From positions 1-64,000 of the forward strand of contig CAIOVE010000011.1 in assembly GCA_903861645.1 (NCBI GenBank): a DNA stretch of 64,000 nucleotides, given 5' to 3'. Positions 1 through 64,000 of the stretch are shown here, piece after piece (the stretch's first letter is position 1; every line of letters begins with the position of its first letter). Below the pieces are notes generated by a model. The model was given only the letters and a program-made list of their open reading frames with translations, searched no databases and was not told the origin of the DNA. A program made the translations under genes and the position numbers. This DNA is from an uncultured Hyphomicrobiales bacterium. GTDB taxonomy: Bacteria > Pseudomonadota > Alphaproteobacteria > Rhizobiales > Beijerinckiaceae.

Positions 1-407
<407 letters not shown>

Positions 408-445
408 GTTTCAGTTTTTCATTTTCAATACACGACACTAACTAA

Positions 446-697
<252 letters not shown>

Positions 698-715
698 GCC
701 TCCACGCACCGCTGC

Positions 716-750
716 GGACGGCGGGCATGTGTCCCCGTCCCAGGTTTTTT
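716..750 (+). other. Intercistronic hairpin with T-run between atpE and atpF
   Basis: Bases 716-740 can fold into a GC-rich stem (GGACGG..GGG pairing with CCCC..GTCC, one bulge) followed by six T at 745-750. It looks like an intrinsic terminator or an mRNA-stabilising hairpin after atpE, the most highly expressed cistron. Since atpF follows 15 bases later, partial termination or differential stability is more likely than a full stop. This is inference from the fold only. Confidence 0.45.
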
Positions 751-764
751 GAGAGGAACGTACC

Positions 765-1238
765 GTGAATCTGAACGCAACGTTGTTTGCGCAGACGATC
801 GTTTTCATCATCCTGGCCCTGGTCACGATGAAGCTGATCTGGCCGAACCTGATCACGGCGATCGAAGAACGCAGGAAGAAAATTGCTGACGGCCTGGCTG
901 CTGCCGAAAAGGGCAAGTCCAGTTTGCAGGATGCGGAAGTGCGCATCCGCCAACTTGAAGTGGAAGCCCGCGCCAAGGCCCAGGAAATCCTGGCCCAGGC
1001 CGACAAGCGCTTTGCCGCCGTCGTTGACGAATCGAGGACTGCCGCCAAGGCGGAAAGCGACCGCCTGATCGCGGCTGCGAAGGCCGAGATCGACAGCGAA
1101 ATCCAGCGTGCCAAGGACGCCTTGCGCGACCAGGTCGCTGCGCTGGCGGTTGCCGGTGCGGAGAAGATCCTGCGCCGTGAAGTCAATGCCCAGGCCCACG
1201 CCGACCTGCTCGGACAACTGCGTCAGGAGCTGCGCTAA
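765..1238 (+). CDS. atpF: ATP synthase F0 subunit b
   Basis: 157-residue peripheral stalk subunit: one N-terminal membrane helix (about residues 5-25) then a long charged, Ala-rich coiled coil that reaches F1. The start is GTG at 765, supported by GAGAGG about 8 bases upstream and by the usual N-terminus immediately before the membrane helix. The length matches the single b subunit of beta/gammaproteobacteria; alphaproteobacteria usually have paired b and b' genes. atpH follows after 3 bases. Confidence 0.95.
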   Translation: MNLNATLFAQTIVFIILALVTMKLIWPNLITAIEERRKKIADGLAAAEKGKSSLQDAEVRIRQLEVEARAKAQEILAQADKRFAAVVDESRTAAKAESDRLIAAAKAEIDSEIQRAKDALRDQVAALAVAGAEKILRREVNAQAHADLLGQLRQELR

Positions 1239-1241
1239 GCC

Positions 1242-1775
1242 ATGGCTGAAGCCGCCACCATTGCCCGTCCCTATGCCGAGGCGGCTTTCCGCCTTGCCGA
1301 GGACAAGGGCACGATCGCAGGCTGGTCTGCCGCGCTGTCCAGGCTGGCTGTCGGCGCCGAATCCCCGGAGCTTGTGCAGCTTTTGGGCGATCCGCGCATT
1401 GCCCCGGCGCAGCTTGCCGAGCTGCTGGTTTCGGTCTCTGCAGATAAGGATCCCGCGCTGGGCCAGTTCGTTGCCACGCTGATCGAAAACAAGCGCGTGT
1501 CCGCGCTACCTCTGGTGCATGAGCAGTTTGAAGCGCTGAAGAACAGGCGCGAGAGCATCGTTGACGCCCAGATCGATTCCGCGCTGCCGCTGAATGACGC
1601 GCAACTGGCCGAGCTGGTGTCCGGCCTCGAGACCCGCTTCAAGCGCAAGATCCGCCCCCAGGTCAGCATCGATCCCGAGTTGATCGGCGGTGTCGTCGTC
1701 CGGGTTGGCGACGAAGTGATCGACGGTTCAGTCCGCGGCAAGCTCGCCGGCATGGCAGCCGCCCTAAAGAATTAA
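1242..1775 (+). CDS. atpH: ATP synthase F1 subunit delta
   Basis: 177-residue delta subunit linking the top of F1 to the b stalk. The N-terminal helical domain begins with the family motif ARPYAEAAF. The C-terminal region has the typical [20 protein letters not shown] pattern. Length and sequence are beta/gammaproteobacterial; alphaproteobacterial delta is usually a little longer. It lies 3 bases after atpF and 31 bases before atpA. Confidence 0.95.
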
Positions 1776-1806
1776 GCTCAGTTTCGTAGAATTCAAGGAA
1801 ACCACA

Positions 1807-3315
1807 ATGCAACAGCTGAAACCTTCCGAGATCAGTGAACTGATCAAGAGCAAGATCCAGAATCTTGCCCTGTCGGCCGAAGCACGCACCCAGGGCACCG
1901 TCGTATCGGTGACCGACGGCATCTGTCGCGTGCACGGACTGTCAGACGTCATGCAGGGCGAAATGCTGGAGTTCCCGAATAACACCTTCGGCCTCGCCCT
2001 CAACCTCGAGCGCGACTCTGTCGGCGCGGTGATTCTGGGTGAGTACGAGCACATCTCCGAAGGCAATCCGGTCAAGTGCACCGGCCGCATTCTGGACGTG
2101 CCGGTCGGCCCCGAACTGCTCGGCCGCGTCGTGAACGCCCTGGGCCAGCCGATCGACGGCAAGGGGCCGATCAACGCCAAGGAACGCGACGTCATCGAGA
2201 AGGTTGCTCCCGGTGTGATGTGGCGCAAGTCCGTGGACCAGCCGGTGCAGACCGGCCTGAAGTCCATCGACGCCATGGTGCCCGTCGGCCGCGGCCAGCG
2301 TGAACTGATCATCGGCGACCGCCAGACCGGCAAGACCGCGGTGGCTGTCGACACGATCATCAACCAGAAGGGCAAGGACCTGATCTGCATCTACGTGGCA
2401 GTCGGCCAGAAGGCTTCGACCGTTGCCAACGTGGTGAGGAAGCTCGAAGAGCACGGCGCGATGGCCTACACCATCGTCGTTGCCGCCACCGCGTCCGAAT
2501 CCGCCGCGATGCAGTTCATTGCGCCGTACTCCGGCTGCACCATGGGCGAATACTTCCGCGACCGCGGCCAGGACGCGCTGATCATTTATGATGACTTGAC
2601 CCGCCAGGCCTGGGCGTATCGCCAGATCTCCCTGCTGCTGCGCCGCCCGCCGGGCCGCGAAGCCTATCCCGGCGACGTGTTCTATCTCCACTCGCGCTTG
2701 CTGGAACGCGCCGCGAAGCTCTCCGACGCCAACGGCGCCGGCTCGCTGACCGCGCTGCCCGTCATCGAAACGCAGGCCAACGACGTGTCGGCCTACATTC
2801 CGACCAACGTGATCTCGATCACCGACGGCCAGATCTTCCTCGAAACCGATCTGTTCTATCAGGGCATCCGCCCCGCCGTGAACGTCGGTCTGTCGGTGTC
2901 GCGCGTCGGTTCATCGGCGCAGACCAAGGCGACCAAGAAGGTCGCCGGCAAGATCAAGGGCGAGCTTGCCCAGTATCGCGAGATGGCCGCCTTCGCGCAG
3001 TTCGGCTCCGACCTCGACGCGGTGACGCAGCGCCTGCTGAACCGCGGTTCGCGCCTGACCGAACTCCTGAAGCAGCCGCAGTTCGCGCCGCTGAAGATGG
3101 AAGAGCAGTGCTGCGTGATCTACGCCGGCGTGAACGGCTATCTCGACGGCATTCCGGTCAACCGCGTGCGCGCGTTCGAGGATGGCCTGCTGGCCACCCT
3201 GCGCACGAGCAACGCCGCCCTGTTGAACTCCATCCGCGATTCGAAGGATCTTTCCGACGCCGACGCGGCCACGTTGAAGAACGTGGTCGAGTCCTTCGCC
3301 AAGAGCTTCTCGTAA
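1807..3315 (+). CDS. atpA: ATP synthase F1 subunit alpha (chimeric sequence)
   Basis: 502-residue regulatory nucleotide-binding subunit of F1. Walker A is GDRQTGKT (residues 170-177). The protein is a mosaic. Residues 1 to ~275 follow the beta/gammaproteobacterial pattern ([30 protein letters not shown]). From ~305 on the sequence is alphaproteobacterial ([12 protein letters not shown] in place of the longer beta/gamma loop there, [40 protein letters not shown]). The switch lies in the nearly invariant stretch [16 protein letters not shown] to [12 protein letters not shown], about 2630-2720. The frame stays open and no motif is lost, so the hybrid could be functional, but an assembly join at a conserved site is at least as likely. 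Confidence 0.93.
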
Positions 3316-3377
3316 TCACCTTTTCCTTCCACGAGACCCTCCTGGCCTGACGGCGAGGAGGGGGAGACGCGCGGACA

Positions 3378-5700
<2,323 letters not shown>

Positions 5701-5727
5701 GACGTCGCCGGAGTCTGGAGCATCGTC

Positions 5728-6129
5728 ATGGCCGCTTTCCACTTTGAACTCGTGTCGCCCGAAAAGCTGTTGTTCTCGGGCGACGTGGAGGCCGTTGGCG
5801 TTCCCGGCGCCGAGGGCGACTTTCAGATGCTCAAGGGCCACGCGCCGCTGATGTCGATGTTGCGGCCCGGCGTCGTCACCGTCGACGAAAGCGCGTCGAA
5901 GTCGACGAAGCTTTTCGTGCGCGGCGGTTTCGCCGAGGTCTCGGCGAGCGGCCTGACGATTCTCGCCGAACAGGCGATCCCCCTTGCCGATCTCGACACG
6001 GCGCGCATCGACGCCGAGATCAAGGATCTCGAGGAAGACCTCGCGGACGCCCAGACGGCCGAGGCCCGTCAGGCGGCGAGCGAAAAGCTTTCCCACGTCA
6101 AGGAACTGAAGGCCGCGCTGAAGCTCTGA
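5728..6129 (+). CDS. atpC: ATP synthase F1 subunit epsilon
   Basis: 133-residue epsilon subunit, coupling the c ring to the central stalk and inhibiting ATP hydrolysis. The N-terminal beta-sandwich ([35 protein letters not shown]) is typical. The C-terminal part is a helical hairpin rich in Ala/Glu/Lys. It is the last gene of the operon; a strong terminator follows 25 bases after the stop. Confidence 0.97.
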
Positions 6130-6153
6130 GCGCGTTCATTCGCTTGCGACACA

Positions 6154-6178
6154 AGGCCGGGCGCGTCCCGGCCTTTTT
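6154..6178 (+). terminator. Rho-independent terminator of the atp operon
   Basis: Perfect stem AGGCCGGG / CCCGGCCT (6154-6161 with 6167-6174), a 5-base loop and a run of T. It lies 25 bases after the atpC stop and before an unrelated gene, the expected place for the end of the ATP synthase transcript. Confidence 0.9.
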
Positions 6179-6239
6179 CATTTGTCCACGCGGACGCGGG
6201 CAAGTTGCGCGCGCGGTCCGAGAGACCTAATTTCCCCAA

Positions 6240-7853
6240 ATGCTGCCTGAAATCAGGGACTACGCCCGCCTCGTTCGCGACTTCCGCTGGAACACGCCCG
6301 AACGCTACAACATGGGCGTCGACGCCTGCGACCGCTGGGCGATGGCGAGCCCGGAGCGCCCGGCGATCATCGAGGACAACGCCAACGGGGTCGAGATCAC
6401 GACCTATGGCGCGCTCAGGGATCTTTCCAATCGTCTGGCGAATGTCCTGCGCGCTCAAGGCGTGCGCGTCGGGGATCGTGTCGCGATCCTGCTGCCGCAG
6501 ACGCTGACCACCGCCGTCGCGCATATAGCCATTTACAAGCTGGGCGCGATCGCCCTGCCACTGGCCTCGTTGTTCGGCGCGGAGGCGCTCGAATATCGCC
6601 TGCGCGACGCGGGCGCGCGGGTGGCGATCACCAACGCGGCGGGCGTGGGCAAGCTGCGATCCATCGCGCCGCCCCTGCCCGACCTTGGCCTGATCCTGTC
6701 GACCGACGGCGCGGATGGCGCGGCGCTGGATTTTCATCGTCTCGTCGCGGAGTCGAGCGCCGATTTCACGCCGCTCGAAACAGGCGCGAACGACCCCGCG
6801 CTGATGATCTACACCTCTGGCACGACGGGCCCCCCCAAGGGCGCGCTGCATGCCCATCGCGTATTGCTGGGGCATCTGCCGGGCGTGCAATTCCCGCATG
6901 ATTTCTTCCCGCGCGAGGGCGATCTGTTCTGGACGCCAGCGGACTGGGCCTGGGCGGGCGGCCTGCTCAACGTGCTGCTGCCGAGCCTTCGCTTTGGCGT
7001 CGCCGTGGTCGCCCGGCGCTTCGATGGCTTCGATCCAGAGGCCGCGTTCGAGATGATGGCTCGCCTGAAGGTGCGCAACGCCTTCATTCCGCCGACGGCG
7101 CTGCGGATGCTGCGCGCGGCGCCTGTCGCGCGCGGGCGCCACGCGCTTGAATTGCGGACGCTTGCCTCGGGTGGCGAATCGCTCGGCGCGGAAACCTACG
7201 CCTGGGGCCGCGAGACGCTTGGCCTCGTCATCAACGAGTTCTATGGCCAGACGGAATGCAACCTCGTCCTCTCGTCCTGCGCGAGCGTCGGCGTGTCGCG
7301 CGCCGGCGCGATCGGCAAGCCGACGCCCGGCCATGATGTCGCGGTGATCCGGCCGGATGGAACGCCCTGCGATCCCCATGAGACCGGCCAGATCGCCATC
7401 AAGCGTCCCAATCCCGTGATGTTCCTCGAATACTGGGGTCAGCCGCGGGCGACGCGGGACAAGTTCATCGGCGACTGGATGACGACCGGCGATCAGGGAT
7501 ATGTCGACAATGACGGGTATTTCTTTTTCGTTGGCCGCGACGACGACGTGATCACCTCGTCGGGCTATCGAATCGGCCCGACGGAAATAGAGGATTGCCT
7601 GTTGCGCCATCCCGCCGTCGCGATGGCCGCCGCCGTCGGCAAGCCGGACGCGCTGCGCACCGAAATCGTCAAGGCGTTCGTCGTGCCGCGGGCGGGCGTT
7701 ACGCCCTCGCCCGAGCTGGTGGCCGATATCCAGTCCTTCGTGCGCACGCGCCTGTCGGCGCACGAATATCCGCGCGAGGTCGAATTCGTGGCGGACCTGC
7801 CGCTGACGACGACAGGCAAGGTCATTCGGCGGCTTTTGCGCGCGCGCGGCTGA
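6240..7853 (+). CDS. AMP-forming acyl-CoA synthetase (acetyl/benzoate-CoA ligase type)
   Basis: 537-residue member of the adenylate-forming (ANL) superfamily; it activates a carboxylic acid to acyl-AMP and then acyl-CoA. The P-loop-like motif YTSGTTGPPKG is at residues 191-201, with YGQTECN (A5), a GDQGY hinge-region motif and the C-terminal catalytic lysine in TTTGKVIRR. The N-terminus (LVRDFRWNTPERYNMGVDACDRWA) matches the medium-chain/aryl acyl-CoA ligase branch rather than housekeeping Acs. The substrate cannot be read from sequence. It converges with the next gene, leaving only 9 bases between stops. Confidence 0.88.
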   Translation: MLPEIRDYARLVRDFRWNTPERYNMGVDACDRWAMASPERPAIIEDNANGVEITTYGALRDLSNRLANVLRAQGVRVGDRVAILLPQTLTTAVAHIAIYKLGAIALPLASLFGAEALEYRLRDAGARVAITNAAGVGKLRSIAPPLPDLGLILSTDGADGAALDFHRLVAESSADFTPLETGANDPALMIYTSGTTGPPKGALHAHRVLLGHLPGVQFPHDFFPREGDLFWTPADWAWAGGLLNVLLPSLRFGVAVVARRFDGFDPEAAFEMMARLKVRNAFIPPTALRMLRAAPVARGRHALELRTLASGGESLGAETYAWGRETLGLVINEFYGQTECNLVLSSCASVGVSRAGAIGKPTPGHDVAVIRPDGTPCDPHETGQIAIKRPNPVMFLEYWGQPRATRDKFIGDWMTTGDQGYVDNDGYFFFVGRDDDVITSSGYRIGPTEIEDCLLRHPAVAMAAAVGKPDALRTEIVKAFVVPRAGVTPSPELVADIQSFVRTRLSAHEYPREVEFVADLPLTTTGKVIRRLLRARG

Positions 7854-7862
7854 CTCGCGCGC

Positions 7863-9158
7863 TCACACGCGGCGGCGACCCGTCGCGGCGTAGAAGGCGC
7901 GCTTGGCGTATTCGCGAAAGCGCCGCCGCATGAGTTCCTTGCGGAACGCCTTTCCGAAGCTCGCGAGCCGCGCGCCCGAAACGGCGAAGGCGATATCGGC
8001 GATCGGCAATTTGTCGGGCCAGAGGCGGTCGATCATCGGATGATCGGGAATCGCGCAGGAGTCGGTCGAGTCGATGGCGTTCATCTGAACCTGCCGACGC
8101 GTGAATTCGATGGTGAACTGCACCCCCGGCGAATAGGGCGCTTTTGACTCGTCGTAGGCGATTTTCCACAGGAAGGAGGAGGAGCCAAACGACAGGACAA
8201 TGCCCATGGCGACGGGGACGCCATCAAGCTCCAGCGCTTCCACGCGGCATTTGCCCTCGCGCGAAAGGCGACGCGTCATGGTGCGCACGAAAGCCGCCGT
8301 CGAGGGATCGCTCAGCAGCGCCGTGCCGCGCCCGCCCTTCCAACCGCTGGCCTCCAGCGTCAGGAACGACTCCACCGCCATGCGCACGCGCTCGGGCGCC
8401 TGATTGCTGACGTAGGTCAGTTCGCCCAATTCGCCGAGGCGGCGGCGCTGACGGCGCAATTCCTTGATGTGTTTCGACGACATCGCCTTGTGCAGCATCG
8501 CCTCGACGTCGACCCCGCCAAACAACACGGCGCGCTCGCCCATGTCGATCACCTGAAGATCAAGACCGCGCGCCCCGGCGCGCTCGCGCATCAGCGTCGC
8601 GGTGGGACCATCGCTGGCCAGGGACGGCAACAGCAGGCCGGCAACCTTCGGCTGCTCGCGCTCGAACCATGCGAGCATGAGGTCGAGCGCCTCGACGCCA
8701 CGCGTCTTGTCGAGCAAGGGCGTTCCCAGCGCCGACTGCTTCGGCAGCCATCCGCGCGTCAGGCCGCGAAAGCCATCGGCGGCGTCGAGCGCGCAAACGC
8801 CGATGAGGCGCTCGGAATCGACGGCGCGACTGGCGTCGGAGACCATCAGGAAAAGCGGACGGCGCGCCGGCGGGAAATGCTGGGCGGCGGTGAGCGCGAA
8901 GCCGGGATCAAGAAAGACATTGGGCTCCATGGCCCGCCGCGTGAGATCGCGCCATTGGTCGATGCGTTCGGAGGCCTCGCGCCAGTCGAGCAATTCGACG
9001 CGCAACGGCCGGTCATTGGTAATCGCCCGCCAGCCAACGGCGCCGCCACCCCGCGCGCGCGCCGACCCGGCGGGAGCAAATCCAAGGCTTTCGCTTATCC
9101 AAATTCCGATCTGCGACCCGGCGGGCCGAACGGGATACGGAATGAAATGATCCGACAT
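7863..9158 (-). CDS. CelD/BcsL-like GNAT-family acyltransferase
   Basis: 431 residues. The start at 9158 is chosen because GGAGGAG lies 5 bases upstream; a longer frame exists but lacks such a site. The C-terminal half resembles the FemAB/CelD-like GNAT fold (SSSFLWKIAYDESKAPYSPG, typical of proteins once labelled cellulose biosynthesis CelD). Such proteins act in the cytoplasm on cell-surface precursors, but the acceptor here is unknown. It lies 110 bases downstream of a fatty-acid-CoA ligase on the same strand, so the ligase product may be its donor (inference). Confidence 0.75.
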   Translation of the reverse strand: MSDHFIPYPVRPAGSQIGIWISESLGFAPAGSARARGGGAVGWRAITNDRPLRVELLDWREASERIDQWRDLTRRAMEPNVFLDPGFALTAAQHFPPARRPLFLMVSDASRAVDSERLIGVCALDAADGFRGLTRGWLPKQSALGTPLLDKTRGVEALDLMLAWFEREQPKVAGLLLPSLASDGPTATLMRERAGARGLDLQVIDMGERAVLFGGVDVEAMLHKAMSSKHIKELRRQRRRLGELGELTYVSNQAPERVRMAVESFLTLEASGWKGGRGTALLSDPSTAAFVRTMTRRLSREGKCRVEALELDGVPVAMGIVLSFGSSSFLWKIAYDESKAPYSPGVQFTIEFTRRQVQMNAIDSTDSCAIPDHPMIDRLWPDKLPIADIAFAVSGARLASFGKAFRKELMRRRFREYAKRAFYAATGRRRV

Positions 9159-9268
9159 GACGCTCCTCCGGGTCGAAACGACGCGGCAACGTCCCAATGC
9201 GAGACGATTGACGCGCCGGTTTCGGCCCCTCGGCGTCGGGGTTCAAATGGCGGGCCAGCCGCCCTGTT

Positions 9269-11086
9269 TCAAAGGCGGATTCGGCCCGCGCAAATCTCGC
9301 CGTAAAGGTCCAGTCCCACCGGCACGAAAACGCCCTGACGGGGATCGGAAAAATAGAGCGGGTCGCGCACGCGCGACGGGTCGAAACCCTCGGCCACGAG
9401 ATCGACCTTGCGCTGCTTGAAGGTGGCGGTCATTTCCAGATGCTCCTGAAAGCGCAGGAACAAGGGGCGCGCGTATTCAGGCAAGCGAGCGCCGATATGG
9501 GCGCGCAGGCCCGCCAGATCGAAATCGCGCGGATTGTCCACGACCAGCGAGGCCATGCCCGCGCGACCGTCCATGCCGGGCGTGGCGACGCCGTAAACCG
9601 TGACCTCGCGCACGCCGGGAAAATCGGAGATGGCCTCGGCCACTTCCGTGGTCGAAACATTCTCGCCCTTCCAGCGGAAGGTGTCGCCAATGCGGTCGAC
9701 GAAATAGAAATAGCCGTGCGCGTCCTTGCGCATGAGATCGCCAGAGCGGAACCAGGCGTCGCCGGGCCGGAACACGTCATGCAGAATCTTGTGCTGCGAC
9801 GCCGCCTTGTCGGCGTAACCCTCGAAGCGGGCGGAGGGCTTTGACGGATCGTCGAGAATCTGACCGAGGGTCTCGCCGACCTCGTCGGGCGCGCATTCGA
9901 TGCATCGACCATCGGGGCCACGAACGGGTTGTTCCGTCTCGACGTCGAATCGCACGATCTTGACGATGAATTTTCGCTCCATCCATTTCGGGATTCGACC
10001 GACGGCGCCGGGCTTCGAATCGAAATTGAAGATGGTGATGTTGCCCTCAGTCGCCGCGTAGAATTCCAGAATATGCGGAATCCGGAAACGGTCGCGGAAG
10101 GCGATGAAGATATCCGGACGCAAGCCGTTGCCGATGCACAGGCGGACGCGATGGCGCTTATCGTTGGGGCCGGGCGGCGTCGCCAGCAGGAAGCGACACA
10201 ATTCGCCAATGTAGAAGAACATCGTGCATTCGTGCGTGACGACGTCGGACCAGAATTCGCGCGCGGAAAATTTTTCGCGGATGTAGCAGGATCCGCCCAC
10301 CGAAAGGGCCGCGCCAACCGCGCAAACGCCGCCGTTGGTGTGATACATCGGCAGGCAGATATACATCCGGTCGGCGGCCGTTGAGCCCGTGACGCCCGCG
10401 AAACCGAAGATCGCGAGTTGCACGCGATAATGGTTCATGTTGGCGGCCTTGGGCATGCCCGTGGTGCCCGAGGTGAAAATATACAAACAGCGGTCGTTGA
10501 TCGTCAGCGGGACTTTCTCTGCCTCGGGAATATCGGCGCCGGAGAAACCCGCGAGCAATCTGTCCACGCGCGGCGCGTCCGGCGTTTCGCCCCGCGCGCT
10601 CGCGCCATGCACGTAGACCTTGAGATCGTCCGACGACAGGCGCCGCGCCGCGTCGAACGCATCCATCAACGCCGCGTCGACGATCACGGCGCGCGCGCCC
10701 ACGCTGTTGATGCAATGGGCGAGCGAGGGGCCGGGCAAATTGGTGTTCAACAGCGCCGCGACGCCGCCCACCTTCGCGAGGCCAAGCCAGATGGCGACAT
10801 ACTCGGGCCGGTTGGGCATCAGCAGCCCGACCACGTCGCCCTTGCCGATGCCCGCCGCGCGCGCCCAGCGGGCGTATTGATTGGCCCGCGCGTTCAGTTC
10901 GGCGTAGGTAAGCTGTTCCCGGTCCGACAACAGCGCGGGTCGTGGCCCGTATTTGAACGCCAGTTCCTCGAACAGATCGCGGATGGTGCGATTTGGATGG
11001 CGGGCGATGGGCGTCGTGCGCCGCAGCGCGCGATACGCGCCGGTGACGTAGGACCATTCGCTGACGAGCCGTTCCAGAAAAGGCAC
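9269..11086 (-). CDS. Long-chain acyl-CoA synthetase, FATP type
   Basis: About 605 residues of the FATP/very-long-chain acyl-CoA synthetase branch. Evidence is the AMP-binding motif IFTSGTTGMPKA, EFYAATEGN, VGRIPKWMERKF, and the VLACS-type FRWKGENVSTTEVA near the C-terminus. The family start around VPFLERLVSEWSYV corresponds to GTG at 11086, with GGGGGA just upstream. An ATG at 11128 would add 14 residues but lies at or before the predicted transcription start. It probably loads long-chain fatty acids with CoA at the membrane. It heads a two-gene minus-strand unit with the CelD-like acyltransferase. Confidence 0.88.
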   Translation of the reverse strand: MPFLERLVSEWSYVTGAYRALRRTTPIARHPNRTIRDLFEELAFKYGPRPALLSDREQLTYAELNARANQYARWARAAGIGKGDVVGLLMPNRPEYVAIWLGLAKVGGVAALLNTNLPGPSLAHCINSVGARAVIVDAALMDAFDAARRLSSDDLKVYVHGASARGETPDAPRVDRLLAGFSGADIPEAEKVPLTINDRCLYIFTSGTTGMPKAANMNHYRVQLAIFGFAGVTGSTAADRMYICLPMYHTNGGVCAVGAALSVGGSCYIREKFSAREFWSDVVTHECTMFFYIGELCRFLLATPPGPNDKRHRVRLCIGNGLRPDIFIAFRDRFRIPHILEFYAATEGNITIFNFDSKPGAVGRIPKWMERKFIVKIVRFDVETEQPVRGPDGRCIECAPDEVGETLGQILDDPSKPSARFEGYADKAASQHKILHDVFRPGDAWFRSGDLMRKDAHGYFYFVDRIGDTFRWKGENVSTTEVAEAISDFPGVREVTVYGVATPGMDGRAGMASLVVDNPRDFDLAGLRAHIGARLPEYARPLFLRFQEHLEMTATFKQRKVDLVAEGFDPSRVRDPLYFSDPRQGVFVPVGLDLYGEICAGRIRL

Positions 11087-11130
11087 GTATTCCCCCGACC
11101 CCCCGACGCATCCCCATGCGTCGATCATCC

Positions 11131-11159
11131 GATAAAAATGATCGTTACATTTTAGTCAA
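11131..11159 (-). promoter_or_regulatory. Candidate promoter with internal inverted repeat, upstream of the FATP-type ligase
   Basis: On the minus strand a -35-like TTGACT (11154-11159) and a -10-like TTTATC (11131-11136) are separated by 17 bases. Between and partly over them sits an inverted repeat, AAAATG / CATTTT (11135-11140 and 11148-11153, 7-base spacer). A repressor bound there would block the promoter. The regulator is unknown. Confidence 0.5.
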
Positions 11160-11190
11160 TGAGCCGTTTGACACGACCGCCGGACGCGGT

Positions 11191-11595
11191 TCATTCGCCT
11201 GGCTTGGCCGGAACGGGACAAGCGAGGTCGCCTTCCTCGCACTTGAGGTAGGAATTGAGCGTCCTGGTCCGCTCGATGGTCAGGGTTTCGAGGCATTGCG
11301 CGTAAATGAGCGGATAAATGCTGCCCTGAGCCACGCTCGAACTCGAAAAGCGACATTCCGCGTCGCGCCAGCCAATCCACGCCTTTTGCGCCTCAACGAG
11401 CAATTTGGTCGTCCCGGCGTCGCTTTTCAGCCGGCCAACGATGACGCGATAGGCTTTGTTGAGCGCGTCATCGGCGCGCTTGAACGCGGCGCCAGCGCAG
11501 GCGTTGAGCCCGCTCTGGGTCTGGTCGGCGCATTCAATGGCGAGGGCGGGCGCGGCGTTCAATGCGAACGCCAGAACAATGGCGGCGACGCGCAT
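11191..11595 (-). CDS. LprI/DUF1311-family secreted protein
   Basis: 134 residues with a signal peptide (MRVAAIVLAFALNAAPALA). The mature domain carries the DUF1311 pattern: Cys near the N-terminus, LNAC, ADDALNKAY, QKAWIGWRDAECRF, and Cys in AQCLETLTIERT. DUF1311 includes the mycobacterial lysozyme inhibitor LprI, so a periplasmic role is likely, but the exact function is not shown. GGAG lies 7 bases before the ATG. It is transcribed on the minus strand, ending ~30 bases upstream of the FATP ligase promoter. Confidence 0.8.
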   Translation of the reverse strand: MRVAAIVLAFALNAAPALAIECADQTQSGLNACAGAAFKRADDALNKAYRVIVGRLKSDAGTTKLLVEAQKAWIGWRDAECRFSSSSVAQGSIYPLIYAQCLETLTIERTRTLNSYLKCEEGDLACPVPAKPGE

Positions 11596-11699
11596 GGCAT
11601 GGCTCCAGCAACCGGCGACTTTGCCGAACCGCCACTATAATCCAGAATGGGCCGCGCCGCCGAAAAGCGGTTCGCATGGGGTGGCGGGCGTTGAACAAC

Positions 11700-11927
11700 A
11701 TGAGCGCGAACAAGATCGATCTCGACCTGCGCGGGCTCAAGTGTCCCCTGCCCGCCATGAAAGTGGCGAGCATGCTCGCGAAACTATCGAAAGGCGCGCG
11801 CCTGATTGTGCGGGCCACCGATCCGATGAGCGTCATCGATATTCCGCACGCGGTCGCGACCGCCGACGCCAGGTTGATTGACCAGACGCGCGATGGCCGC
11901 GTGATCCTTTTCGAGATCGAACGCTAG
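11700..11927 (+). CDS. TusA-like sulfurtransferase
   Basis: 75 residues. The TusA signature with the catalytic cysteine is present (DLRGLKCPLPAMK, Cys-Pro-x-Pro), followed by the short beta-alpha-beta fold (LIVRATDPMSVIDIPHAV). Such proteins carry persulfide sulfur for tRNA thiolation, molybdenum cofactor or other sulfur transfer. The start ATG at 11700 gives the normal family length. It converges tail to tail with the COG0523 GTPase, 1 base between stops. Confidence 0.88.
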   Translation: MSANKIDLDLRGLKCPLPAMKVASMLAKLSKGARLIVRATDPMSVIDIPHAVATADARLIDQTRDGRVILFEIER

Positions 11928-11928
11928 A

Positions 11929-13077
11929 TCAGCCGAGCAGGCCGCCCGAGCCCGGCGCCAGCGGATTGGCCGACAGGGCCGCCGCGTCGGGCGCGTCGAC
12001 GCGCGGTTCGCCCGCGAAGGCGCGCCAGAGACCATCGACGAAGGCCGGTTCGAGATCGCGCAGGATGAAGACAACGCGCGTGCGATGATCGGCGTCGGGC
12101 CAGGCGTCGAGCCGCCGCGCGGGATGAAAGATGTGCTGCACGCCATGGATCAGCACGGGCCGGTCGGGATCGTCGTCAAGCCCGATCAATCCCTTGACCC
12201 GGAGCAACTTGGGTCCGTGCGCCTGTCGCAATAATTCGATGAACAATTCGAAGCCGCTGGCGGGCATCGGCTTGTCGCTGGTCAGGCAGAAGGCGCGAAC
12301 GCGCGCGTCGTGCCTGTTGACGTCATGCTTGTGGGGATGGCGATCGTGATTGGCGTGAAGGCCCTGCTGATAGGATTCCGCGCGCAACCACGCGCGCACG
12401 TCCTCGCTTTTCAGCGCGGGATTGAAAACGCCAACGTCGAGCAGGCGCGACGCATCGGCCTCGCCCGCCGCCGCGTCGAGGACGGGCGCGCCGGGGTTGA
12501 GCGCCGCAAGCCGGGCGCGCAAGGGCGCGAGCGTCGCCTCGCGTTTGGCGGCGGGGATCAGATCGGTCTTTGTGAGCACGATGCGGTCGGCGACGGCGGC
12601 CTGTTTCACGGCTTCCTCGTGCGCGTCGAGCGTCGCGAGACCATTGACCGCGTCGACCAGCGTCACGACACCGTCGAGACGCAGGCGCATCGACAGGTAG
12701 GGATGCGACATCAACGTGTGCAGCACCGGCGCGGGATCGGCGAGGCCCGTCGTCTCGATCAGCACGCGCTCGAACGGCGCCATGCGACCATTGTCGACGC
12801 GCCGCATCAGATCCTCGAAGGTCGAAACAAGATCGCCGCGAATGGTGCAGCACAGGCAGCCCGACGACATCAGCAGCATGTCGCCATCGACCTTCTCGAC
12901 GAGCAGATGATCGAGGCCGATTTCGCCGAACTCGTTGATGATGACCAGCGCGCGCGCCAGCGCGGGGTCCTTCACGAGGCGATTGAGCAGCGTCGTCTTG
13001 CCGGCGCCGAGAAAGCCCGTGAGCACGGCGACCGGCACGGGCGGCGGCGGCCTTCTTGGCTGCGATGAATCCGACAT
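11929..13077 (-). CDS. CobW/COG0523-family GTPase metallochaperone
   Basis: 382 residues. The N-terminal G domain has Walker A GFLGAGKTTLLN (residues 21-32), the family metal site CLCC (residues 74-77) and a TKTDLI specificity motif. The C-terminal CobW_C domain is present (VKGLIGLDDDPDRPVLIHGV). Residues 241-256 contain six histidines (H241, 244, 247, 249, 251, 256), a likely metal-binding loop. Members deliver zinc, cobalt or other metals. Nearby cobS/cobT make cobalt imaginable, but the genes are 5 kb apart and in no shared operon. GGAGG lies 6 bases before the ATG. Confidence 0.9.
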   Translation of the reverse strand: MSDSSQPRRPPPPVPVAVLTGFLGAGKTTLLNRLVKDPALARALVIINEFGEIGLDHLLVEKVDGDMLLMSSGCLCCTIRGDLVSTFEDLMRRVDNGRMAPFERVLIETTGLADPAPVLHTLMSHPYLSMRLRLDGVVTLVDAVNGLATLDAHEEAVKQAAVADRIVLTKTDLIPAAKREATLAPLRARLAALNPGAPVLDAAAGEADASRLLDVGVFNPALKSEDVRAWLRAESYQQGLHANHDRHPHKHDVNRHDARVRAFCLTSDKPMPASGFELFIELLRQAHGPKLLRVKGLIGLDDDPDRPVLIHGVQHIFHPARRLDAWPDADHRTRVVFILRDLEPAFVDGLWRAFAGEPRVDAPDAAALSANPLAPGSGGLLG

Positions 13078-13098
13078 GCGACGCCTCCGCGCCCCGCC

Positions 13099-14427
13099 CT
13101 ATTCGGTGGTCTTTTTCGACGTCTTGCCACCCGCGGCATGGGCCGCGACCTTCTTCGGCTCGCCCTTGCCCTTCGCCCCGGACTTACCCTTCGGCTTTTC
13201 GGTCACGACCTGCTTGTGGGCGGCGGGTTTCGCGTGGGCGCGGGCGGTTTTGCGCGCGGGGGGCTTTTCAGCGGCTTCAGCGGCGGCGACCTTATCGGGC
13301 GCGCCGCCGGGACCAGCGACAGGCCCGGTCCAGCCGGGAGCGCGACCGACATAAACATCAATCGGTTCGAATATCGGTCGCTGCGCCAGCGCCATCTGCG
13401 TGGCGGCGACGCCGCCAACGTCGACGGGCGACCCGGCCGCGCGGCCATCGTTGCGGAAGAAGGCGGCGGGCGAATCATCCTCGTGCGTGGAGGGCGGCGC
13501 GGCGCCGGCGACGCGAACAGCGAAATCATCCTCGGCCAGCTCCTGCCGATGCGCGCCGCAAATCTGCTCGCGCATGTTGGGCGGACCACCGCCCGTCGCC
13601 GGCAGCGCCGCGACATTGCGACCGGACCCCGATGTGGCGAACCCCGCGTCCATGATGCTGGCGGCCTCGATGGTGCGCGACTTGGCGTTGGGGAAGCCCA
13701 GAACGACGGCGATCAACCGGCGTCCGCCATGGGTGGCGCTGGCCACGACATTGAAACCGGCGGGACAGGTGAAGCCTGTCTTCATGCCCTCGGCGCCGGG
13801 ATAGCGCCCGAGCAAGCCGTTATGCGTCGGCACCACCATGGAGCCGAGACGGAACGCGCCGATGCCGTAGAGATTCGAATACTGCGGGAAGTCGCGGTAG
13901 AGCGCCATCGCCACGAGGGCCATGTCGCGGGCGGAACTGTAATGGTTGGCGTCGTGCAGGCCATTCGGATTGACGAAGTGGGATTCCCGCATGCCGACGC
14001 GCGCGGCGACCGTATTCATCTGCACGGCGAAATTCTCGACCGAGCCCGCCACGCCCTCGGCGATGGTGATGGCGAGATCGTTCGCCGACTTGACCATCAG
14101 CATCTTGAGGGCGTTGTCGAGGGTGACTTCCTGCCCCGGCTTGAAGCCCATTTTCGATGGCGGCATGCGCGCCGCGCGGGCCGATACGCGCATCGGCGTA
14201 TCCATGGTGATGCGGCCCTCGCGCACGGCGGTCAGCGCGGCGTAAACGGTGACGAGCTTGGTGAGCGAGGCAGGATACCACGGCTGCGTCGCGTCGCGCT
14301 CGACGAGCACCTCGCCGCTGCGCGCGTCGATGACCAGAAGCGGGGTCGCCCGCGCCGCGACGCCGGAAAACAGGGCCATGGCCGCCGCCAGAATGGCCAG
14401 ACGCGGTTGACTCGGAAGAAAGCTCAT
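13099..14427 (-). CDS. D-alanyl-D-alanine carboxypeptidase (penicillin-binding protein, S11)
   Basis: 442 residues. An N-terminal signal segment (residues ~10-27) precedes the peptidase S11 domain with all three active-site motifs: SLTK (54-57), SAN (114-116) and KTG (216-218). It trims the terminal D-Ala of peptidoglycan stem peptides in the periplasm. After the catalytic domain come a SPOR-free linker and a very Lys/Ala-rich tail (last ~65 residues) that may contact the wall or membrane. The start at 14427 is preferred because it begins the signal peptide. The gene is 21 bases downstream of the CobW-type gene on the same strand. Confidence 0.88.
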   Translation of the reverse strand: MSFLPSQPRLAILAAAMALFSGVAARATPLLVIDARSGEVLVERDATQPWYPASLTKLVTVYAALTAVREGRITMDTPMRVSARAARMPPSKMGFKPGQEVTLDNALKMLMVKSANDLAITIAEGVAGSVENFAVQMNTVAARVGMRESHFVNPNGLHDANHYSSARDMALVAMALYRDFPQYSNLYGIGAFRLGSMVVPTHNGLLGRYPGAEGMKTGFTCPAGFNVVASATHGGRRLIAVVLGFPNAKSRTIEAASIMDAGFATSGSGRNVAALPATGGGPPNMREQICGAHRQELAEDDFAVRVAGAAPPSTHEDDSPAAFFRNDGRAAGSPVDVGGVAATQMALAQRPIFEPIDVYVGRAPGWTGPVAGPGGAPDKVAAAEAAEKPPARKTARAHAKPAAHKQVVTEKPKGKSGAKGKGEPKKVAAHAAGGKTSKKTTE

Positions 14428-14598
14428 AGACAAGTCCTGAAAAAGGGCTGGCCAGCCCGTCGATTTCCTGATTCCCATTCCTAGCTTTTCACCGTGGGCA
14501 TGGGAAGCGGGAGCCCGCCGATGAGGATGCAAAAGGCATTTTCAGGGGCGTGCGGCGAAATCATGGCGGGCCACGCGCGCGTGGATCGGGAGACGACA

Positions 14599-15765
14599 AT
14601 GACGGGATGCATCGTTGGCTGGGCGCATCTGCCCTTCGGCAAGCATGACGCGGAAACGGTCGAGAGCCTCGTGACGCGCGCGGCGCGCGGCGCGCTCGAT
14701 CACGCGGGCGTCGACGCCGCCGATATCGACGACATCTTCCTTGGTCATTTCAATGCGGGTTTCAGCGCGCAAGACTTTACCGCCGCGCTGGTGTTGCAGG
14801 CCGACGACGCGCTGCGCTTCAAGCGCGCGACACGCTACGAAAACGCCTGCGCCACGGGTTCCGCCGCCGTGCACGCCTCGCTGACGGCGATCGAGGCGAG
14901 GCGCGCGCGCCTGACGCTGGTCGTCGGCGTGGAGCAGATGACGCGCACGCCGCCCGCGGAGATTGGCCGCAATCTGCTGCGCGCCTCCTATCTGCCCGAG
15001 GATGGCGACACGCCCGCCGGTTTCGCCGGTGTGTTCGGCAAGATCGCCGACCGCTACTTCAAGGCCCATGGCGACCAGTCGGACGCGCTCGCCGCCATCG
15101 CGGCCAAGAACCACAGAAACGGCGTCGACAATCCCTACGCGCAGATGCGCAAGGATCTCGGCTTCGAGTTCTGCCGACGGGAAAGCGAGCGCAACCCCTT
15201 TGTCGCCGGGCCGCTGAAGCGCACCGATTGCTCGCTCGTGTCCGACGGCGCGGCGGCGCTCGTCATCGCCGACGCGGAGACCGCGCGCGGCATGAAGCGC
15301 GCGGTGGGCTTTCGGGCGCGCGCCCACGCGCAGGATTTCCTGCCGATGTCGCGGCGCGAGATCATCGACTTCGAGGGCTGCGCCGTCGCGTGGCGGCGGG
15401 CGCTCGACGAGGCGCGCCTGACGCTCGACGATCTCTCCTTCGTCGAGACGCATGACTGCTTCACCATCGCCGAACTCATCGAATACGAGGCGATGGGCCT
15501 CGCGCCCAGGGGACAGGGCGCGCGCGTCGCCCTCGACGGCGTCACGCAAAAGGATGGGCGGTTGCCGGTCAATCCATCGGGCGGGTTGAAGGCCAAGGGC
15601 CATCCCATCGGCGCGACGGGCGTTTCCATGCACGCGCTGACCGCGATGCAGCTTTGCGGCGAGGCCGGCGGCATGCAGATACAAGGCGCGCGCCTCGGCG
15701 GCGTGTTCAACATGGGCGGCGCCGCCGTCGCCAATTACGTCAGCATCCTCGAGCGGCTGCGGTGA
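14599..15765 (+). CDS. Thiolase family protein (SCP-x/acetyl-CoA acetyltransferase type)
   Basis: 388 residues. The nucleophilic cysteine is Cys84 in YENACATGSAA. HDCFTIAE and the C-terminal GGLKAKGHPIGATG supply the other catalytic and CoA-binding elements. The pattern is that of the SCP2-type thiolases used in beta-oxidation-like or lipid pathways. ATG 14599 is chosen because the typical N-terminus (MTGCIVGWAHLPFGKH) begins there. The next gene overlaps its stop, suggesting co-translation. Confidence 0.88.
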   Translation: MTGCIVGWAHLPFGKHDAETVESLVTRAARGALDHAGVDAADIDDIFLGHFNAGFSAQDFTAALVLQADDALRFKRATRYENACATGSAAVHASLTAIEARRARLTLVVGVEQMTRTPPAEIGRNLLRASYLPEDGDTPAGFAGVFGKIADRYFKAHGDQSDALAAIAAKNHRNGVDNPYAQMRKDLGFEFCRRESERNPFVAGPLKRTDCSLVSDGAAALVIADAETARGMKRAVGFRARAHAQDFLPMSRREIIDFEGCAVAWRRALDEARLTLDDLSFVETHDCFTIAELIEYEAMGLAPRGQGARVALDGVTQKDGRLPVNPSGGLKAKGHPIGATGVSMHALTAMQLCGEAGGMQIQGARLGGVFNMGGAAVANYVSILERLR

Positions 15766-16223
15766 ACCGGCCGGCGCTCATCGCACTCGTTTTGGCGCTC
15801 GGCGCGGCGTCGGCTTATGCGCAGGACGCGCCATCAGGCGCGCCCGCCGCCGCGACGACCGCGCAACCCCAAAAAAAATCGCCCGCGAAGCCGCCCGCCG
15901 CGAAGTCCGCCGCCAAGCCCAAGCCAGTGCCCGCCGCGCCGCCGCCGACCGCGGCGGGGCCGCCCGAGCCGCCGCCCCCGCCGACGCCGCCCCTGCTCGG
16001 GTTCTGCGCGCAGCCGGTGCGGCCCGCCTGCGTCGACACGGCGGCCACCTACGCGGACCCGAAAACCAAGGCCGCCTGCAATCAGGACATGGACCGCTAC
16101 GTCAAATTCGTCTTCGCCTTCCGCATCTGCCTGAACGCGGAAATGGAACGCGCCGTGCGCCAGACGAACGAAACGATTTTCCGCCACAAATGCCGGATGA
16201 CGGGCAAAAAATCGTGCGGCTAG
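15762..16223 (+). CDS. Secreted Pro/Ala-rich protein of unknown function
   Basis: 153 residues beginning at a GTG that overlaps the thiolase stop by 4 bases. A signal peptide (VNRPALIALVLALGAASAYAQ) is followed by a low-complexity Pro/Ala/Lys stretch (about residues 25-75). A compact C-terminal domain with conserved-looking cysteines (FCAQPVRPACVDTA, KAACNQDMDRYV, FRICLNAEM, RHKCRMTGKKSCG) comes last. The spaced cysteines suggest a disulfide-bonded periplasmic domain on a flexible linker. No family was recognised. Confidence 0.7.
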   Translation: MNRPALIALVLALGAASAYAQDAPSGAPAAATTAQPQKKSPAKPPAAKSAAKPKPVPAAPPPTAAGPPEPPPPPTPPLLGFCAQPVRPACVDTAATYADPKTKAACNQDMDRYVKFVFAFRICLNAEMERAVRQTNETIFRHKCRMTGKKSCG

Positions 16224-16263
16224 GGCCGTGGATACCCTTTTTGAACTGTGATACGATGCGCAA

Positions 16264-16509
16264 ATGAAGAAGCGGGTCGTTGATCTCGATTTTGATCAGT
16301 TGAGCGCGCTGGCGGCCGAGGCCGGCGCGGAAGCCGTTCACGAGTCGCTCGCGGCTGGCGTGTCCGTGACCGGCGTTCTCGGCAACGCGACGGGCATCTC
16401 AACGCTTTATCCCGATGGTTCGACGGAAAAGCTGGATCCCCGGACCAATCCGCGCCCCGTCAACCGACGCGCGATTCATCGATCCCGGCATAAAAACCGC
16501 GTCGCCTGA
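16264..16509 (+). CDS. Small protein upstream of zeta-like toxin, candidate antitoxin
   Basis: 81 residues, not recognised by family. Acidic N-terminal helix (VVDLDFDQLSALAAEAGAEAVHES), a middle part with GVLGNATGISTLYPDGS, and a strongly basic tail. Its stop TGA shares one base with the ATG of the zeta-like gene, the tight coupling usual for toxin-antitoxin pairs. The antitoxin role rests on position only. Confidence 0.6.
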   Translation: MKKRVVDLDFDQLSALAAEAGAEAVHESLAAGVSVTGVLGNATGISTLYPDGSTEKLDPRTNPRPVNRRAIHRSRHKNRVA

Positions 16510-17120
16510 TGCCGGCTCCCTTTCTGCTCGTTGTTGCTGGCCCCAATGGTTCCGGCAAGACGACGTTGACCAATTATCTGCGGCGGTCCGGCCTGGAATT
16601 TGGCGAATACATAAACCCAGACGATATCGCGCCGACGCTTCGTGGCTCTTACGATGCGCGCGTCCGCGAGGCGCAAAGGATCGCCGACGACTTACGCGAT
16701 GCCTGTCTGGCTCAGCGCCGCGACTTCAGTTTTGAAACCGTCATGTCGCATCCCGGCAAGATTGAAATCATTCAACGGGCGCGGGACGCCGGATTCGAGA
16801 CCACATTGTTTTTCGTGGGAACGGAGGCCCCGGAAATCAATGTGGCCCGCGTCGGCCAACGCGTCGCCCTCGGTGGACACGACGTGCCCGACGAAAAGAT
16901 CATCGCGCGCTATAACCGCAGCATGGCCCTGCTGCCCGACGCAATCCGGGCCGCGCACCGGGCGTTCATATTCGATAATTCAGCGGTGGGAACCATCGCC
17001 AACGCCAGCCCGCGGCTATTGGTCGAAATCGACAATCAGGATGGCCACCCGAGAATCGTTCGGGGAAGCCTCAACGGCGCGGCCTGGGCGTCAAGGCTCA
17101 TTCAACCCATGATTGGGTAA
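16509..17120 (+). CDS. Zeta toxin-like P-loop kinase
   Basis: 203 residues. Walker A GPNGSGKTT is at residues 11-19, followed by NPDDIAP and a zeta-type DFSFETVMSHPGK motif; the C-terminal half keeps an arginine-rich lid and FDNSA. This is the compact zeta/UPF family of AAA-like kinases, some of which phosphorylate UDP-GlcNAc and block wall synthesis. Translation is coupled to the small upstream gene. Alternatively it is a non-toxic nucleoside/metabolite kinase. It ends 3 bases from the convergent bolA stop. Confidence 0.8.
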   Translation: MPAPFLLVVAGPNGSGKTTLTNYLRRSGLEFGEYINPDDIAPTLRGSYDARVREAQRIADDLRDACLAQRRDFSFETVMSHPGKIEIIQRARDAGFETTLFFVGTEAPEINVARVGQRVALGGHDVPDEKIIARYNRSMALLPDAIRAAHRAFIFDNSAVGTIANASPRLLVEIDNQDGHPRIVRGSLNGAAWASRLIQPMIG

Positions 17121-17123
17121 CCC

Positions 17124-17414
17124 TCACTCCCCCGTCGCCTTCGCGTCGATGGCGAGGGCGTGGACGCCGGACTTGAGTTCCTCGGCGAGCAACCCATTTA
17201 TCAGGCGGTGACGATCGAGCCGGCTCTTGCCGGCGAAGGCGTCGGCGACGATCCTCACGCGAAAGTGTGTCTCGCTCGACGACATCGCGCCGGGGTGGCC
17301 CGAGCCGGGGTGGCCGATGTGACCCGCGTGCTGGTGCGATTCGTCGATCACCACGAGCGAGGCGGGCGCGAGAGCGCCTGTCAGCTTCGCCGTTATTCGA
17401 TCCTTAACGCTCAT
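17124..17414 (-). CDS. BolA family protein
   Basis: 96 residues from ATG 17414, with GGAGG 7 bases upstream. The BolA fold is clear: DESHQHAGH, SETHFRVRIVADAFAGKSRLDRHRLINGLLAEEL, and the terminal VHALAIDAKA. BolA proteins bind monothiol glutaredoxins through an Fe-S cluster and influence iron handling and morphology. It is divergent from the J-domain gene, with a 123-base shared upstream region. A HPGSGHPG insert adds histidines. Confidence 0.9.
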   Translation of the reverse strand: MSVKDRITAKLTGALAPASLVVIDESHQHAGHIGHPGSGHPGAMSSSETHFRVRIVADAFAGKSRLDRHRLINGLLAEELKSGVHALAIDAKATGE

Positions 17415-17537
17415 CCCCGAGCCTCCATCGCCACGCAACGCGCCTTCTTTACGCTTCCCGACCCGCGGGGATCAAATGTTGCGGCGCCACACCCGGCTCC
17501 TTGCGGAGCGACCCTCTAGACGCCTAATGTCGAAACC

Positions 17538-18134
17538 ATGGATTTGAATTCGCCCCTGTTTGACCGCATCCGCGTGAAGTCCCGCCAGCAGGCGGCGCCC
17601 GCGCCGACGGTGGCGCGTTGCGATTCGCCCGGTTGCGCGCAGGCGGGGGAGTTTCGCGCGCCCATGGGGCGGCTGCGCGAGGGGCAGTATTTCTGCTTCT
17701 GCCTCGACCACGTGCGCGAATACAACGCGACCTACAACTACTTCAACGGCATGAAGGACGAGGACGTCCTTAAATATCAGAAGGATGCGAGCATCGGCCA
17801 TCGTCCGACCTGGGCGATGGGCGTCAATCGCGCCGGCAAGAATTTCCGCGAGGACGGCGTCGATCCCGTGACCGATCCGCTCGGTCTGTTCCGGGCGCGG
17901 GCGCGCGCGACGTCCGCGGAGCCGGCGCGGCCGAAACACGGCGTGGCGGCGATGCGGGCGCTGACGACGCTCGGTCTCGACGAGGGCGCGACGCCCGACG
18001 CGGTGCGCGCCCGCTACAAGGAACTTGTCAAACGGCTGCATCCGGACGCCAATGGCGGCGACCGCTCGCGCGAAGACAAATTGCGCGAGATCATTCAGGC
18101 CTATAAATACCTACGATCGGCCAAGCTCGCGTGA
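17538..18134 (+). CDS. J-domain (DnaJ-like) protein linked to cobaltochelatase genes
   Basis: 198 residues. The J domain is C-terminal (about residues 138-195) with the HPD motif at 168-170, so it can stimulate an Hsp70 ATPase. The N-terminal half has Cys28, Cys33, Cys53 and Cys55 in a spaced pattern that could bind zinc or an Fe-S cluster, and aromatic-rich [13 protein letters not shown]. Proteins of this layout sit upstream of cobS in many Hyphomicrobiales. An assembly role for the CobNST chelatase is plausible but not proven. Confidence 0.85.
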
Positions 18135-18243
18135 TCCGGGCTGGCGCACCGCGCGGACGCAGGTCGGCGCAAAGTCCCAAGGCGTCGCCGCCGGCGACGT
18201 ACCACATCGCCCGCCCATCCGATGGCGCGGGTTTGGAGGAATG

Positions 18244-19230
18244 ATGCAGACCGCGACTGATCAGACGCCCGCCATGCCCGACATCACCGTCTCCGCGCGA
18301 GAGGTTTTCGGGATCGACTCGGACATGCAGGTTCCCGCCTACTCGACCGGCAACGGCCACGTTCCCGACCTCGATACGGACTATCTGTTCGACAAGGAGA
18401 CGACCCTCGCCATTCTGGCCGGTTTCGCCCGCAACCGCCGCGTCATCGTCACCGGCTATCACGGCACCGGCAAGTCGACCCATATCGAGCAGGTCGCGGC
18501 CCGACTGAACTGGCCCTGCGTGCGCATCAACCTCGACAGCCACGTCTCGCGCATCGATCTGGTCGGCAAGGACGCGATCGTGCTGAAGGACGGCAAGCAG
18601 ATCACCGAATTCCGCGACGGCATCCTGCCCTGGGCCTACCAGAACAACGTGGCGCTGGTGTTCGACGAATACGACGCCGGCCGCCCGGACGTGATGTTCG
18701 TCATCCAGCGCGTGCTGGAATCCTCCGGCCGCCTGACCCTGCTCGACCAGAGCCGGGTCATTCGCCCGCATGGCGCCTTCCGCCTGTTCGCCACGGCCAA
18801 CACGGTTGGTCTGGGCGACACCTCGGGCCTCTACCACGGCACCCAGCAGATCAATCAGGCGCAGATGGACCGCTGGTCCATCGTCACGACGCTGAACTAT
18901 CTGCCGCACGACCGCGAGGTCGACATCGTGCTGGCCAAGGCCACGCATTACCGCAACAAGGAAGGCCGTGACATCGTCAACAAGATGGTGCGCGTCGCCG
19001 ACCTCACCCGCAACGCCTTCATCGCCGGCGATCTGTCGACGGTGATGAGCCCGCGCACGGTCATCACCTGGGCCGAGAACGCCGATATCTTCAAGGATGT
19101 CGGTTTCTCCTTCCGCCTGACCTTCCTCAACAAGTGCGACGAACTCGAGCGCGCGCTGGTGGCGGAATTCTATCAGCGTTGCTTCGGGCAGGAACTGCCG
19201 GAAAGCGCCGTCAACGTCGTCATGACCTGA
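18244..19230 (+). CDS. cobS: Cobaltochelatase subunit CobS
   Basis: 328-residue AAA+ ATPase of the aerobic cobaltochelatase CobNST, which inserts Co2+ into hydrogenobyrinic acid a,c-diamide in B12 synthesis. Walker A is GYHGTGKST (residues 71-79); [10 protein letters not shown] is the Walker B region. The ring is related to MoxR/BchI. Two ATGs follow each other (18241 and 18244); the second has a better distance from GGAGGA. CobN is not in the window. A HAD-family gene separates cobS from cobT. Confidence 0.95.
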
Positions 19231-19287
19231 GGCGCGCCGGGGGCGCCGGTCATCGCGCCCTCGCTATCGCCCGCGCGTGGAAGCGCC

Positions 19288-19989
19288 ATGATCAAGGCCC
19301 TGTTCTTTGACGTGTTCGGCACGCTGGTCGACTGGCGCGCCAGCGTGGCGCGCGAATCGGCGGCGACGCTCGCGCCGCGCGGCCACGATCTCGACTGGCT
19401 CGCCTTCGCCACGGCGTGGCGCGGCCAGTACCAGCCCGCCATGGAAAAGGTGCGTTCCAGCGCGCGCGACTATGTGAAGCTCGACGTTCTCCATCGCGAG
19501 AACCTCGTCGCGATCCTGCCGGCGTTTGGCGTGCGCGACCTGCCGGAGGCAACGATCGACGAACTCGCCCGGCGCGCCTGGCGCAAGCTGGACGCCTGGC
19601 CCGACGTGGTGGAAGGGCTGCGGCGCTTGCGGGAAAAAGTCCTGATCGCGCCGGTCTCGAACGGCAACATCAGCCTGATGGCCGACCTCGCCCGCCACAA
19701 CGGCATCGGTTGGGACGCCATTCTCGGCGCGGAAATCGCCCACGACTACAAGCCGAACGCGCGCGTCTACGACGCGGCTTGCGCCGCGTTCGACCTGCCG
19801 CCCGGCGAGTGCGCCATGGTCGCCGCCCACACGGGCGACCTGCTGGCGGCGGCGACGCGCGGGCTGAAAACCATTCACATCGCCCGCCCCGACGAAAATG
19901 GGCCCGGCCGCGGCGAGGCGCGTCCAGCCGCGCCCGTCGACATCGCCGCGCGTGACCTTCTCGAACTTTCGGGTATGTTGCCCTTATGA
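19288..19989 (+). CDS. HAD hydrolase, haloacid dehalogenase type II-like
   Basis: 233 residues. HAD motif 1 is [11 protein letters not shown] with the nucleophile Asp8. Motif 2 is in PVSNGN, and lysine-containing motif 3 in [12 protein letters not shown]. The C-terminal motif 4 reads AAHTGDL, weaker than the usual acidic pair. The fold is that of L-2-haloacid dehalogenase/phosphoglycolate phosphatase relatives; the substrate is unknown. It lies between cobS and cobT and overlaps cobT by 4 bases (ATGA), so it is expressed with the chelatase genes. Confidence 0.88.
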
Positions 19990-21950
19990 GCTCATCCAAC
20001 CGCAAACCCGGCCAACCCGCGTCCTCGCCGACCGAACCGATCAAGCGCGCCGTGGCGGGCTGCCTGCGCGCGATGGCGCGCACGCCCGAACTCGAAGTCA
20101 TCTTCGCCGCCGACAAACCCTCGCTCGTCGGCACGGGCGAGACGGCCAAGGCCCGTCTGCCCGAGCCCGCGCGCAAGCTGACGCCCGCCGAGGCCGCCAT
20201 CGTGCGCGGCCACGCCGACTCCATGGCGCTGCGCCTCGCCTGCCATGACGCCAAGGTGCACAGCCGCCTCGCGCCCAAGGGGCAGGAAGCCCGCGCCGTC
20301 TTCGAGGCGGTGGAGCAATCGCGCGTCGAGTCCATTGGCTCGCGCCGCATGCTCGGCGTCGCCAACAATCTCTCCGCGATGCTGGAGGACCGCTATCATC
20401 GCGGCGCGCATGGCGAGGTCACCGACAAGGCAGACGCCCCGTTGGAGGACGCCGTCGCCATGATGGTGCGCGAGCGCCTGACGGGGCTCGCCCCACCGAA
20501 GGCCGCGCAAAAGATCGTCGATCTCTGGCGGCCCATCATCGAGGATCGCGCCGGCAAGGAACTCGACAAGCTTTCGGGTTCGATCGAGGACCAGCGCGCG
20601 TTCGGCAAGGCCGTCCACAAGCTGCTGCAATCGCTCGACATGATGGAGGAGGACGCCCTCGATCACGATGACACCGGCGACGAATCCGGCGAGGACGAGC
20701 CCAACGATCAGGAGCAGGAAGCCGATAGCGACGGCGAGCAGGACGACAGCGGTCAGGCCGTCGACATGGAGAAGGCGGATGGCTCCGAGGAGGAGATGGA
20801 GGATGGCGAAATGGACGCCTCCGACGCCCCCTCGGGCGAGTTTCCCGAGGACGCCGACGAGGGCGAGGCCGAGGAGGCCTCCGAAAGCCGCCGCCCGCCC
20901 GTCACCGGCGTTCAGGAGCACCGCGGCCCGGAATACAAGGCTTTCACGCAGAAGTTCGACGAGATCATCAACGCGGAGGATCTCTGCGAGCCGGAGGAAC
21001 TTGAGCGGCTGCGCGCCTATCTCGACAAGCAGTTGCAGAACATGTCGAGCATCGTGGCGCGGCTCGCCAATCGCCTGCAACGCAAGCTGATGGCGCAGCA
21101 GAACCGCGCGTGGGAGTTCGACCTCGAGGAGGGCATGCTCGATCCCGCGCGTCTCGTGCGCATCATCATCGATCCGCAGCAGCCGCTGTCCTTCAAGCGC
21201 GAGAAGGACATGAACTTCCGCGACACGGTCGTGACGCTGGTGCTCGACAATTCAGGCTCCATGCGGGGACGTCCGATCACTGTCGCCGCGACCTGCGCCG
21301 ACATTCTCGCGCGCACGCTGGAGCGCTGCGGCGTGAAGGTGGAAATCCTCGGCTTCACCACCAAGGCGTGGAAGGGGGGCCAATCGCGCGAGGCCTGGTT
21401 GCAGGCCGGCAAGCCGCCGTCGCCCGGTCGCCTCAACGACCTGCGTCACATCATCTACAAGTCCGCGGACGCCCCGTGGCGTCGCGCGCGGCGCAACCTC
21501 GGCCTGATGATGCGCGAGGGCCTGCTGAAGGAAAACATCGACGGCGAGGCTCTGGATTGGGCCTACAAGCGCCTGCTCGGTCGCACGGAACAGCGGCGCA
21601 TCCTGATGATGATCTCGGACGGCGCGCCGGTGGACGATTCCACGCTCTCGGTCAACGCCGGCAATTATCTCGAGCGCCATCTGCGACAGGTGATCGAGGA
21701 AATCGAGGAGCGTTCGCCGATTGAACTCATCGCCATCGGCATCGGCCACGACGTGACGCGTTATTACCGTCGCGCCGTGACGATCGTCGACGCCGAGGAG
21801 CTTGGCGGCGCGATGACCGACAAGCTGGCGGAACTGTTCGGCGAGAACGCGCCGGTTGACGTCATGCCATCGCCCGACAGGCGGCGGCGCGCGCCGCCGC
21901 CGCCCGCGCCGGACCGGACATCCAAGCCGGTGCGCGCCACCATCCGCTGA
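19986..21950 (+). CDS. cobT: Cobaltochelatase subunit CobT
   Basis: 654 residues, the usual CobT length. An N-terminal helical domain ([19 protein letters not shown]), a very acidic linker (about residues 220-305) and a C-terminal von Willebrand A domain with the metal-site motif DNSGSM (residues 421-426). CobT docks on CobS and relays ATP-driven remodelling to CobN. The ATG overlaps the preceding HAD stop. Confidence 0.95.
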
Positions 21951-22032
21951 GGTGGAAGCGCGAGCGCTGTTACGAATCTGTCACGGGACGGGGATAGCGA
22001 TGCGATCCCCGCTTTTTGCCGGAGCACGTCAC

Positions 22033-23436
22033 ATGATCCGCGTCCGATCCTCGTTGTTTTTCGCCTTGATGTCCACGACCCTGCTCGCCGGCGCCGCGCG
22101 CGCCGAGGCGCCCAAGCGCGTTCCTGGCCTCGACAAGGTCAAGCACATCGTCGTCATCTATCTCGAAAACCGCTCGTTCGATCATCTCTACGGATTGTTT
22201 CCCGGCGCGAATGGCGTCGCCAACGCGGGCGACACGGCGACACAGGTCGACAAGGAGGGCAAGCCATACGAGACGCTGCCGGCGGTGCTCAATTCAAACG
22301 TCAAGACGGCCGATGGCAAGTATTCGGTCGACGCGCGTTTCCCGACAAATCTGCCGAACAAGCCGTTCCGCACGGAGGCCTACGCCGGCCTCAACCAGAC
22401 CACCGGCGACGCCTGGCACCGCTTCTATCAGGAACAGTTGCAGATCGACGGCGGCAAGATGGACAAGTTCATCGCCTGGTCGGACGCCAGTTCGCTGGTG
22501 ATGGGCTATTACGACGGCTCGAAAATTCCGCTGTGGGATTACGCGAAAAAATACACGCTGGCCGACAATTTCTTCCACGCATCGTTCGGCGGTTCGTTCC
22601 TCAATCACTTCTGGCTCGTTTGCGCCTGCACGCCCGAATGGAAGGACGCGCCCGCCGATCTCGTCGCCAGGCTCGACGACAAGGGCGTCGTCGTGAAGGA
22701 TGGCGTCGTGACGCCGGATGGCTTCGCGGTGAACACGGCGCAGCCCGTGAATGGGCCGCACGCCGCCAGCATCACCGACCCCAAGCGCCTGTTGCCCGCG
22801 CAGGATATGCCGCACATCGGCGATCGCCTGTCGAGGAAGGGTATCAGCTGGGCGTGGTATTCGGGCGGCTGGGACGACGCGGTCGCCGGCAAGCCGGACC
22901 CTGATTTCCAGTTTCATCATCAGCCATTCGCGATGTTCAGGAACACCGCGGTCGGAACGCCCGGCGCCAGGGCGCATCTGAAGGACGAAGCCGATCTGGT
23001 GAAGGGCATCCAATCGGGCAAACTGCCTTCCGTCGTGTTCTTCAAGCCAATCGGCGAGGAAAACGAACACCCCGGCTACACCAATGTCGCGGCGGGCGAG
23101 CATCACACGGCGGAGCTTCTCAAGATGATCGAGAAGAGCCCGCTGTGGAACAACACGGTCGTCGTCATTACGTACGATGAAAATGGCGGCATGTGGGACC
23201 ATGTCGCGCCGCCCAAGATCGACAAGTGGGGCCCCGGCACGCGCATCCCGACGCTGATCGTCTCGCCCCTCGCGAAAAAGGGCTTCGTCGACCACACGCA
23301 ATACGACACGACGTCGATCCTGAAGCTGATCGAGATCCGTTATGGTCTGGAGCCGCTGGGACCGCGCGACGCCGGCGCGAACGACATGACGAATACGCTG
23401 GACCTCGGGCCGACGCGCACCTCCGCGGCGAACTGA
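22033..23436 (+). CDS. Secreted phosphoesterase (acid phosphatase/phospholipase C family)
   Basis: 467 residues. ATG 22033 gives a clean signal peptide (MIRVRSSLFFALMSTTLLAG to AARA). The phosphoesterase domain starts with IVVIYLENRSFDHLYG, the metal-binding Glu-Asn of the AcpA/PLC-type family. NTVVVITYDENGGMWDHVAPP and IPTLIVSPLAKKGFVDH provide further metal and active-site residues. It likely releases phosphate from phosphomonoesters or phospholipids in the periplasm. No neighbouring phosphate genes. Confidence 0.9.
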   Translation: MIRVRSSLFFALMSTTLLAGAARAEAPKRVPGLDKVKHIVVIYLENRSFDHLYGLFPGANGVANAGDTATQVDKEGKPYETLPAVLNSNVKTADGKYSVDARFPTNLPNKPFRTEAYAGLNQTTGDAWHRFYQEQLQIDGGKMDKFIAWSDASSLVMGYYDGSKIPLWDYAKKYTLADNFFHASFGGSFLNHFWLVCACTPEWKDAPADLVARLDDKGVVVKDGVVTPDGFAVNTAQPVNGPHAASITDPKRLLPAQDMPHIGDRLSRKGISWAWYSGGWDDAVAGKPDPDFQFHHQPFAMFRNTAVGTPGARAHLKDEADLVKGIQSGKLPSVVFFKPIGEENEHPGYTNVAAGEHHTAELLKMIEKSPLWNNTVVVITYDENGGMWDHVAPPKIDKWGPGTRIPTLIVSPLAKKGFVDHTQYDTTSILKLIEIRYGLEPLGPRDAGANDMTNTLDLGPTRTSAAN

Positions 23437-23559
23437 CGACGAAATCATCGAGCCGGGCTGGCCGCGACGCCGCGCCGGCTTGATTGCTCGGGCGATCCCG
23501 TCCAGAAGTCAGCTGGCCGGCGCGACCACCGCGCCGGCACGAGCTTCGCGGGAGGAAAG

Positions 23560-24570
23560 ATGATCGGACGTTCAGGCGCGCTGCTGCTGGCCGCGCTCGC
23601 GTTCTCGCCGGGCGCGCGGGCGCAGGAAGACGCGATCTTCGCCCGCAAGAACATCACGATCTACGTCGGCAACACCGCGGGCGGCACGTACGATCTCTAC
23701 GCGCGGCTGGTGTCGCGCCATCTTGGCCGCTTCCTGCCGGGCCGACCGGGCGTCGTCGTTGAAAACATGCCCGGCGCGGGATCGTTGCGCGCGGCGAACT
23801 TCATCCACGGCGTCGCGCCGAAGGATGGCACGGCGATCGGCATCGTCACGGAAAACGTCGCCATCGAGCAAGCGCTGCAAAACCCGGCGGTGCAATTCGA
23901 CGCCAGCAAATTCACGTGGATCGGCCGCGTTGGACCCAGCAACGCCATTCACGCGATGTGGCGCACATCAAAGGTGCAATCGATCGAGGACGCGCGGAAA
24001 TATGAATCCGCGCTCGCGGGCACCGGCGCCGGCAATCTCGCCGAGATCATTCCCACCCTGCTCAACGCGATTCTGGGCACGAAGTTCAAACTCGTGCGCG
24101 GCTATCCCGCCGCCAACGAGGCGCTGCTCGCCATGGAACGCGGCGAGGTCGAGGGCGCCTCGGCGAACTGGACCACCATCAAGGTTCAGAAAAAGGAATG
24201 GCTGGCCGAGAAGAAGGTCAAGATCATCCTGCAGGATCTGCCGACGCGCGGCCCGGATCTTCAGGATGTTCCCGCGCTGGGCGAACTCGGCGACACGCCC
24301 GACGACCGTCAGTTGACCGGCCTTTACGCCAGCGTCGGGGCCATCGGACGCGCCTTTTTTGGCCCGCCGGGTGTCCCCGCCGCGACGGCGTCGGCGTTGC
24401 GCGACGGATACATGGCCATGACCCGCGACGCCGATTTCATCGCGGACGCCAACAAGACAAGCCTCGAACTCGCGCCGGCGCCGGGCGCCGATCTTCAAGC
24501 CGCGGTCGTGAAAACGCTCGCCCTGCCAGACTATGTGCGCGCCAAGGCGCGGGCGATTTTCGCGCGATAG
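23560..24570 (+). CDS. Bug-family (TctC-like) periplasmic binding protein
   Basis: 336 residues with a signal peptide (to about residue 21, GARAQ). Typical tripartite tricarboxylate transporter receptor features: ITIYVGNTAGGTYDLYARLVSRHLGRFLPG and VVVENMPGAGSLRAANF. It would bind a carboxylate or similar small acid in the periplasm. TctA/TctB membrane partners are not in the window, so it is an orphan receptor, a common state for this family. Confidence 0.85.
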   Translation: MIGRSGALLLAALAFSPGARAQEDAIFARKNITIYVGNTAGGTYDLYARLVSRHLGRFLPGRPGVVVENMPGAGSLRAANFIHGVAPKDGTAIGIVTENVAIEQALQNPAVQFDASKFTWIGRVGPSNAIHAMWRTSKVQSIEDARKYESALAGTGAGNLAEIIPTLLNAILGTKFKLVRGYPAANEALLAMERGEVEGASANWTTIKVQKKEWLAEKKVKIILQDLPTRGPDLQDVPALGELGDTPDDRQLTGLYASVGAIGRAFFGPPGVPAATASALRDGYMAMTRDADFIADANKTSLELAPAPGADLQAAVVKTLALPDYVRAKARAIFAR

Positions 24571-24646
24571 GGCGCGCCGTGCGCCAGCGCACGGCATTTG
24601 GTCCCAGCATCGTCCATCACGAGCCGGTCAAACCCCGGGGTTCGTC

Positions 24647-25618
24647 ATGGGCGTCAGCGGCTTCACGATCGATCGTCTCGTCATCCGCGCCCTCGCGGGC
24701 GTCTGTTTGCTCGCGCCGCTGGCGGCGCGCGCCGCGACAACCAGCCCGGCGATTGGCGCCGCGGCGGTTGTCCGCAACGACGTGCGCGGTGAAACGCCAT
24801 CGCGACGCGCGGCGCTGATCGCGGGCGAAAAGGTCATCCAGAACGAGCGCGTCAGCACGGGCGTCGACAGCATTACGCGCATCGTGTTGGTGGACGACAC
24901 CAACGTCGCCCTCGGGCCGTCGTCGCAACTGACGCTGGACCGCTTCGTGTTCGATCCCGACGCGGGCGCGCGCGCGGTCGGCATCGAGGCGGCGAAGGGC
25001 GTGTTCCGCTTCTTTTCCGGTCGCGCGGCGCACGAGGCCTATGACATCAAGACCCCGCAGGCGAGCATCGCGGTGCGCGGCACGACCTACGACGTGCTGG
25101 CGGAGGCTGGGCGGACGCGCGTCACGTTGCGCGACGGCGCCGTCCATGTCTGCATGCGGACCGCGCCGCGCTGCGTGGACCTCACGGAATCCGGTCAATC
25201 GGTCGAGGTGACTGACCAATCGATCGAAGGCCCCCTGCCCGCCTCGGGCGGCGTGAACTTCGACCGCTTTTGCGGCGGGCGGGGCGGCGCGGCTTTGTGC
25301 GGTCGCGGTCGCTTCGCCGCTCTCGCGTCGGGCATGAAACCGCGCGCCGCCCTTTCGTTACCCGCCCGCCAGCGGCCGACCCGCCTTGCCCTTGCGCCGC
25401 CGCGCGAGCGGCTGCACCGCGTCTTCAAACACCGCCCGATCTGGCGCGACGACCCGGACGATGAACCCGCCCTGATGGCGTCGCCGCCATTCATCATGCC
25501 CGGCTTTCCATCGCCCGCCCGTTGGGGGCGAGCGCGATGGGGCGACGGCTCCCGGATCGTTGTTCGCGCGCCCGGCGCGTCGGGTTGGCCGGCACGGGGG
25601 CGGATATTCTTGCGATAG
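24647..25618 (+). CDS. FecR-domain protein with signal peptide
   Basis: 323 residues. A signal-like N-terminus (residues 1-29) is followed by a FecR domain (about 35-185): GEKVIQNERVSTGVDSITRIVLVDDTNVALGPSSQLTLDRFVF and the hallmark TPQASIAVRGTTYDV. Unlike FecR itself it has no cytoplasmic or membrane anti-sigma part and no sigma factor or TonB receptor gene nearby. The last ~130 residues are Arg/Pro-rich with no visible domain. The tail may be a frameshifted or read-through extension. Confidence 0.8.
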   Translation: MGVSGFTIDRLVIRALAGVCLLAPLAARAATTSPAIGAAAVVRNDVRGETPSRRAALIAGEKVIQNERVSTGVDSITRIVLVDDTNVALGPSSQLTLDRFVFDPDAGARAVGIEAAKGVFRFFSGRAAHEAYDIKTPQASIAVRGTTYDVLAEAGRTRVTLRDGAVHVCMRTAPRCVDLTESGQSVEVTDQSIEGPLPASGGVNFDRFCGGRGGAALCGRGRFAALASGMKPRAALSLPARQRPTRLALAPPRERLHRVFKHRPIWRDDPDDEPALMASPPFIMPGFPSPARWGRARWGDGSRIVVRAPGASGWPARGRIFLR

Positions 25619-25687
25619 CCGCGCGGCGGCCTCGTTCAGCCGGTGGATGTGCGCGAACGCACATACCAAAGCCTGGCTGGAGACAAG

Positions 25688-25909
25688 ATGGCGGCATCGC
25701 TTGAAGCCGCCCGGAAACAGGAGTTCGTGATGCTCGAGATCGCGCCATGCAATGGCGAATCCGTCTACGTCCACGCCCGGAAAGAGGAGAACGCCACGCC
25801 CCCGGGGCCGAAAATCACGCCGCGCCGCATGGATGAAAGCGGCCTGCCTCTCCCCTTTCGCCGCTTGCGGGCGCGCTGGTTGCGCTGGAAGAAACCGCGC
25901 TGGCGGTAG
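25688..25909 (+). CDS. Small hypothetical protein (doubtful)
   Basis: 73-residue frame with GGAG before ATG 25688 (MAASLEAARKQEFVMLEIA) and an Arg-rich C-terminus. No homology recognised. It is the only plausible gene in the 358-base gap between the FecR-domain gene and arfB. A TTGACA (25928-25933) in the same gap may be part of the arfB promoter. Confidence 0.3.
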   Translation: MAASLEAARKQEFVMLEIAPCNGESVYVHARKEENATPPGPKITPRRMDESGLPLPFRRLRARWLRWKKPRWR

Positions 25910-25976
25910 GGACCGCGACGCGCTCGATTGACAAGACACGCTCGTGGCATGATCGCTGCTACCACTGGAGCCTGTC

Positions 25977-26399
25977 ATGATCCGAATCGATCACTGGAAC
26001 GCCATCGACGAGACCTCGATCGAGGAAAACTTTGTTCGCGCGTCCGGCCCTGGCGGACAGAACGTCAACAAGGTGTCGAGCGCGGTGGAGCTGCGTTTCG
26101 ATCTCGCCCGCGCCGAAGGGTTGGCGCCCGACACGCGCGAGCGGCTCGTCCGGCTCGCCGGCCGACGCCTCAGCCGCGAGGGGGTCATCGTCATTCAGGC
26201 CAATCGTTTCCGCACGCAGGAACGCAACCGGGCCGACGCGATGGAGCGACTGATAGAGCTGGTGCGGCAGGCCGCGGAAAGGCCGGTGACACGACGCGCC
26301 ACGCGACCGACGCTCGCCTCGAAGGTCCGCCGGCTCGACGCCAAGCGCGTACGCTCGACGAACAAGGCGATGCGCCGCACGCCTGTTCGGGACGAATGA
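25977..26399 (+). CDS. arfB: Alternative ribosome-rescue factor ArfB (peptidyl-tRNA hydrolase)
   Basis: 140 residues. The catalytic GGQ is at residues 26-28 in SGPGGQNVNKV, the release-factor-like core follows, and the C-terminus is a long basic tail (RPTLASKVRRLDAKRVRS) that enters the mRNA channel of stalled ribosomes. This matches ArfB/YaeJ length and layout. It stands alone. Confidence 0.94.
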   Translation: MIRIDHWNAIDETSIEENFVRASGPGGQNVNKVSSAVELRFDLARAEGLAPDTRERLVRLAGRRLSREGVIVIQANRFRTQERNRADAMERLIELVRQAAERPVTRRATRPTLASKVRRLDAKRVRSTNKAMRRTPVRDE

Positions 26400-26530
26400 T
26401 CATGCCGTCATTTTTTCGCCAAGTGTTGCAGCGCGCGCATAGCGAACCTTGGCCGGGACCAGTAGTATCGCTAAATGGAATCGGATGATTATTCCTTTCA
26501 ATTGTAAAAAATAACGCGAGGTGTTCGGGC

Positions 26531-27766
26531 GTGTCCTTGAATGAACGACGGGGGCGGGAGGCCAGTGGGCCGGCGACGGACGCCGCCGCGCTGTTGTTGC
26601 GCCTTGGCGTCGTCGCGCTCGCGATCCTGATTCCCTGCGCCTCGGTGATTTCCCGGCGTCCGCTGTTCATTCTGACGCCCATCGGCATGGTGTTGGTCAT
26701 CCTCGGCAGCCGGCTCTCGCCGGAACGCCGGATGCGAACCTTGCCTCGGCTCACGCAGGCGGTCGCCTCGCCGCTCGGCCTCGCGACCCTCCTGTTCGTG
26801 GGCTGGGCGGGCCTGTCCTTCCTGTGGACGCCGTTTCCCGCGCTGGCCCTCGACCGCTTTGGCAAGACAGCCGGCACGCTGCTGCTCGCGCTGGTGGCGC
26901 TCGGCGGCCTGCCCAAGCATGTGCGTGTCTCGAATTCCAACCTGCTGCCCATTGGCGTGGCGGCGGCGGGCCTCGCGATCGTCGCCGTCGCCATTTTCGC
27001 CCCCGCCGCTGTCCAGGCCAGCGAGATCGACACGAACACGGTTCATCGCGCGATGATCGGCGTGGTGGTGCTGGCGTGGCCCGCGCTCGGCGCATTGGCC
27101 ATGCGCGAACGCATGGGCGTGGCCGGCATTGTCGCGGTGATTGTCGCCATCGCGGCGGTCGCCGTCTGGCTGCCCTCGGCGCTGGCGGCGCTCATTCTGG
27201 CCATCCTCGCCTTTTCCTTCGCCCATTCGAACCCGGAACGCACGGGAGCGCTGCTCGGTTGCGTCGCGGCGACGCTCATCCTCGCCGCACCCGCCATTCC
27301 GCTTGTCGTGAAGGGTGTCTTCGGCGGCCTGATCGACCCGAATGGCTCCTTCGGGGTCTTCCCCGCCTGGGCCGACATTGTCAAGGGCGACGGGTTGCAT
27401 CTGATCACCGGCCACGGCTTCGATTCCTCGGTGCGCGCCTATCTGTCCGGCCGCCTGCCGGAAATGGCGCCGCGCGGCCTGTTGTTCGAGCTTTGGTTCG
27501 AACTGGGCGTGGTCGGGGCCGCGACGGCGGCGACGCTGGCGTTTCTCTGCTTCACCATCGCTGGTCGCGCCTCGCGGGTGATCGCGCCCTTCCTGCTGGC
27601 CGAACTCGTCTGCGTGATCGCGCTGGGCGCGTCCGGTCAGGCCATTTCGCAATTGTGGTGGTTGACGCTGGTCAGCATCTCCGCTCTGTGCTTCGCCATC
27701 GTCATGCGCGGCGAACATCGAGCGGAAAGGGTGCGCGCCCGCGTCGTGAGTGGCGCGACGGCCTGA
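26531..27766 (+). CDS. O-antigen ligase/polymerase-like membrane protein
   Basis: 411 residues, about ten hydrophobic segments. A large periplasmic loop near the C-terminus includes GHGFDSSVRAYLSGRLPEMAPRGL, followed by FELGVVGAATAAT, the layout of Wzy/WaaL-like (O-antigen ligase) proteins. It starts at GTG 26531 after GAGG. The 131 bases upstream are AT-richer and probably hold its promoter. It converges with the MsbA-like exporter (5 bases between stops), which fits a shared envelope-glycolipid theme. Confidence 0.75.
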   Translation: MSLNERRGREASGPATDAAALLLRLGVVALAILIPCASVISRRPLFILTPIGMVLVILGSRLSPERRMRTLPRLTQAVASPLGLATLLFVGWAGLSFLWTPFPALALDRFGKTAGTLLLALVALGGLPKHVRVSNSNLLPIGVAAAGLAIVAVAIFAPAAVQASEIDTNTVHRAMIGVVVLAWPALGALAMRERMGVAGIVAVIVAIAAVAVWLPSALAALILAILAFSFAHSNPERTGALLGCVAATLILAAPAIPLVVKGVFGGLIDPNGSFGVFPAWADIVKGDGLHLITGHGFDSSVRAYLSGRLPEMAPRGLLFELWFELGVVGAATAATLAFLCFTIAGRASRVIAPFLLAELVCVIALGASGQAISQLWWLTLVSISALCFAIVMRGEHRAERVRARVVSGATA

Positions 27767-27771
27767 GATCG

Positions 27772-29571
27772 TCAGGCGCGCGCGGATGCGTCGGGAATGC
27801 CACTGACCGGCTCCCCGAACTGCATCGAGAAAAAGGCGCGATAGACGCCATCGCGCGCGATCAGATCGGCGTGGACGCCGCTTTCGGCGACGCGCCCGCC
27901 ATCAATGACGCAGATGCGGTCGGCGTTGATGATCGTTTGCAGGCGATGCGCGACGACGACCGTCGTGCGTCCAATGCGCAGATCGTCGAGCGCCTTCTGG
28001 ATTTCCCGCTCTGATTCCGAATCGAGCGCCGCCGTTGGCTCGTCCAGCAAAAGGATCGGCGCGTCCTTCAGGATGGCGCGGGCGATGGCGATGCGCGCCC
28101 GCTGGCCGCCCGACAGTTGCGCGCCCTGCTCGCCGATGTTGGTCGCGTAGCCGTCGCCGAAGCCGATGATGAAATCATGGGCGTGGGCCTTGATGGCCGC
28201 GGCGACGATCTCCTCCTCCGTCGCGCCCGCCCGCCCCAGCGCGATGTTGTCGCGAATGGTGCCGCGAAACAGGAACACATCCTGCGAGACGAAGGCGATG
28301 GAGGCGCGCAGCGAATGAAGATCGACCTTCATCACGTCCTGTCCGTCGATCAGCACGCGCCCGGCGTCGGGCGAATAGAACCGCTGGATGAGACCGATGA
28401 TGGTGGACTTGCCGCCGCCCGAGGGGCCGACCAGCGCCGTTGTCGTGTTGGGCTCGGCGACGAGATCGACGCCGACGAGAACCGGCTCGTCGGGCCGGTA
28501 GCCGAAGCGAACGCCCTCCAGCGCGATGCGTCCGCCACCGGACACATCGAGCCCGGGGAGGCCGGGCGCCGCGGCCTCGACGCCCGGACCGTCGAGCACC
28601 TCGTAAATCATGCGCGCGCCCATGAGGCCATTCTGAATGTCGAGGTTGGAGCGGCCGAGGCGCTTCAGCGGCTCGTAGGCAAGCATCAACGCCGCGATGA
28701 AGGAAAACAGCGAGCCGGGATCGGCGTGCTGGATCGTCACGCGCCACGAACCATAGAAAATCACGGCGCCGATGGCGAAGCCCGCGAGCACGTCGGAGAC
28801 GGGATTGGAAATCGCCGCCGTGATCGCCATGCGGTTGGCGGAGCGCTCGACCTCGCGAATGGCGGACCCCATGCGGGCGCGCATGACGTCCTCCAGATTG
28901 AAGGACTTGACGATGCGCGCGCCAAGCACCGCCTCCTGCAAGGTTTCGACGATGCGCGTCGAACCGTCGAAGGAGCGGCGGGCGAATTTGCGAATCTTGC
29001 CGATCAGCCGCCCCAGCGTGGCCGCCGCGACCGGCAGGCCCGCCAGCGCGATGAGCGCCAGCATGGGATCGCGCCCGATCATCACGGCGACAAGGCCGAT
29101 GGCGGTCAGCGCGTCGCGGCTGGTCGAGGTGATCGTCTGCTGCATGGCGTCGCGCATGCCGTTGGCCGACAGCGACAGACGCGTCATGAACTCGGCCGAA
29201 TGCCGGTCGTGGAAAAAGCGCATGTCCTGACGCAGGAGCGCGTCGAACAATTCGCGCTGGATGGTGGCGACGACACGGTTGCCGGCGCGCGACAACAGGG
29301 CAAGCGAGCCGAAGGTGACCAGTCCGCGCAGCGTGAACAGGCCAAACACGACCCAGGACAGCGCCCGCAGCTCCTTGAAGCCGCCCGCGCCGACCATGCC
29401 ATTGACGATGGGCGACAGGAGCCACGCGGAATAGGAGGTCGCGGCGGCGCCCACGCCCATCAGCAGGGCGCCGGCCACGTAGGCGCGCAGATGCGGACGC
29501 CCGTATTCCGAGAACAACCGCCGCAGCAGGGCCAGGGAACCCTGCTCGGTCGCTGGTTTTGTCGCATTCAT
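27772..29571 (-). CDS. ABC exporter, MsbA-like (fused permease-ATPase)
   Basis: 599 residues: six-helix membrane domain (about 25-300) and nucleotide-binding domain with Walker A GPSGGGKST (382-390), signature LSGGQ (486-490) and DEP (510-512). The layout matches lipid A/lipid flippases of the MsbA group. The gene converges with an O-antigen-ligase-like gene; a lipid or glycolipid substrate is inferred. Confidence 0.9.
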   Translation of the reverse strand: MNATKPATEQGSLALLRRLFSEYGRPHLRAYVAGALLMGVGAAATSYSAWLLSPIVNGMVGAGGFKELRALSWVVFGLFTLRGLVTFGSLALLSRAGNRVVATIQRELFDALLRQDMRFFHDRHSAEFMTRLSLSANGMRDAMQQTITSTSRDALTAIGLVAVMIGRDPMLALIALAGLPVAAATLGRLIGKIRKFARRSFDGSTRIVETLQEAVLGARIVKSFNLEDVMRARMGSAIREVERSANRMAITAAISNPVSDVLAGFAIGAVIFYGSWRVTIQHADPGSLFSFIAALMLAYEPLKRLGRSNLDIQNGLMGARMIYEVLDGPGVEAAAPGLPGLDVSGGGRIALEGVRFGYRPDEPVLVGVDLVAEPNTTTALVGPSGGGKSTIIGLIQRFYSPDAGRVLIDGQDVMKVDLHSLRASIAFVSQDVFLFRGTIRDNIALGRAGATEEEIVAAAIKAHAHDFIIGFGDGYATNIGEQGAQLSGGQRARIAIARAILKDAPILLLDEPTAALDSESEREIQKALDDLRIGRTTVVVAHRLQTIINADRICVIDGGRVAESGVHADLIARDGVYRAFFSMQFGEPVSGIPDASARA

Positions 29572-29618
29572 GGCGCGGGGTTAGCCGGGCCGACGGGCGA
29601 AAGCAAGGCGCGGCCCGT

Positions 29619-31235
29619 TCAGGCCAGCGCCCCCAGCGCCTCGGCGGCGTCGCCCGGCTTCCACCAGGGCTTGAGTCCGAGGTCGCGGGCAATGATGCCC
29701 GCCGCGATATAGCCGGCGCCGCCGGAGATGGCGCCGCCGGGGTGCGCGGCGGAGCCGGCCATGTAGAGATTGGGCACGGGCGTGCGGTAGCCGAAATGGT
29801 TGTACATGACCTGCTCGGCGTTGAAGGCGCCCATGAATATGTCGCCGTGGCGCATGTTGATGAGCTCCCGCGTATATTCGCGACCGGTATAAACGGCCTT
29901 GGCGAGAATATTGTCGCGGGTCATGTTCGGGCAGTAGCGCGCGAAGGTCTCGATGATCTTCTCGGAGAACTCCTCCTTGAAATCCTCGTGGCTCTGGCCC
30001 GACAGGTCGGGGTCGATCGGCATGACGTGCCAGCAATAGGTCGTGTGCTTGCCGGGCGGCGCCTGCGTCGGGTCGAGCAGGCTGAGCGGCCCCGAGCCAA
30101 ACTGGGTGAGACGCGGCGGGCGGTTCGCCTTGACGTCCTCGAAGGCCGAGAACAGATCCTCCATGCTGTCGGCGCCGATGCTCCACTTGAGCGCCCGGTT
30201 GATATTGGGATCGAACTTTTCGGCGGCGAAACGCGGGCTTTCATTCAGCGCGAGATGGACGCCGAAGATCGACCAGTTCGTGTACTGGAACTTGTCCAGC
30301 TTTTCGAGGAAGGGCGCGGAGAGCTGCGACCGGCCCACCAGATTCTCGAAGGTCTGATGCACGTCGATGGCGCTGGCGACGAACTGGCGGGCGCGCACGG
30401 TGCGGCCATCGGCCAGTTCGATGCCGGTGGCGCGCCCGTTTTCGAGCACGACGCGGCTGATGTTGACCTGCGGCTGGAAGGTTCCGCCAGCGGCGATGAA
30501 GGTTTCCATCAGGCCGCGCGCCAGATTGAACGAACCGCCCTGACAGAGCTGATAGCCCGTCTCGAGATCGAAGGCGCGAATGACCGAGCCGGTGGGGCTC
30601 GTCTTCGACATGGTGTCGGTGAGCCAGGTGCCGAACAGCGACACCTTGAACAGGAACAGCAACTTGACGTGTTCGTTCTCGAACAGCTCTTCCACCACGT
30701 CGAGCGGCTGGCGCTGGCTGATCGCCAGAAAATCGCGCCCGATGTCGGACTTCGCCAGAAACGCCTCGCGCTCGGCAAGCGGCAGGGGCTCGGCGTAGCG
30801 CTCGGGGATCAGAATGCGCGCGGTGATTTCCTCGGCGCGCTTGTTCCACTCGCGGAAGGTTCGCGCGTCCTTCGCCGAGAAGCGCGCCACGTTGGCGATG
30901 GTTTCCTCGCGGTCGCGCCCGAACACGAGCGCCGAACCGTCGCGGTGCGCCTGCCCGAATTCATAACGCGGCGTGATATAGGTGACGCGATCCTCGAGCC
31001 CGAGATCGCGAAACCACGGCGTCTCGGAAATGCTGAAATGATTGATGGAATGAAGGTTGTGATAGAAGCCCGGCAAGGTGGCTTCCTTGGTCATCAGGCC
31101 GCCGCCATAGTCCAGCCGGCGATCGACGATGAGAATTTTCAGGCCGGCGCGCGCGAGATAACTCCCCAGCACGAGGCCCTGATGACCCGCGCCGATGATG
31201 ATCCCGTCATAGGTTTTTTCAAGGGCCCTGCTCAC
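29619..31235 (-). CDS. Phytoene-dehydrogenase-like FAD oxidoreductase
   Basis: 538 residues. N-terminal dinucleotide motif GIIIGAGHQGL with the adjacent acidic end of the Rossmann fold. The C-terminal FAD motif is NLYMAGSAAHPGGAISGGAGYIAAG, typical of CrtI/COG1233 proteins. No carotenoid genes are nearby and the closest branch is an uncharacterised NAD(P)/FAD-dependent group, so the substrate is open. It starts at GTG 31235 with GGGAGGAT just upstream. It may be in one transcript with the MsbA-like gene 47 bases downstream. Confidence 0.85.
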   Translation of the reverse strand: MSRALEKTYDGIIIGAGHQGLVLGSYLARAGLKILIVDRRLDYGGGLMTKEATLPGFYHNLHSINHFSISETPWFRDLGLEDRVTYITPRYEFGQAHRDGSALVFGRDREETIANVARFSAKDARTFREWNKRAEEITARILIPERYAEPLPLAEREAFLAKSDIGRDFLAISQRQPLDVVEELFENEHVKLLFLFKVSLFGTWLTDTMSKTSPTGSVIRAFDLETGYQLCQGGSFNLARGLMETFIAAGGTFQPQVNISRVVLENGRATGIELADGRTVRARQFVASAIDVHQTFENLVGRSQLSAPFLEKLDKFQYTNWSIFGVHLALNESPRFAAEKFDPNINRALKWSIGADSMEDLFSAFEDVKANRPPRLTQFGSGPLSLLDPTQAPPGKHTTYCWHVMPIDPDLSGQSHEDFKEEFSEKIIETFARYCPNMTRDNILAKAVYTGREYTRELINMRHGDIFMGAFNAEQVMYNHFGYRTPVPNLYMAGSAAHPGGAISGGAGYIAAGIIARDLGLKPWWKPGDAAEALGALA

Positions 31236-31385
31236 GCATCCTCCCGCCAGCTTTTTGATCGAGCCTTGAATCTAGCCTCCGCGGCGGGGCGCCGCAAGCA
31301 AGCGCGCCGTCTTGAATTTGCCAACGTCCGGCCCTAACCATGCGGAGCGCGCGTCATCCAGTGCGCGTTTCTCCCGGTGAGAACC

Positions 31386-31934
31386 ATGACCGACAAGCCG
31401 AAAGCCCTCGTTCGCTACGACGCGGGCGCCATTCATCTTCATTGGCTGATCGCCGTGCTGGTTTTTTTCATTGGCGCGGTCGGCCTGCGGCTGGACGGCA
31501 TGGCGAAGGCGGATCAACCAACCTGGATCAACCTCCACGCGATCTTCGGCCTGCTGTTCTTCACGCTCGTGATCATCCGCGTGTTCTGGCGCGCGACGCA
31601 TACGCCGCCGGAACTGCCAGCCGACGTCGACGCCTTCTCGCGCAAGGCGTCGCATCCCCTGCACATGCTGATGTACGCTATCATGCTGGCGATCCCGCCG
31701 CTCGGCATCGTCGCCTTCGTCTGGCATGGGCGCGCCTTCGATTTTGGCCTGTTCAGAATCGATTTCGGCGTCAAATCGGATCGCGCGATCTTCCACCCCG
31801 CCGAGGATTATCACGGCTGGCTCGTCTATACCCTGTTCGCGCTGGTCGCCCTTCACGCGCTCGCCGCGCTCTGGCATCATTTCATCCGTCGAGACGATGT
31901 ATTGCGGCGCATGTGGCCGGGGCCGCGCGCCTGA
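31386..31934 (+). CDS. Cytochrome b561-family membrane protein
   Basis: 182 residues, four transmembrane helices. Histidines suited to two b haems: His17/His19 in helix 1, His51 in helix 2, His143 and His157 in the last region; ends IHLHW, LHAIFGLLFF, LHALAALWHH are typical of the bacterial CybB branch. It passes electrons from ubiquinol in the inner membrane. ATG 31386 is chosen over an upstream GTG by the position of GGTGAGA. Confidence 0.85.
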   Translation: MTDKPKALVRYDAGAIHLHWLIAVLVFFIGAVGLRLDGMAKADQPTWINLHAIFGLLFFTLVIIRVFWRATHTPPELPADVDAFSRKASHPLHMLMYAIMLAIPPLGIVAFVWHGRAFDFGLFRIDFGVKSDRAIFHPAEDYHGWLVYTLFALVALHALAALWHHFIRRDDVLRRMWPGPRA

Positions 31935-31995
31935 GGCTTGCCGCGGCGGCGATCTCCCGACAGGATGATGCTTCGAACATCCCGAGGAGTTCACC

Positions 31996-32976
31996 GTGGG
32001 CATTCTGGTCAATGGCGTCTGGACCGACGAGACCCTCGCCGAGGAAACCGGCGGCGCCGGCGACTTTCGCCGCAAGGAATCTCATTTTCGCGACCGCATC
32101 ACGGCCGATGGCTCATCGGGCTACAAGGCCGAGACCGGGCGCTATCATCTTTATGTCGCGCATGGCTGCCCGTGGGCGCATCGCACGCTGATCTACCGCG
32201 CCGTCAAGGGGCTCGCGGACGCGATCACCGTCGCCTACGCGCAACCCCATGTGCGCGAACAGGGCTGGACCTATGAGCGCAACGCGCGCTTTCCCGAATG
32301 CACGCCCGACGAGGTCAACGGGTTTCATTACCTGCACGAAGCCTATGCGGCGGCCGAGCCCGGCTACACAGGCAAGGTCACCGTGCCGACGCTATGGGAC
32401 AAGAAGACCCGCAAGATCGTCAACAATGAATCCTCCGAAATCATCCGGATGCTGAATTCGGCATTTCGCGGCGTCGCCGGCAACGATCTCGACTTCTATC
32501 CGGTCGAGTTGCGCGCCGAAATCGACGCGCTGAACGCGCGCATCTACGAGACGGTGAACAATGGCGTCTATCGCTGCGGCTTCGCAAAATCGCAGGGCGC
32601 CTACGACGAATCCTACAGAGCCCTGTTCGAAACGCTCGACTTTCTGGAGGAGCGCCTGTCGCGCCAGCGGTATCTTGTCGGCGACCGCGTGACCGAGGCC
32701 GACTGGCGCCTGCTGCCGACGCTCGTGCGTTTCGACGTCGCGTATTTTTCTTTGTTCAAATGCAATCGCCAGCGCATCGAGGATTATCGTCATCTCTCGA
32801 ATTACACGCGCGATCTCGTCGCGACGTCCGGCGTGGCGGCGACGGTGTTTCCGGCGCAATATGTTGCTAATTACTATTCAATCCTGCGGTGCAACCCGAC
32901 GGGCATCATTCCCGGCGGCGTACCCGTCGACCTGTCGCGGCCGCATGACCGCGACAGGCTTTTTCCGCTGAATTAA
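31996..32976 (+). CDS. Glutathionyl-hydroquinone reductase-like GST (ECM4/YqjG family)
   Basis: 326 residues. The thioredoxin-like domain has the catalytic Cys58 in HGCPWAHRTL, the mark of xi-class GSTs which reduce glutathionyl-hydroquinones. The C-terminal helical domain includes FLEERLSRQRYLVGDRVTEADWRL. GTG start. Its stop overlaps the stop of the convergent flavin monooxygenase by 4 bases. The pairing recalls PcpF with PcpB of chlorophenol pathways, but function here is inference. Confidence 0.88.
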   Translation: MGILVNGVWTDETLAEETGGAGDFRRKESHFRDRITADGSSGYKAETGRYHLYVAHGCPWAHRTLIYRAVKGLADAITVAYAQPHVREQGWTYERNARFPECTPDEVNGFHYLHEAYAAAEPGYTGKVTVPTLWDKKTRKIVNNESSEIIRMLNSAFRGVAGNDLDFYPVELRAEIDALNARIYETVNNGVYRCGFAKSQGAYDESYRALFETLDFLEERLSRQRYLVGDRVTEADWRLLPTLVRFDVAYFSLFKCNRQRIEDYRHLSNYTRDLVATSGVAATVFPAQYVANYYSILRCNPTGIIPGGVPVDLSRPHDRDRLFPLN

Positions 32977-34562
32977 TCGAGGCCCGCCACCTTGCGAAGC
33001 GCGCCGGCGACATCCACCGGCGCCGCCTCGCCCGCCCAAGCCACGTATTGATCGGGGCGCACGAGCACCAGCGCCGCCTCGAAATCCTCGCGCCCGCCGG
33101 CCCGCGTGTCGCGCACCACCTTCAACGGCACGCCCAGCGCCTTGGCTTGCGTCTCGAAGGCCGCGACATCGCTGGCCGCCGCGTCGAAGGCGAAGAGCAC
33201 GAAGCCGTCGCCCAGTTCCTCGAACACGTTGCGACCCGACGACAACGACCGGGGCGCGAGATGATGCCCCGCGCGCGCCTTGAACATGTAATTGCCACGC
33301 GCGCTGGTGACGCCGCCCGGCGGTCCGAACACGATGGACGAGCCCTCGTAATTCGGCTCGAAGTTCGAGACGATGGGGCCCGCGCCGGTCTTGAGTTCGG
33401 CCCAGTCGCGCGCGAAAGCTTCCGGATCCTTGACGGGATCATGGCGGTTGATGATCTCGCCTTCCCACTTGATGCGCGCGGCGATGAATTCCTCGCCGAC
33501 CATCTTGAAGATCGGGCGACGTTCCTCATCGTAGGAATTCAGCAGTTTCTCGCCGCCCCAGCCGTTGATGCGCGCGGCGAGCTTCCAGGCGAGATTGGCT
33601 GAGTCCTCCAGGCCGTTGTTGACGCCAAAGCCGCCATAGGGCGGATGCGAATGGGCGGCGTCGCCGGCGATCAGCACGCGGACCGCGCGATATTTCCGCG
33701 CCACCTGCACGCGCAAGTCCCAGAAGCCGACATGCTCGAATTCACAGGCGAACTTGAAGCCCGCCGCCTTGTGCAACAGCGCCGTGAAATCATAATTGTC
33801 GCGCGTGGTGTCGGGCGGCACGGGCGCGTGGAAAAAGAAGGTTTCCTCCGGATCGACGCGCCCGAAGAACTGCCAGTAGCCATTCAGTTCCGGGTCCATC
33901 GAGCGATAGGTCGAGCGCACGGGAAAACGCTTCAGACCCTCGTTGAACTCGCGCGACTTGAACACCGCGAGCACCATGATCTGATCGAAATCGGTGCCGT
34001 CGCGCTTGATGCCGCCCTGCTCGCGCACGATCGAATGGCCGCCATCGCAGCCAACAACATAGTCGGCCTCCAGCGTCTCGCGCTTGCCGTCGCCCGCCTC
34101 GTGCTCGACGCCGACGCGCACGCCATTATTGTCCTGCTCGACGGAGACGACCTTCCAGCCGAAGCGCGCCTCGATGGGCGCCAGCGACGCCATGCGCCGC
34201 CGCAGCGCCTTCTCGAACTGGTATTGCGGCATGCGGTCGTTCTTCTGGAAATAGTACTGGCCGACGATCTCGCGCCCCTCGAAGCTGTGCCAGTGCTCGT
34301 TCATCAAATCCTTGTAGGCGACGATGCCGCTGGCGGGGACCTCGGGCGGCAGCAGGCGCGCGGCGCGCACCTCGTCGACGCACCCCCAGAAATAGAAATG
34401 TTCGAGCGTTCGTTGCGTCAGGTTCTGGCCGCGCGGCACGTTATGCATGCCCTCGCGGCGCTCGATCAGGATCGACGACACGCCGCGCTGGGCGAGATCA
34501 ATCGCCAGCCCGACGCCGACCGGTCCGCCGCCGACGATGATAACTTGTGTACGCTTGCCCAC
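32973..34562 (-). CDS. FAD-dependent aromatic monooxygenase (phenol hydroxylase/TfdB type)
   Basis: 529 residues, group A flavoprotein hydroxylase. GGGPVG (11-16) binds the FAD ADP part; VVGCDGGHS is the DG motif; VLIAGDAAHSHPPYGGFGVNNGLEDSANLAWKL is the GD motif. The C-terminal thioredoxin-like domain of the TfdB/MhpA branch is present. The start is GTG 34562 with GGGGAGA about 7 bases upstream. It hydroxylates a phenolic or N-heteroaromatic ring with NAD(P)H and O2. It diverges from the ABC-amidase operon across 275 bases that hold no other gene and presumably both promoters. Confidence 0.88.
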   Translation of the reverse strand: MGKRTQVIIVGGGPVGVGLAIDLAQRGVSSILIERREGMHNVPRGQNLTQRTLEHFYFWGCVDEVRAARLLPPEVPASGIVAYKDLMNEHWHSFEGREIVGQYYFQKNDRMPQYQFEKALRRRMASLAPIEARFGWKVVSVEQDNNGVRVGVEHEAGDGKRETLEADYVVGCDGGHSIVREQGGIKRDGTDFDQIMVLAVFKSREFNEGLKRFPVRSTYRSMDPELNGYWQFFGRVDPEETFFFHAPVPPDTTRDNYDFTALLHKAAGFKFACEFEHVGFWDLRVQVARKYRAVRVLIAGDAAHSHPPYGGFGVNNGLEDSANLAWKLAARINGWGGEKLLNSYDEERRPIFKMVGEEFIAARIKWEGEIINRHDPVKDPEAFARDWAELKTGAGPIVSNFEPNYEGSSIVFGPPGGVTSARGNYMFKARAGHHLAPRSLSSGRNVFEELGDGFVLFAFDAAASDVAAFETQAKALGVPLKVVRDTRAGGREDFEAALVLVRPDQYVAWAGEAAPVDVAGALRKVAGLD

Positions 34563-34837
34563 GACATTTCTCCCCGCGAATTTTCCTCGCCTTCTGCTAG
34601 CCGGGTTGGCGCGCAAACTCAACGCGGGTCGCCCCGGCGGGCCCGCGGCATTTGGCGCCTTTTGCGCATGCGATCGCCCTTTTTGGGGGCGCCCGTGTTC
34701 ATCGCTATCGCGCGGGATTCGGGTCACCCGCGCGCCCGACGCGGAAAAATAGCCCTTCGAGACGCGCCGCGGCGGGTGGCACGACGCATGCATCATCTGT
34801 TTTGCAATTTCGCTCACGCCCCAATGGGAGGTCGAGC

Positions 34838-35626
34838 ATGGCCGTGCGACCGAAACTTGTTCTCGACAATGTGTCGATGGTTTTCGAAACCAAGGGCTCG
34901 ACCTTCACCGCCCTCGCGCCCGTTCATCTGGAAGTGCCCGCCGGCAAGTTCATCAGCCTCATCGGGCCTTCTGGCTGCGGCAAGAGCACCATTTTCAATA
35001 TTGTCGCGGGCTTGCAGCCGCCGACCACGGGCAAGGTGCTGATCGATGGCGAGGACGCCACCGGCTTCATCGGCCAGGTCGGCTACATGCTGCAAAAAGA
35101 CCTTCTGCTGCCGTGGCGCACCGTGCTCGACAATGTCTGCCTCGGCATGGAAATTCGGGGAACGCCGATGGCCGAGGCGCGCGACCGCGCCGCGCCCCTG
35201 CTGCGCAAATATGGTCTCGGCGGTTTTGAGTCCCTCTACCCGGCCTCGCTGTCGGGCGGCATGCGCCAGCGCGCCGCCCTGCTGCGCACATTGCTGGTCG
35301 ACATGGACGTCGTGCTGCTCGACGAGCCCTTTGGCGCGCTCGACGCGCAGACGAAGGCGCAGATGCAGGAATGGCTCCTGCAACTGTTCAATGACTTCGG
35401 CCGCACGGTGGTTTTCGTGACCCATGACGTCGAGGAAGCCGTTTTCCTCTCCGACGACATCTACGTCATGGCGAGCCGCCCCGGCCGCGTGATCGAGCAA
35501 TTGCCGATCGATCTGCCGCGTCCGCGCGACCGCTCCATCGTCAGTTCGCCGCGCTTTGTCGCCATGAAGAAATATTGCCTCGACCTGCTGCACATGGAAG
35601 CCCCCGCGGCTCCCGTGGCGGCTTGA
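34838..35626 (+). CDS. ABC transporter ATP-binding protein (nitrate/sulfonate/taurine type)
   Basis: 262 residues. Walker A GPSGCGKST (43-51), signature LSGGMRQR, Walker B VVLLDEPFGALD and the switch histidine in VTHDVEEA. The ATG follows GGGAGG by 6 bases. First gene of the operon with a permease (27 bases on), a binding protein and two amidases. The class imports small organic ions or metabolites. Confidence 0.92.
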   Translation: MAVRPKLVLDNVSMVFETKGSTFTALAPVHLEVPAGKFISLIGPSGCGKSTIFNIVAGLQPPTTGKVLIDGEDATGFIGQVGYMLQKDLLLPWRTVLDNVCLGMEIRGTPMAEARDRAAPLLRKYGLGGFESLYPASLSGGMRQRAALLRTLLVDMDVVLLDEPFGALDAQTKAQMQEWLLQLFNDFGRTVVFVTHDVEEAVFLSDDIYVMASRPGRVIEQLPIDLPRPRDRSIVSSPRFVAMKKYCLDLLHMEAPAAPVAA

Positions 35627-35653
35627 ACAAGGGTCATCATCGCGAGGTCGTCT

Positions 35654-36526
35654 ATGACCAGTAAATCGACCGCCTTCCCGTCTCCCGGACCGCTCAGCCT
35701 GTTCGGCGCGCGGCTTCGCCGCGCGGATGGGCCAAGGCGCGCGCGCCGACGCCTGCCGACGCGGCGCGACTGGCCGAGCTGGAGCATTGTCGCCTTTCAG
35801 ATCGGCTTCCTCGTCGCGCTGATCGCGCTGTGGGAAATTGGCGCGCGCGTCGGCTTCATCGATCCGTTCTTCTGGTCGTCGCCAAGCGCGATCTGGAGCA
35901 CGGGCGTCGTCTATTTCACCGAGGGCAACGCCTTCGTCGACATCGCGCACACCTTTCGCTCGACCTTGCTGGGCTTTTTCATCGGCACGACGGCGGGCGG
36001 CCTGCTGGGGCTTTCCTTCTGGTGGTCGAGCAACTACGCGCGCATCGTGCAGCCCTACATTATCTGCCTGGAATCGCTGCCAAAGCTGGCGTTGGCGCCG
36101 CTCATCATTCTGGTGTTCGGCATGGGGCTCGCCTCCAAGGTCGCCATCGCCACCGCCCTCACGCTTGTCGTCTCAACGCTCACCGCCTTCGCCGGCGTGC
36201 AGGCGGTCGACAAGGATCAGGAGAAGCTTTTCTACTCGCTTGGCGCCAGCCGCTGGCAGGTTTTCACCAAGCTCGTCGCGCCCTTTTGCGTGCCCTGGCT
36301 GATCTCCATCCTGCGCGTCAACATCGGCCTCGCGTTGACCGGTTCGATCGTCGGCGAATTCGTCGCCTCACAGTTCGGACTTGGCCGCACCATCCTTTAC
36401 GCCGGGCAAACCTATGAAATCGCGCTCGTGTGGGTCGCGGTGTTCGTCCTCTCGGCGTTGTCCATGGTCATGTATGTCGCCGTTTCATGGCTCGAAAGCG
36501 TGCTGCGCAAGGGCGCGCGCAACTAG
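35654..36526 (+). CDS. ABC transporter permease (SsuC/TauC type)
   Basis: 290 residues. A short basic N-terminus, then about six membrane helices; the BPD-type EAA loop lies around SLGASRWQVFTKLVAPFCVPWL. It pairs with the preceding ATPase. TauC/SsuC-like length. Confidence 0.9.
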   Translation: MTSKSTAFPSPGPLSLFGARLRRADGPRRARRRLPTRRDWPSWSIVAFQIGFLVALIALWEIGARVGFIDPFFWSSPSAIWSTGVVYFTEGNAFVDIAHTFRSTLLGFFIGTTAGGLLGLSFWWSSNYARIVQPYIICLESLPKLALAPLIILVFGMGLASKVAIATALTLVVSTLTAFAGVQAVDKDQEKLFYSLGASRWQVFTKLVAPFCVPWLISILRVNIGLALTGSIVGEFVASQFGLGRTILYAGQTYEIALVWVAVFVLSALSMVMYVAVSWLESVLRKGARN

Positions 36527-36556
36527 GGCGCGTCGCCTTCAAACAAGGAGTTTGTC

Positions 36557-37555
36557 ATGCATGGATTGACACGTCGCCTCGCCGTCGCCGCGCTCATGGG
36601 CGTGGGCGTCGCGACCAGCGCGATGGCGCAGGAAAAGAAGACGCTGATCGTCGCCGAGCCGGTGCATGGCACGGGCTATCTGCCGTTGTATGTGGCGATC
36701 CAGAAGGGGTTTTTCGCCGACGAGGGCATCGAGGTGAAAATTCTCACCATCGAAAGCGGCTCCGGCCACACCAACGCCGTTCTGTCGGGGCAGGCCTTCG
36801 CCTTCATTGGCGGCCCCGAGCATGACGCCTTCGCCAAGCTGAAGGGGGCGGAACTGCGCGCGGTCGTCAACGTGGTCGACCGCGGCAACGTCTATTTCGT
36901 CACGCCCAAGGGCAAGGAACCCGCCGCGGGACAGTCGATGGCCGAGTATTTCAAGGGCAAGACGATCGCGCCCGGCCCCTATGGCGGCACGCCAAATTCG
37001 ATCACGCGCTATCTGATGAAGAAGTACAATCTCGATGCGACGAAGGACGTCACGCTTGTCGAGACAACGAGTTCCGCCGTCATCGCGGCGGTCAAGACCG
37101 GACAGGCGCAGATCGGCAATGTCACCGAGCCCTTCATCACGCGCGGCATCAAGGAAGGCATCTGGGGCGAGCCGTTCATCAATATTCCCAAGGAGCTTGG
37201 CCCCTACGCCTATTCGACGCTGAACGTACGCCTCGAGTCCATCAATAAGGAGCCGGAAACGGTTCAGAAATTCGTCAACGGCGTGGTCAAGGGACTGGCC
37301 TTCACCTTCGCCAATCCCGAAGAGGCGATGAAGATCGCCAAGAAGGAATTCCCGACGATGGCGGACGAGGACATCGCCGCCACGGTCACGCGCTCGCTCA
37401 AGGATGAGATGTGGAGCAAGGACGGAACGATTTCACGCAAATCCTGGGAGACAGCGCAAGCGGTCGTGCGCGAGGCCAACATCCTCAAGCAGGATGTCGC
37501 CTACGACGACATCATCGACATGCGCTTTCTGAAGGGCAAGTCGCCCACCAATTGA
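36557..37555 (+). CDS. ABC transporter substrate-binding protein (NMT1/SsuA-like)
   Basis: 332 residues. Signal peptide to about residue 24 (GVATSAMAQ). The NMT1/THI5-like domain follows: GTGYLPLYVAIQKGFFADEG, SGSGHTNAVLSGQAFAFIGG. The ligand cannot be read; the family binds taurine, sulfonates, thiamine precursors, nitrate and various N-compounds. AAGGAG precedes the ATG. Between transport genes and two amidases. Confidence 0.9.
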   Translation: MHGLTRRLAVAALMGVGVATSAMAQEKKTLIVAEPVHGTGYLPLYVAIQKGFFADEGIEVKILTIESGSGHTNAVLSGQAFAFIGGPEHDAFAKLKGAELRAVVNVVDRGNVYFVTPKGKEPAAGQSMAEYFKGKTIAPGPYGGTPNSITRYLMKKYNLDATKDVTLVETTSSAVIAAVKTGQAQIGNVTEPFITRGIKEGIWGEPFINIPKELGPYAYSTLNVRLESINKEPETVQKFVNGVVKGLAFTFANPEEAMKIAKKEFPTMADEDIAATVTRSLKDEMWSKDGTISRKSWETAQAVVREANILKQDVAYDDIIDMRFLKGKSPTN

Positions 37556-37593
37556 TCGCAAGCGAAACCACAGAGGTATCGAAGGAGTAGAAC

Positions 37594-38358
37594 ATGTCCG
37601 AGCCCATCTGGAATCAGTTCCTCACAGAGCGCGACAAGGAAGTCTTCGCCTACTCGGGCTATGGCGCGCGCGGCGGTTTTGGCAAGCGCCCGGCCTTGCT
37701 GGTCATCGACGTCAACTACGCTTTCTGTGGCGACAAGCCGGAGCCGATCCTCGAATCGATCAAGAAGTGGCGCAACTCGTGCGGCGAGGAAAGCTGGCCA
37801 GCGGTCGCCGCCATCAAGTCGTTGATCGACAAATCGCATGAAAAGGGCGTGCCGGTGATCTACACGACGGGCGTGCGCCGCGAGGATAACTGGGATTCGG
37901 GCTCTTGGAGTTGGAAGAACAGCCGCGGCGCGGAGAAGCCCGTGGTCGCGGCGAGCAATGTCGACGGCAACCAGATCGTCGAGGACATCGCGCCGGGGCC
38001 GCGCGACATCGTCATCCTCAAGCAGAAACCGTCGGGCTTCTTCGGCACGAACATGGCGAGCTACCTGACCTTGCTCGGCTGCGACTCGATCATCGTGACG
38101 GGCACGACAACCTCTGGCTGTGTGCGCGCCACCGTGCTCGACGCCTTCAGCCTGAATTACCGCGTCGCGCTTGCGGAGGAAGGCTGTTTCGACCGCTCAC
38201 AGGCGAGCCATGCGATCAATCTTTGCGACATGAACGCGAAATACGCCGACGTGGTCAAAACGGCGGAAGTCATTTCGTTCCTCGACACGTTGCCGGAAGG
38301 CATGTTCGACCTGCCCAGGGGCGCCACGGCGCCGCAGGCCAAGGCCGTCAACTATTGA
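37594..38358 (+). CDS. Isochorismatase-like cysteine amidohydrolase 1 (N-carbamoylsarcosine amidase type)
   Basis: 254 residues. The catalytic triad of the family is visible: Asp39 (LVIDVNYAF), Lys143 (LKQKPSGFFGT) and Cys176 (TTTSGCVRA). KPSGFFGT and the NLCDMNAKYADVV tail place it with N-carbamoylsarcosine amidase and maleamate amidase NicF rather than true isochorismatase. It should hydrolyse an amide or carbamoyl C-N bond, releasing ammonia. It follows the binding-protein gene by 38 bases, with GAAGGAG before the ATG. Confidence 0.88.
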   Translation: MSEPIWNQFLTERDKEVFAYSGYGARGGFGKRPALLVIDVNYAFCGDKPEPILESIKKWRNSCGEESWPAVAAIKSLIDKSHEKGVPVIYTTGVRREDNWDSGSWSWKNSRGAEKPVVAASNVDGNQIVEDIAPGPRDIVILKQKPSGFFGTNMASYLTLLGCDSIIVTGTTTSGCVRATVLDAFSLNYRVALAEEGCFDRSQASHAINLCDMNAKYADVVKTAEVISFLDTLPEGMFDLPRGATAPQAKAVNY

Positions 38359-38368
38359 GGAGGGCGGC

Positions 38369-39151
38369 ATGAGCAACGAGCGTATCTGGGACAAATACCT
38401 GACCGAACGCGACAAGGCGGTCTTCAAGACCTCCGGGTTTGGCGCCCGCGGCGGGTTCGGCAATCGGCCCGCCCTGTTGATCATCGACGTCAGCTACGGA
38501 TTCGCGGGCGACAGGCCCGAGCCAATCCTTGAATCCATCAAGCGCTGGAGCAATTCCTGCGGCGCCGAAAGCTGGGACGCGATCGCCGTCATCAAGGAAC
38601 TGGCCTCCGGCTTTCGCGCCAAGAAACTGCCCGTCATCTACACGACGGGCGTCAACCGCGCCGACGGCTGGGATGTTGGCAGCTGGGCGTGGAAAAACAC
38701 GCGCACCAGTGAAAGCCTGCCGACACCCACGCAGAATATCGACGCCAACGCCATCGTCGCCGAGATCGCGCCACAGGCGCAGGATCTCGTCGTTCTCAAG
38801 CAGAAGCCGTCCGGCTTCTTCGGCTCCAACCTGCAAAGCTATCTGCAACTTCTGGGCGCCGACAGCGTGATTGTCACGGGCACGACGACATCGGGCTGCG
38901 TGCGCGCCACGGTCATCGACGCCTTCAGCCTCAACTTCCACGTCGCCATCGCGGAGGACGGCTGCTTTGATCGCTCGCAGGCGAGCCACGCGATCAACCT
39001 TTGCGACATGCACGCCAAATACGCCGACGTCATGCCGGGCGCGGAAATACTCGACTACATCAAGACGCTGCCCGACGATCTCTTTCCCGGCCTGCCCAAG
39101 GGCGGGCCGGCGCATGAAAAGCCAAAGCTGAAGATTGTCTCCTCGGCCTGA
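38369..39151 (+). CDS. Isochorismatase-like cysteine amidohydrolase 2 (tandem paralogue)
   Basis: 260 residues. Strongly similar to the preceding protein over the full length (shared TERDK.VF, FGARGGFG or similar, TTGV.R, KQKPSGFFG, GTTTSGCVRATV, CFDRSQASHAINLCDM). Triad Asp40, Lys144, Cys177 intact. It begins 10 bases after the first amidase with GAGGAGG before the ATG. Both copies look functional; they may form hetero-oligomers or act on successive amide groups (inference). Confidence 0.88.
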   Translation: MSNERIWDKYLTERDKAVFKTSGFGARGGFGNRPALLIIDVSYGFAGDRPEPILESIKRWSNSCGAESWDAIAVIKELASGFRAKKLPVIYTTGVNRADGWDVGSWAWKNTRTSESLPTPTQNIDANAIVAEIAPQAQDLVVLKQKPSGFFGSNLQSYLQLLGADSVIVTGTTTSGCVRATVIDAFSLNFHVAIAEDGCFDRSQASHAINLCDMHAKYADVMPGAEILDYIKTLPDDLFPGLPKGGPAHEKPKLKIVSSA

Positions 39152-39230
39152 CCGGCGCGTCGCGCGGGCCGTGGCCTGGCCCGTGCGTTCGTCCCGACCA
39201 AGGGCGAGCGAACGATCGCGGCATTCCGTA

Positions 39231-39242
39231 ATGGTTAACCAT
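39231..39242. promoter_or_regulatory. 12-base palindrome upstream of tamA
   Basis: ATGGTTAACCAT is a perfect palindrome 85 bases before the tamA start. It includes TTAACCAT, an 8-base CtrA-like half site described in Caulobacter; a second TTAACC lies at 39254-39259 but not at canonical CtrA spacing. Regulation by CtrA is possible, unproven. Confidence 0.35.
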
Positions 39243-39327
39243 GCCCCCAGCCATTAACCCTGTTCTCATGGACGGGCGGACGGTCCGGGATTATGGTTTA
39301 CGGAATTGCCATTGAAAGTTTGGGGCC

Positions 39328-41292
39328 TTGTCTTCCGCGCGTACTGCAATCACGGCCGCCCTGGGATCGATCATTCTGTCGTTTCCCGCGGCCGACGAGG
39401 CCTTTGCGTTTGATTTTCTTGGCCTTTTTGGCTCCAAGGAAGAAGCGCCGACGCCACGCGCCGACGCCCTGCCCTACAATGTCGAGGTGATTGGCCTCAA
39501 CGGGCGAAAAGACCTGGAAACCATTGTCAAGGACGCCTCGAACACGTGGCGCTTGCGGCAGGAGGCGCCCTCCACCGGCGCGGGACTGTCGCGCCGCGCG
39601 GTCGCCGATTTTCCCCGGCTGTCCGAGGCCCTGCGCGCCAGCGGCTATTTCGACGCCACGGTGCGGATGAGCGTCGCGGGCGTACCGGTCACGCCCGATG
39701 GCGGCGGCGTGAACGCGGCGGCGGACGCGGCGGAGCGACTGCGCAATCAGGCGGTCGCGCCGGTGCGCGTGGAGGTCGATCCCGGCCCGCTGTTCACGTT
39801 GCGCCATTTGAGCGTCTACGACGCGCGCACGAAGTCGCCCATCGATCACACGCTGTTCTCCAAGCGCGCCTTCGAGATCGCGCCCGACGATCCCGCGCGC
39901 GCCGCGACCCTGCGAAGCCTGCAAACGCAATGGATCGACGAGTTGCGCGGCAAGTCCTATCCGCTGGCGAATATCGCGGCGACGGATGCGACGGTCCATC
40001 ACGAGCAGGATGTGATGGACGCGAAGGTGACGATCGATCCGGGCCCGCGCGCCGGCATTGGCGCGGTTGAAACGCGCGGCTCGCCCGGCATCGACCCGCG
40101 CGTCATCCGTTCCTACATCTATCTGCGCGAGGGTGAGGATTACTCGCCGCAGCGTCTCGCCGACACGCGCAAGTCCGTCGCCAAGATAGAGGCCGTGGGC
40201 TCGGTCAAGGTCATCGACGGCGACAAGCTCGACGCCAACGGCAATCTGCCGATCGCCGTTGAAACGACGGAGCGAAAGGTTCACGCCGTCGGCGCCGCCG
40301 CGCAATACTCCACCGTGGATGGTCCCTCGCTGCGCGCCTACTGGATGGATCGCAATCTGTTCGGCGGCGCCGAGCGGCTGCGTTTCGACGTTACCGGCGG
40401 TCTCGCGCCCTTCACCAGCGGCGCCTCGTTCAATGGCTTCAAGGCGTTGAAGTGGAGCGACATCATCGGCGGCGTCAAGGCGAGCTTTCTCAAGCCGGCG
40501 CTCTGGGGCACGCGCAACGACCTTCTCGTCGACGCCGCGGTCATGCGCGAGAAGACCGACTATTATCAGTCGGCCTACGCCAACATCACGGCGCAGATTC
40601 GTCATCGCTTCAGCGAGACCGCTTCCGTGCAGGGCGGCGTGCTCATCGAGCGTGGGCATTGGGACGACACGTTTGGCGGGCATGACTATTCATTGCTCGG
40701 TTTTCCCGTGTCGGCGACCTATGACAGCACCGACAGCCTGCTCGCGCCAACGAAGGGCTTGCGCGCGGTGGCGGGCGTCACGCCCTTCGTGAACGCGTTG
40801 CCCAATGGCGTCGGCATGGTGGTCTCGAAGGCGCAGGTGTCGACCTATCAGGCGATCGACGACGAGGCGCGCTATATCATCGCCGGGCGCGTGGGCGCGG
40901 GCTCCATTGTCGGCCCCGCCATCGCCGACGTGCCCGCCAGCTATCGCTTCTTCGCGGGCGGCGGCGGTTCGGTGCGCGGCTACGCCTATCGCTCGCTGAG
41001 CCCGACGGACGCGGCCGGCAATTATGTCGGCGGCCGCAGCCTGTTCGAGGCGTCGCTGGAGGCGCGCGTCAAGATCACGGACGAAATCGGCATCGTGCCC
41101 TTTGTCGACACGGGATCGGCTTTCAACGCATCCGTGCCGAATTTCAGCACGTACATGCGCACGGCCGCCGGCGTCGGTCTGCGCTATTACACGGGCATAG
41201 GCCCGGTAAGGCTCGATGTCGCCACGCCGCTCAACCCGCGCAATGGCGACGCGCGCGTCGCCGTGTTCATCGGCATCGGCGAGGCCTTCTGA
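39328..41292 (+). CDS. tamA: Outer-membrane translocation/assembly protein TamA
   Basis: 654 residues. A signal peptide (about 27 residues, to DEAFA) precedes POTRA repeats (LRHLSVYDARTKSPI, IGAVETRGSPGIDPRVIRSYIYLREGEDYSP) and the Omp85 barrel with the lid-lock motif GGGSVRGYAYRSL. The chain ends in the aromatic residue typical of barrel proteins (GIGEAF). With TamB it supports insertion of autotransporters and lipid transport across the periplasm. The only in-frame start upstream of the signal segment is TTG 39328; an in-frame stop lies at 39313-39315. A TTG start is unusual here. Confidence 0.9.
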   Translation: MSSARTAITAALGSIILSFPAADEAFAFDFLGLFGSKEEAPTPRADALPYNVEVIGLNGRKDLETIVKDASNTWRLRQEAPSTGAGLSRRAVADFPRLSEALRASGYFDATVRMSVAGVPVTPDGGGVNAAADAAERLRNQAVAPVRVEVDPGPLFTLRHLSVYDARTKSPIDHTLFSKRAFEIAPDDPARAATLRSLQTQWIDELRGKSYPLANIAATDATVHHEQDVMDAKVTIDPGPRAGIGAVETRGSPGIDPRVIRSYIYLREGEDYSPQRLADTRKSVAKIEAVGSVKVIDGDKLDANGNLPIAVETTERKVHAVGAAAQYSTVDGPSLRAYWMDRNLFGGAERLRFDVTGGLAPFTSGASFNGFKALKWSDIIGGVKASFLKPALWGTRNDLLVDAAVMREKTDYYQSAYANITAQIRHRFSETASVQGGVLIERGHWDDTFGGHDYSLLGFPVSATYDSTDSLLAPTKGLRAVAGVTPFVNALPNGVGMVVSKAQVSTYQAIDDEARYIIAGRVGAGSIVGPAIADVPASYRFFAGGGGSVRGYAYRSLSPTDAAGNYVGGRSLFEASLEARVKITDEIGIVPFVDTGSAFNASVPNFSTYMRTAAGVGLRYYTGIGPVRLDVATPLNPRNGDARVAVFIGIGEAF

Positions 41293-44200
41293 TGGAGCGC
41301 CCGCGACGCTTTCCCTCGCGGCGCGCCACGATCATTGGCCTGCCGCTGCTCGCGCTCGCCATCGCCGGCGGCTTCATGCAAAGCGCGCCCGGTGGCGTCT
41401 GGCTGGCGGGCATGGTCTCGCGCGCCGCGTCGTCGCCGGACATGGCGCTGTCCATTGGCGCCATCGAGCATCCGCTGTCCTCGACGGTCGTCGCGCGCGA
41501 CATCGCGCTCGCCGACGGCAAGGGGGTCTGGCTGCGCGTTGACCGCGTCGCAATCGACTGGGCGCGGCTCGCCCTGTTTGGCGCGCGCGCGGAAATAGAA
41601 CGCGTCGCCATCGGCAAGGTGGAGGCTTTGCGCCGCCCCGAGCCCGCGCCCGCCGCGGCCCGGACGACCGCCAAAAGCGATGGGCCGATGATCCCGCGTT
41701 TGCCGGTGACGGTGCATGTCGCCGCCTACGCGCTGGATCATCTCATACTGGCCGAACCCATCGCGGGCGCGGCGATGGACCTCGCCCTTGGCGGCGGAGC
41801 GGACCTCGGCGCGAATGGCGCGGCGCTGACGCTGAACGTGAAGCGCCTCGACGCGCCCGGCGCCATTGCGACCGACGTCGCCTTTGATCCAAATGGCGGA
41901 CATTTGCGACTTAATGTCGACGCGCGCGAACCCGCCGGCGGACTCGTCGCGCGAATGGCGAAAATTCCGGGCTTGCCGCCCGTCGAAATCAGCCTGGCGG
42001 GCGATGGTCCGCTCGATGATTTTCGCGCGACGCTCGCCGCCGTCGCTGGCGACGCCATCGGCGCGAAGGGAACCTTCGCGGTGACGCGAAAGGGCGACGC
42101 GCGCGCGTTTTCGGCCGCGCTCGACGCGCGCGTCGCGCCGCTGCTGCCCGTCGATGTCAGGCCGTTGTTCGCCGCCACGACCCAAGTGGAGGCGACGGGC
42201 GCCGTCGCCGCCGATGGCGCGACGACCCTCGATCATCTGACGCTGACCGCGGCCGGCCTAAGCGCCAATGCCGCCGGAAGCATGGACGCGAAAGGCGTCA
42301 TTGACGCGACGGCGAGCGTGCACGGCGCGCCGGAAGCCGGAGGCGCGGCGTTCCGCGCGCGGACGCTCGACGCGCGCGCCCACGCGACCGGCGTCGTCGC
42401 GCGCCTCGACGTGGCGCTGCAAGCCGTCGCGGAAGACTTCGCCTTCAAGTCAGGTCATTTCGGTCGCCTCGACGCGGATATTCGCACGCGCTTCGACGGC
42501 GGACCGCTCGCCGCGACGGTTTCGGCGACGATCGAGGGGCCGCGATCAGGCGTGGCGGCGCTCGATGGCCTGCTTGGCAAGCGCGTCGCCATCACGGGCG
42601 TCGCGCGCACCCTGGCGGACGGCGGATTTGGCTTCGAGAATTTCTCCGTCGCCGGCGAAAACGCGCGCGCGGACATCGACGGCGCGGCGACGAAGGAAAC
42701 CGCCACCGTTGTCGCGCGCCTCGATATTCCGCAGGTCAAGCGCGCCGACGCGCGCGTCACCGGTCACGCATCGGCGACGGCGAAACTGTCTGGCTCGCTG
42801 CTCAAGCCCGACCTCGCCTTCGAGATCGCGCTTGTCGACGCGACCGCGCTCGGCCGCGGCGTGCCGCGACTTGCGTTGAAGGGCGAGGCGCATGACCTCC
42901 TCGGCGACGCCAACGCGACGGCGTCGCTCGATGGAACCATCGATGGAAAGACCGCGCGCGGATCGGCGCGCGCCGCGCGCGCTGGCAAGGGCTTCGTCAT
43001 CGACGGTCTCGATGTCGCCATCGGTCGCGCCACGCTGAAAGGCGCGGTGACGCTGGACGAGGCGCAACTCGCGACGGGGCGCCTCGCGCTGTCGGTGCCC
43101 GATCTCGACGACCTCTCGGCCATGGCGCTGCAAAAGCTCGCCGGACAAATCAACGCCGATATCGGGCTGGAAGCTTCGGCCGGCGGACAGAACGTCAGCG
43201 TGACCGCGAGCGGCGCGGCCATTCGCGCGCCGCAAATCGCGCTGGATCGCCTGAGCGCGCGCATCGCGGGTCGCGATGTGTTGCGACGACCCGCGCTCGA
43301 CGGCGAGGCCAGCGTCGAAAACGTCCGCGTCGGCAAGGAGACGATCACGCGCGCGCGCGTAACGGCGAAGCCCGATGGCGCGGGCGCGGCGCTGGATGTC
43401 GCGGTCGACGCGCGCGGGTTCGCGATTCTTGGCCGCGCCTTGCTGACGCCGGGCGAGCGCATGCGCGTCGATATCGCAAGCCTGAGCGCGCAGCGCGGCG
43501 GCCAGCGACTTTCGCTCGCCGGCCCCGCCGTGGTGACGACGGGCGCGGGACGCACGGACATTAAAGGGCTCGCCGTCAACATCGGCGGCGGTCGACTGGA
43601 TATCGATGGCTCGGTTGGCGAGCGCCTCGACATCATCGCGAAGGCGCGCGCCATCCCGCTCTCCGTCGCGAACATGGCGGACGCCTCGCTCGCGCTCGAG
43701 GGCGCGCTCAATGGCGAGGCGCGCATCGGCGGCGACATGAAGGCGCCGACGGGCGACTGGAAAGTCACCATCGCCAAGCTTGTTTCGCCGCAAACAAAAT
43801 CCAATGGACTGCCGGCGATCGACATCGCCGCGAGCGGACGCCTCGCCGGTGGTCGCACGAGCGTCGACGCCGACGTCGCGCTGGGGACCAACAGCCGCGT
43901 GAAGGTCGGCGGCTCCGCGCCCGTCGACGGCGCCGGCGCGCTCGATGTCACGATCAAGGGCCTGGTCGACGCGGCTCTGGCGAACACGGCGCTCGCGGCC
44001 AACGGCCAGACGCTGCGCGGCAAGGCCAATCTCGACATGCGCGTCACCGGCTCCGCGGCGGCGCCCATGTTCGCGGGCGAAATAACCATGGCCGATGGCG
44101 CCTTCGCCGACCCGCTGAACGGCGTCAATCTCGACAAGATCAACGCGCGCGTGGAAGCGCGTGGCCGCGAGTTGAACATCGCCTCGCTCGGCGCGGCGAC

Positions 44201-45251
44201 GCGCAATGGCGGCCAGATCAGCGCGACGGGCCATGTCGCCATCGCGCCCGATCAGGGCATGCCCGGCGCGATCCACGTCACCGCGCGCAACGCGCAACTC
44301 GCCAGCACCGACACGGTGTCGGCCACGGCCGATCTCGATCTCGATATTTCCGGCGCCATGGGCAGCGCGCCGAAGGTCAATGGGCGCGTGACGATCCAGA
44401 CCATGGACGTCACCGTGCCCGATCGGATTCCCGCCTCGCTGAAGCCGTTGCCGGGCACCATTCATATCGACGCGAAGGGCTTCGCGCGCCAGATGCTCGA
44501 ACTAGAACGCCGGCAGAAAGCGAAAGCCGCCGCGCGGAAATCCTCGTTCGACGCCACGCTCGAACTCGCGATTTCCGCGCCCAACCGAATCTTCGTGCGC
44601 GGGCGCGGCATCGACGCGGAGTTTGGCGGCGATCTGAAGCTCAATGGCTCGATCCTGAAGCCCAACGCCATGGGCGCCTTCGACCTGCGCCGCGGCAAGA
44701 TGCAACTGTTGGCCCAGCGCATCGATCTCACCAGCGGCAAGCTGACCTTCGCCGGCGGACTGACGCCGGAACTCGACTTCGTCGCCTCGACCACCGCGGG
44801 CGACGTCACGGCCAATGTCGGCGTCAGCGGCCCCGCCAACGCGCCCGTTTTCGCGTTCACCTCGACGCCGGAACTGCCATCGGACGAGGTGCTCTCGCGC
44901 CTGTTGTTCGCGAAGGCGTCGGGGTCGTTGTCGCCCTTCCAGGCGGTGCAACTGGCGGGCGCGCTCGCGCAGTTTTCCGGCGCGGGCTCGGGGATCGACG
45001 CCTTCGAGAAGATGCGCAAGGCGCTGGGCGTGGATTCGCTCGACATCGACGCCAGCGGCTCCAATGGCCCCAGGGTGGGCGCGTCGCGCTACATTTCGGA
45101 TAACATCAGCGTCGGCGTGAAAACCGGGACGAAGCCCGAGGAATCAGCCGTCAACGTCGGCGTCGACGTCACCAAGCGGATCCGCGTGCAGGGCGAGACC
45201 AGCATGGATGGCAAGACATCGGTCGGCGTCGGCGTGGAGTGGGAATATTGA
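41292..45251 (+). CDS. tamB: Translocation/assembly module protein TamB (AsmA/DUF490 family)
   Basis: 1319 residues. N-terminal membrane anchor (about residues 11-32), then a long repeated beta-strand region that in this family forms a periplasm-spanning hydrophobic groove, and the C-terminal DUF490/TamB domain (GDLKLNGSILKPNAMGAFDLRRGKMQ, ending with aromatic EWEY). The ATG shares one base with the tamA stop. Very high GC produces long antisense open frames over this gene. Confidence 0.92.
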   Translation: MERPRRFPSRRATIIGLPLLALAIAGGFMQSAPGGVWLAGMVSRAASSPDMALSIGAIEHPLSSTVVARDIALADGKGVWLRVDRVAIDWARLALFGARAEIERVAIGKVEALRRPEPAPAAARTTAKSDGPMIPRLPVTVHVAAYALDHLILAEPIAGAAMDLALGGGADLGANGAALTLNVKRLDAPGAIATDVAFDPNGGHLRLNVDAREPAGGLVARMAKIPGLPPVEISLAGDGPLDDFRATLAAVAGDAIGAKGTFAVTRKGDARAFSAALDARVAPLLPVDVRPLFAATTQVEATGAVAADGATTLDHLTLTAAGLSANAAGSMDAKGVIDATASVHGAPEAGGAAFRARTLDARAHATGVVARLDVALQAVAEDFAFKSGHFGRLDADIRTRFDGGPLAATVSATIEGPRSGVAALDGLLGKRVAITGVARTLADGGFGFENFSVAGENARADIDGAATKETATVVARLDIPQVKRADARVTGHASATAKLSGSLLKPDLAFEIALVDATALGRGVPRLALKGEAHDLLGDANATASLDGTIDGKTARGSARAARAGKGFVIDGLDVAIGRATLKGAVTLDEAQLATGRLALSVPDLDDLSAMALQKLAGQINADIGLEASAGGQNVSVTASGAAIRAPQIALDRLSARIAGRDVLRRPALDGEASVENVRVGKETITRARVTAKPDGAGAALDVAVDARGFAILGRALLTPGERMRVDIASLSAQRGGQRLSLAGPAVVTTGAGRTDIKGLAVNIGGGRLDIDGSVGERLDIIAKARAIPLSVANMADASLALEGALNGEARIGGDMKAPTGDWKVTIAKLVSPQTKSNGLPAIDIAASGRLAGGRTSVDADVALGTNSRVKVGGSAPVDGAGALDVTIKGLVDAALANTALAANGQTLRGKANLDMRVTGSAAAPMFAGEITMADGAFADPLNGVNLDKINARVEARGRELNIASLGAATRNGGQISATGHVAIAPDQGMPGAIHVTARNAQLASTDTVSATADLDLDISGAMGSAPKVNGRVTIQTMDVTVPDRIPASLKPLPGTIHIDAKGFARQMLELERRQKAKAAARKSSFDATLELAISAPNRIFVRGRGIDAEFGGDLKLNGSILKPNAMGAFDLRRGKMQLLAQRIDLTSGKLTFAGGLTPELDFVASTTAGDVTANVGVSGPANAPVFAFTSTPELPSDEVLSRLLFAKASGSLSPFQAVQLAGALAQFSGAGSGIDAFEKMRKALGVDSLDIDASGSNGPRVGASRYISDNISVGVKTGTKPEESAVNVGVDVTKRIRVQGETSMDGKTSVGVGVEWEY

Positions 45252-45721
45252 GCGCGCCGCCGCACGCCTCGCGGCGGGACCGGATCGTCCTGGCTCTGTA
45301 TCGTTCCCTCGGCGCGGGCGTGGGCATCGGCCTGATGGAGTTCTTCGCCAATCTCGCCAACGAACCACTGGCGCGCGTGCCCTTCGTGACCTCGATCGTT
45401 CTGACCATGGCCCTGCCCGAGGCGCCGCCGGCCCAGCCCCGCGCCATCATCGGCGGCCATGTCTTGAGCGCGGCCGCCGGCTATCTCTGCGCTTCCGTCA
45501 TGGGTGGCGGCCCCATCGCGGGCGCGGCGGCCGTCGGACTCGCCACGCTGGCGATGATTCTCGCCGATTGCATGCATCCGCCCGCCGGCATCAACGCCAT
45601 ATTAATCACGTCGATGGCGCTCGGCCCCGGATGGATCCTCAACCCGGTTCTGGCGGGCGCGCTCCTGCTGACGGCTTTCGTCCACGTCTGGCGCGTTGGC
45701 GAGAGACGCCTGCGAAAATAA
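45248..45721 (+). CDS. HPP-family integral membrane protein
   Basis: 157 residues, four to five hydrophobic helices. The HPP motif is visible in ADCMHPPAGINAIL. Some HPP proteins act in nitrite or ion transport across membranes. The TTG start at 45248 overlaps the tamB stop and has GGAG 8 bases upstream; a GTG at 45239 is an alternative. Translationally coupled to tamB. The functional link to TamAB is unknown. Confidence 0.82.
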   Translation: MSAPPHASRRDRIVLALYRSLGAGVGIGLMEFFANLANEPLARVPFVTSIVLTMALPEAPPAQPRAIIGGHVLSAAAGYLCASVMGGGPIAGAAAVGLATLAMILADCMHPPAGINAILITSMALGPGWILNPVLAGALLLTAFVHVWRVGERRLRK

Positions 45722-45920
45722 ATGTCGCTGGACGGGAATTTCCCCTTATTTCGTCGCCGCTGGATCAAGCGGTCGCCTTGTCATCGCCATGGCCTGTCTC
45801 TATGCAGGCCCGCTAGGGTCGCCCTTCCGGGGGCGGGTGGAGCGCGCGCGTTTGCCGCGGCGCGCTTTTTTCGCGGGGGCGATACATCATGCGAGTTGGC
45901 GATTGCCCAAGGTCGGAGCC

Positions 45921-47012
45921 ATGTCCCCGGCCCAGGAAAAAAGGTGCGCGCGCTTGACCCGGGACTTGTTGCTGGAAGAACGCCCCGCCGAAACCGCGGC
46001 CGGCGCGAGCGAGGCGCGGCGATGGTTGCCGATTCTGGCCCGCTACCGCGAGCCCAACGCCATGCGCGGCTGGCTGGAACTGGGGATCACGGCGGCGGCG
46101 CTGGCGGCGACATGGGCGGCGATGTGGTGGTCGCTGTCGGTTTCCTACTGGCTGTGCCTGTTGCTCGCCATTCCCGGCGCGGGCCTTGTCGTGCGTGTTT
46201 TCGTCATTCAGCACGACTGTGGCCACGGCGCCTATTTTCGCCATCGCGCGCTCAATGACCTGCTGGGGCGCGCGCTCGGCGTCGTCACCCTGACCCCCTA
46301 CGACGTCTGGAAGCGCGCCCACGCGATTCATCACGCGACCTCGGGCAATCTCAATCGCCGCGGCGTGGGCGACATCACGACCCTGACCGTGCGCGAATAT
46401 CAATCGCGCCCCTTCTCCCAGCGCATGGCTTACCGGCTTTATCGCAACCCCCTGATCCTGTTTGTCGTTGGTCCGGCCTACATGTTCGTTCTGCAACATC
46501 GCCTGCCGATCGGCTTCATGCGCGGCGGGGCGACGCCCTGGCTGAGCGCCATGGGCACCAACGCCATGATCGGCCTCGCGGCGACGGGCCTGATCATGCT
46601 CGTCGGCCTCTGGCCCTTCCTGCTGATCCAGGCGCCGCTGACCCTGCTCGCGGCCTCGATGGGCGTCTGGCTGTTCTATGTCCAGCACCAGTTCGAGAAC
46701 ACGACCTGGGAAAAGGACGGCGAATGGAACGTCTCGGACGCCGCCCTCAACGGCAGTTCCTATTACGACCTGCCGGCGGTGCTGCGCTGGTTCACGGCCA
46801 GCATCGGTGTGCATCACGTGCATCACCTGTGCAGCCGCATACCGTTCTATCGGCTCCAGCAGGTGATGAGCGACCACCCCGATCTCGCGCGCGTCCATCG
46901 TCTGACAATCGCGCAGAGCCTGAAATGCGTGCCCTTGGCGCTCTGGGACGAGGACCGCCGTCGCCTCGTCTCCTTCGCCGAAGCGCGCGGCGACCGGGCG
47001 CCGCGAGCTTAG
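45921..47012 (+). CDS. Fatty acid desaturase, DesA/delta-12-like
   Basis: 363 residues with four membrane helices. All three histidine boxes of a di-iron membrane desaturase are present: HDCGH (98-102), HAIHH (134-138) and HHVHH (298-302). It would insert a double bond into membrane phospholipid acyl chains. ATG 45921 is preceded closely by GGAG. The 199 bases between the HPP gene and this start contain no gene. A strong terminator follows. Confidence 0.9.
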   Translation: MSPAQEKRCARLTRDLLLEERPAETAAGASEARRWLPILARYREPNAMRGWLELGITAAALAATWAAMWWSLSVSYWLCLLLAIPGAGLVVRVFVIQHDCGHGAYFRHRALNDLLGRALGVVTLTPYDVWKRAHAIHHATSGNLNRRGVGDITTLTVREYQSRPFSQRMAYRLYRNPLILFVVGPAYMFVLQHRLPIGFMRGGATPWLSAMGTNAMIGLAATGLIMLVGLWPFLLIQAPLTLLAASMGVWLFYVQHQFENTTWEKDGEWNVSDAALNGSSYYDLPAVLRWFTASIGVHHVHHLCSRIPFYRLQQVMSDHPDLARVHRLTIAQSLKCVPLALWDEDRRRLVSFAEARGDRAPRA

Positions 47013-47067
47013 CCGGGCGGCGCCGAGGCGCTAAATTTGCTTACCATTTGATCGCTGATGAATTTTT

Positions 47068-47101
47068 GTGCGCCGCGGTAATTCCGTGGCGCACTTTTTT
47101 T
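47068..47101 (+). terminator. Rho-independent terminator after the desaturase gene
   Basis: An 11-base stem GTGCGCCGCGG / CCGTGGCGCAC (one G-T wobble), loop TAATT, then seven T. It lies 56 bases after the desaturase stop. The AT-rich flank on the other side (AATTTTT) could make it work in both directions. Confidence 0.9.
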
Positions 47102-47175
47102 GAGCCACGCCCCGCCCGCGCGCCTCGCCGCGCCATAATCGAGCGCTTTGGCCGGAATTGACCGCCAACCCGAGT

Positions 47176-47191
47176 TGGCATGCGCCTTGAT
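47176..47191 (+). promoter_or_regulatory. Candidate sigma-54 promoter of the nitrate operon
   Basis: TGGCATG, 4 bases, TTGAT. The -24 GG is exact and the GG-to-GA distance equals the canonical ten bases, but the -12 position reads GA instead of GC. A nitrogen-controlled (NtrC) promoter would fit the nitrate genes 136 bases downstream. Confidence 0.35.
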
Positions 47192-47207
47192 TGATGAATG
47201 CCGGAAC

Positions 47208-47226
47208 GCGGCGGTCCTCCCGCCGC
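47208..47226 (+). promoter_or_regulatory. Leader hairpin upstream of the nitrate-binding protein gene
   Basis: Perfect 7-base stem GCGGCGG / CCGCCGC with the loop TCCTC, in the untranslated leader about 100 bases before the first gene. Alphaproteobacterial nitrate operons can be controlled by NasT antitermination through leader hairpins. No second matching hairpin or clear T-run terminator was identified, so the role is open. Confidence 0.3.
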
Positions 47227-47326
47227 TCTCCAGACGGCGCTCGGGAGCGTTGTCACGACGGTCCTCCTCCCACCGGCGCGACATTCCCTGGCGGCTCCGG
47301 TTTTTCACATCGATCAGGTGACGCGC

Positions 47327-48628
47327 ATGCCCATGAAGTTCCGCCCAACCGCCAATCTGACGCGGCGCGCCGCGCTCAAGACCAGCGCGGCCGCCCTGGT
47401 GACCGCCTCCGGCATGGCGTTTCCGCGTGGCGTCTTCGCGCAAGGCGCGGGCCCCGAGGTCACCGGCGTGAAGCTCGGCTATATCGCGCTGACCGACGCC
47501 GCCCCGCTCATCGTGGCGAAGGAAAAAGGCATTTTCGACAAATACGGGTTGAAGGATGTCGATGTCGCCAAGCAGGCGTCATGGGCGGCGACACGCGACA
47601 ATCTCGTGCTGGGCGGCGCCAGCAACGGCATCGATGGCGCGCATATCCTGTCGCCGATGCCCTATCTGATTTCAACGGGCAAGGTCACGCAGAACAACGT
47701 GCCAACGCCCATGTATGTGCTCGCCCGCCTCAATTACGACTCGCAGGGCATCTCCGTCTCCAACGAATACAAGGATCTCAAGCCGACGCTCGATTCTTCG
47801 CCGCTCAAGGCCGCCTTCGCGAAGAAGCGCGCGGAGGGCAAGGAAGTGAAGATCGCCATGACCTTCCCCGGCGGCACGCATGACCTTTGGGTTCGCTATT
47901 GGCTGGCCGCCGGCGGCATCGATCCCGACAAGGACGTTTCGACCATCGTCGTGCCGCCGCCGCAGATGGTGGCGAACATGAAGGTCGGCAACATGGATGT
48001 CTTCTGCGTCGGCGAGCCGTGGAACGAGCAACTCGTCAATCAGAACATCGGCTTCACCGCCTGCACCACCGGCGAAATCTGGAAGAAGCACCCGGAAAAG
48101 GCGCTATCCATGCGCGCCGACTGGGTCGACAAGAACCCGCGCGCCACGCAGGCGCTGCTCATGGCCGTGATGGAAGCCCAGCAATGGTGCGAGGCCATGG
48201 CCAACAAGGACGAAATGTCCAACATTCTGGGCAAGCGCCAGTGGTTCAACGTGCCGCCCGCCGACGTTCTCGGACGCCTGAAGGGCGACATCAATTACGG
48301 CGATGGCCGCGTCGCCAAGGGCAGCGATCTCTTCATGAAATTCTGGGCGGGCGGCGTGTCGTTTCCCTACAAGAGCCATGACGCCTGGTTCCTCACCGAG
48401 GATATTCGCTGGGGCAAGTACGACCCGACGATGGATGTCGCCAGCCTTGTCGGCAAGGTCAATCGCGCCGATCTGTGGCGCGAAGCCGCCAAGACGCTTG
48501 GCGTCGCGGCCGCCGACATACCGGCGACGGATTCGCGCGGCGTCGAAACCATGTTCGACGGCAAGATATTCGATCCCGCCGACCCCACCGCCTATCTCAA
48601 GAGCCTCGCGATCAAGCGCGTCGCTTGA
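47327..48628 (+). CDS. nrtA: Nitrate ABC transporter substrate-binding protein (NrtA/NasF type)
   Basis: 433 residues. A Tat-like signal with twin arginine (LTRRAALKT, residues 11-19) is followed by the CmpA/NrtA domain (VKLGYIALTDAAPLIVAKEKGIF, CVGEPWNEQLV). The location in front of permease, ATPase and nitrate reductase genes supports nitrate (or nitrite) as ligand. AGGTGA precedes ATG 47327. A 314-base gap upstream holds a terminator, a sigma-54-like element and a hairpin. Confidence 0.9.
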   Translation: MPMKFRPTANLTRRAALKTSAAALVTASGMAFPRGVFAQGAGPEVTGVKLGYIALTDAAPLIVAKEKGIFDKYGLKDVDVAKQASWAATRDNLVLGGASNGIDGAHILSPMPYLISTGKVTQNNVPTPMYVLARLNYDSQGISVSNEYKDLKPTLDSSPLKAAFAKKRAEGKEVKIAMTFPGGTHDLWVRYWLAAGGIDPDKDVSTIVVPPPQMVANMKVGNMDVFCVGEPWNEQLVNQNIGFTACTTGEIWKKHPEKALSMRADWVDKNPRATQALLMAVMEAQQWCEAMANKDEMSNILGKRQWFNVPPADVLGRLKGDINYGDGRVAKGSDLFMKFWAGGVSFPYKSHDAWFLTEDIRWGKYDPTMDVASLVGKVNRADLWREAAKTLGVAAADIPATDSRGVETMFDGKIFDPADPTAYLKSLAIKRVA

Positions 48629-48661
48629 CCGTCTGGAATCCAAACATCGCAGGAAGTTGGC

Positions 48662-49567
48662 ATGTCCATGACAGCGCTTGATGGCGACTCCGACAAGAAA
48701 GCCGCCAAGCCCGGCGCCGCGGTCATCTCCTTTTCGCCGAGGCCCAGATCCATGTTCGATTCATTCGTCGCCCGGCTCGCGCCCAACGCCCGGCGCGTGG
48801 CGCTCAATGTCGTGCCGCCGCTCGTGACATTCCTCATCCTGCTGCTGATCTGGCAACTGGCTTTCGGTCGCGCCGGTTCAACCTTGCCGCCGCCGTCCAA
48901 GGTTTGGAGCGAGGCGCGCGATCTCATCACCGATCCGTTCTTCGTCGCCGGACCGCAGGATATCGGCCTCGGCTGGCGCGTGCTGACGTCGTTGCAGCGC
49001 GTCGCCGAGGGCTTCGGTCTCGCCGCCATCGTGGGCGTGCTGACGGGCGCGTTGATCGGCCAGTCCGTCTGGGCGATGCGCGGACTTGATCCGATCTTTC
49101 AGGTGCTGCGCACGGTGCCGCCACTCGCGTGGCTGCCCATCGCGCTCGCCGCGTTTCGCGACAGTCAGCCCTCGGCGATCTTCGTGATCTTCATTACATC
49201 GATCTGGCCGATCATCATCAACACGGCCGTGGGCATCCGCAATATTCCCCAAGACTACCGCAACGTGGCGCGCGTGCTGCAACTCAACCAGGTGGAGTTT
49301 TTCTTCAAGATCATGGCCCCGTCGGCGGCCCCCTATATCTTCACCGGACTACGCATCGGCGTTGGCCTGTCATGGCTGGCGATCGTCGCGGCCGAGATGC
49401 TCACGGGCGGCGTCGGCATCGGTTTCTTCATCTGGGACGCGTGGAACTCCTCGCGCCTGTCCGACATCGTGGTGGCCCTCGCCTACATTGGCGTTGTCGG
49501 CTTCCTTCTCGACAAGATCGTGGCTGGCTTCGGCGGTCTCGTCACGCGCGGCGCGTCGCCGACCTAG
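48662..49567 (+). CDS. nrtB: Nitrate ABC transporter permease
   Basis: 301 residues with about six membrane helices and the conserved EAA-like segment VARVLQLNQVEFFFKIMAPSAA. NrtB/SsuC family. It lies 33 bases after the binding protein and 10 bases before the ATPase. Confidence 0.9.
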   Translation: MSMTALDGDSDKKAAKPGAAVISFSPRPRSMFDSFVARLAPNARRVALNVVPPLVTFLILLLIWQLAFGRAGSTLPPPSKVWSEARDLITDPFFVAGPQDIGLGWRVLTSLQRVAEGFGLAAIVGVLTGALIGQSVWAMRGLDPIFQVLRTVPPLAWLPIALAAFRDSQPSAIFVIFITSIWPIIINTAVGIRNIPQDYRNVARVLQLNQVEFFFKIMAPSAAPYIFTGLRIGVGLSWLAIVAAEMLTGGVGIGFFIWDAWNSSRLSDIVVALAYIGVVGFLLDKIVAGFGGLVTRGASPT

Positions 49568-49577
49568 GGAGCACAGC

Positions 49578-50372
49578 ATGTCCGCCTATCTCAAGCTCGA
49601 CCACATCGACAAGTCGTTCTCGCGCGGCGCCCAGACGACCGAGGTTCTGCGCGACGTCAACCTCGTCATCGAGAATGGCGAATACGTTTCCATCATTGGC
49701 CACTCAGGTTGTGGCAAATCCACGTTGCTCAATCTCATCGCCGGATTGTCAACGGTGACGAACGGCGGCGTGCTGCTGGAGGATCGGGAGGTGAACTCAC
49801 CGGGCCCCGAGCGCGCCGTGGTGTTCCAGAACCATTCGCTGCTGCCCTGGCTGACCGTCTACGAGAACGTCGCGCTCGCGGTGAACAAGGTGTTCTCCGG
49901 CAAGAAGACCCGCGCCGAGCGGCACGCCTGGATCATGCATAATCTTGAACTGGTGCAGATGGCCCACGCCAGCGACAAGCGCCCGTCGGAGATTTCGGGC
50001 GGCATGAAGCAGCGCGTCGGCATCGCCCGCGCGCTCGCCATGCAACCGAAGATTCTGCTGCTCGACGAACCCTTCGGCGCGCTTGACGCCCTGACCCGCG
50101 CGCACTTGCAAGACTCGATCATGCAGATCCACGCGCAACTCGGCAACACGATGATCATGATCACCCATGACGTCGACGAGGCCGTGCTGCTTTCCGACCG
50201 GATCGTGATGATGACCAATGGGCCCGCCGCAACGATCGGCGAAGTGCTGCCCGTGCGGCTGCCGCGCCCGCGCAAGCGGCTCGAACTCGTCACCGATCGC
50301 GCCTATATCGCCGCGCGCGAGGCGGTACTGAAATTCCTCTATGAGCGTCACCGGCTCGTCGAGGCCGCTTGA
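49578..50372 (+). CDS. nrtD: Nitrate ABC transporter ATP-binding protein
   Basis: 264 residues. Walker A GHSGCGKST, signature ISGGMKQR, Walker B ILLLDEPFGALD, switch THDVDEA. It is a single-domain ATPase like NrtD/NasD and not the fused NrtC of cyanobacteria. The ATG follows GGGAGCACAGC. Confidence 0.9.
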   Translation: MSAYLKLDHIDKSFSRGAQTTEVLRDVNLVIENGEYVSIIGHSGCGKSTLLNLIAGLSTVTNGGVLLEDREVNSPGPERAVVFQNHSLLPWLTVYENVALAVNKVFSGKKTRAERHAWIMHNLELVQMAHASDKRPSEISGGMKQRVGIARALAMQPKILLLDEPFGALDALTRAHLQDSIMQIHAQLGNTMIMITHDVDEAVLLSDRIVMMTNGPAATIGEVLPVRLPRPRKRLELVTDRAYIAAREAVLKFLYERHRLVEAA

Positions 50373-50395
50373 CGAATTAGCGACGGGAGTTCGCC

Positions 50396-50815
50396 ATGTC
50401 CCCCGACGAAATCTGGAGCGTTCAGGACACATTCGCCGCCGTCGCCGCCAACTCGGAGAAGGTCGCCGACCTCTTCTACACGCGCCTGTTCGAGATCGCG
50501 CCGGAAGTTCGTCCCTTGTTCAGGAACGACATGAAGGCGCAAGGCATGAAGCTGATGTCCGCCCTGACGCTGGTGGTTCAAAGCCTCGGCCATCTCGAGT
50601 CGATCCTGCCCGTGGCGCGCAAGCTCGCCATCGACCACGTGTCGTACGGGGTCGAGGCCAGGCACTATCCCATCGTTGGCGAGGCCCTGATCTGGACGCT
50701 CGACAAGGGACTCGGCAAGGCCTTCACCGACGACGTCCGGGAGGCGTGGCAAAAGGCGTATGGCCTCCTGTCCGCCGCGATGACCGAAGCCGCCTATCCC
50801 GGCGCGAAATCGTGA
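50396..50815 (+). CDS. Single-domain haemoglobin (Vitreoscilla/flavohaemoglobin-like globin)
   Basis: 139 residues. Globin fold with the proximal haem ligand His90 in the typical EARHYPIVGEAL, and PEVRPLFRNDM in the N-terminal half. There is no FAD/NAD reductase domain attached. In a nitrate operon it most likely buffers or detoxifies nitric oxide formed from nitrite, or delivers electrons/oxygen. The reductase partner could be the next gene (inference). Confidence 0.88.
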   Translation: MSPDEIWSVQDTFAAVAANSEKVADLFYTRLFEIAPEVRPLFRNDMKAQGMKLMSALTLVVQSLGHLESILPVARKLAIDHVSYGVEARHYPIVGEALIWTLDKGLGKAFTDDVREAWQKAYGLLSAAMTEAAYPGAKS

Positions 50816-50819
50816 CGCC

Positions 50820-52028
50820 ATGAGCGAGCCGCTGGTCATTGTCGGCAAGGGAATGGCGGCGACGCGGCTTGTCGACGAGCTATCGACGCGCGCGCTCGGC
50901 CGCCACGCCATCATCGTGATCGGCGCGGAGCCACGCCCCGCCTACAACCGCGTCTTGCTCTCGTCGGTTCTGGCCGGCGAGGTCGATCCCGCCGACATCG
51001 AGTTGAAGCCCGCCGCCTGGTGGCGGGCGCGGGGCGTCACCACGCTTTATGGCGGCGCCGTGGCGTCGATCGATCGCGCGGCAAAAAGCGTCACGCTGGA
51101 AAGCGGTTTACGCGTCGCCTATTCCAAACTCGTTCTGGCGACGGGTTCGCATCCGATCCGGTTGCCGACGCCCGGCATGACCCTGCCCGGCGTGCTCACT
51201 TTCCGCGATTTGCGCGACACGGACGCCATGCTCGCCGCGGCGCGGCGCGGCGGACGCGCCGTCGTCATCGGCGGCGGTTTGCTGGGCATCGAGGCCGCCC
51301 ATGGGCTCGCGCGCGCGGGCATGCGCGTCACCCTTGTTCATCTGATGGATCGCCTGATGGAGCGCCAGCTCGACGCGCGCGCGGCGGACCTGCTCAAGCG
51401 CGCGATCGAGGCGAAAGGCGTGACGGTTCTGCTCGGCGCCGACACCGCGCGCGTGACTGGCGATACGGTCGCGACCGGGCTCGAACTCAAGGATGGCCGC
51501 GTCGTGCCCGCCGATCTCGTCGTCTGCGCGGTGGGCATTCGCGCCAATGCGGATCTGGCGCGCGCCAGCGGGCTTGCGATCAACCGCGGCGTCATCGTCG
51601 ACGCGGGCATGGCGACAAGCGACCAGGATATTTTCGCGCTGGGCGAATGCGCGGAGGCCGGCGGCGTTGTTTATGGGCTGGTCGAACCCGCCTACGAACA
51701 GGCGCGCGTGCTGGCGCGTCGGCTTGCCGGGGACACAAGGGCGGCTTACGCGGGCTCGACGCCCGCGACCAATCTCAAGGTTTCCGGCGTTGGCGTGTTT
51801 TCCGCCGGCGACTTCGTCGGCGAGGGCAAGGAGACCGTCCAGCTCGATGACGCGGCGGATGGGCTGTACAAAAAACTCGTGATCGACAACGCGCGGCTCG
51901 TCGGCGCCATACTGATTGGCGATACGCGCGACGCGCTCTGGTATCAGGAACTCATTCGCGACAATATCGACATAAGCGCGATGCGCGACGATCTGATCTT
52001 CGGGCGCGCGCTCGCGATGGCCGCATGA
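50820..52028 (+). CDS. FAD/NAD(P)H oxidoreductase of nitrate assimilation (NirB/NasB N-terminal-like)
   Basis: 402 residues. Two dinucleotide-binding motifs: VGKGMAATRLVDEL near the N-terminus and VIGGGLLGIEAAHGL mid-protein. It resembles the FAD part of NirB and rubredoxin/nitrite reductase-type flavoproteins but has no sirohaem domain. It likely passes NAD(P)H electrons to the nitrate reductase that follows with a 4-base overlap (ATGA). Confidence 0.86.
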   Translation: MSEPLVIVGKGMAATRLVDELSTRALGRHAIIVIGAEPRPAYNRVLLSSVLAGEVDPADIELKPAAWWRARGVTTLYGGAVASIDRAAKSVTLESGLRVAYSKLVLATGSHPIRLPTPGMTLPGVLTFRDLRDTDAMLAAARRGGRAVVIGGGLLGIEAAHGLARAGMRVTLVHLMDRLMERQLDARAADLLKRAIEAKGVTVLLGADTARVTGDTVATGLELKDGRVVPADLVVCAVGIRANADLARASGLAINRGVIVDAGMATSDQDIFALGECAEAGGVVYGLVEPAYEQARVLARRLAGDTRAAYAGSTPATNLKVSGVGVFSAGDFVGEGKETVQLDDAADGLYKKLVIDNARLVGAILIGDTRDALWYQELIRDNIDISAMRDDLIFGRALAMAA

Positions 52029-54661
52029 TGCACGGCATCGCCCCCCGAACGGTCAAGACAACCTGCCCCTATTGCGGCGTTGGTTGCGGCGTCGCGGCGA
52101 CGCCCGATGGGCGGGGTGGCGCGGCCATCGCGGGCGATGTCGATCATCCCGCCAATCTTGGCCGGCTTTGCTCCAAGGGTTCCGCGCTTGGCGAAACGCT
52201 GGCGCTGGAAACGCGCCTGCTGCATCCGATGATGAAGGGCGCGCGCGTTGGATGGGATGTCGCGCTCGACGCCGTCGCGAACGGCTTGCGGCGCGTGCTT
52301 GACGCGCACGGACCCGACGCGGTCGCCTTCTATTTGTCCGGGCAGTTGCTGACCGAGGATTATTACATCGCCAACAAGCTGATGAAGGGCTTCATCGGCT
52401 CGGCGCATGTCGACACCAATTCGCGCCTTTGCATGGCCTCGACCGTCGCCGGCCACAAGCGCGCGCTGGGCTCGGATACGGTGCCCGGCTGCTACGAGGA
52501 TCTCGACCGCGCCGATCTGCTCGTGCTCACGGGCTCGAACGCCGCCTGGTGCCACCCCGTGCTGCATCAACGCATGATGGCGGCGAAGGCGCGCGGCGCG
52601 CGGATGATCGTCATCGATCCACGCGGAACCGAAACAAGCGAAGGCGCCGACCAGCATATCGCGCTTCGCCATGGAACCGACGGCGCGCTGTTTTCCGGCT
52701 TGTTCGTTTATCTCGCCGACGGCGGTTTTCTCGATCGCGACTTCGTCGCGGCGCATACGCGCGATTTCGACGCCGCGCTGGCGCGCGCGCGATCCATCGC
52801 GCCCGACATCGACGCGACGGCGCGCGTGTGTGGTCTCGAGCGCGTCGCGGTCGCCAGCTTTTTCGAGACGTGGGCGAGAACGCCGCGCGTCGTCACCCTG
52901 TTCAGTCAGGGCGTCAACCAATCGGTCGTTGGAACCGACAAGGTCGCGGCGATTCTTAATTGCCATCTCGCGACGGGCCGCATCGGCCGCGAGGGCATGG
53001 GCCCGTTTTCACTGACTGGCCAGCCAAACGCCATGGGCGGGCGCGAGGTCGGCGGCCTCGCCAATCAGCTCGCCGCGCACATGGGTTTCGAGCCCGAAAA
53101 TGTCGAGCGCGTCGGACGATTCTGGAACGCGCCGAACATGGCGCGGACGGAAGGGCTCAAGGCCGTCGACATGTTCGACGCCATCGCGTCAGGCCGCGTC
53201 AAGGCCTTGTGGATCATGGGCACAAATCCCGCCGTCAGCCTGCCGCGCGCCGACGACATTCGCGCGGCGTTGCGCCAGCTCGATTTGCTGGTCGTGTCGG
53301 AAAACGTGAATTCAACGGATTCCACCACGCCCAACGCCATCCTGCTGCCCGCGACGGCATGGGGCGAAAAGGATGGCACCGTCACCAACAGCGAACGGCG
53401 CATTTCACGTCAACGCCCCTTCATGCCGCCCGCGGGCGAGGCGCGACCCGACTGGATGATCATGCGCGACGTGGCGCGGCGCCTGGGTTTCGCCGGATTC
53501 GATTACAACGAGCCCGCCGATATTTTCCGCGAGCACGCGGCGCTCTCGACATTCGAGAACGATGGCCAGCGCGATTTCGATCTTGGGCCGCTCGCGACGC
53601 TCGACGGCGAGGCCTATGACGCGCTCGCGCCCGTGCAATGGCCGGTGCGCGCGGACGGAACCGGCGAAAAACGCCTCTTCGCGAAGGGCGGTTTTTTCAC
53701 GTCGGATGGCCGCGCGAAATTCATCGCCATCGCGCCGCCGGACGTCGCGGAATTGAGCAGCGCCTTTCCCTTCATTCTGAACACCGGTCGCGTGCGCGAC
53801 CAGTGGCACACGATGATGCGCACGGGGCTATCGCAACGGCTGGGCGCGCACCGGCCCGAACCCTTCGTGACCGTGCATCCCGACGACGCCGCCCGCGCGG
53901 GGCTTGTCGCGGGCGGTCTCGCGCGTGTCGACTCCGCGCATGGCGCGGCGACGCTGCGCGTGGACATCGACGGCGGCCAGACGCCGGGAACGATCTTCGC
54001 GCCCATTCACTGGAACGACGAGACATCGGGCGGCGGGCGCGTTGGCGCCCTTGTTCATCCCCTATGCGATCCCTTCTCCGGCCAGCCCGACTCCAAGGCG
54101 ACTCCCGCCAACATCGCGCCCGTCGCCTTCGCCCGCGCTGGTTTCATCGCGGCGCGCCATCGCTTCGCGCCGCCAGCCGGCTTCTGGGCGTGGCGACCGG
54201 TGGACGGCGGCTTCGTCGCCACGCTCGAAACCGACGCCGACGACGCGGCCATTCTCGCCGCGCTGCGCTCGGTTGGCGGCGATGGCGATGAACTCACGCT
54301 GAGGGACGAAGCGCGCGGCTTGTTCCGCGCCGCGTTGTTGCGCGACGGCAGGATCGAGGCGATCGCGTTTCTTGGCCGCGCGCGTCCCATTGCTACTTTC
54401 GCGATGGTCGCGGACGCGTTCGGCGCCGAGCGACTGGAAGGCGCCGCGCGCCGCGCGCTGCTCGCCGGACGCGCGGCCGTCGCGGACGCGGGACCGCTGG
54501 TGTGCGCGTGCTTCGGCGTGCCGCTCAACACAATTCAGGCGGCGATCAACGCTGGCGCGGCGACGCCCGAGGCGATTGGCGCGGCGACAAAGGCCGGCAC
54601 GAATTGCGGTTCGTGCCTGCCGGAATTGCGCCGCATGACACGGGCGCTCGCGCCGGCCTAA
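52025..54661 (+). CDS. nasA: Assimilatory nitrate reductase, molybdopterin catalytic subunit
   Basis: 878 residues. N-terminal [4Fe-4S] cysteines C14, C17, C21 and C49 (TCPYCGVGC, RLCSKG). Then the bis-MGD molybdopterin domains (FYLSGQLLTEDYYIANKL, LFSQGVNQS, MGTNPAVSLP) and molydopterin-binding C-terminal domain. The last ~60 residues carry a BFD-like [2Fe-2S] motif (CACFGVPLNT..NCGSCLPEL), as in NasA of Klebsiella type. It reduces nitrate to nitrite in the cytoplasm. No nitrite reductase gene is in the window. It converges with the DUF2306 gene (4-base stop overlap). Confidence 0.94.
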   Translation: MMHGIAPRTVKTTCPYCGVGCGVAATPDGRGGAAIAGDVDHPANLGRLCSKGSALGETLALETRLLHPMMKGARVGWDVALDAVANGLRRVLDAHGPDAVAFYLSGQLLTEDYYIANKLMKGFIGSAHVDTNSRLCMASTVAGHKRALGSDTVPGCYEDLDRADLLVLTGSNAAWCHPVLHQRMMAAKARGARMIVIDPRGTETSEGADQHIALRHGTDGALFSGLFVYLADGGFLDRDFVAAHTRDFDAALARARSIAPDIDATARVCGLERVAVASFFETWARTPRVVTLFSQGVNQSVVGTDKVAAILNCHLATGRIGREGMGPFSLTGQPNAMGGREVGGLANQLAAHMGFEPENVERVGRFWNAPNMARTEGLKAVDMFDAIASGRVKALWIMGTNPAVSLPRADDIRAALRQLDLLVVSENVNSTDSTTPNAILLPATAWGEKDGTVTNSERRISRQRPFMPPAGEARPDWMIMRDVARRLGFAGFDYNEPADIFREHAALSTFENDGQRDFDLGPLATLDGEAYDALAPVQWPVRADGTGEKRLFAKGGFFTSDGRAKFIAIAPPDVAELSSAFPFILNTGRVRDQWHTMMRTGLSQRLGAHRPEPFVTVHPDDAARAGLVAGGLARVDSAHGAATLRVDIDGGQTPGTIFAPIHWNDETSGGGRVGALVHPLCDPFSGQPDSKATPANIAPVAFARAGFIAARHRFAPPAGFWAWRPVDGGFVATLETDADDAAILAALRSVGGDGDELTLRDEARGLFRAALLRDGRIEAIAFLGRARPIATFAMVADAFGAERLEGAARRALLAGRAAVADAGPLVCACFGVPLNTIQAAINAGAATPEAIGAATKAGTNCGSCLPELRRMTRALAPA

Positions 54662-55086
54662 CGCGCCGCGGCGGATAAAACCGGCGGATGCGATGTCATC
54701 GCCACCGCCTTGTTCAGCACGCGACCCGGCGACGCCACGGCAAAGACGCCTGCAATCAGCAGGCCCATGAAATTCAACATCATCACGCGAGCGTGCCGCC
54801 GCGTCTGGCCGCGCCGCGCCGCGTAAACCGCGAGCGGCAAGGTGGAGATGGTCAGGATCGACAAAAGATGGATGGGGCCGAAATGGCCCCGCCAAAGATC
54901 GGTGATTCCGAAGGAAGAGATCGCGGCGGCCATCATGGCCGCCGCGAAAATCCGCCCGGAGGCGATATGGCCCGTCGTTCCCTTTTTCAGCGCCAGCGCG
55001 CCAAGTCCGCCAACCAGCGCCACGAGCGCCACCAGAGCGTGCGCGATCGTCACAGGCGGCGCGGCCCAAAGGGGAGCGAAAGTCAC
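54658..55086 (-). CDS. DUF2306-like membrane protein
   Basis: 142 residues, four hydrophobic helices; the segments TGHIASGRIFAAAMMAAAISSF, HLLSILTISTLPLA and the basic loop ARRGQTRRHARVM follow the DUF2306 pattern. Function unknown. It overlaps the DUF2852 gene upstream by 4 bases on the same strand, so the two form a unit. Confidence 0.75.
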   Translation of the reverse strand: MTFAPLWAAPPVTIAHALVALVALVGGLGALALKKGTTGHIASGRIFAAAMMAAAISSFGITDLWRGHFGPIHLLSILTISTLPLAVYAARRGQTRRHARVMMLNFMGLLIAGVFAVASPGRVLNKAVAMTSHPPVLSAAAR

Positions 55087-55553
55087 TGACCGCGGTTTCC
55101 GCGATCACGCATGAACCGATCGAACTCCTCGCGGTCGCGGGCGCGGCGCAACTGGTCGATATGTTCGGCGAATTCACGCTCCGCCGCCTCGAGCTTGCGG
55201 CGCTCTTCCTCGAGACGCGACAATTCGCCGGCGCGCCAATCGTCGAAAGCGGTGTTGCCGGTCGGCCTGAAGCCCCAGCCGCCGCCAGATGAAGATTTCC
55301 AGCCGCGACACGCGTCGCGGGCCGAACGCGCGCGCTCCTCGGCGAAGGCGAAGACATCGCCCTGATAGCCGCTGCGGCGCTGCCAGACCTTGAACCCGAT
55401 CACGGCGAGCCCGATGGGCCAGAACACGATGAAGCCCAGAATCATCGCCAGCAGTTCGAGCGGCCGCCATCGGGCAAAGCCACAACCGCCGTGATAGGTT
55501 CCACCATTCCAGCCCGGTTCGGGCCGTGACGCGCTTTCAGATGAATAAGACAT
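55083..55553 (-). CDS. DUF2852 family protein
   Basis: 156 residues from ATG 55553, with GGAG 7 bases upstream. One membrane segment (LELLAMILGFIVFWPIGLAVIGFKVW), a Gly/Ser/Trp-rich middle, and a C-terminal charged helix rich in Glu/Arg (LSRLEEERRKLEAAEREFAEH) likely to form a coiled coil. DUF2852 is widespread in alphaproteobacteria, function unknown. A near-perfect inverted repeat lies 52-74 bases upstream. Confidence 0.82.
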   Translation of the reverse strand: MSYSSESASRPEPGWNGGTYHGGCGFARWRPLELLAMILGFIVFWPIGLAVIGFKVWQRRSGYQGDVFAFAEERARSARDACRGWKSSSGGGWGFRPTGNTAFDDWRAGELSRLEEERRKLEAAEREFAEHIDQLRRARDREEFDRFMRDRGNRGQ

Positions 55554-55604
55554 GGGTTTGCTCCAATAGCCCCCGGCGCATCGGGAGACGCACGCTCCTG
55601 ATGT

Positions 55605-55627
55605 GAATGTAATATACATTTACATTC
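55605..55627. promoter_or_regulatory. Inverted repeat GAATGTAA-N7-TTACATTC, operator-like
   Basis: Perfect 8-base arms with a 7-base AT-rich spacer (TATACAT), a short way upstream of the DUF2852 gene. Such a TGTAA-N7-TTACA arrangement is typical of dimeric repressor operators (TetR, GntR and others). The regulator is not identified; the TetR gene 0.5 kb away is one candidate. Confidence 0.5.
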
Positions 55628-55639
55628 ATCGACGGAGAA

Positions 55640-55669
55640 GGGGTCCTCGGGAATTTATTTGAGGATCCC
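55640..55669. other. Hairpin in the intergenic region
   Basis: GGGGTCCTC and GAGGATCCC (55640-55648, 55661-55669) are inverted repeats with one mismatch around a 12-base AT-rich loop. No T-run follows, so it is not a classic terminator. Confidence 0.35.
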
Positions 55670-55672
55670 GGA

Positions 55673-55867
55673 ATGGCTTATTTTCGTATGCGTGGGCCAG
55701 AACGACGGCGCGAGGGCGGAACCGTCGGCGGCGGCTACCCCCTGGGGACCAACATCGGGTGTTTGGGGCTATGGATTCTGACGGAAGCGGGGTCTGCATC
55801 GCTCATCGCCAGTCGAGCATGGATCGAATCTTCCGATTTGAACGACGGTGCGCCGCATGTATTGTGA
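55673..55867 (+). other. Doubtful 64-codon open frame in a 344-base intergenic region
   Basis: Open from ATG 55673, with only a weak AGGA-like site. The product has no recognisable domain and its composition (GGGYPLGTNIGC) looks non-coding. The surrounding 55554-55897 contains the two inverted repeats above and otherwise nothing I recognise. Reported for completeness. Confidence 0.2.
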
Positions 55868-55897
55868 CATTGTTTTTTGAGAATTCAGGAGGCGCGC

Positions 55898-56056
55898 ATG
55901 GCCGGTGAAAAATCCATTTTCGAATCCATCGAGGAAAAAGCGAAGGAAATCGGCAAGAAAGTCGAGGAAATCCTTGACGATGTTTCAGCCGACGAAGAGC
56001 CGCTGAAAGTTACCTACCCCGACGGCGAAACGGCGCCCGAGCCCCCAAAAAAATAA
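55898..56056 (+). CDS. Small acidic amphipathic protein (52 residues)
   Basis: Complete frame of 52 residues with a strong AGGAGG five to six bases upstream of the ATG. The N-terminal half is an amphipathic helix with repeated Lys/Glu (SIFESIEEKAKEIGKKVEEI), the second half acidic and Pro-rich. No family recognised. The good ribosome site and amino-acid composition argue for a real gene despite the small size. Confidence 0.65.
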   Translation: MAGEKSIFESIEEKAKEIGKKVEEILDDVSADEEPLKVTYPDGETAPEPPKK

Positions 56057-56115
56057 TCGGGTCCGGCGCGACGAAACCACGGGCCGCGCTGGGCCCGCGG
56101 TCGTCTGAAAATCCG

Positions 56116-56793
56116 CTACAGGCCCCATGGCCCAGAGGGGGCGCCCGGTCGCGCGGTCTGCTCCAGCAGCGCGCGCACCCCGCCCACGAGAACCTTCTCG
56201 GGGTCGGTGTCGCATGCGGGCGCGAGGTGGCCGCCCGCGGCCAGCATTGCCACGCCGTGGGACAGCGACCATATGCGAAGCGACAGCAGCGGGGCGTCGG
56301 CGGCCGAACCGCCCAGCGCGCGCAAGGCCGCGGCGGTCGCCTCGCGCAACTGTTCGAACGCCTTGTTGCCCGCCATGCCGGAGGCGGGTTCCCGCATGAG
56401 GGCGCCCGCGTCGGCGAACATGGCCGAGTAGAGCCCCGGTTCCTCTCGGGCGAAGCCCAGATAGGCGCCGCCCATGCGGTTGAGCGCGGTCACCGGGTCG
56501 GGACGGCCCTGATCCCACGCCCCCGCCATGCGCTGCGCGAACATCTCGAATCCGCGGCGGGCAAGCTCGGCCATGAGAGCGCCGCGGTCGGCGAAATGCC
56601 GATAGGGCGCCGCCGCCGTTACGCCGACGCGCTTGGCCGCCTCGGCCAGCGTGAAGCCGCCGCCGCCCCGCTCGGACAGCAGCGCGCGGGCGGCGTCGAG
56701 CAACGCATCCTTGAGGCTGCCGTGATGATAGCCGCGCCGGTCGCGCGCGTGTCCAAAAAGGCCAGCCTTGCGAAAGGGGCTCTCGCTATCCAT
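56116..56793 (-). CDS. TetR-family transcriptional regulator
   Basis: 225 residues. The N-terminal helix-turn-helix is typical (RRGYHHGSLKDALLDAARAL, FTLAEAAKRVGVTAAAPYRHF). The C-terminal ligand-binding domain resembles the TetR_C WHG type (AYLGFAREEPGLYSAMFA). The start is ATG 56793 by GGAA..GAG just before it. It is divergent from the 33-residue membrane peptide and Tim44-like gene, which may be among its targets. Confidence 0.88.
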   Translation of the reverse strand: MDSESPFRKAGLFGHARDRRGYHHGSLKDALLDAARALLSERGGGGFTLAEAAKRVGVTAAAPYRHFADRGALMAELARRGFEMFAQRMAGAWDQGRPDPVTALNRMGGAYLGFAREEPGLYSAMFADAGALMREPASGMAGNKAFEQLREATAAALRALGGSAADAPLLSLRIWSLSHGVAMLAAGGHLAPACDTDPEKVLVGGVRALLEQTARPGAPSGPWGL

Positions 56794-56881
56794 CTCAATT
56801 CCGTCGCCGTTCCCGCGGACAATAGTTTCTGGTCCGCCGAAAAGCGAGCGCGGCGGCAAGGCTCAAGTCGAGGAGTTCGTC

Positions 56882-56983
56882 ATGCGTCGCGCGACATCGC
56901 CTTACGTCATGGACCTGCTGGGCGTTTTCATGGCCTTTCTTTGCGTCGGCGCCATTGTCGTGGGGGCGCTTCAGGGCCCTTGA
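56882..56983 (+). CDS. Small single-helix membrane peptide (33 residues)
   Basis: 33 residues, mostly one hydrophobic helix (DLLGVFMAFLCVGAIVVGAL) after a short basic N-terminus. GAGGAG lies 6 bases before the ATG. Similar tiny membrane proteins occur in alphaproteobacteria without known function. The next 179 bases up to the Tim44-like gene show no other gene. Confidence 0.5.
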   Translation: MRRATSPYVMDLLGVFMAFLCVGAIVVGALQGP

Positions 56984-57162
56984 CGGCCAAGTCCGGCGCG
57001 AGACCCGGAAGGGGGCAGCCGACGCGGCGATCGATATTTTACGTCTTCGCCCTAGTTTTACGGACCGCCGCCATCCATATGCTCGTCGCCCCGGGGTTCT
57101 GGCGCGATCGTCGCGCCAGCATCGAACGGCACGGACGCCGGGGCCCGCTCGTGGGGTTTTCC

Positions 57163-58128
57163 ATGTCTTTCAAGACGCTCGCATCCCGCAAAAGCATTCT
57201 GGCGGCGATGCTGTCGCTCGGGCTCGCCCTGGCGCCCGCCATGGCCGAGGCCAAGGCCGGCGGCGGCGCCAGCTTCGGTAGCCGGGGCACGCGGACCTTT
57301 TCGCCGCCGCCCATGACCAACACCGCGCCGCGATCCGCCGCGCCGCTGGAACGCTCCGCGACGCCCCAGACCGCGCCAAGCTCCAGCTTCGCGCCGCGCC
57401 CGGCGCCCTCGACGGGCTTTTTCGGCTCGGCCTTCAGCCGCGGCCTGCTGGGCGGCTTCATCGGCGCCGGCCTGTTCGGCATGTTGTTCGGCCATGGCCT
57501 GTTTGGCGGGCTCGGCGATCTCATGTCGATCCTTGGGCTCCTCCTGCAAATCGGCCTCGTCGTGATGCTGGCGCGTCTCGCCTGGGCCTGGTTCCAGAAC
57601 CGGCAACAGCCGGCGATGGCCGGCGCGAGCCCGCGGCAGGGCTTCGGCGCGGGGCCGTTTCCCGGCGCCGCCCCGGCGGGCGGCGGCTTTGGCGGCGGCG
57701 CGCCGCAATCGACTCCCCTGAATCTCGCGCCCATGGACTTCAACGCCTTCGAACGGCGACTTGGCGAAATCCAGATCGCCTATGGCGAGGAGGATCAGGG
57801 CAAACTGCGGACGCTGGCGACACCGGAAATGGCGGGCTATTTCGCCGAGCAGTTCGCCGAGAACGCCCGCAAGGGCGCGGTCAACCGCATCTCCGACCCC
57901 AAGCTGCTGCAAGGCGACCTCTCCGAGGCGTGGCGCGAGGGCGGCGACGAGTTCGCCACCGTCGCCATGCGCTTCTCGTTGATCGACGTCATGGTCGACC
58001 GCGCGAGCGGGCGGATTGTCTCCGGCGACGCCAACGCGCCGAGCGAGGCGACGGAGCTGTGGACCTTTACCCGTCCGCGCGGCGCCGGCCCCGACGCCTG
58101 GATCGTGTCGGCGATCCAGCAGGCCTGA
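57163..58128 (+). CDS. Tim44-like domain membrane protein
   Basis: 321 residues. A signal or anchor segment (about 12-30) is followed by a Pro/Ser-rich stretch, a Gly/Phe-rich double membrane segment (GFFGSAFSRGLLGGFIGAGLFG, about 85-145) and a C-terminal Tim44/MBA1-like domain (MDFNAFERRLGEIQIAYGEEDQGKLR to WIVSAIQ). The bacterial Tim44-like proteins are of unknown role; some affect membrane integrity. It converges with the symporter gene, 21 bases between stops. Confidence 0.85.
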   Translation: MSFKTLASRKSILAAMLSLGLALAPAMAEAKAGGGASFGSRGTRTFSPPPMTNTAPRSAAPLERSATPQTAPSSSFAPRPAPSTGFFGSAFSRGLLGGFIGAGLFGMLFGHGLFGGLGDLMSILGLLLQIGLVVMLARLAWAWFQNRQQPAMAGASPRQGFGAGPFPGAAPAGGGFGGGAPQSTPLNLAPMDFNAFERRLGEIQIAYGEEDQGKLRTLATPEMAGYFAEQFAENARKGAVNRISDPKLLQGDLSEAWREGGDEFATVAMRFSLIDVMVDRASGRIVSGDANAPSEATELWTFTRPRGAGPDAWIVSAIQQA

Positions 58129-58149
58129 CGCGCGGGCCGAGTCCGCCGG

Positions 58150-59925
58150 TCAGGCGCCCTTGTCGGGATTGATGAGGTCGCCTCGGCCACGCAGAAGCCC
58201 ATGAGCGAAGGCGCCGCCGAGGCTCATGGGATCGGCGGGATGCAGGAAGCTGGCGGCGAATCCGGTCAGCATGCTCACCACGCAAGCCGTGATCGCCGCC
58301 GCGCCGACGCCATCAAGCGATTCAAGTCCGCCCCGCCACCAGATCATCGCCTCGGCCGAGGCGAGGCCCGCGAGCAAGGCCGCGGCGGCGTCCACGCCTT
58401 CGGCCCGCGGCCACACGGACAGGGCGAGCAAGGGCGTCACCGTCGCCACGCATAACACGATCGCGAGGCCGACCAGCGCGCGCGGGTCGGGTTGTCGGCC
58501 CGCCAGCAAAAGACCGGCGGCGATGATCGCGACGGCCAGAATGGCGCGCGTGACGGCGAGCCGTCGACTTGTCATCGCGGTGGCTTCGCGCACCCGATAA
58601 AACGCGTCATGGCCCAACGCCGTCGCGCAGGTCTGGAACCCGGCGGCGGCCAGCACCAGCGCGAGCGCGATGACGCCGGACGCCGCGAGGCCCGCCAGAG
58701 CCTCGCCCAATCCCCGCAGGGCCGGAAGGCCAAGCAAAAGGAAACGACCGTTGGCGACGACGTCGGCGCCCGACAGCGCGCCGCTGAAGCCTGACCGGGC
58801 CGCGCAGGCGGCGCGCGCCGCGGCCGGCGTCGCGGGATGGCCGCCACAAATCTCGATCAGCCCCGCCCGGCTCGCCTCGATCACGGGGGCCGGCAGGGCC
58901 TCGGGCCGCGCGCCCACCGTCGCGGCGTCCAGCGCCAGCGTCGAAAGCGCCAGCGTCGCCGCGGCGAGCCCGGCGAAGATCAGGCACCAGAAAAGACCCG
59001 CCGCTCCGGCGCCGCGCGCCGCCGATGTGTCGCGTGTCGCCATCGCGGGCGTCAAAAGGGGCGCCAGCGCGCCAACGCCCAGCACGACGGCCAGAATGGC
59101 GCCCCATCCCGTCGGCTGAATGTCGCCCGCCCGCAGATTCCATTCAGCCATGCGGGAAAGGCTGGCGCTCCAGGCGGCGACGTCGCCGAACGCGGGCAGC
59201 GGCAAGCCAACGCCGCGCGTGTAAAGAACAAGCAGCGGCAAGGCGAGGCCAGCCATCGTCATGCCCGCCGCGCCCGCCGCTGCCCAGACAAGCCCGGCGA
59301 CGCCACCGGGCGCGACGATAAAAAATAGCACGATCCCGCCGAGCCAGAGCGAGGCGCCGACGCCAAGCCCCGTCGCGCGTGAAAAACCGGCGACCGCGCC
59401 GGCGAACCCCGCGACGCCGATCAGGAAGCCAACGCCCGCGATAACGGCCACGACGCCCAGCCGGAGCGCGAGATTGGGAAATCGTCCGGCGATGAGATCG
59501 GGAATCGAAAAAGCCCCGGTCTTGCGCAACAACGGCCCACCCGCGAGAGCCGCGAGCGCCAGACCGCCGGCAAAACCGCCCAGCAACACGCGGAACGACG
59601 GACCGCCCGCCACCGGCGGCAGGAAGGGCGTGACGAGACCCGCCGCGAGCGACGCGAAGGCGAAGCCGGCATAGGCGGCGGGAACCGAACGACCGGCGGA
59701 ATAAAAGCGTGACACGCGCATCGTGCGCAGCAGGAAGCCGACCGACGCCAGGCCGACGAGGGCCACGGCGGGCCCGAGAATCGCCACCAGCCGCGGCGGC
59801 GCGCCCACCCGATCCAGCAAGGCCACCAGCGCGGCGGCGATCGCGAAGGCCGCCGTCGCGAACACGACCCGCCCGTCAATCGCGGCGCGCTCGGTCAGGT
59901 CTTCGTCGGTTAGCGGCCTTTTCAC
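58150..59925 (-). CDS. Sodium:solute symporter family (acetate/monocarboxylate permease-like)
   Basis: 591 residues, 13-14 hydrophobic helices. The SSS-type pattern FYSAGRSVPAAYAGFAFASLA and FSIPDLIAGRFPN near the N-terminus points to the ActP/MctP branch. The GTG start at 59925 has GAGGGAAG upstream. It is divergent from a LuxR-type response regulator gene, a gene pair seen for carboxylate permeases and their regulators. The substrate is inferred. Confidence 0.82.
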   Translation of the reverse strand: MKRPLTDEDLTERAAIDGRVVFATAAFAIAAALVALLDRVGAPPRLVAILGPAVALVGLASVGFLLRTMRVSRFYSAGRSVPAAYAGFAFASLAAGLVTPFLPPVAGGPSFRVLLGGFAGGLALAALAGGPLLRKTGAFSIPDLIAGRFPNLALRLGVVAVIAGVGFLIGVAGFAGAVAGFSRATGLGVGASLWLGGIVLFFIVAPGGVAGLVWAAAGAAGMTMAGLALPLLVLYTRGVGLPLPAFGDVAAWSASLSRMAEWNLRAGDIQPTGWGAILAVVLGVGALAPLLTPAMATRDTSAARGAGAAGLFWCLIFAGLAAATLALSTLALDAATVGARPEALPAPVIEASRAGLIEICGGHPATPAAARAACAARSGFSGALSGADVVANGRFLLLGLPALRGLGEALAGLAASGVIALALVLAAAGFQTCATALGHDAFYRVREATAMTSRRLAVTRAILAVAIIAAGLLLAGRQPDPRALVGLAIVLCVATVTPLLALSVWPRAEGVDAAAALLAGLASAEAMIWWRGGLESLDGVGAAAITACVVSMLTGFAASFLHPADPMSLGGAFAHGLLRGRGDLINPDKGA

Positions 59926-60053
59926 CCGATCTTCCCTCGCATTGGACTTGCGCCCGCGACCACGCGATGAACAATATGACAATCGCGCCGAATGCAAGCG
60001 TCTGGATAGCCGTGGGGAGCTATGCGACGTTCGCGCCGCGCCGGGAGGAAACC

Positions 60054-60722
60054 TTGAGCGCCGAAAGCCGTATCATCATCGCGGACGATCATCCGCTCGT
60101 CCGAGGCGCCTTGCGTCAGGCCGTCGAGGGCGCCGCGCCAAGGGCCGAGATCGTCGAATGCGGCGACCTCGGCGAACTCAGCCGCGAGCTGGACGCCAAT
60201 TCGGACGTCGATCTGGTCATGCTCGATCTATCCATGCCGGGCGTGCGCGGCTTTTCAGGCTTGATGTATCTGCGCGCGCAACATCCCGGCGTGCCCGTGG
60301 TGGTGGTGTCGGCCAACGAGGACCGCGGCGTCATGCGACGTTGCATCGATTTCGGCGCGTCGGGTTTCATTCCCAAGACAACGGCCATTGACGCCATGCG
60401 CACGGCGATCCGCGCCATTCTCGACGGCGGCATGTGGACGCCGCCCGATCTCGTGCTCGGCGGCCCGGTGGACAAGGACACGGCGGACATCGTGCGCCGC
60501 CTTTCGTCGCTCACGCCGCAGCAGGTGCGGGTGCTGATGATGCTGTCGGAAGGATTGCTGAACAAGCAGATCGCCTACGAACTCACGGTTTCCGAGGCCA
60601 CCGTCAAGGCGCATGTGTCGGCCATTCTGCAAAAGCTCGGCGTCGAAAGCCGCACGCAGGCGGTGATCGCCGCGGCGAAAATCGAGGCTGGCCAATGGCA
60701 GGGCGGATTTTCCGAGGCGTGA
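60054..60722 (+). CDS. LuxR/FixJ-type response regulator
   Basis: 222 residues from TTG 60054, chosen because GGGAGGA lies 5 bases upstream and the receiver domain begins at once (RIIIADDHPLV). An in-frame ATG at 59967 would add 29 unlikely residues. Receiver: Asp11/Asp12, phosphoacceptor Asp58, Ser86, Lys108. The C-terminal LuxR helix-turn-helix is at about 150-210 (LTPQQVRVLMMLSEGLLNKQ). No histidine kinase is adjacent. Likely controls the divergent symporter (inference). Confidence 0.88.
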   Translation: MSAESRIIIADDHPLVRGALRQAVEGAAPRAEIVECGDLGELSRELDANSDVDLVMLDLSMPGVRGFSGLMYLRAQHPGVPVVVVSANEDRGVMRRCIDFGASGFIPKTTAIDAMRTAIRAILDGGMWTPPDLVLGGPVDKDTADIVRRLSSLTPQQVRVLMMLSEGLLNKQIAYELTVSEATVKAHVSAILQKLGVESRTQAVIAAAKIEAGQWQGGFSEA

Positions 60723-60795
60723 CCGCGCGGGGCGCGGCGCCCTTGTTTCGCCATGGGCGCGCGCCATATTGAAACAGCCCCACCGGGAGGTCTTC

Positions 60796-61203
60796 ATGCG
60801 CGTCGTCATGGCACTCGCTTTAATCGTCGCCTGCGCCGGCGCGGCGCGCGCGGCCGAAACGGACGGTCAGACCGCCCGCTACACGATGACGCCCACCGCC
60901 AATGGTTTCCTGCGTCTCGACACGCAAACCGGCGCGGTGTCGCTTTGCGCGGTGAAGGACGCGGGCGCGGAATGCCGCGCCGCCGCCGACGATCGCGCGG
61001 CGCTCGGCGACGAGATCGAGCGGCTGTCGAAAAAGAACGCGGAACTCGAGGCCCGCGTCGCCGGCGCGGGGACTCGCGCGCCGCTGAACGCCCTGCCAAG
61101 CCGCGAGGACATGGGCAAGGCGATGGACTACGCCGAGGATTTCATGCGACGGATGATGCGCCTGCTGCGCGAGGACGAACGCGCGCCGCGCGAAAGGATT
61201 TGA
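60796..61203 (+). CDS. Periplasmic protein of unknown function
   Basis: 135 residues. Signal peptide (about 20 residues, to ARAAE), a small beta-rich domain (RYTMTPTANGFLRLDTQTGAVSLCAVKDAGAECRAA) with two cysteines, then a helical C-terminus (LGDEIERLSKKNAELEAR) that may form a coiled coil. GGGAGG is before ATG 60796. No family recognised; the next gene is 47 bases away. Confidence 0.7.
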   Translation: MRVVMALALIVACAGAARAAETDGQTARYTMTPTANGFLRLDTQTGAVSLCAVKDAGAECRAAADDRAALGDEIERLSKKNAELEARVAGAGTRAPLNALPSREDMGKAMDYAEDFMRRMMRLLREDERAPRERI

Positions 61204-61250
61204 TCGCCTCGATCGCCATTTGAAAACCCGTTGATTTGGAAAGAGCCGAC

Positions 61251-61595
61251 ATGACGCAGACCATCGAACCGCCGCCCGCCAATCCGAACTGGACCTCGCG
61301 TCCGGCCTCCACGGCGCCGGCGGACAGCGCGATCCAGCGATTCCTGGGCGGATCGCCGACGTCGGTTTTCATCCGACTGTTCTTCATCTCGATGATCGTC
61401 GGCGCGTTGCTGATGTGGCTCGACATCCGCCCGCTCGATATTTTCCGCGCCATGGACCGGCTGATCCAGCGCCTGTGGGATCTCGGCTTCGACGCCATTC
61501 GGGAAATCATCGAATACGTCCTCGCCGGCGCCGTCATCGTCGTGCCGATCTGGCTCATCGCCCGCTTGCTCGGCCAACGCCCCGCCGGCCGGTGA
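61251..61595 (+). CDS. DUF6460-like membrane protein
   Basis: 114 residues, two hydrophobic segments (FIRLFFISMIVGALLMWLDI and IIEYVLAGAVIVVPIWLIAR), Pro-rich N-terminus. The order matches DUF6460 proteins common in Hyphomicrobiales. Function unknown. It may share a transcript with the preceding periplasmic protein gene. Confidence 0.72.
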   Translation: MTQTIEPPPANPNWTSRPASTAPADSAIQRFLGGSPTSVFIRLFFISMIVGALLMWLDIRPLDIFRAMDRLIQRLWDLGFDAIREIIEYVLAGAVIVVPIWLIARLLGQRPAGR

Positions 61596-61741
61596 GACGC
61601 CGGCACGGTCACGTCGATACTCTCGTTAAAATTGTAGGAGATTGGCCCGGCGTTAGGGCTAATTTCCCTAAATGAGCGAACGAAACATTTGTCTCCTGAA
61701 TATTAACCCGCTTTTATGAATTCGCAGGCACAACCTATGGT

Positions 61742-61763
61742 CGCAAATTCGAATTAATTTGCG
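61742..61763. promoter_or_regulatory. Perfect palindrome just before the GGDEF-EAL gene
   Basis: CGCAAATT, CGAATT, AATTTGCG: perfect 8-base arms, 16 bases before the ATG. The gap 61596-61779 is AT-rich for this genome and also contains TTAGGG-N7-CCCTAA. The palindrome covers the likely transcription or translation initiation zone, as an operator or as a 5' hairpin. Confidence 0.5.
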
Positions 61764-61779
61764 TCTGGAGCAGGACGCC

Positions 61780-64000
61780 ATGCGTAAGAGGATCGAGGCG
61801 CGGGATTTCAGGCGCCTGACGTGGATTTCGATCGCCCTCGCCATCACGGCGGTCACGGCGACGGCCATGACGATTTTGGGCCTCCGCCACGACGCGATCG
61901 AGCAGGCCCTCCGGGAGCAGGACAATCTAGCGATCGTTCTCGGTCAGCAGGTTTCCTATTCAACCCAGGCCGTCGAGAAAACGCTCAACGACATAGTGGC
62001 CCTGGCGGCGCGACTGGAGCCGAAAGACCCAGCGGATTTTCGCGCCAAGCTGCAAACGCCCGACATCCAGCAGCTTCTCGTGAACAAGTTCCAGTCGCCG
62101 GCGAAAGCCGACGCGATTTCCATCGCCGACGAAAAGGGCGATTTCATCGTCACGACGCGCGCCTGGCCGACGCCGCGGGTCAATATCGGAGATCGCGAGC
62201 ATTTCGCCTATTTCCTGAAGAACGCCGACGACCGGATGCACATCGGCGAAACCGTCATCGCCCGCGTCAGCAATGAGACAACGTTATTCTTCAGCAAGCG
62301 TCTCACCGGTTCCGACGGTCGACTGCTCGGGGTCGTGCTGCTTGGCATGAACATGCGATACTACCAGTCCACCTATAGCGCGATCGCGTCGTTGAAGGAC
62401 AAATCCATCCTGTTGCTTCGCCGGGATGGAACGGTGCTCGTTCGCTATCCCGATGAAAACAGTCGCGCCGGGGCGCGCATGCCCGAGGGATCGCCCTGGT
62501 ACGATTTGCGCGCGCATGGCGGCGCCTATACGTCGCCGGGATATTTCGACGGCGAAACCCGCCGCGTGGTGGTGCGTCCGCTCGACGACTATCCGTTGGT
62601 CATCAACGTCGCCGCGTCTGAAAGCGCCATTCTGGCGCTGTGGCAGGCCCGCGCCGCGCAGATCGCGGTAGGCGCGCTGGCCAGCCTCGTCTGCGCTGGC
62701 TACCTGCTGCGGGCGGCGCACGCGCAACTCAACAATCTGCTAGCCTCCGAGGCGTCCCTTGAAATCAAGGGCGCGGCGCTCGAGGAACTCAACGATCGCT
62801 TCAACATCATGCTCGACAACATGCCCCATGGCGTCGCCCTGTTCGGCGCCGACAAGGCCGTCATCAGCGCGAACCGGCGTTATAGCCAGATGTATGGATT
62901 GTCGCCCGCCGACGTCATGCCTGGCACGCCGCTGGTCGACATTCTCGACAAGCGCGTCAGGAACGGCATCTTCGTCAGCAACGCGGACCATTACGTTTCG
63001 AGCCGACTGTCCGACGTCGCCGTCGTGGAGGAAAAGCAGTCGGTCGAGCGCATGTCGGATGGCCGCGTGATCTTCATCTCGCGCCGTCCCATTCCCGGCG
63101 GCGGCTGGTTGACGGTGCACGAGGACATCACCGCGCGCCAGCACGCCGAGGACCAGATCAAGCACATGGCGCTGCATGATCAACTCACGGGAACGGCGAA
63201 CCGCTCGCTGTTGCAGGAACGCATTCAACACTCCTTCGCGCGCGTGGCGCGCAACAACGAGCGCTTCGCGCTGCTGCTTCTCGACCTCGACGAATTCAAG
63301 AGCGTCAACGACACGCATGGACATCCCGTCGGCGACGGACTGCTGCGCGCGGTGGCGCGACGCCTGCGCGAGTCCGTGCGGGAACTCGATCTCGTCGCGC
63401 GCATCGGCGGCGATGAATTCGCCATCGTTCAATGCAACATCGGCGAGGGCGCGGATGGCGCCAACGCGCTGGCGCGGCGCATACTTGGCAAGATCCGCGA
63501 GCCCTTCGAGATCGACGGCGTGGTGATCTCGACCTTCCCGAGCATTGGCGTCGCCATCGCGCCGGACAATGGCCTGGACGCCGACGGATTGATGCAAAAC
63601 GCCGACATCGCGCTTTATCGCGCGAAAACCGAGGGGCGCAACTGCATCCGCTTTTACGACCCGCGGATGGACATGGAATTGCGGTTGCAACGCGCGCTCA
63701 AGGCGGACCTCGCCGAGGCGTTGAACGACGAACGGATCGAGGTTTTCTATCAACCCATCATGGACGCCGCCTCCCTGACGGTGGTCGGCATGGAGGCGCT
63801 GGCGCGCTGGCGGCACCCCGCGCATGGCCTGATCCCGCCCGACCGCTTCATCGGCCTCGCCGAGCAGAGCGGCCTGATCAATCAACTGGGCGGACTCGTG
63901 CTGCGCACGGCTTGCGCCGACGCGGCGAAATGGCCGACGCATCTTGGTCTTTCGGTCAATCTGTCGGCAATGCAATTCCGCGAGCCGAACTTCGTCGATG
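61780..64000 (+). CDS. Sensor GGDEF-EAL protein (3'-partial)
   Basis: The frame is open to the window end (740 codons visible). One N-terminal membrane helix (about 15-35), a large periplasmic dCACHE-like sensor domain, a second membrane helix (~290-310), a PAS domain (MLDNMPHGVALFGADKAVISANRRYSQMYG), a GGDEF domain with intact GGDEF (residues 543-547), and the beginning of an EAL domain with EALARWRHP (from residue 672). The GGDEF and EAL motifs seen are intact, so both c-di-GMP synthesis and breakdown are possible. The start ATG is 61780 with GGAG upstream. Confidence 0.93.
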   Translation, partial: MRKRIEARDFRRLTWISIALAITAVTATAMTILGLRHDAIEQALREQDNLAIVLGQQVSYSTQAVEKTLNDIVALAARLEPKDPADFRAKLQTPDIQQLLVNKFQSPAKADAISIADEKGDFIVTTRAWPTPRVNIGDREHFAYFLKNADDRMHIGETVIARVSNETTLFFSKRLTGSDGRLLGVVLLGMNMRYYQSTYSAIASLKDKSILLLRRDGTVLVRYPDENSRAGARMPEGSPWYDLRAHGGAYTSPGYFDGETRRVVVRPLDDYPLVINVAASESAILALWQARAAQIAVGALASLVCAGYLLRAAHAQLNNLLASEASLEIKGAALEELNDRFNIMLDNMPHGVALFGADKAVISANRRYSQMYGLSPADVMPGTPLVDILDKRVRNGIFVSNADHYVSSRLSDVAVVEEKQSVERMSDGRVIFISRRPIPGGGWLTVHEDITARQHAEDQIKHMALHDQLTGTANRSLLQERIQHSFARVARNNERFALLLLDLDEFKSVNDTHGHPVGDGLLRAVARRLRESVRELDLVARIGGDEFAIVQCNIGEGADGANALARRILGKIREPFEIDGVVISTFPSIGVAIAPDNGLDADGLMQNADIALYRAKTEGRNCIRFYDPRMDMELRLQRALKADLAEALNDERIEVFYQPIMDAASLTVVGMEALARWRHPAHGLIPPDRFIGLAEQSGLINQLGGLVLRTACADAAKWPTHLGLSVNLSAMQFREPNFVD

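Follow-up and report, generated by a model that had tools for sequence, protein, structure and literature searches.

Gene content at the start of the contig

The window, which is the whole stretch of 64,000 nucleotides analyzed here, comprises bases 1-64000 of contig C11 (114,876 bases). The genome has 4,182,615 bases in 108 contigs, is rated 100% complete and 1.1% contaminated, and appears to be a metagenome bin. The window begins at base 1 of the contig, so the contig end is located 2.6 kb from the switch within AtpA that is described below. The first part of the window (1..2631, forward strand) is a foreign fragment of beta/gammaproteobacterial type that contains the 3' part of atpB followed by atpE, atpF, atpH and codons 1-275 of atpA. 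The atpB gene (subunit a, 3..407, forward strand) is truncated by the contig start and matches PF00119 with 98.5 bits at profile positions 98-216 only. Downstream on the same strand are atpE (subunit c, 455..697; PF00137, 53.4 bits), atpF (subunit b, 765..1238; PF00430, 97.4 bits) and atpH (delta, 1242..1775; PF00213, 158.6 bits), all of them foreign. The atpA frame (1807..3315, forward strand) is chimeric; it is foreign up to base 2631, and host sequence begins somewhere within 2632-2663. The host sequence that follows (2664..6129, forward strand) includes the remainder of atpA and three genes on the same strand that correspond by family to atpG (3378-4250), atpD (4273-5700) and atpC (5728-6129).

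The two sides of atpA have different DNA relatives. For window 1-2631, the eight best matches listed are all betaproteobacterial with an identity of 66-82% by piece, and a Rhodocyclales locus (L027) aligns to window 3-2630 unbroken at 71.7% identity. This agrees with the first-pass annotation, in which the upstream subunits a, c, b and delta had been called beta/gamma type. After base 2663 the best matches are contigs of the same genus as the host; three of these (L125, L126 and L131) have an identity of 81-83% over 3.4-3.5 kb, and a fourth (L130) has an identity of 84% over 3.0 kb. The tetranucleotide distance of window 1-2631 to the host profile is 0.379, compared with a mean of 0.195 (sd 0.036) for 46 host segments, none of which is as distant (0/46) and most of which themselves contributed to that profile. 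The host part at 2664-5294 likewise deviates, with a distance of 0.268; therefore, composition alone is a weak argument and is not relied on.

The type switch within AtpA

The AtpA protein (502 aa) is encoded by a single open frame that runs across the junction. It was compared with 40 alpha-type proteins (19 named records and 21 relatives) and 61 beta/gamma-type proteins. The 61 beta/gamma and 19 alphaproteobacterial loci were selected by likeness to the hybrid, as the top 80 out of at least 594. One record titled Proteobacteria (L030) was unlabelled at first and was counted as alpha because of its placement in the tree, and three partial loci (L116-L118) were excluded from the diagnostic-site comparison. 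In this set 69 positions discriminate alpha-type from beta/gamma-type AtpA. Residues 1-275 of the window protein have the beta/gamma state at 45 of 47 diagnostic sites, the alpha state at one and neither state at one. Residues 276-502 have the alpha state at 21 of 22 sites, the beta state at none and neither state at one. The final beta-type site is residue 269 and the earliest alpha-type site is residue 304. The longer loop that beta/gamma AtpA carries after LLERAA is missing from the window protein, as had been claimed. The sequence thus truly switches type in the middle of the gene, to an extent that chance could not come near to producing. The earlier view that the rest of AtpA is alphaproteobacterial together with gamma, beta and epsilon also holds, given the state of the C-part and the same-genus DNA matches downstream.

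The change was said to fall in an almost invariant stretch, and the mean identity to both groups is 1.00 (rounded) over residues 276-300. The protein data alone allow any position of the join from codon 269 to codon 304.

Separate trees of the two parts place them in different groups. Of the 104 loci supplied, 103 were kept in the N-part tree and 102 in the C-part tree (105 and 103 rows in total), since loci covering less than 85% of the query part were dropped; one atpA fragment of the same-genus relative G017, on its contig C308, is absent from both. The N-part of the window is on the beta/gamma side of a branch with 100/100 support and is inside no smaller starred set. The C-part pairs with G017 with a support of 99/84. 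The C-part tree also places several records away from their titles. Two metagenome-assembled genomes titled Bordetella parapertussis (L008 and L011) have an AtpA that is apart from that of Bordetella (L065), and one titled Akkermansia muciniphila (L083) groups with Limnohabitans. Because of this grouping, the three titles look misassigned.

Host ATP synthase genes on other contigs

When the hybrid AtpA was searched against the genome, there were four matches. Two are on C11 (the gene itself and that of the beta subunit), one is a distant ATPase on C25 and one is on contig C98 (151,471 bases). The last match (C98:3-875, minus strand) covers query residues 3-285 and ends at the contig end. The tail of C98 consists of a gpsA-like gene, a native atpH (C98:893-1405; PF00213) and 292 codons of atpA. 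Of the 47 diagnostic sites up to residue 285, 46 are in the alpha state and none in the beta state in this N-part, which groups with the same-genus relative G015 with a support of 100/94. Apart from the one on C11, no atpA second half, of beta type or otherwise, was found in the AtpA search of the contigs of this genome.

The 32 bases at 2632..2663 (forward strand) are identical to the terminal 32 bases of C98 (C98:1-32, minus strand). This word is present at these two places only in the genome, and the base directly before it (2631) differs between C98 and the window. On this identity, the join is located within 2632-2663, in the stretch common to the C98 end.

The host also has its own F0-type genes on contig C85. 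These include atpB (C85:61499-62128; PF00119, profile positions 3-217), atpE (C85:61204-61392; PF00137) and two b-type genes (PF00430), which are presumably b and b', as in the alphaproteobacterial layout. Host copies of every foreign subunit are thus present elsewhere, with a, c and b on C85 and delta on C98. The first-pass annotation had proposed looking for a host atpHAGDC elsewhere together with a separate F0 operon, and this check was decisive: the F1 genes are split between C98 (delta and the first part of alpha) and C11 (the rest of alpha, gamma, beta and epsilon), and the F0-type genes are on C85. When the three contigs are read jointly, the host matches the split ATP synthase of Alphaproteobacteria, which has F1 as atpHAGDC and a separate F0 operon. 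No difference from that layout was found; the host operon has simply been cut and wrongly joined during assembly. Two ATP synthase units are reported in 89.1% of Alphaproteobacteria (PMC5709465).

The linkage of C98 to C11 is supported by the gene order on same-genus contigs together with the shared 32 bases. Contigs of five same-genus genomes were compared with the open reading frames from the first 20 kb of C98 and of C11. On the contigs of G005 and G016, the C98 genes, atpH-A-G-D-C and the C11 genes are collinear in that order. On the G007 contig, the C98 and C11 genes are on opposite sides of an intact atpHAGDC and the block on the C98 side is inverted. In G003 the C11 genes are upstream of the operon in the place expected for C98, and apart from atpH that contig showed none of the C98 genes; this arrangement is neither for nor clearly against the linkage. 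The upstream sequence covered for the G013 contig is too short to place the C98 genes. Of the 24 relative loci, 17 show an overlap of 28-32 bases between their best match to the C98 tail and that to C11 from base 2632 (exactly 32 bases in 13, 31 in three and 28 in one). In the other loci the best C11 match begins further downstream (six) or there is none (one). This overlap is weak proof of linkage because any atpA first half cut at this point would abut in the same way without a gap.

Origin of the join

The apparent hybrid ATP synthase is almost certainly a misassembly in which foreign DNA was joined to host DNA within atpA. Three observations support a false join: C98 ends in the shared 32 bases and carries the first half of the host gene, same-genus contigs put C98 and C11 genes on either side of one operon, and contig C85 carries a separate set of F0 genes that belongs to the host. 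The two sides of the join also come from different organisms according to the diagnostic sites, the trees, the DNA matches and the composition. Of the two readings that had been offered, the false join is borne out by these observations, and the same evidence stands against homologous recombination and a hybrid enzyme. One point was counted against the false join with respect to the donor contig, namely that the best DNA matches listed for the foreign piece are only 66-82% identical by piece.

In an assembly of a mixed community, the host, which is an alphaproteobacterium, and a beta/gammaproteobacterium would share at least 32 identical bases in the most conserved part of atpA. The assembler may then have joined the foreign incoming path, with 2.6 kb of a B-E-F-H-A cluster, to the host outgoing path C11, and the host's incoming path C98 would have been left stopping where the shared stretch ends. 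The chimeric frame is open because the crossing hits the same codon in both genes. A crossing in a k-mer graph is the probable cause, and the side from which each path came is presumably as given here. False paths are described as possible in such graphs (PMC8172020). The exact 32-mer is present in 5 of 61 beta/gamma, 7 of 19 alphaproteobacterial and 4 of 24 relative loci, and additional loci carry it at one or two mismatches. Since it occurs in both beta/gamma and alphaproteobacterial loci, it is an ordinary crossing point of an assembly graph. Breaks near this stretch are also found in two other genomes. In G015, contig C104 (L128) ends within atpA, 15 bases past the 32-base stretch, and in G017 there are two atpA fragments that disagree. 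With the G015 contig end, this stretch is thus a recurrent site of assembly breaks. The case resembles known chimeric contigs of k-mer metagenome assembly, in which sequences of two organisms likewise meet where they are identical and the true partner left orphaned, here C98, likewise stops there. There is no difference in kind; the present join is inside an essential gene and the frame was kept open.

Another explanation is a mixed bin, in which C98 and C11 would not truly be partners and either of them would come from another organism. This seems very improbable. It is favored by G017 contig C63 (L130, G017:C63:1-6543), in which the first 401 bases of the reverse complement are identical to the C98 tail at 399 of 401 positions and are followed by a second half that is different from C11 (about 84% identical). 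By itself, this contig would point to a different partner for C98. The two host halves also have different nearest relatives (G015 for the C98 part and G017 for the C11 part), although neither genome has both atpA halves in the trees, as the second half of G015 and the first half of G017 on C308 are absent. The different arrangement in G003 points in the same direction. Against a mixed bin are the collinearity in G005 and G016, the flanking genes in G007, and the presence of a single alpha-type N-part and a single C-part in a genome with such high completeness and low contamination. The C98 end also agrees with C11 at 32 of 32 bases, whereas G017 C63 differs from C98 inside this stretch. Even if the bin were mixed, window 1-2631 would remain a false join.

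The G017 contig C63 was also considered as a second beta/alpha hybrid, as the part that corresponds to residues 161-502 is 86% identical to the query. It was rejected; its first part is of alpha type like that of C98, and therefore it gives no support for a real beta/alpha hybrid. The second atpA fragment of G017, on C308, overlaps C63 yet disagrees with it. C63 has the appearance of a further false join in this conserved stretch or of the product of a mixed bin. Neither this contig nor the differing nearest relatives of the two halves rescue the beta/alpha hybrid.

A real hybrid would require homologous recombination to have joined a foreign segment with F0, delta and the first part of alpha to the host atpA, with a mosaic ATP synthase as the result. 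In favor of this, the junction does not interrupt the frame and the switch is in an almost invariant stretch, where a crossover would also be expected. However, the host half that would have been replaced is still present at the C98 end and breaks off in the same 32 bases. On three contigs of the genus, a single intact operon has C98 genes on one side and C11 genes on the opposite side (collinear on two of them), and the foreign segment is truncated and located where a contig begins. Relatives also argue against recombination. A near-full-length AtpA is present in 21 of the 30 relatives searched (the other nine have a partial one or none), and none of the 21 is a hybrid; all of them are in the alpha clade for both parts. 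The N-part was also searched against 297 genomes of the order, of which 275 have a match at E <= 1e-90, and among the best matches listed there is no further beta-like N-part on a hybrid gene. Recombination is therefore extremely unlikely to explain the hybrid.

Among the matches listed in that search, G219 is the only genome besides this one that exceeds 65% identity to the N-part. Its contig C55 (74% identity) was evaluated as a second hybrid and rejected, as the gene is of beta/gamma type throughout and has the loop. This beta/gamma atpA (G219:C55:2464-3276, L136) coexists with a second atpA on contig C11 of G219, which has 61% identity to the N-part, a level typical of alpha-type copies. 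The beta/gamma gene is probably contamination of the G219 bin.

A living strain with a mosaic operon (beta-type F0, delta and half of alpha with host gamma, beta and epsilon), in which the C98 end represents an additional native copy and the assembly merged the second half of that copy with C11, is hardly credible.

A false join is thus established as far as sequence data allow, and the idea of a hybrid enzyme should be abandoned. Users of the genome should mask window 1-2631 or handle it as foreign. Any tree or structure derived from this AtpA, or from subunits a, c, b and delta as encoded on this contig, would be wrong. The AtpA hybrid is not a real feature and has no biological significance; its use is only as a caution that a genome rated 100% complete and 1.1% contaminated can hide an in-frame chimeric essential gene that the scores miss. 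Contig ends in the same conserved stretch are a quick means to expose such chimeras.

Follow-up and report, generated by a model that had tools for sequence, protein, structure and literature searches.

What does a bacterium gain from joining the genes of one ABC importer to those of two paralogous hydrolases? We addressed this question for positions 34838 to 39151 of a 64,000-nucleotide stretch of DNA (the window) from an uncultured Hyphomicrobiales bacterium (GCA_903861645.1, CAIOVE010000011.1:1-64000). A preliminary description of this locus had recognized an ATPase, a permease, a binding protein (SBP), and two hydrolases resembling N-carbamoylsarcosine amidase, here called H1 and H2, and had suggested that together they take up a nitrogen compound and degrade it stepwise. 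Here, we combine profile searches, predicted structures, phylogeny, and a comparison of gene neighborhoods across genomes to ask how much of this picture holds, and which substrates and which division of labor are the most plausible.

Gene order and conservation of the module

The locus consists of five complete ORFs arranged head to tail on the plus strand (Table 1), and the content, order, and coordinates first given for these tightly spaced genes all proved correct. The intergenic gaps are, in order, 27, 30, 38, and 10 bp, and such short distances (10 to 38 bp) suggest a single transcription unit. The mechanical ORF of the ATPase begins at 34652, and the ATG at 34838 is preceded by GGAGG; Shine-Dalgarno-like sequences also lie ahead of the SBP, H1, and H2 genes. 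A sigma-70 promoter scan returned no promoter-like site, and terminator-like sites were not in excess in a terminator scan. Across the five genes, the Pfam families found were ABC_tran, BPD_transp_1, NMT1/NMT1_2, and, twice, Isochorismatase (PF00857); none of the five proteins reached an NCBIfam equivalog cutoff. An FAD monooxygenase gene on the minus strand (32973-34559) was considered as a further member of the module and was ruled out, as it does not adjoin the module in relatives.

Table 1. Genes and catalytic codons of the importer-hydrolase module (coordinates are those of the window)
Feature	Coordinates	Strand	Description
ATPase	34838..35626	+	ABC importer, SsuB/TauB/NrtD-like, 262 aa; PF00005, 102 bits; first gene of the module, conserved
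Permease	35654..36526	+	ABC importer, TauC/SsuC-like, 290 aa; PF00528, 84 bits; TauC, 73 of 342 bits
SBP	36557..37555	+	Periplasmic, NMT1/THI5-like fold, 332 aa; PF09084, 88 bits; N-terminal signal-like stretch
H1	37594..38358	+	Isochorismatase-fold cysteine amidohydrolase, 254 aa; PF00857, 107.3 bits; the transporter's partner in most relatives
H1 catalytic Asp39 codon	37708..37710	+	Matches D51 of 1nba, invariant
H1 catalytic Lys143 codon	38020..38022	+	Matches K144 of 1nba, invariant
H1 nucleophile Cys176 codon	38119..38121	+	Matches C177 of 1nba, invariant
H2	38369..39151	+	Isochorismatase-fold cysteine amidohydrolase, 260 aa, paralogue of H1; PF00857, 107.5 bits
H2 catalytic Asp40 codon	38486..38488	+	Same alignment
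H2 catalytic Lys144 codon	38798..38800	+	Same alignment
H2 nucleophile Cys177 codon	38897..38899	+	Same alignment

A scan of GTDB genomes yielded 79 loci (the pairs L034/L133 and L078/L134 each lie on the same contig and were counted once). The ATPase, permease, and SBP genes stand immediately 5′ of H1 in 34 of the 54 H1-clade loci for which the upstream sequence sufficed; the genomes concerned, mainly from Alphaproteobacteria with some from Betaproteobacteria, include Rhizobium, Martelella, Aurantimonas, Roseomonas, and Xanthobacteraceae. Besides the window, 16 loci, most of them Beijerinckiaceae-like, have the full five-gene order; one of these (L034) comes from a genome of the same genus as the window. 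The recurrence of this order across many independent genomes, together with the low dN/dS values given below, argues for more than chance. The genes flanking the module vary between genomes, even within the window's genus, so that the unit appears to be these five genes and to be self-contained. In many relatives a LysR gene lies 3′ of H2; the window has none there, and the LysR protein found behind H2 in relatives gave only weak matches in the window's genome. The distribution is patchy, with a close homologue in 15 of 297 genomes drawn from the order and in 9 of 99 drawn from the family.

H1 lies immediately 5′ of H2 in 21 of the 22 H2-clade loci, which disposes of the concern that the two amidases might be unlinked in related genomes. 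H1 without H2, however, is far more widespread than H1 with H2, and in many genomes the transporter goes with H1 only; this four-gene form is present in, for example, Martelella radicis DSM 28101 and Rhizobium sp. BK313. The initial picture of tandem amidases inherited with an importer stands as to a coinherited importer-hydrolase unit and needs amending as to the tandem, which is the much rarer form. The remaining 20 of the 54 H1-clade loci lack a complete transporter directly upstream, and many of them adjoin genes for an OYE-type oxidoreductase, for TcuA/TcuB, or for β-oxidation. H1 thus may also serve without the importer or in other pathways.

The two hydrolases

H1 and H2 are members of the isochorismatase-like hydrolase superfamily by profile (the PF00857 gathering cutoff is 27 bits), by triad, and, for the modeled H1, by fold. 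When about 80 proteins of the H1 and H2 clades were aligned with four enzymes of solved structure, D39/K143/C176 of H1 and D40/K144/C177 of H2 matched D51/K144/C177 of 1nba, and both triads are invariant within the two clades, confirming that each paralogue has an intact Asp-Lys-Cys triad. Conserved too are the TTSGC nucleophile region and an Asp-Arg pair (200/201 in H1) common to 1nba, 26st, Ami, and NicF. The subfamily is marked by nearly invariant residues, namely, W6, an insertion carrying W59, N61, S62, C63, G64, and W68, and a Trp-rich segment, R96-x-D98-x-W100-D101-..-S104-W105-x-W107-K108; the insertion and the Trp-rich segment are mostly absent from the reference enzymes.

The AlphaFold model of H1 has a pLDDT of 90.1 (plasmid-record sequences were omitted from the alignments used for structure prediction), and its predicted fold is intact, so that the structure gives no sign of an inactive triad. 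Its nearest structure is the maleamate amidase 4l07 (VIA Z, 28.4; rmsd, 2.2 over 207 residues), next to which stand the N-carbamoylsarcosine amidohydrolase 1nba (Z, 28.3) and, at a Z of about 25, RutB, TrtA, and BiuH. By sequence profile, the nearest PDB entries are, in order, 26st, 1nba, 4l07, and 3ot4, with the two N-carbamoylsarcosine amidohydrolases (26st and 1nba) matched at 1e-46 and 2e-43, although identity to characterized enzymes is only about 30%. The original placement in the N-carbamoylsarcosine-amidase-like branch is borne out by these profiles and folds, of which the nearest are N-carbamoylsarcosine and maleamate enzymes. RutB, a ureidoacrylate amidohydrolase of the same fold, was the top NCBIfam match of both proteins; identity with it was rejected at 49.2 (H1) and 45.7 (H2) bits against a TIGR03614 cutoff of 378.

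Over 256 columns, H1 and H2 share 64% identity, and only seven positions are fixed differently between the two clades at a level of at least 85% within each. N41 of H1 (S42 of H2) lies two residues past the catalytic Asp and by spacing corresponds to Gln38 of BiuH, which has been listed as one of the family's conserved active-site residues (PMC5806882). A43 of H1 (G44 of H2) adjoins the residue matching BiuH Phe41, a residue of the substrate loop. By their position, these two differences argue for specificities that may well differ between H1 and H2. Median dN/dS values were 0.10 for H1, 0.13 for H2, and 0.19 for the SBP (simple counting method with nine orthologues each, at high synonymous divergence), and all three are under purifying selection.

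In the tree, the H1 clade (support, 98/91) and the H2 clade (support, 100/91) each cover many genera. These two supported clades rule out a recent local duplication of H1 as the origin of H2. The two H2-clade loci that branch off first, L011 and L046, are situated apart from the module, L046 beside a peptide-type ABC transporter. At one locus (L047), H2 is broken across two frames.

The importer and its binding protein

An ATPase, a BPD_transp_1 permease, and an NMT1-family SBP encoded in one operon identify the transporter as a NitT/TauT-type ABC importer. It has the same set of ATPase, permease, and NMT1/THI5-fold SBP as the known importers of this type (TauABC, SsuABC, NrtABC, ThiXYZ-type systems, and 4nmy), yet its scores fall far beneath their equivalog cutoffs; the best NCBIfam match of the ATPase, taurine ABC ATP-binding, reached 215 of 357 bits. 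As every NCBIfam equivalog cutoff for a ligand subtype (taurine, nitrate, sulfonate, and others) was missed by such a distance, no ligand can be assigned. Given the single permease gene, the permease presumably acts as a homodimer.

The nearest folds to the AlphaFold model of the SBP (pLDDT, 89.7) are 4nmy (thiamin bound), 3qsl, Thi5, ThiY (3ix1), CmpA, NrtA, and SsuA. The solved relatives include thiamin-bound, formylaminopyrimidine-, nitrate-, bicarbonate-, and sulfonate-binding proteins in addition to Thi5. Judged from the model, the ligand is predicted to be small, its class not being fixed by the nearest solved relatives.

Neighbors of related hydrolases

Clues to the substrate come from a sister clade, ca. 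50 to 55% identical to H1, whose members lie directly 3′ of a gene of the hydantoinase/dihydropyrimidinase/allantoinase family in 13 of 13 loci. Behind a hydantoinase-family gene, one would expect an enzyme that hydrolyzes a ureide or imide to completion once its ring is open, and the sister clade thus is a clue pointing to ring-opened ureides or imides. Two H1-like loci (L098 and L104) have a cyclic amidohydrolase-family gene nearby, together with another NMT-type permease and ATPase. In Neorhizobium, genes for an MFS transporter, an amidase, and a RidA-type protein follow on from the H1 module, and similar genes surround it in Martelella and Aurantimonas.

Other neighbors suggest carbon metabolism. 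In Betaproteobacteria, H1-like genes adjoin the tricarballylate genes TcuA/TcuB, which pass curated cutoffs, and two sister-clade loci adjoin aconitase (acnA) and a gene of the isocitrate lyase/PEP mutase family. Such neighbors make half-amides of polycarboxylic acids the leading alternative. Within the five-gene unit itself there is no ring-opening, deaminating, or carbon-pathway gene and no rut gene; no nicotinate-pathway (nic) genes were recognized around the module, nor were creatinine-pathway genes recognized among the annotated neighbors.

On plasmids of Sinorhizobium and Rhizobium, hydrolases of this family are found next to different NMT1-type importers, and the window's own genome has such a pairing at a second locus, so that importer and hydrolase probably have been combined more than once. 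Salinarimonas, Pelagibacterium, and others have another tandem pair from this subfamily, there in the company of peptide-type ABC transporters; clusters of several hydrolases with a transporter thus appear to be a recurrent arrangement.

Discussion

Taking these results together, we lean, though not strongly, toward the view that the five genes form a self-contained module which imports a small nitrogen compound and hydrolyzes its terminal amide or carbamoyl C-N bonds through two hydrolases of diverged specificity. In such a scheme, the NMT1/THI5-type SBP would catch a small amide- or carbamoyl-bearing acid in the periplasm, and the permease and ATPase would presumably move it inward to the cytosol. 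There, the triad Cys thiolate of H1 or H2 would attack the terminal amide or carbamoyl carbon, assisted by the Asp and Lys and by a backbone oxyanion hole; ammonia (or carbamate, which yields ammonia and CO2) would be lost, and the acyl-enzyme would then be hydrolyzed. This is the cysteine-hydrolase chemistry described for BiuH and NicF (PMC5806882), and the release of ammonia or carbamate would leave the cell with nitrogen and an organic acid. The likeliest substrates would be acids with a primary amide or an N-carbamoyl group, such as arise from opened cyclic ureides or imides. H1, as the transporter's partner, would work on the imported compound, and H2, apparently an older and separately conserved paralogous lineage, would take either the product of H1 or a second, related substrate. 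The gene content, its conservation and linkage, the triads, the fold, and the selection are observations, whereas direction of transport, chemistry, substrate class, division of labor, and order of action we infer. Against this reading, it must be said that the five genes themselves, which include none for ring opening, deamination, or a carbon pathway, give no evidence as to the substrate, that 20 of the 54 H1-clade loci do without the complete transporter directly upstream, and that NMT1/THI5-type proteins bind chemically diverse ligands. Only tentatively, and as something on the unlikely side, do we offer the more specific proposal of an undescribed nitrogen-scavenging pathway, found in many Alphaproteobacteria as well as in some Betaproteobacteria. 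In it, a dedicated importer of the NMT1/THI5 type would supply two specialized hydrolases, which would strip two nitrogen groups, one after the other, from a single ureide or imide derived from an N-heterocycle.

Several other explanations deserve consideration. The twins may act in parallel rather than in sequence, with overlapping or different specificities or as a dosage pair, on related imported compounds. This is a real possibility, albeit one that we place short of even, and it would accord with the many genomes in which the transporter has H1 alone and with the small number of clade-distinguishing positions, one of which is in the active site. It is harder to reconcile with the near absence of H2 without H1 and with purifying selection on both; linkage and selection suit a dependence of H2 on H1, although the sequence of action is not thereby proven. 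Doubt may also be cast on the substrate class. H1 and H2 could be maleamate-like hydrolases, acting not as decarbamoylases but on half-amides of unsaturated or branched di- or tricarboxylic acids, with the free acid passing into central metabolism. The nearest structures include Ami and NicF, a Ser of H2 sits where Ami has Ser30, and the TcuA/TcuB, acnA, and isocitrate lyase/PEP mutase-family neighbors described above would be natural company for such enzymes. Nevertheless, the module in the window has none of those carbon genes nearby, and N-carbamoylsarcosine amidohydrolase is equal by fold (Z of 28.3 versus 28.4) and nearer by profile, and so we regard half-amide hydrolysis as rather doubtful.

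Two further readings carry far less weight. The broad N-carbamoylsarcosine amidase-like group is reported to include HqiA, an AHL lactonase (PMC5430456), which raises the idea that the module inactivates a signal or toxin (quorum quenching) and has no part in nutrition; the tight linkage of the hydrolases to an importer with a periplasmic SBP makes this very improbable. Utilization of biuret or triuret, as in trtA-biuH clusters, we find scarcely credible. The fold family is the same, and TrtA and BiuH provide a documented case of two paralogous isochorismatase-like hydrolases that are likewise encoded in one cluster and act in one pathway of triuret and biuret degradation (PMC7948467). However, H1 and H2 scored only 45.4 and 38.1 bits, respectively, against the BiuH (NF050097) cutoff of 370, and identity with BiuH was rejected. 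Moreover, the substrate-binding Lys145 of BiuH (triad Lys +3) is replaced by a conserved proline (P146 in H1 and P147 in H2), in a register confirmed by F149 and T152, which match BiuH Phe148 and Thr151. Biuret, which had been among the substrates first suggested, is therefore disfavored.

How, then, does the module of importer and diverged hydrolases compare with known systems? With N-carbamoylsarcosine amidohydrolase (1nba and 26st), H1 and H2 share the fold, the triad, the Asp-Arg pair after the nucleophile helix, and the best profile match; with the maleamate amidases Ami (4l07/4l08) and NicF (3ot4/3uao), they share the nearest fold, the triad, and an S-x-F motif past the catalytic Lys. 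They differ from both by an identity of ca. 30% and by gene context, which for Ami and NicF means the lack of any recognized nicotinate-pathway gene around the module. We found no description of an importer with twin hydrolases in the open-access literature searched, nor anything relevant there on NMT1-type importers with an isochorismatase or on cis-aconitamide and citrazinate pathways. Within that literature, the earlier statement that no characterized pathway is known to have exactly these genes holds good. All of the components are from known families, and the twin hydrolases have a precedent in TrtA and BiuH; the module as such is an orphan catabolic one.

Since the transporter and hydrolases form a compact, conserved unit with two diagnostic sequence clades, the substrate should be findable by simple assays. 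If ureides, imides, or half-amides are handled, the module would add a route of uptake and hydrolysis for nitrogen compounds of soil and water, and it would give a name to a large set of proteins currently annotated just as isochorismatase family.

Besides the module (importer genes followed by the paralogous isochorismatase-fold hydrolases H1 and H2), the window's own genome has a second importer-hydrolase locus (L120:8527-12745, corresponding to contig C19:127.5-131.7 kb), where an isochorismatase-family hydrolase is joined with an NMT1 binding protein, a permease, and an ATPase, in a gene order that differs from that of the module. Two flavoprotein genes near the module are listed below. 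When the neighborhoods of relatives were compared, adjacency of the monooxygenase to the module was not conserved; the second gene missed the beta-carotene ketolase cut-off by far (185/1000 bits).

Flavoprotein genes near the module
Feature	Window position	Strand	Remark
FAD-dependent aromatic-ring-hydroxylase-like monooxygenase	32973-34559	-	Divergent from module
CrtO-like FAD oxidoreductase	29619-31235	-	Profile score 185 bits

At the related locus L047, H2 is divided between two reading frames (positions 10900-11700); the gene is broken there, or else the assembly contains an error. In the sister clade of H1/H2 (L017-L023, L111, L112, and L128-L131), a hydantoinase/dihydropyrimidinase-family gene lies directly upstream of the hydrolase at every locus, and two plasmid loci additionally carry an aconitase gene and an isocitrate lyase/PEP mutase-family gene. 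The betaproteobacterial H1-like genes (L075, L084, L088, L090, and L099) are adjoined by TcuB and a glucarate dehydratase-like gene; a TcuA gene was confirmed in L090, with a score above the cut-off, and related genes occur in the other clusters.

Finally, L078, L105, L115, L116, and L109 each combine, in one cluster, a peptide-type ABC transporter, an MFS gene, and 2 to 4 isochorismatase-family hydrolases, an arrangement that is parallel to the window module.
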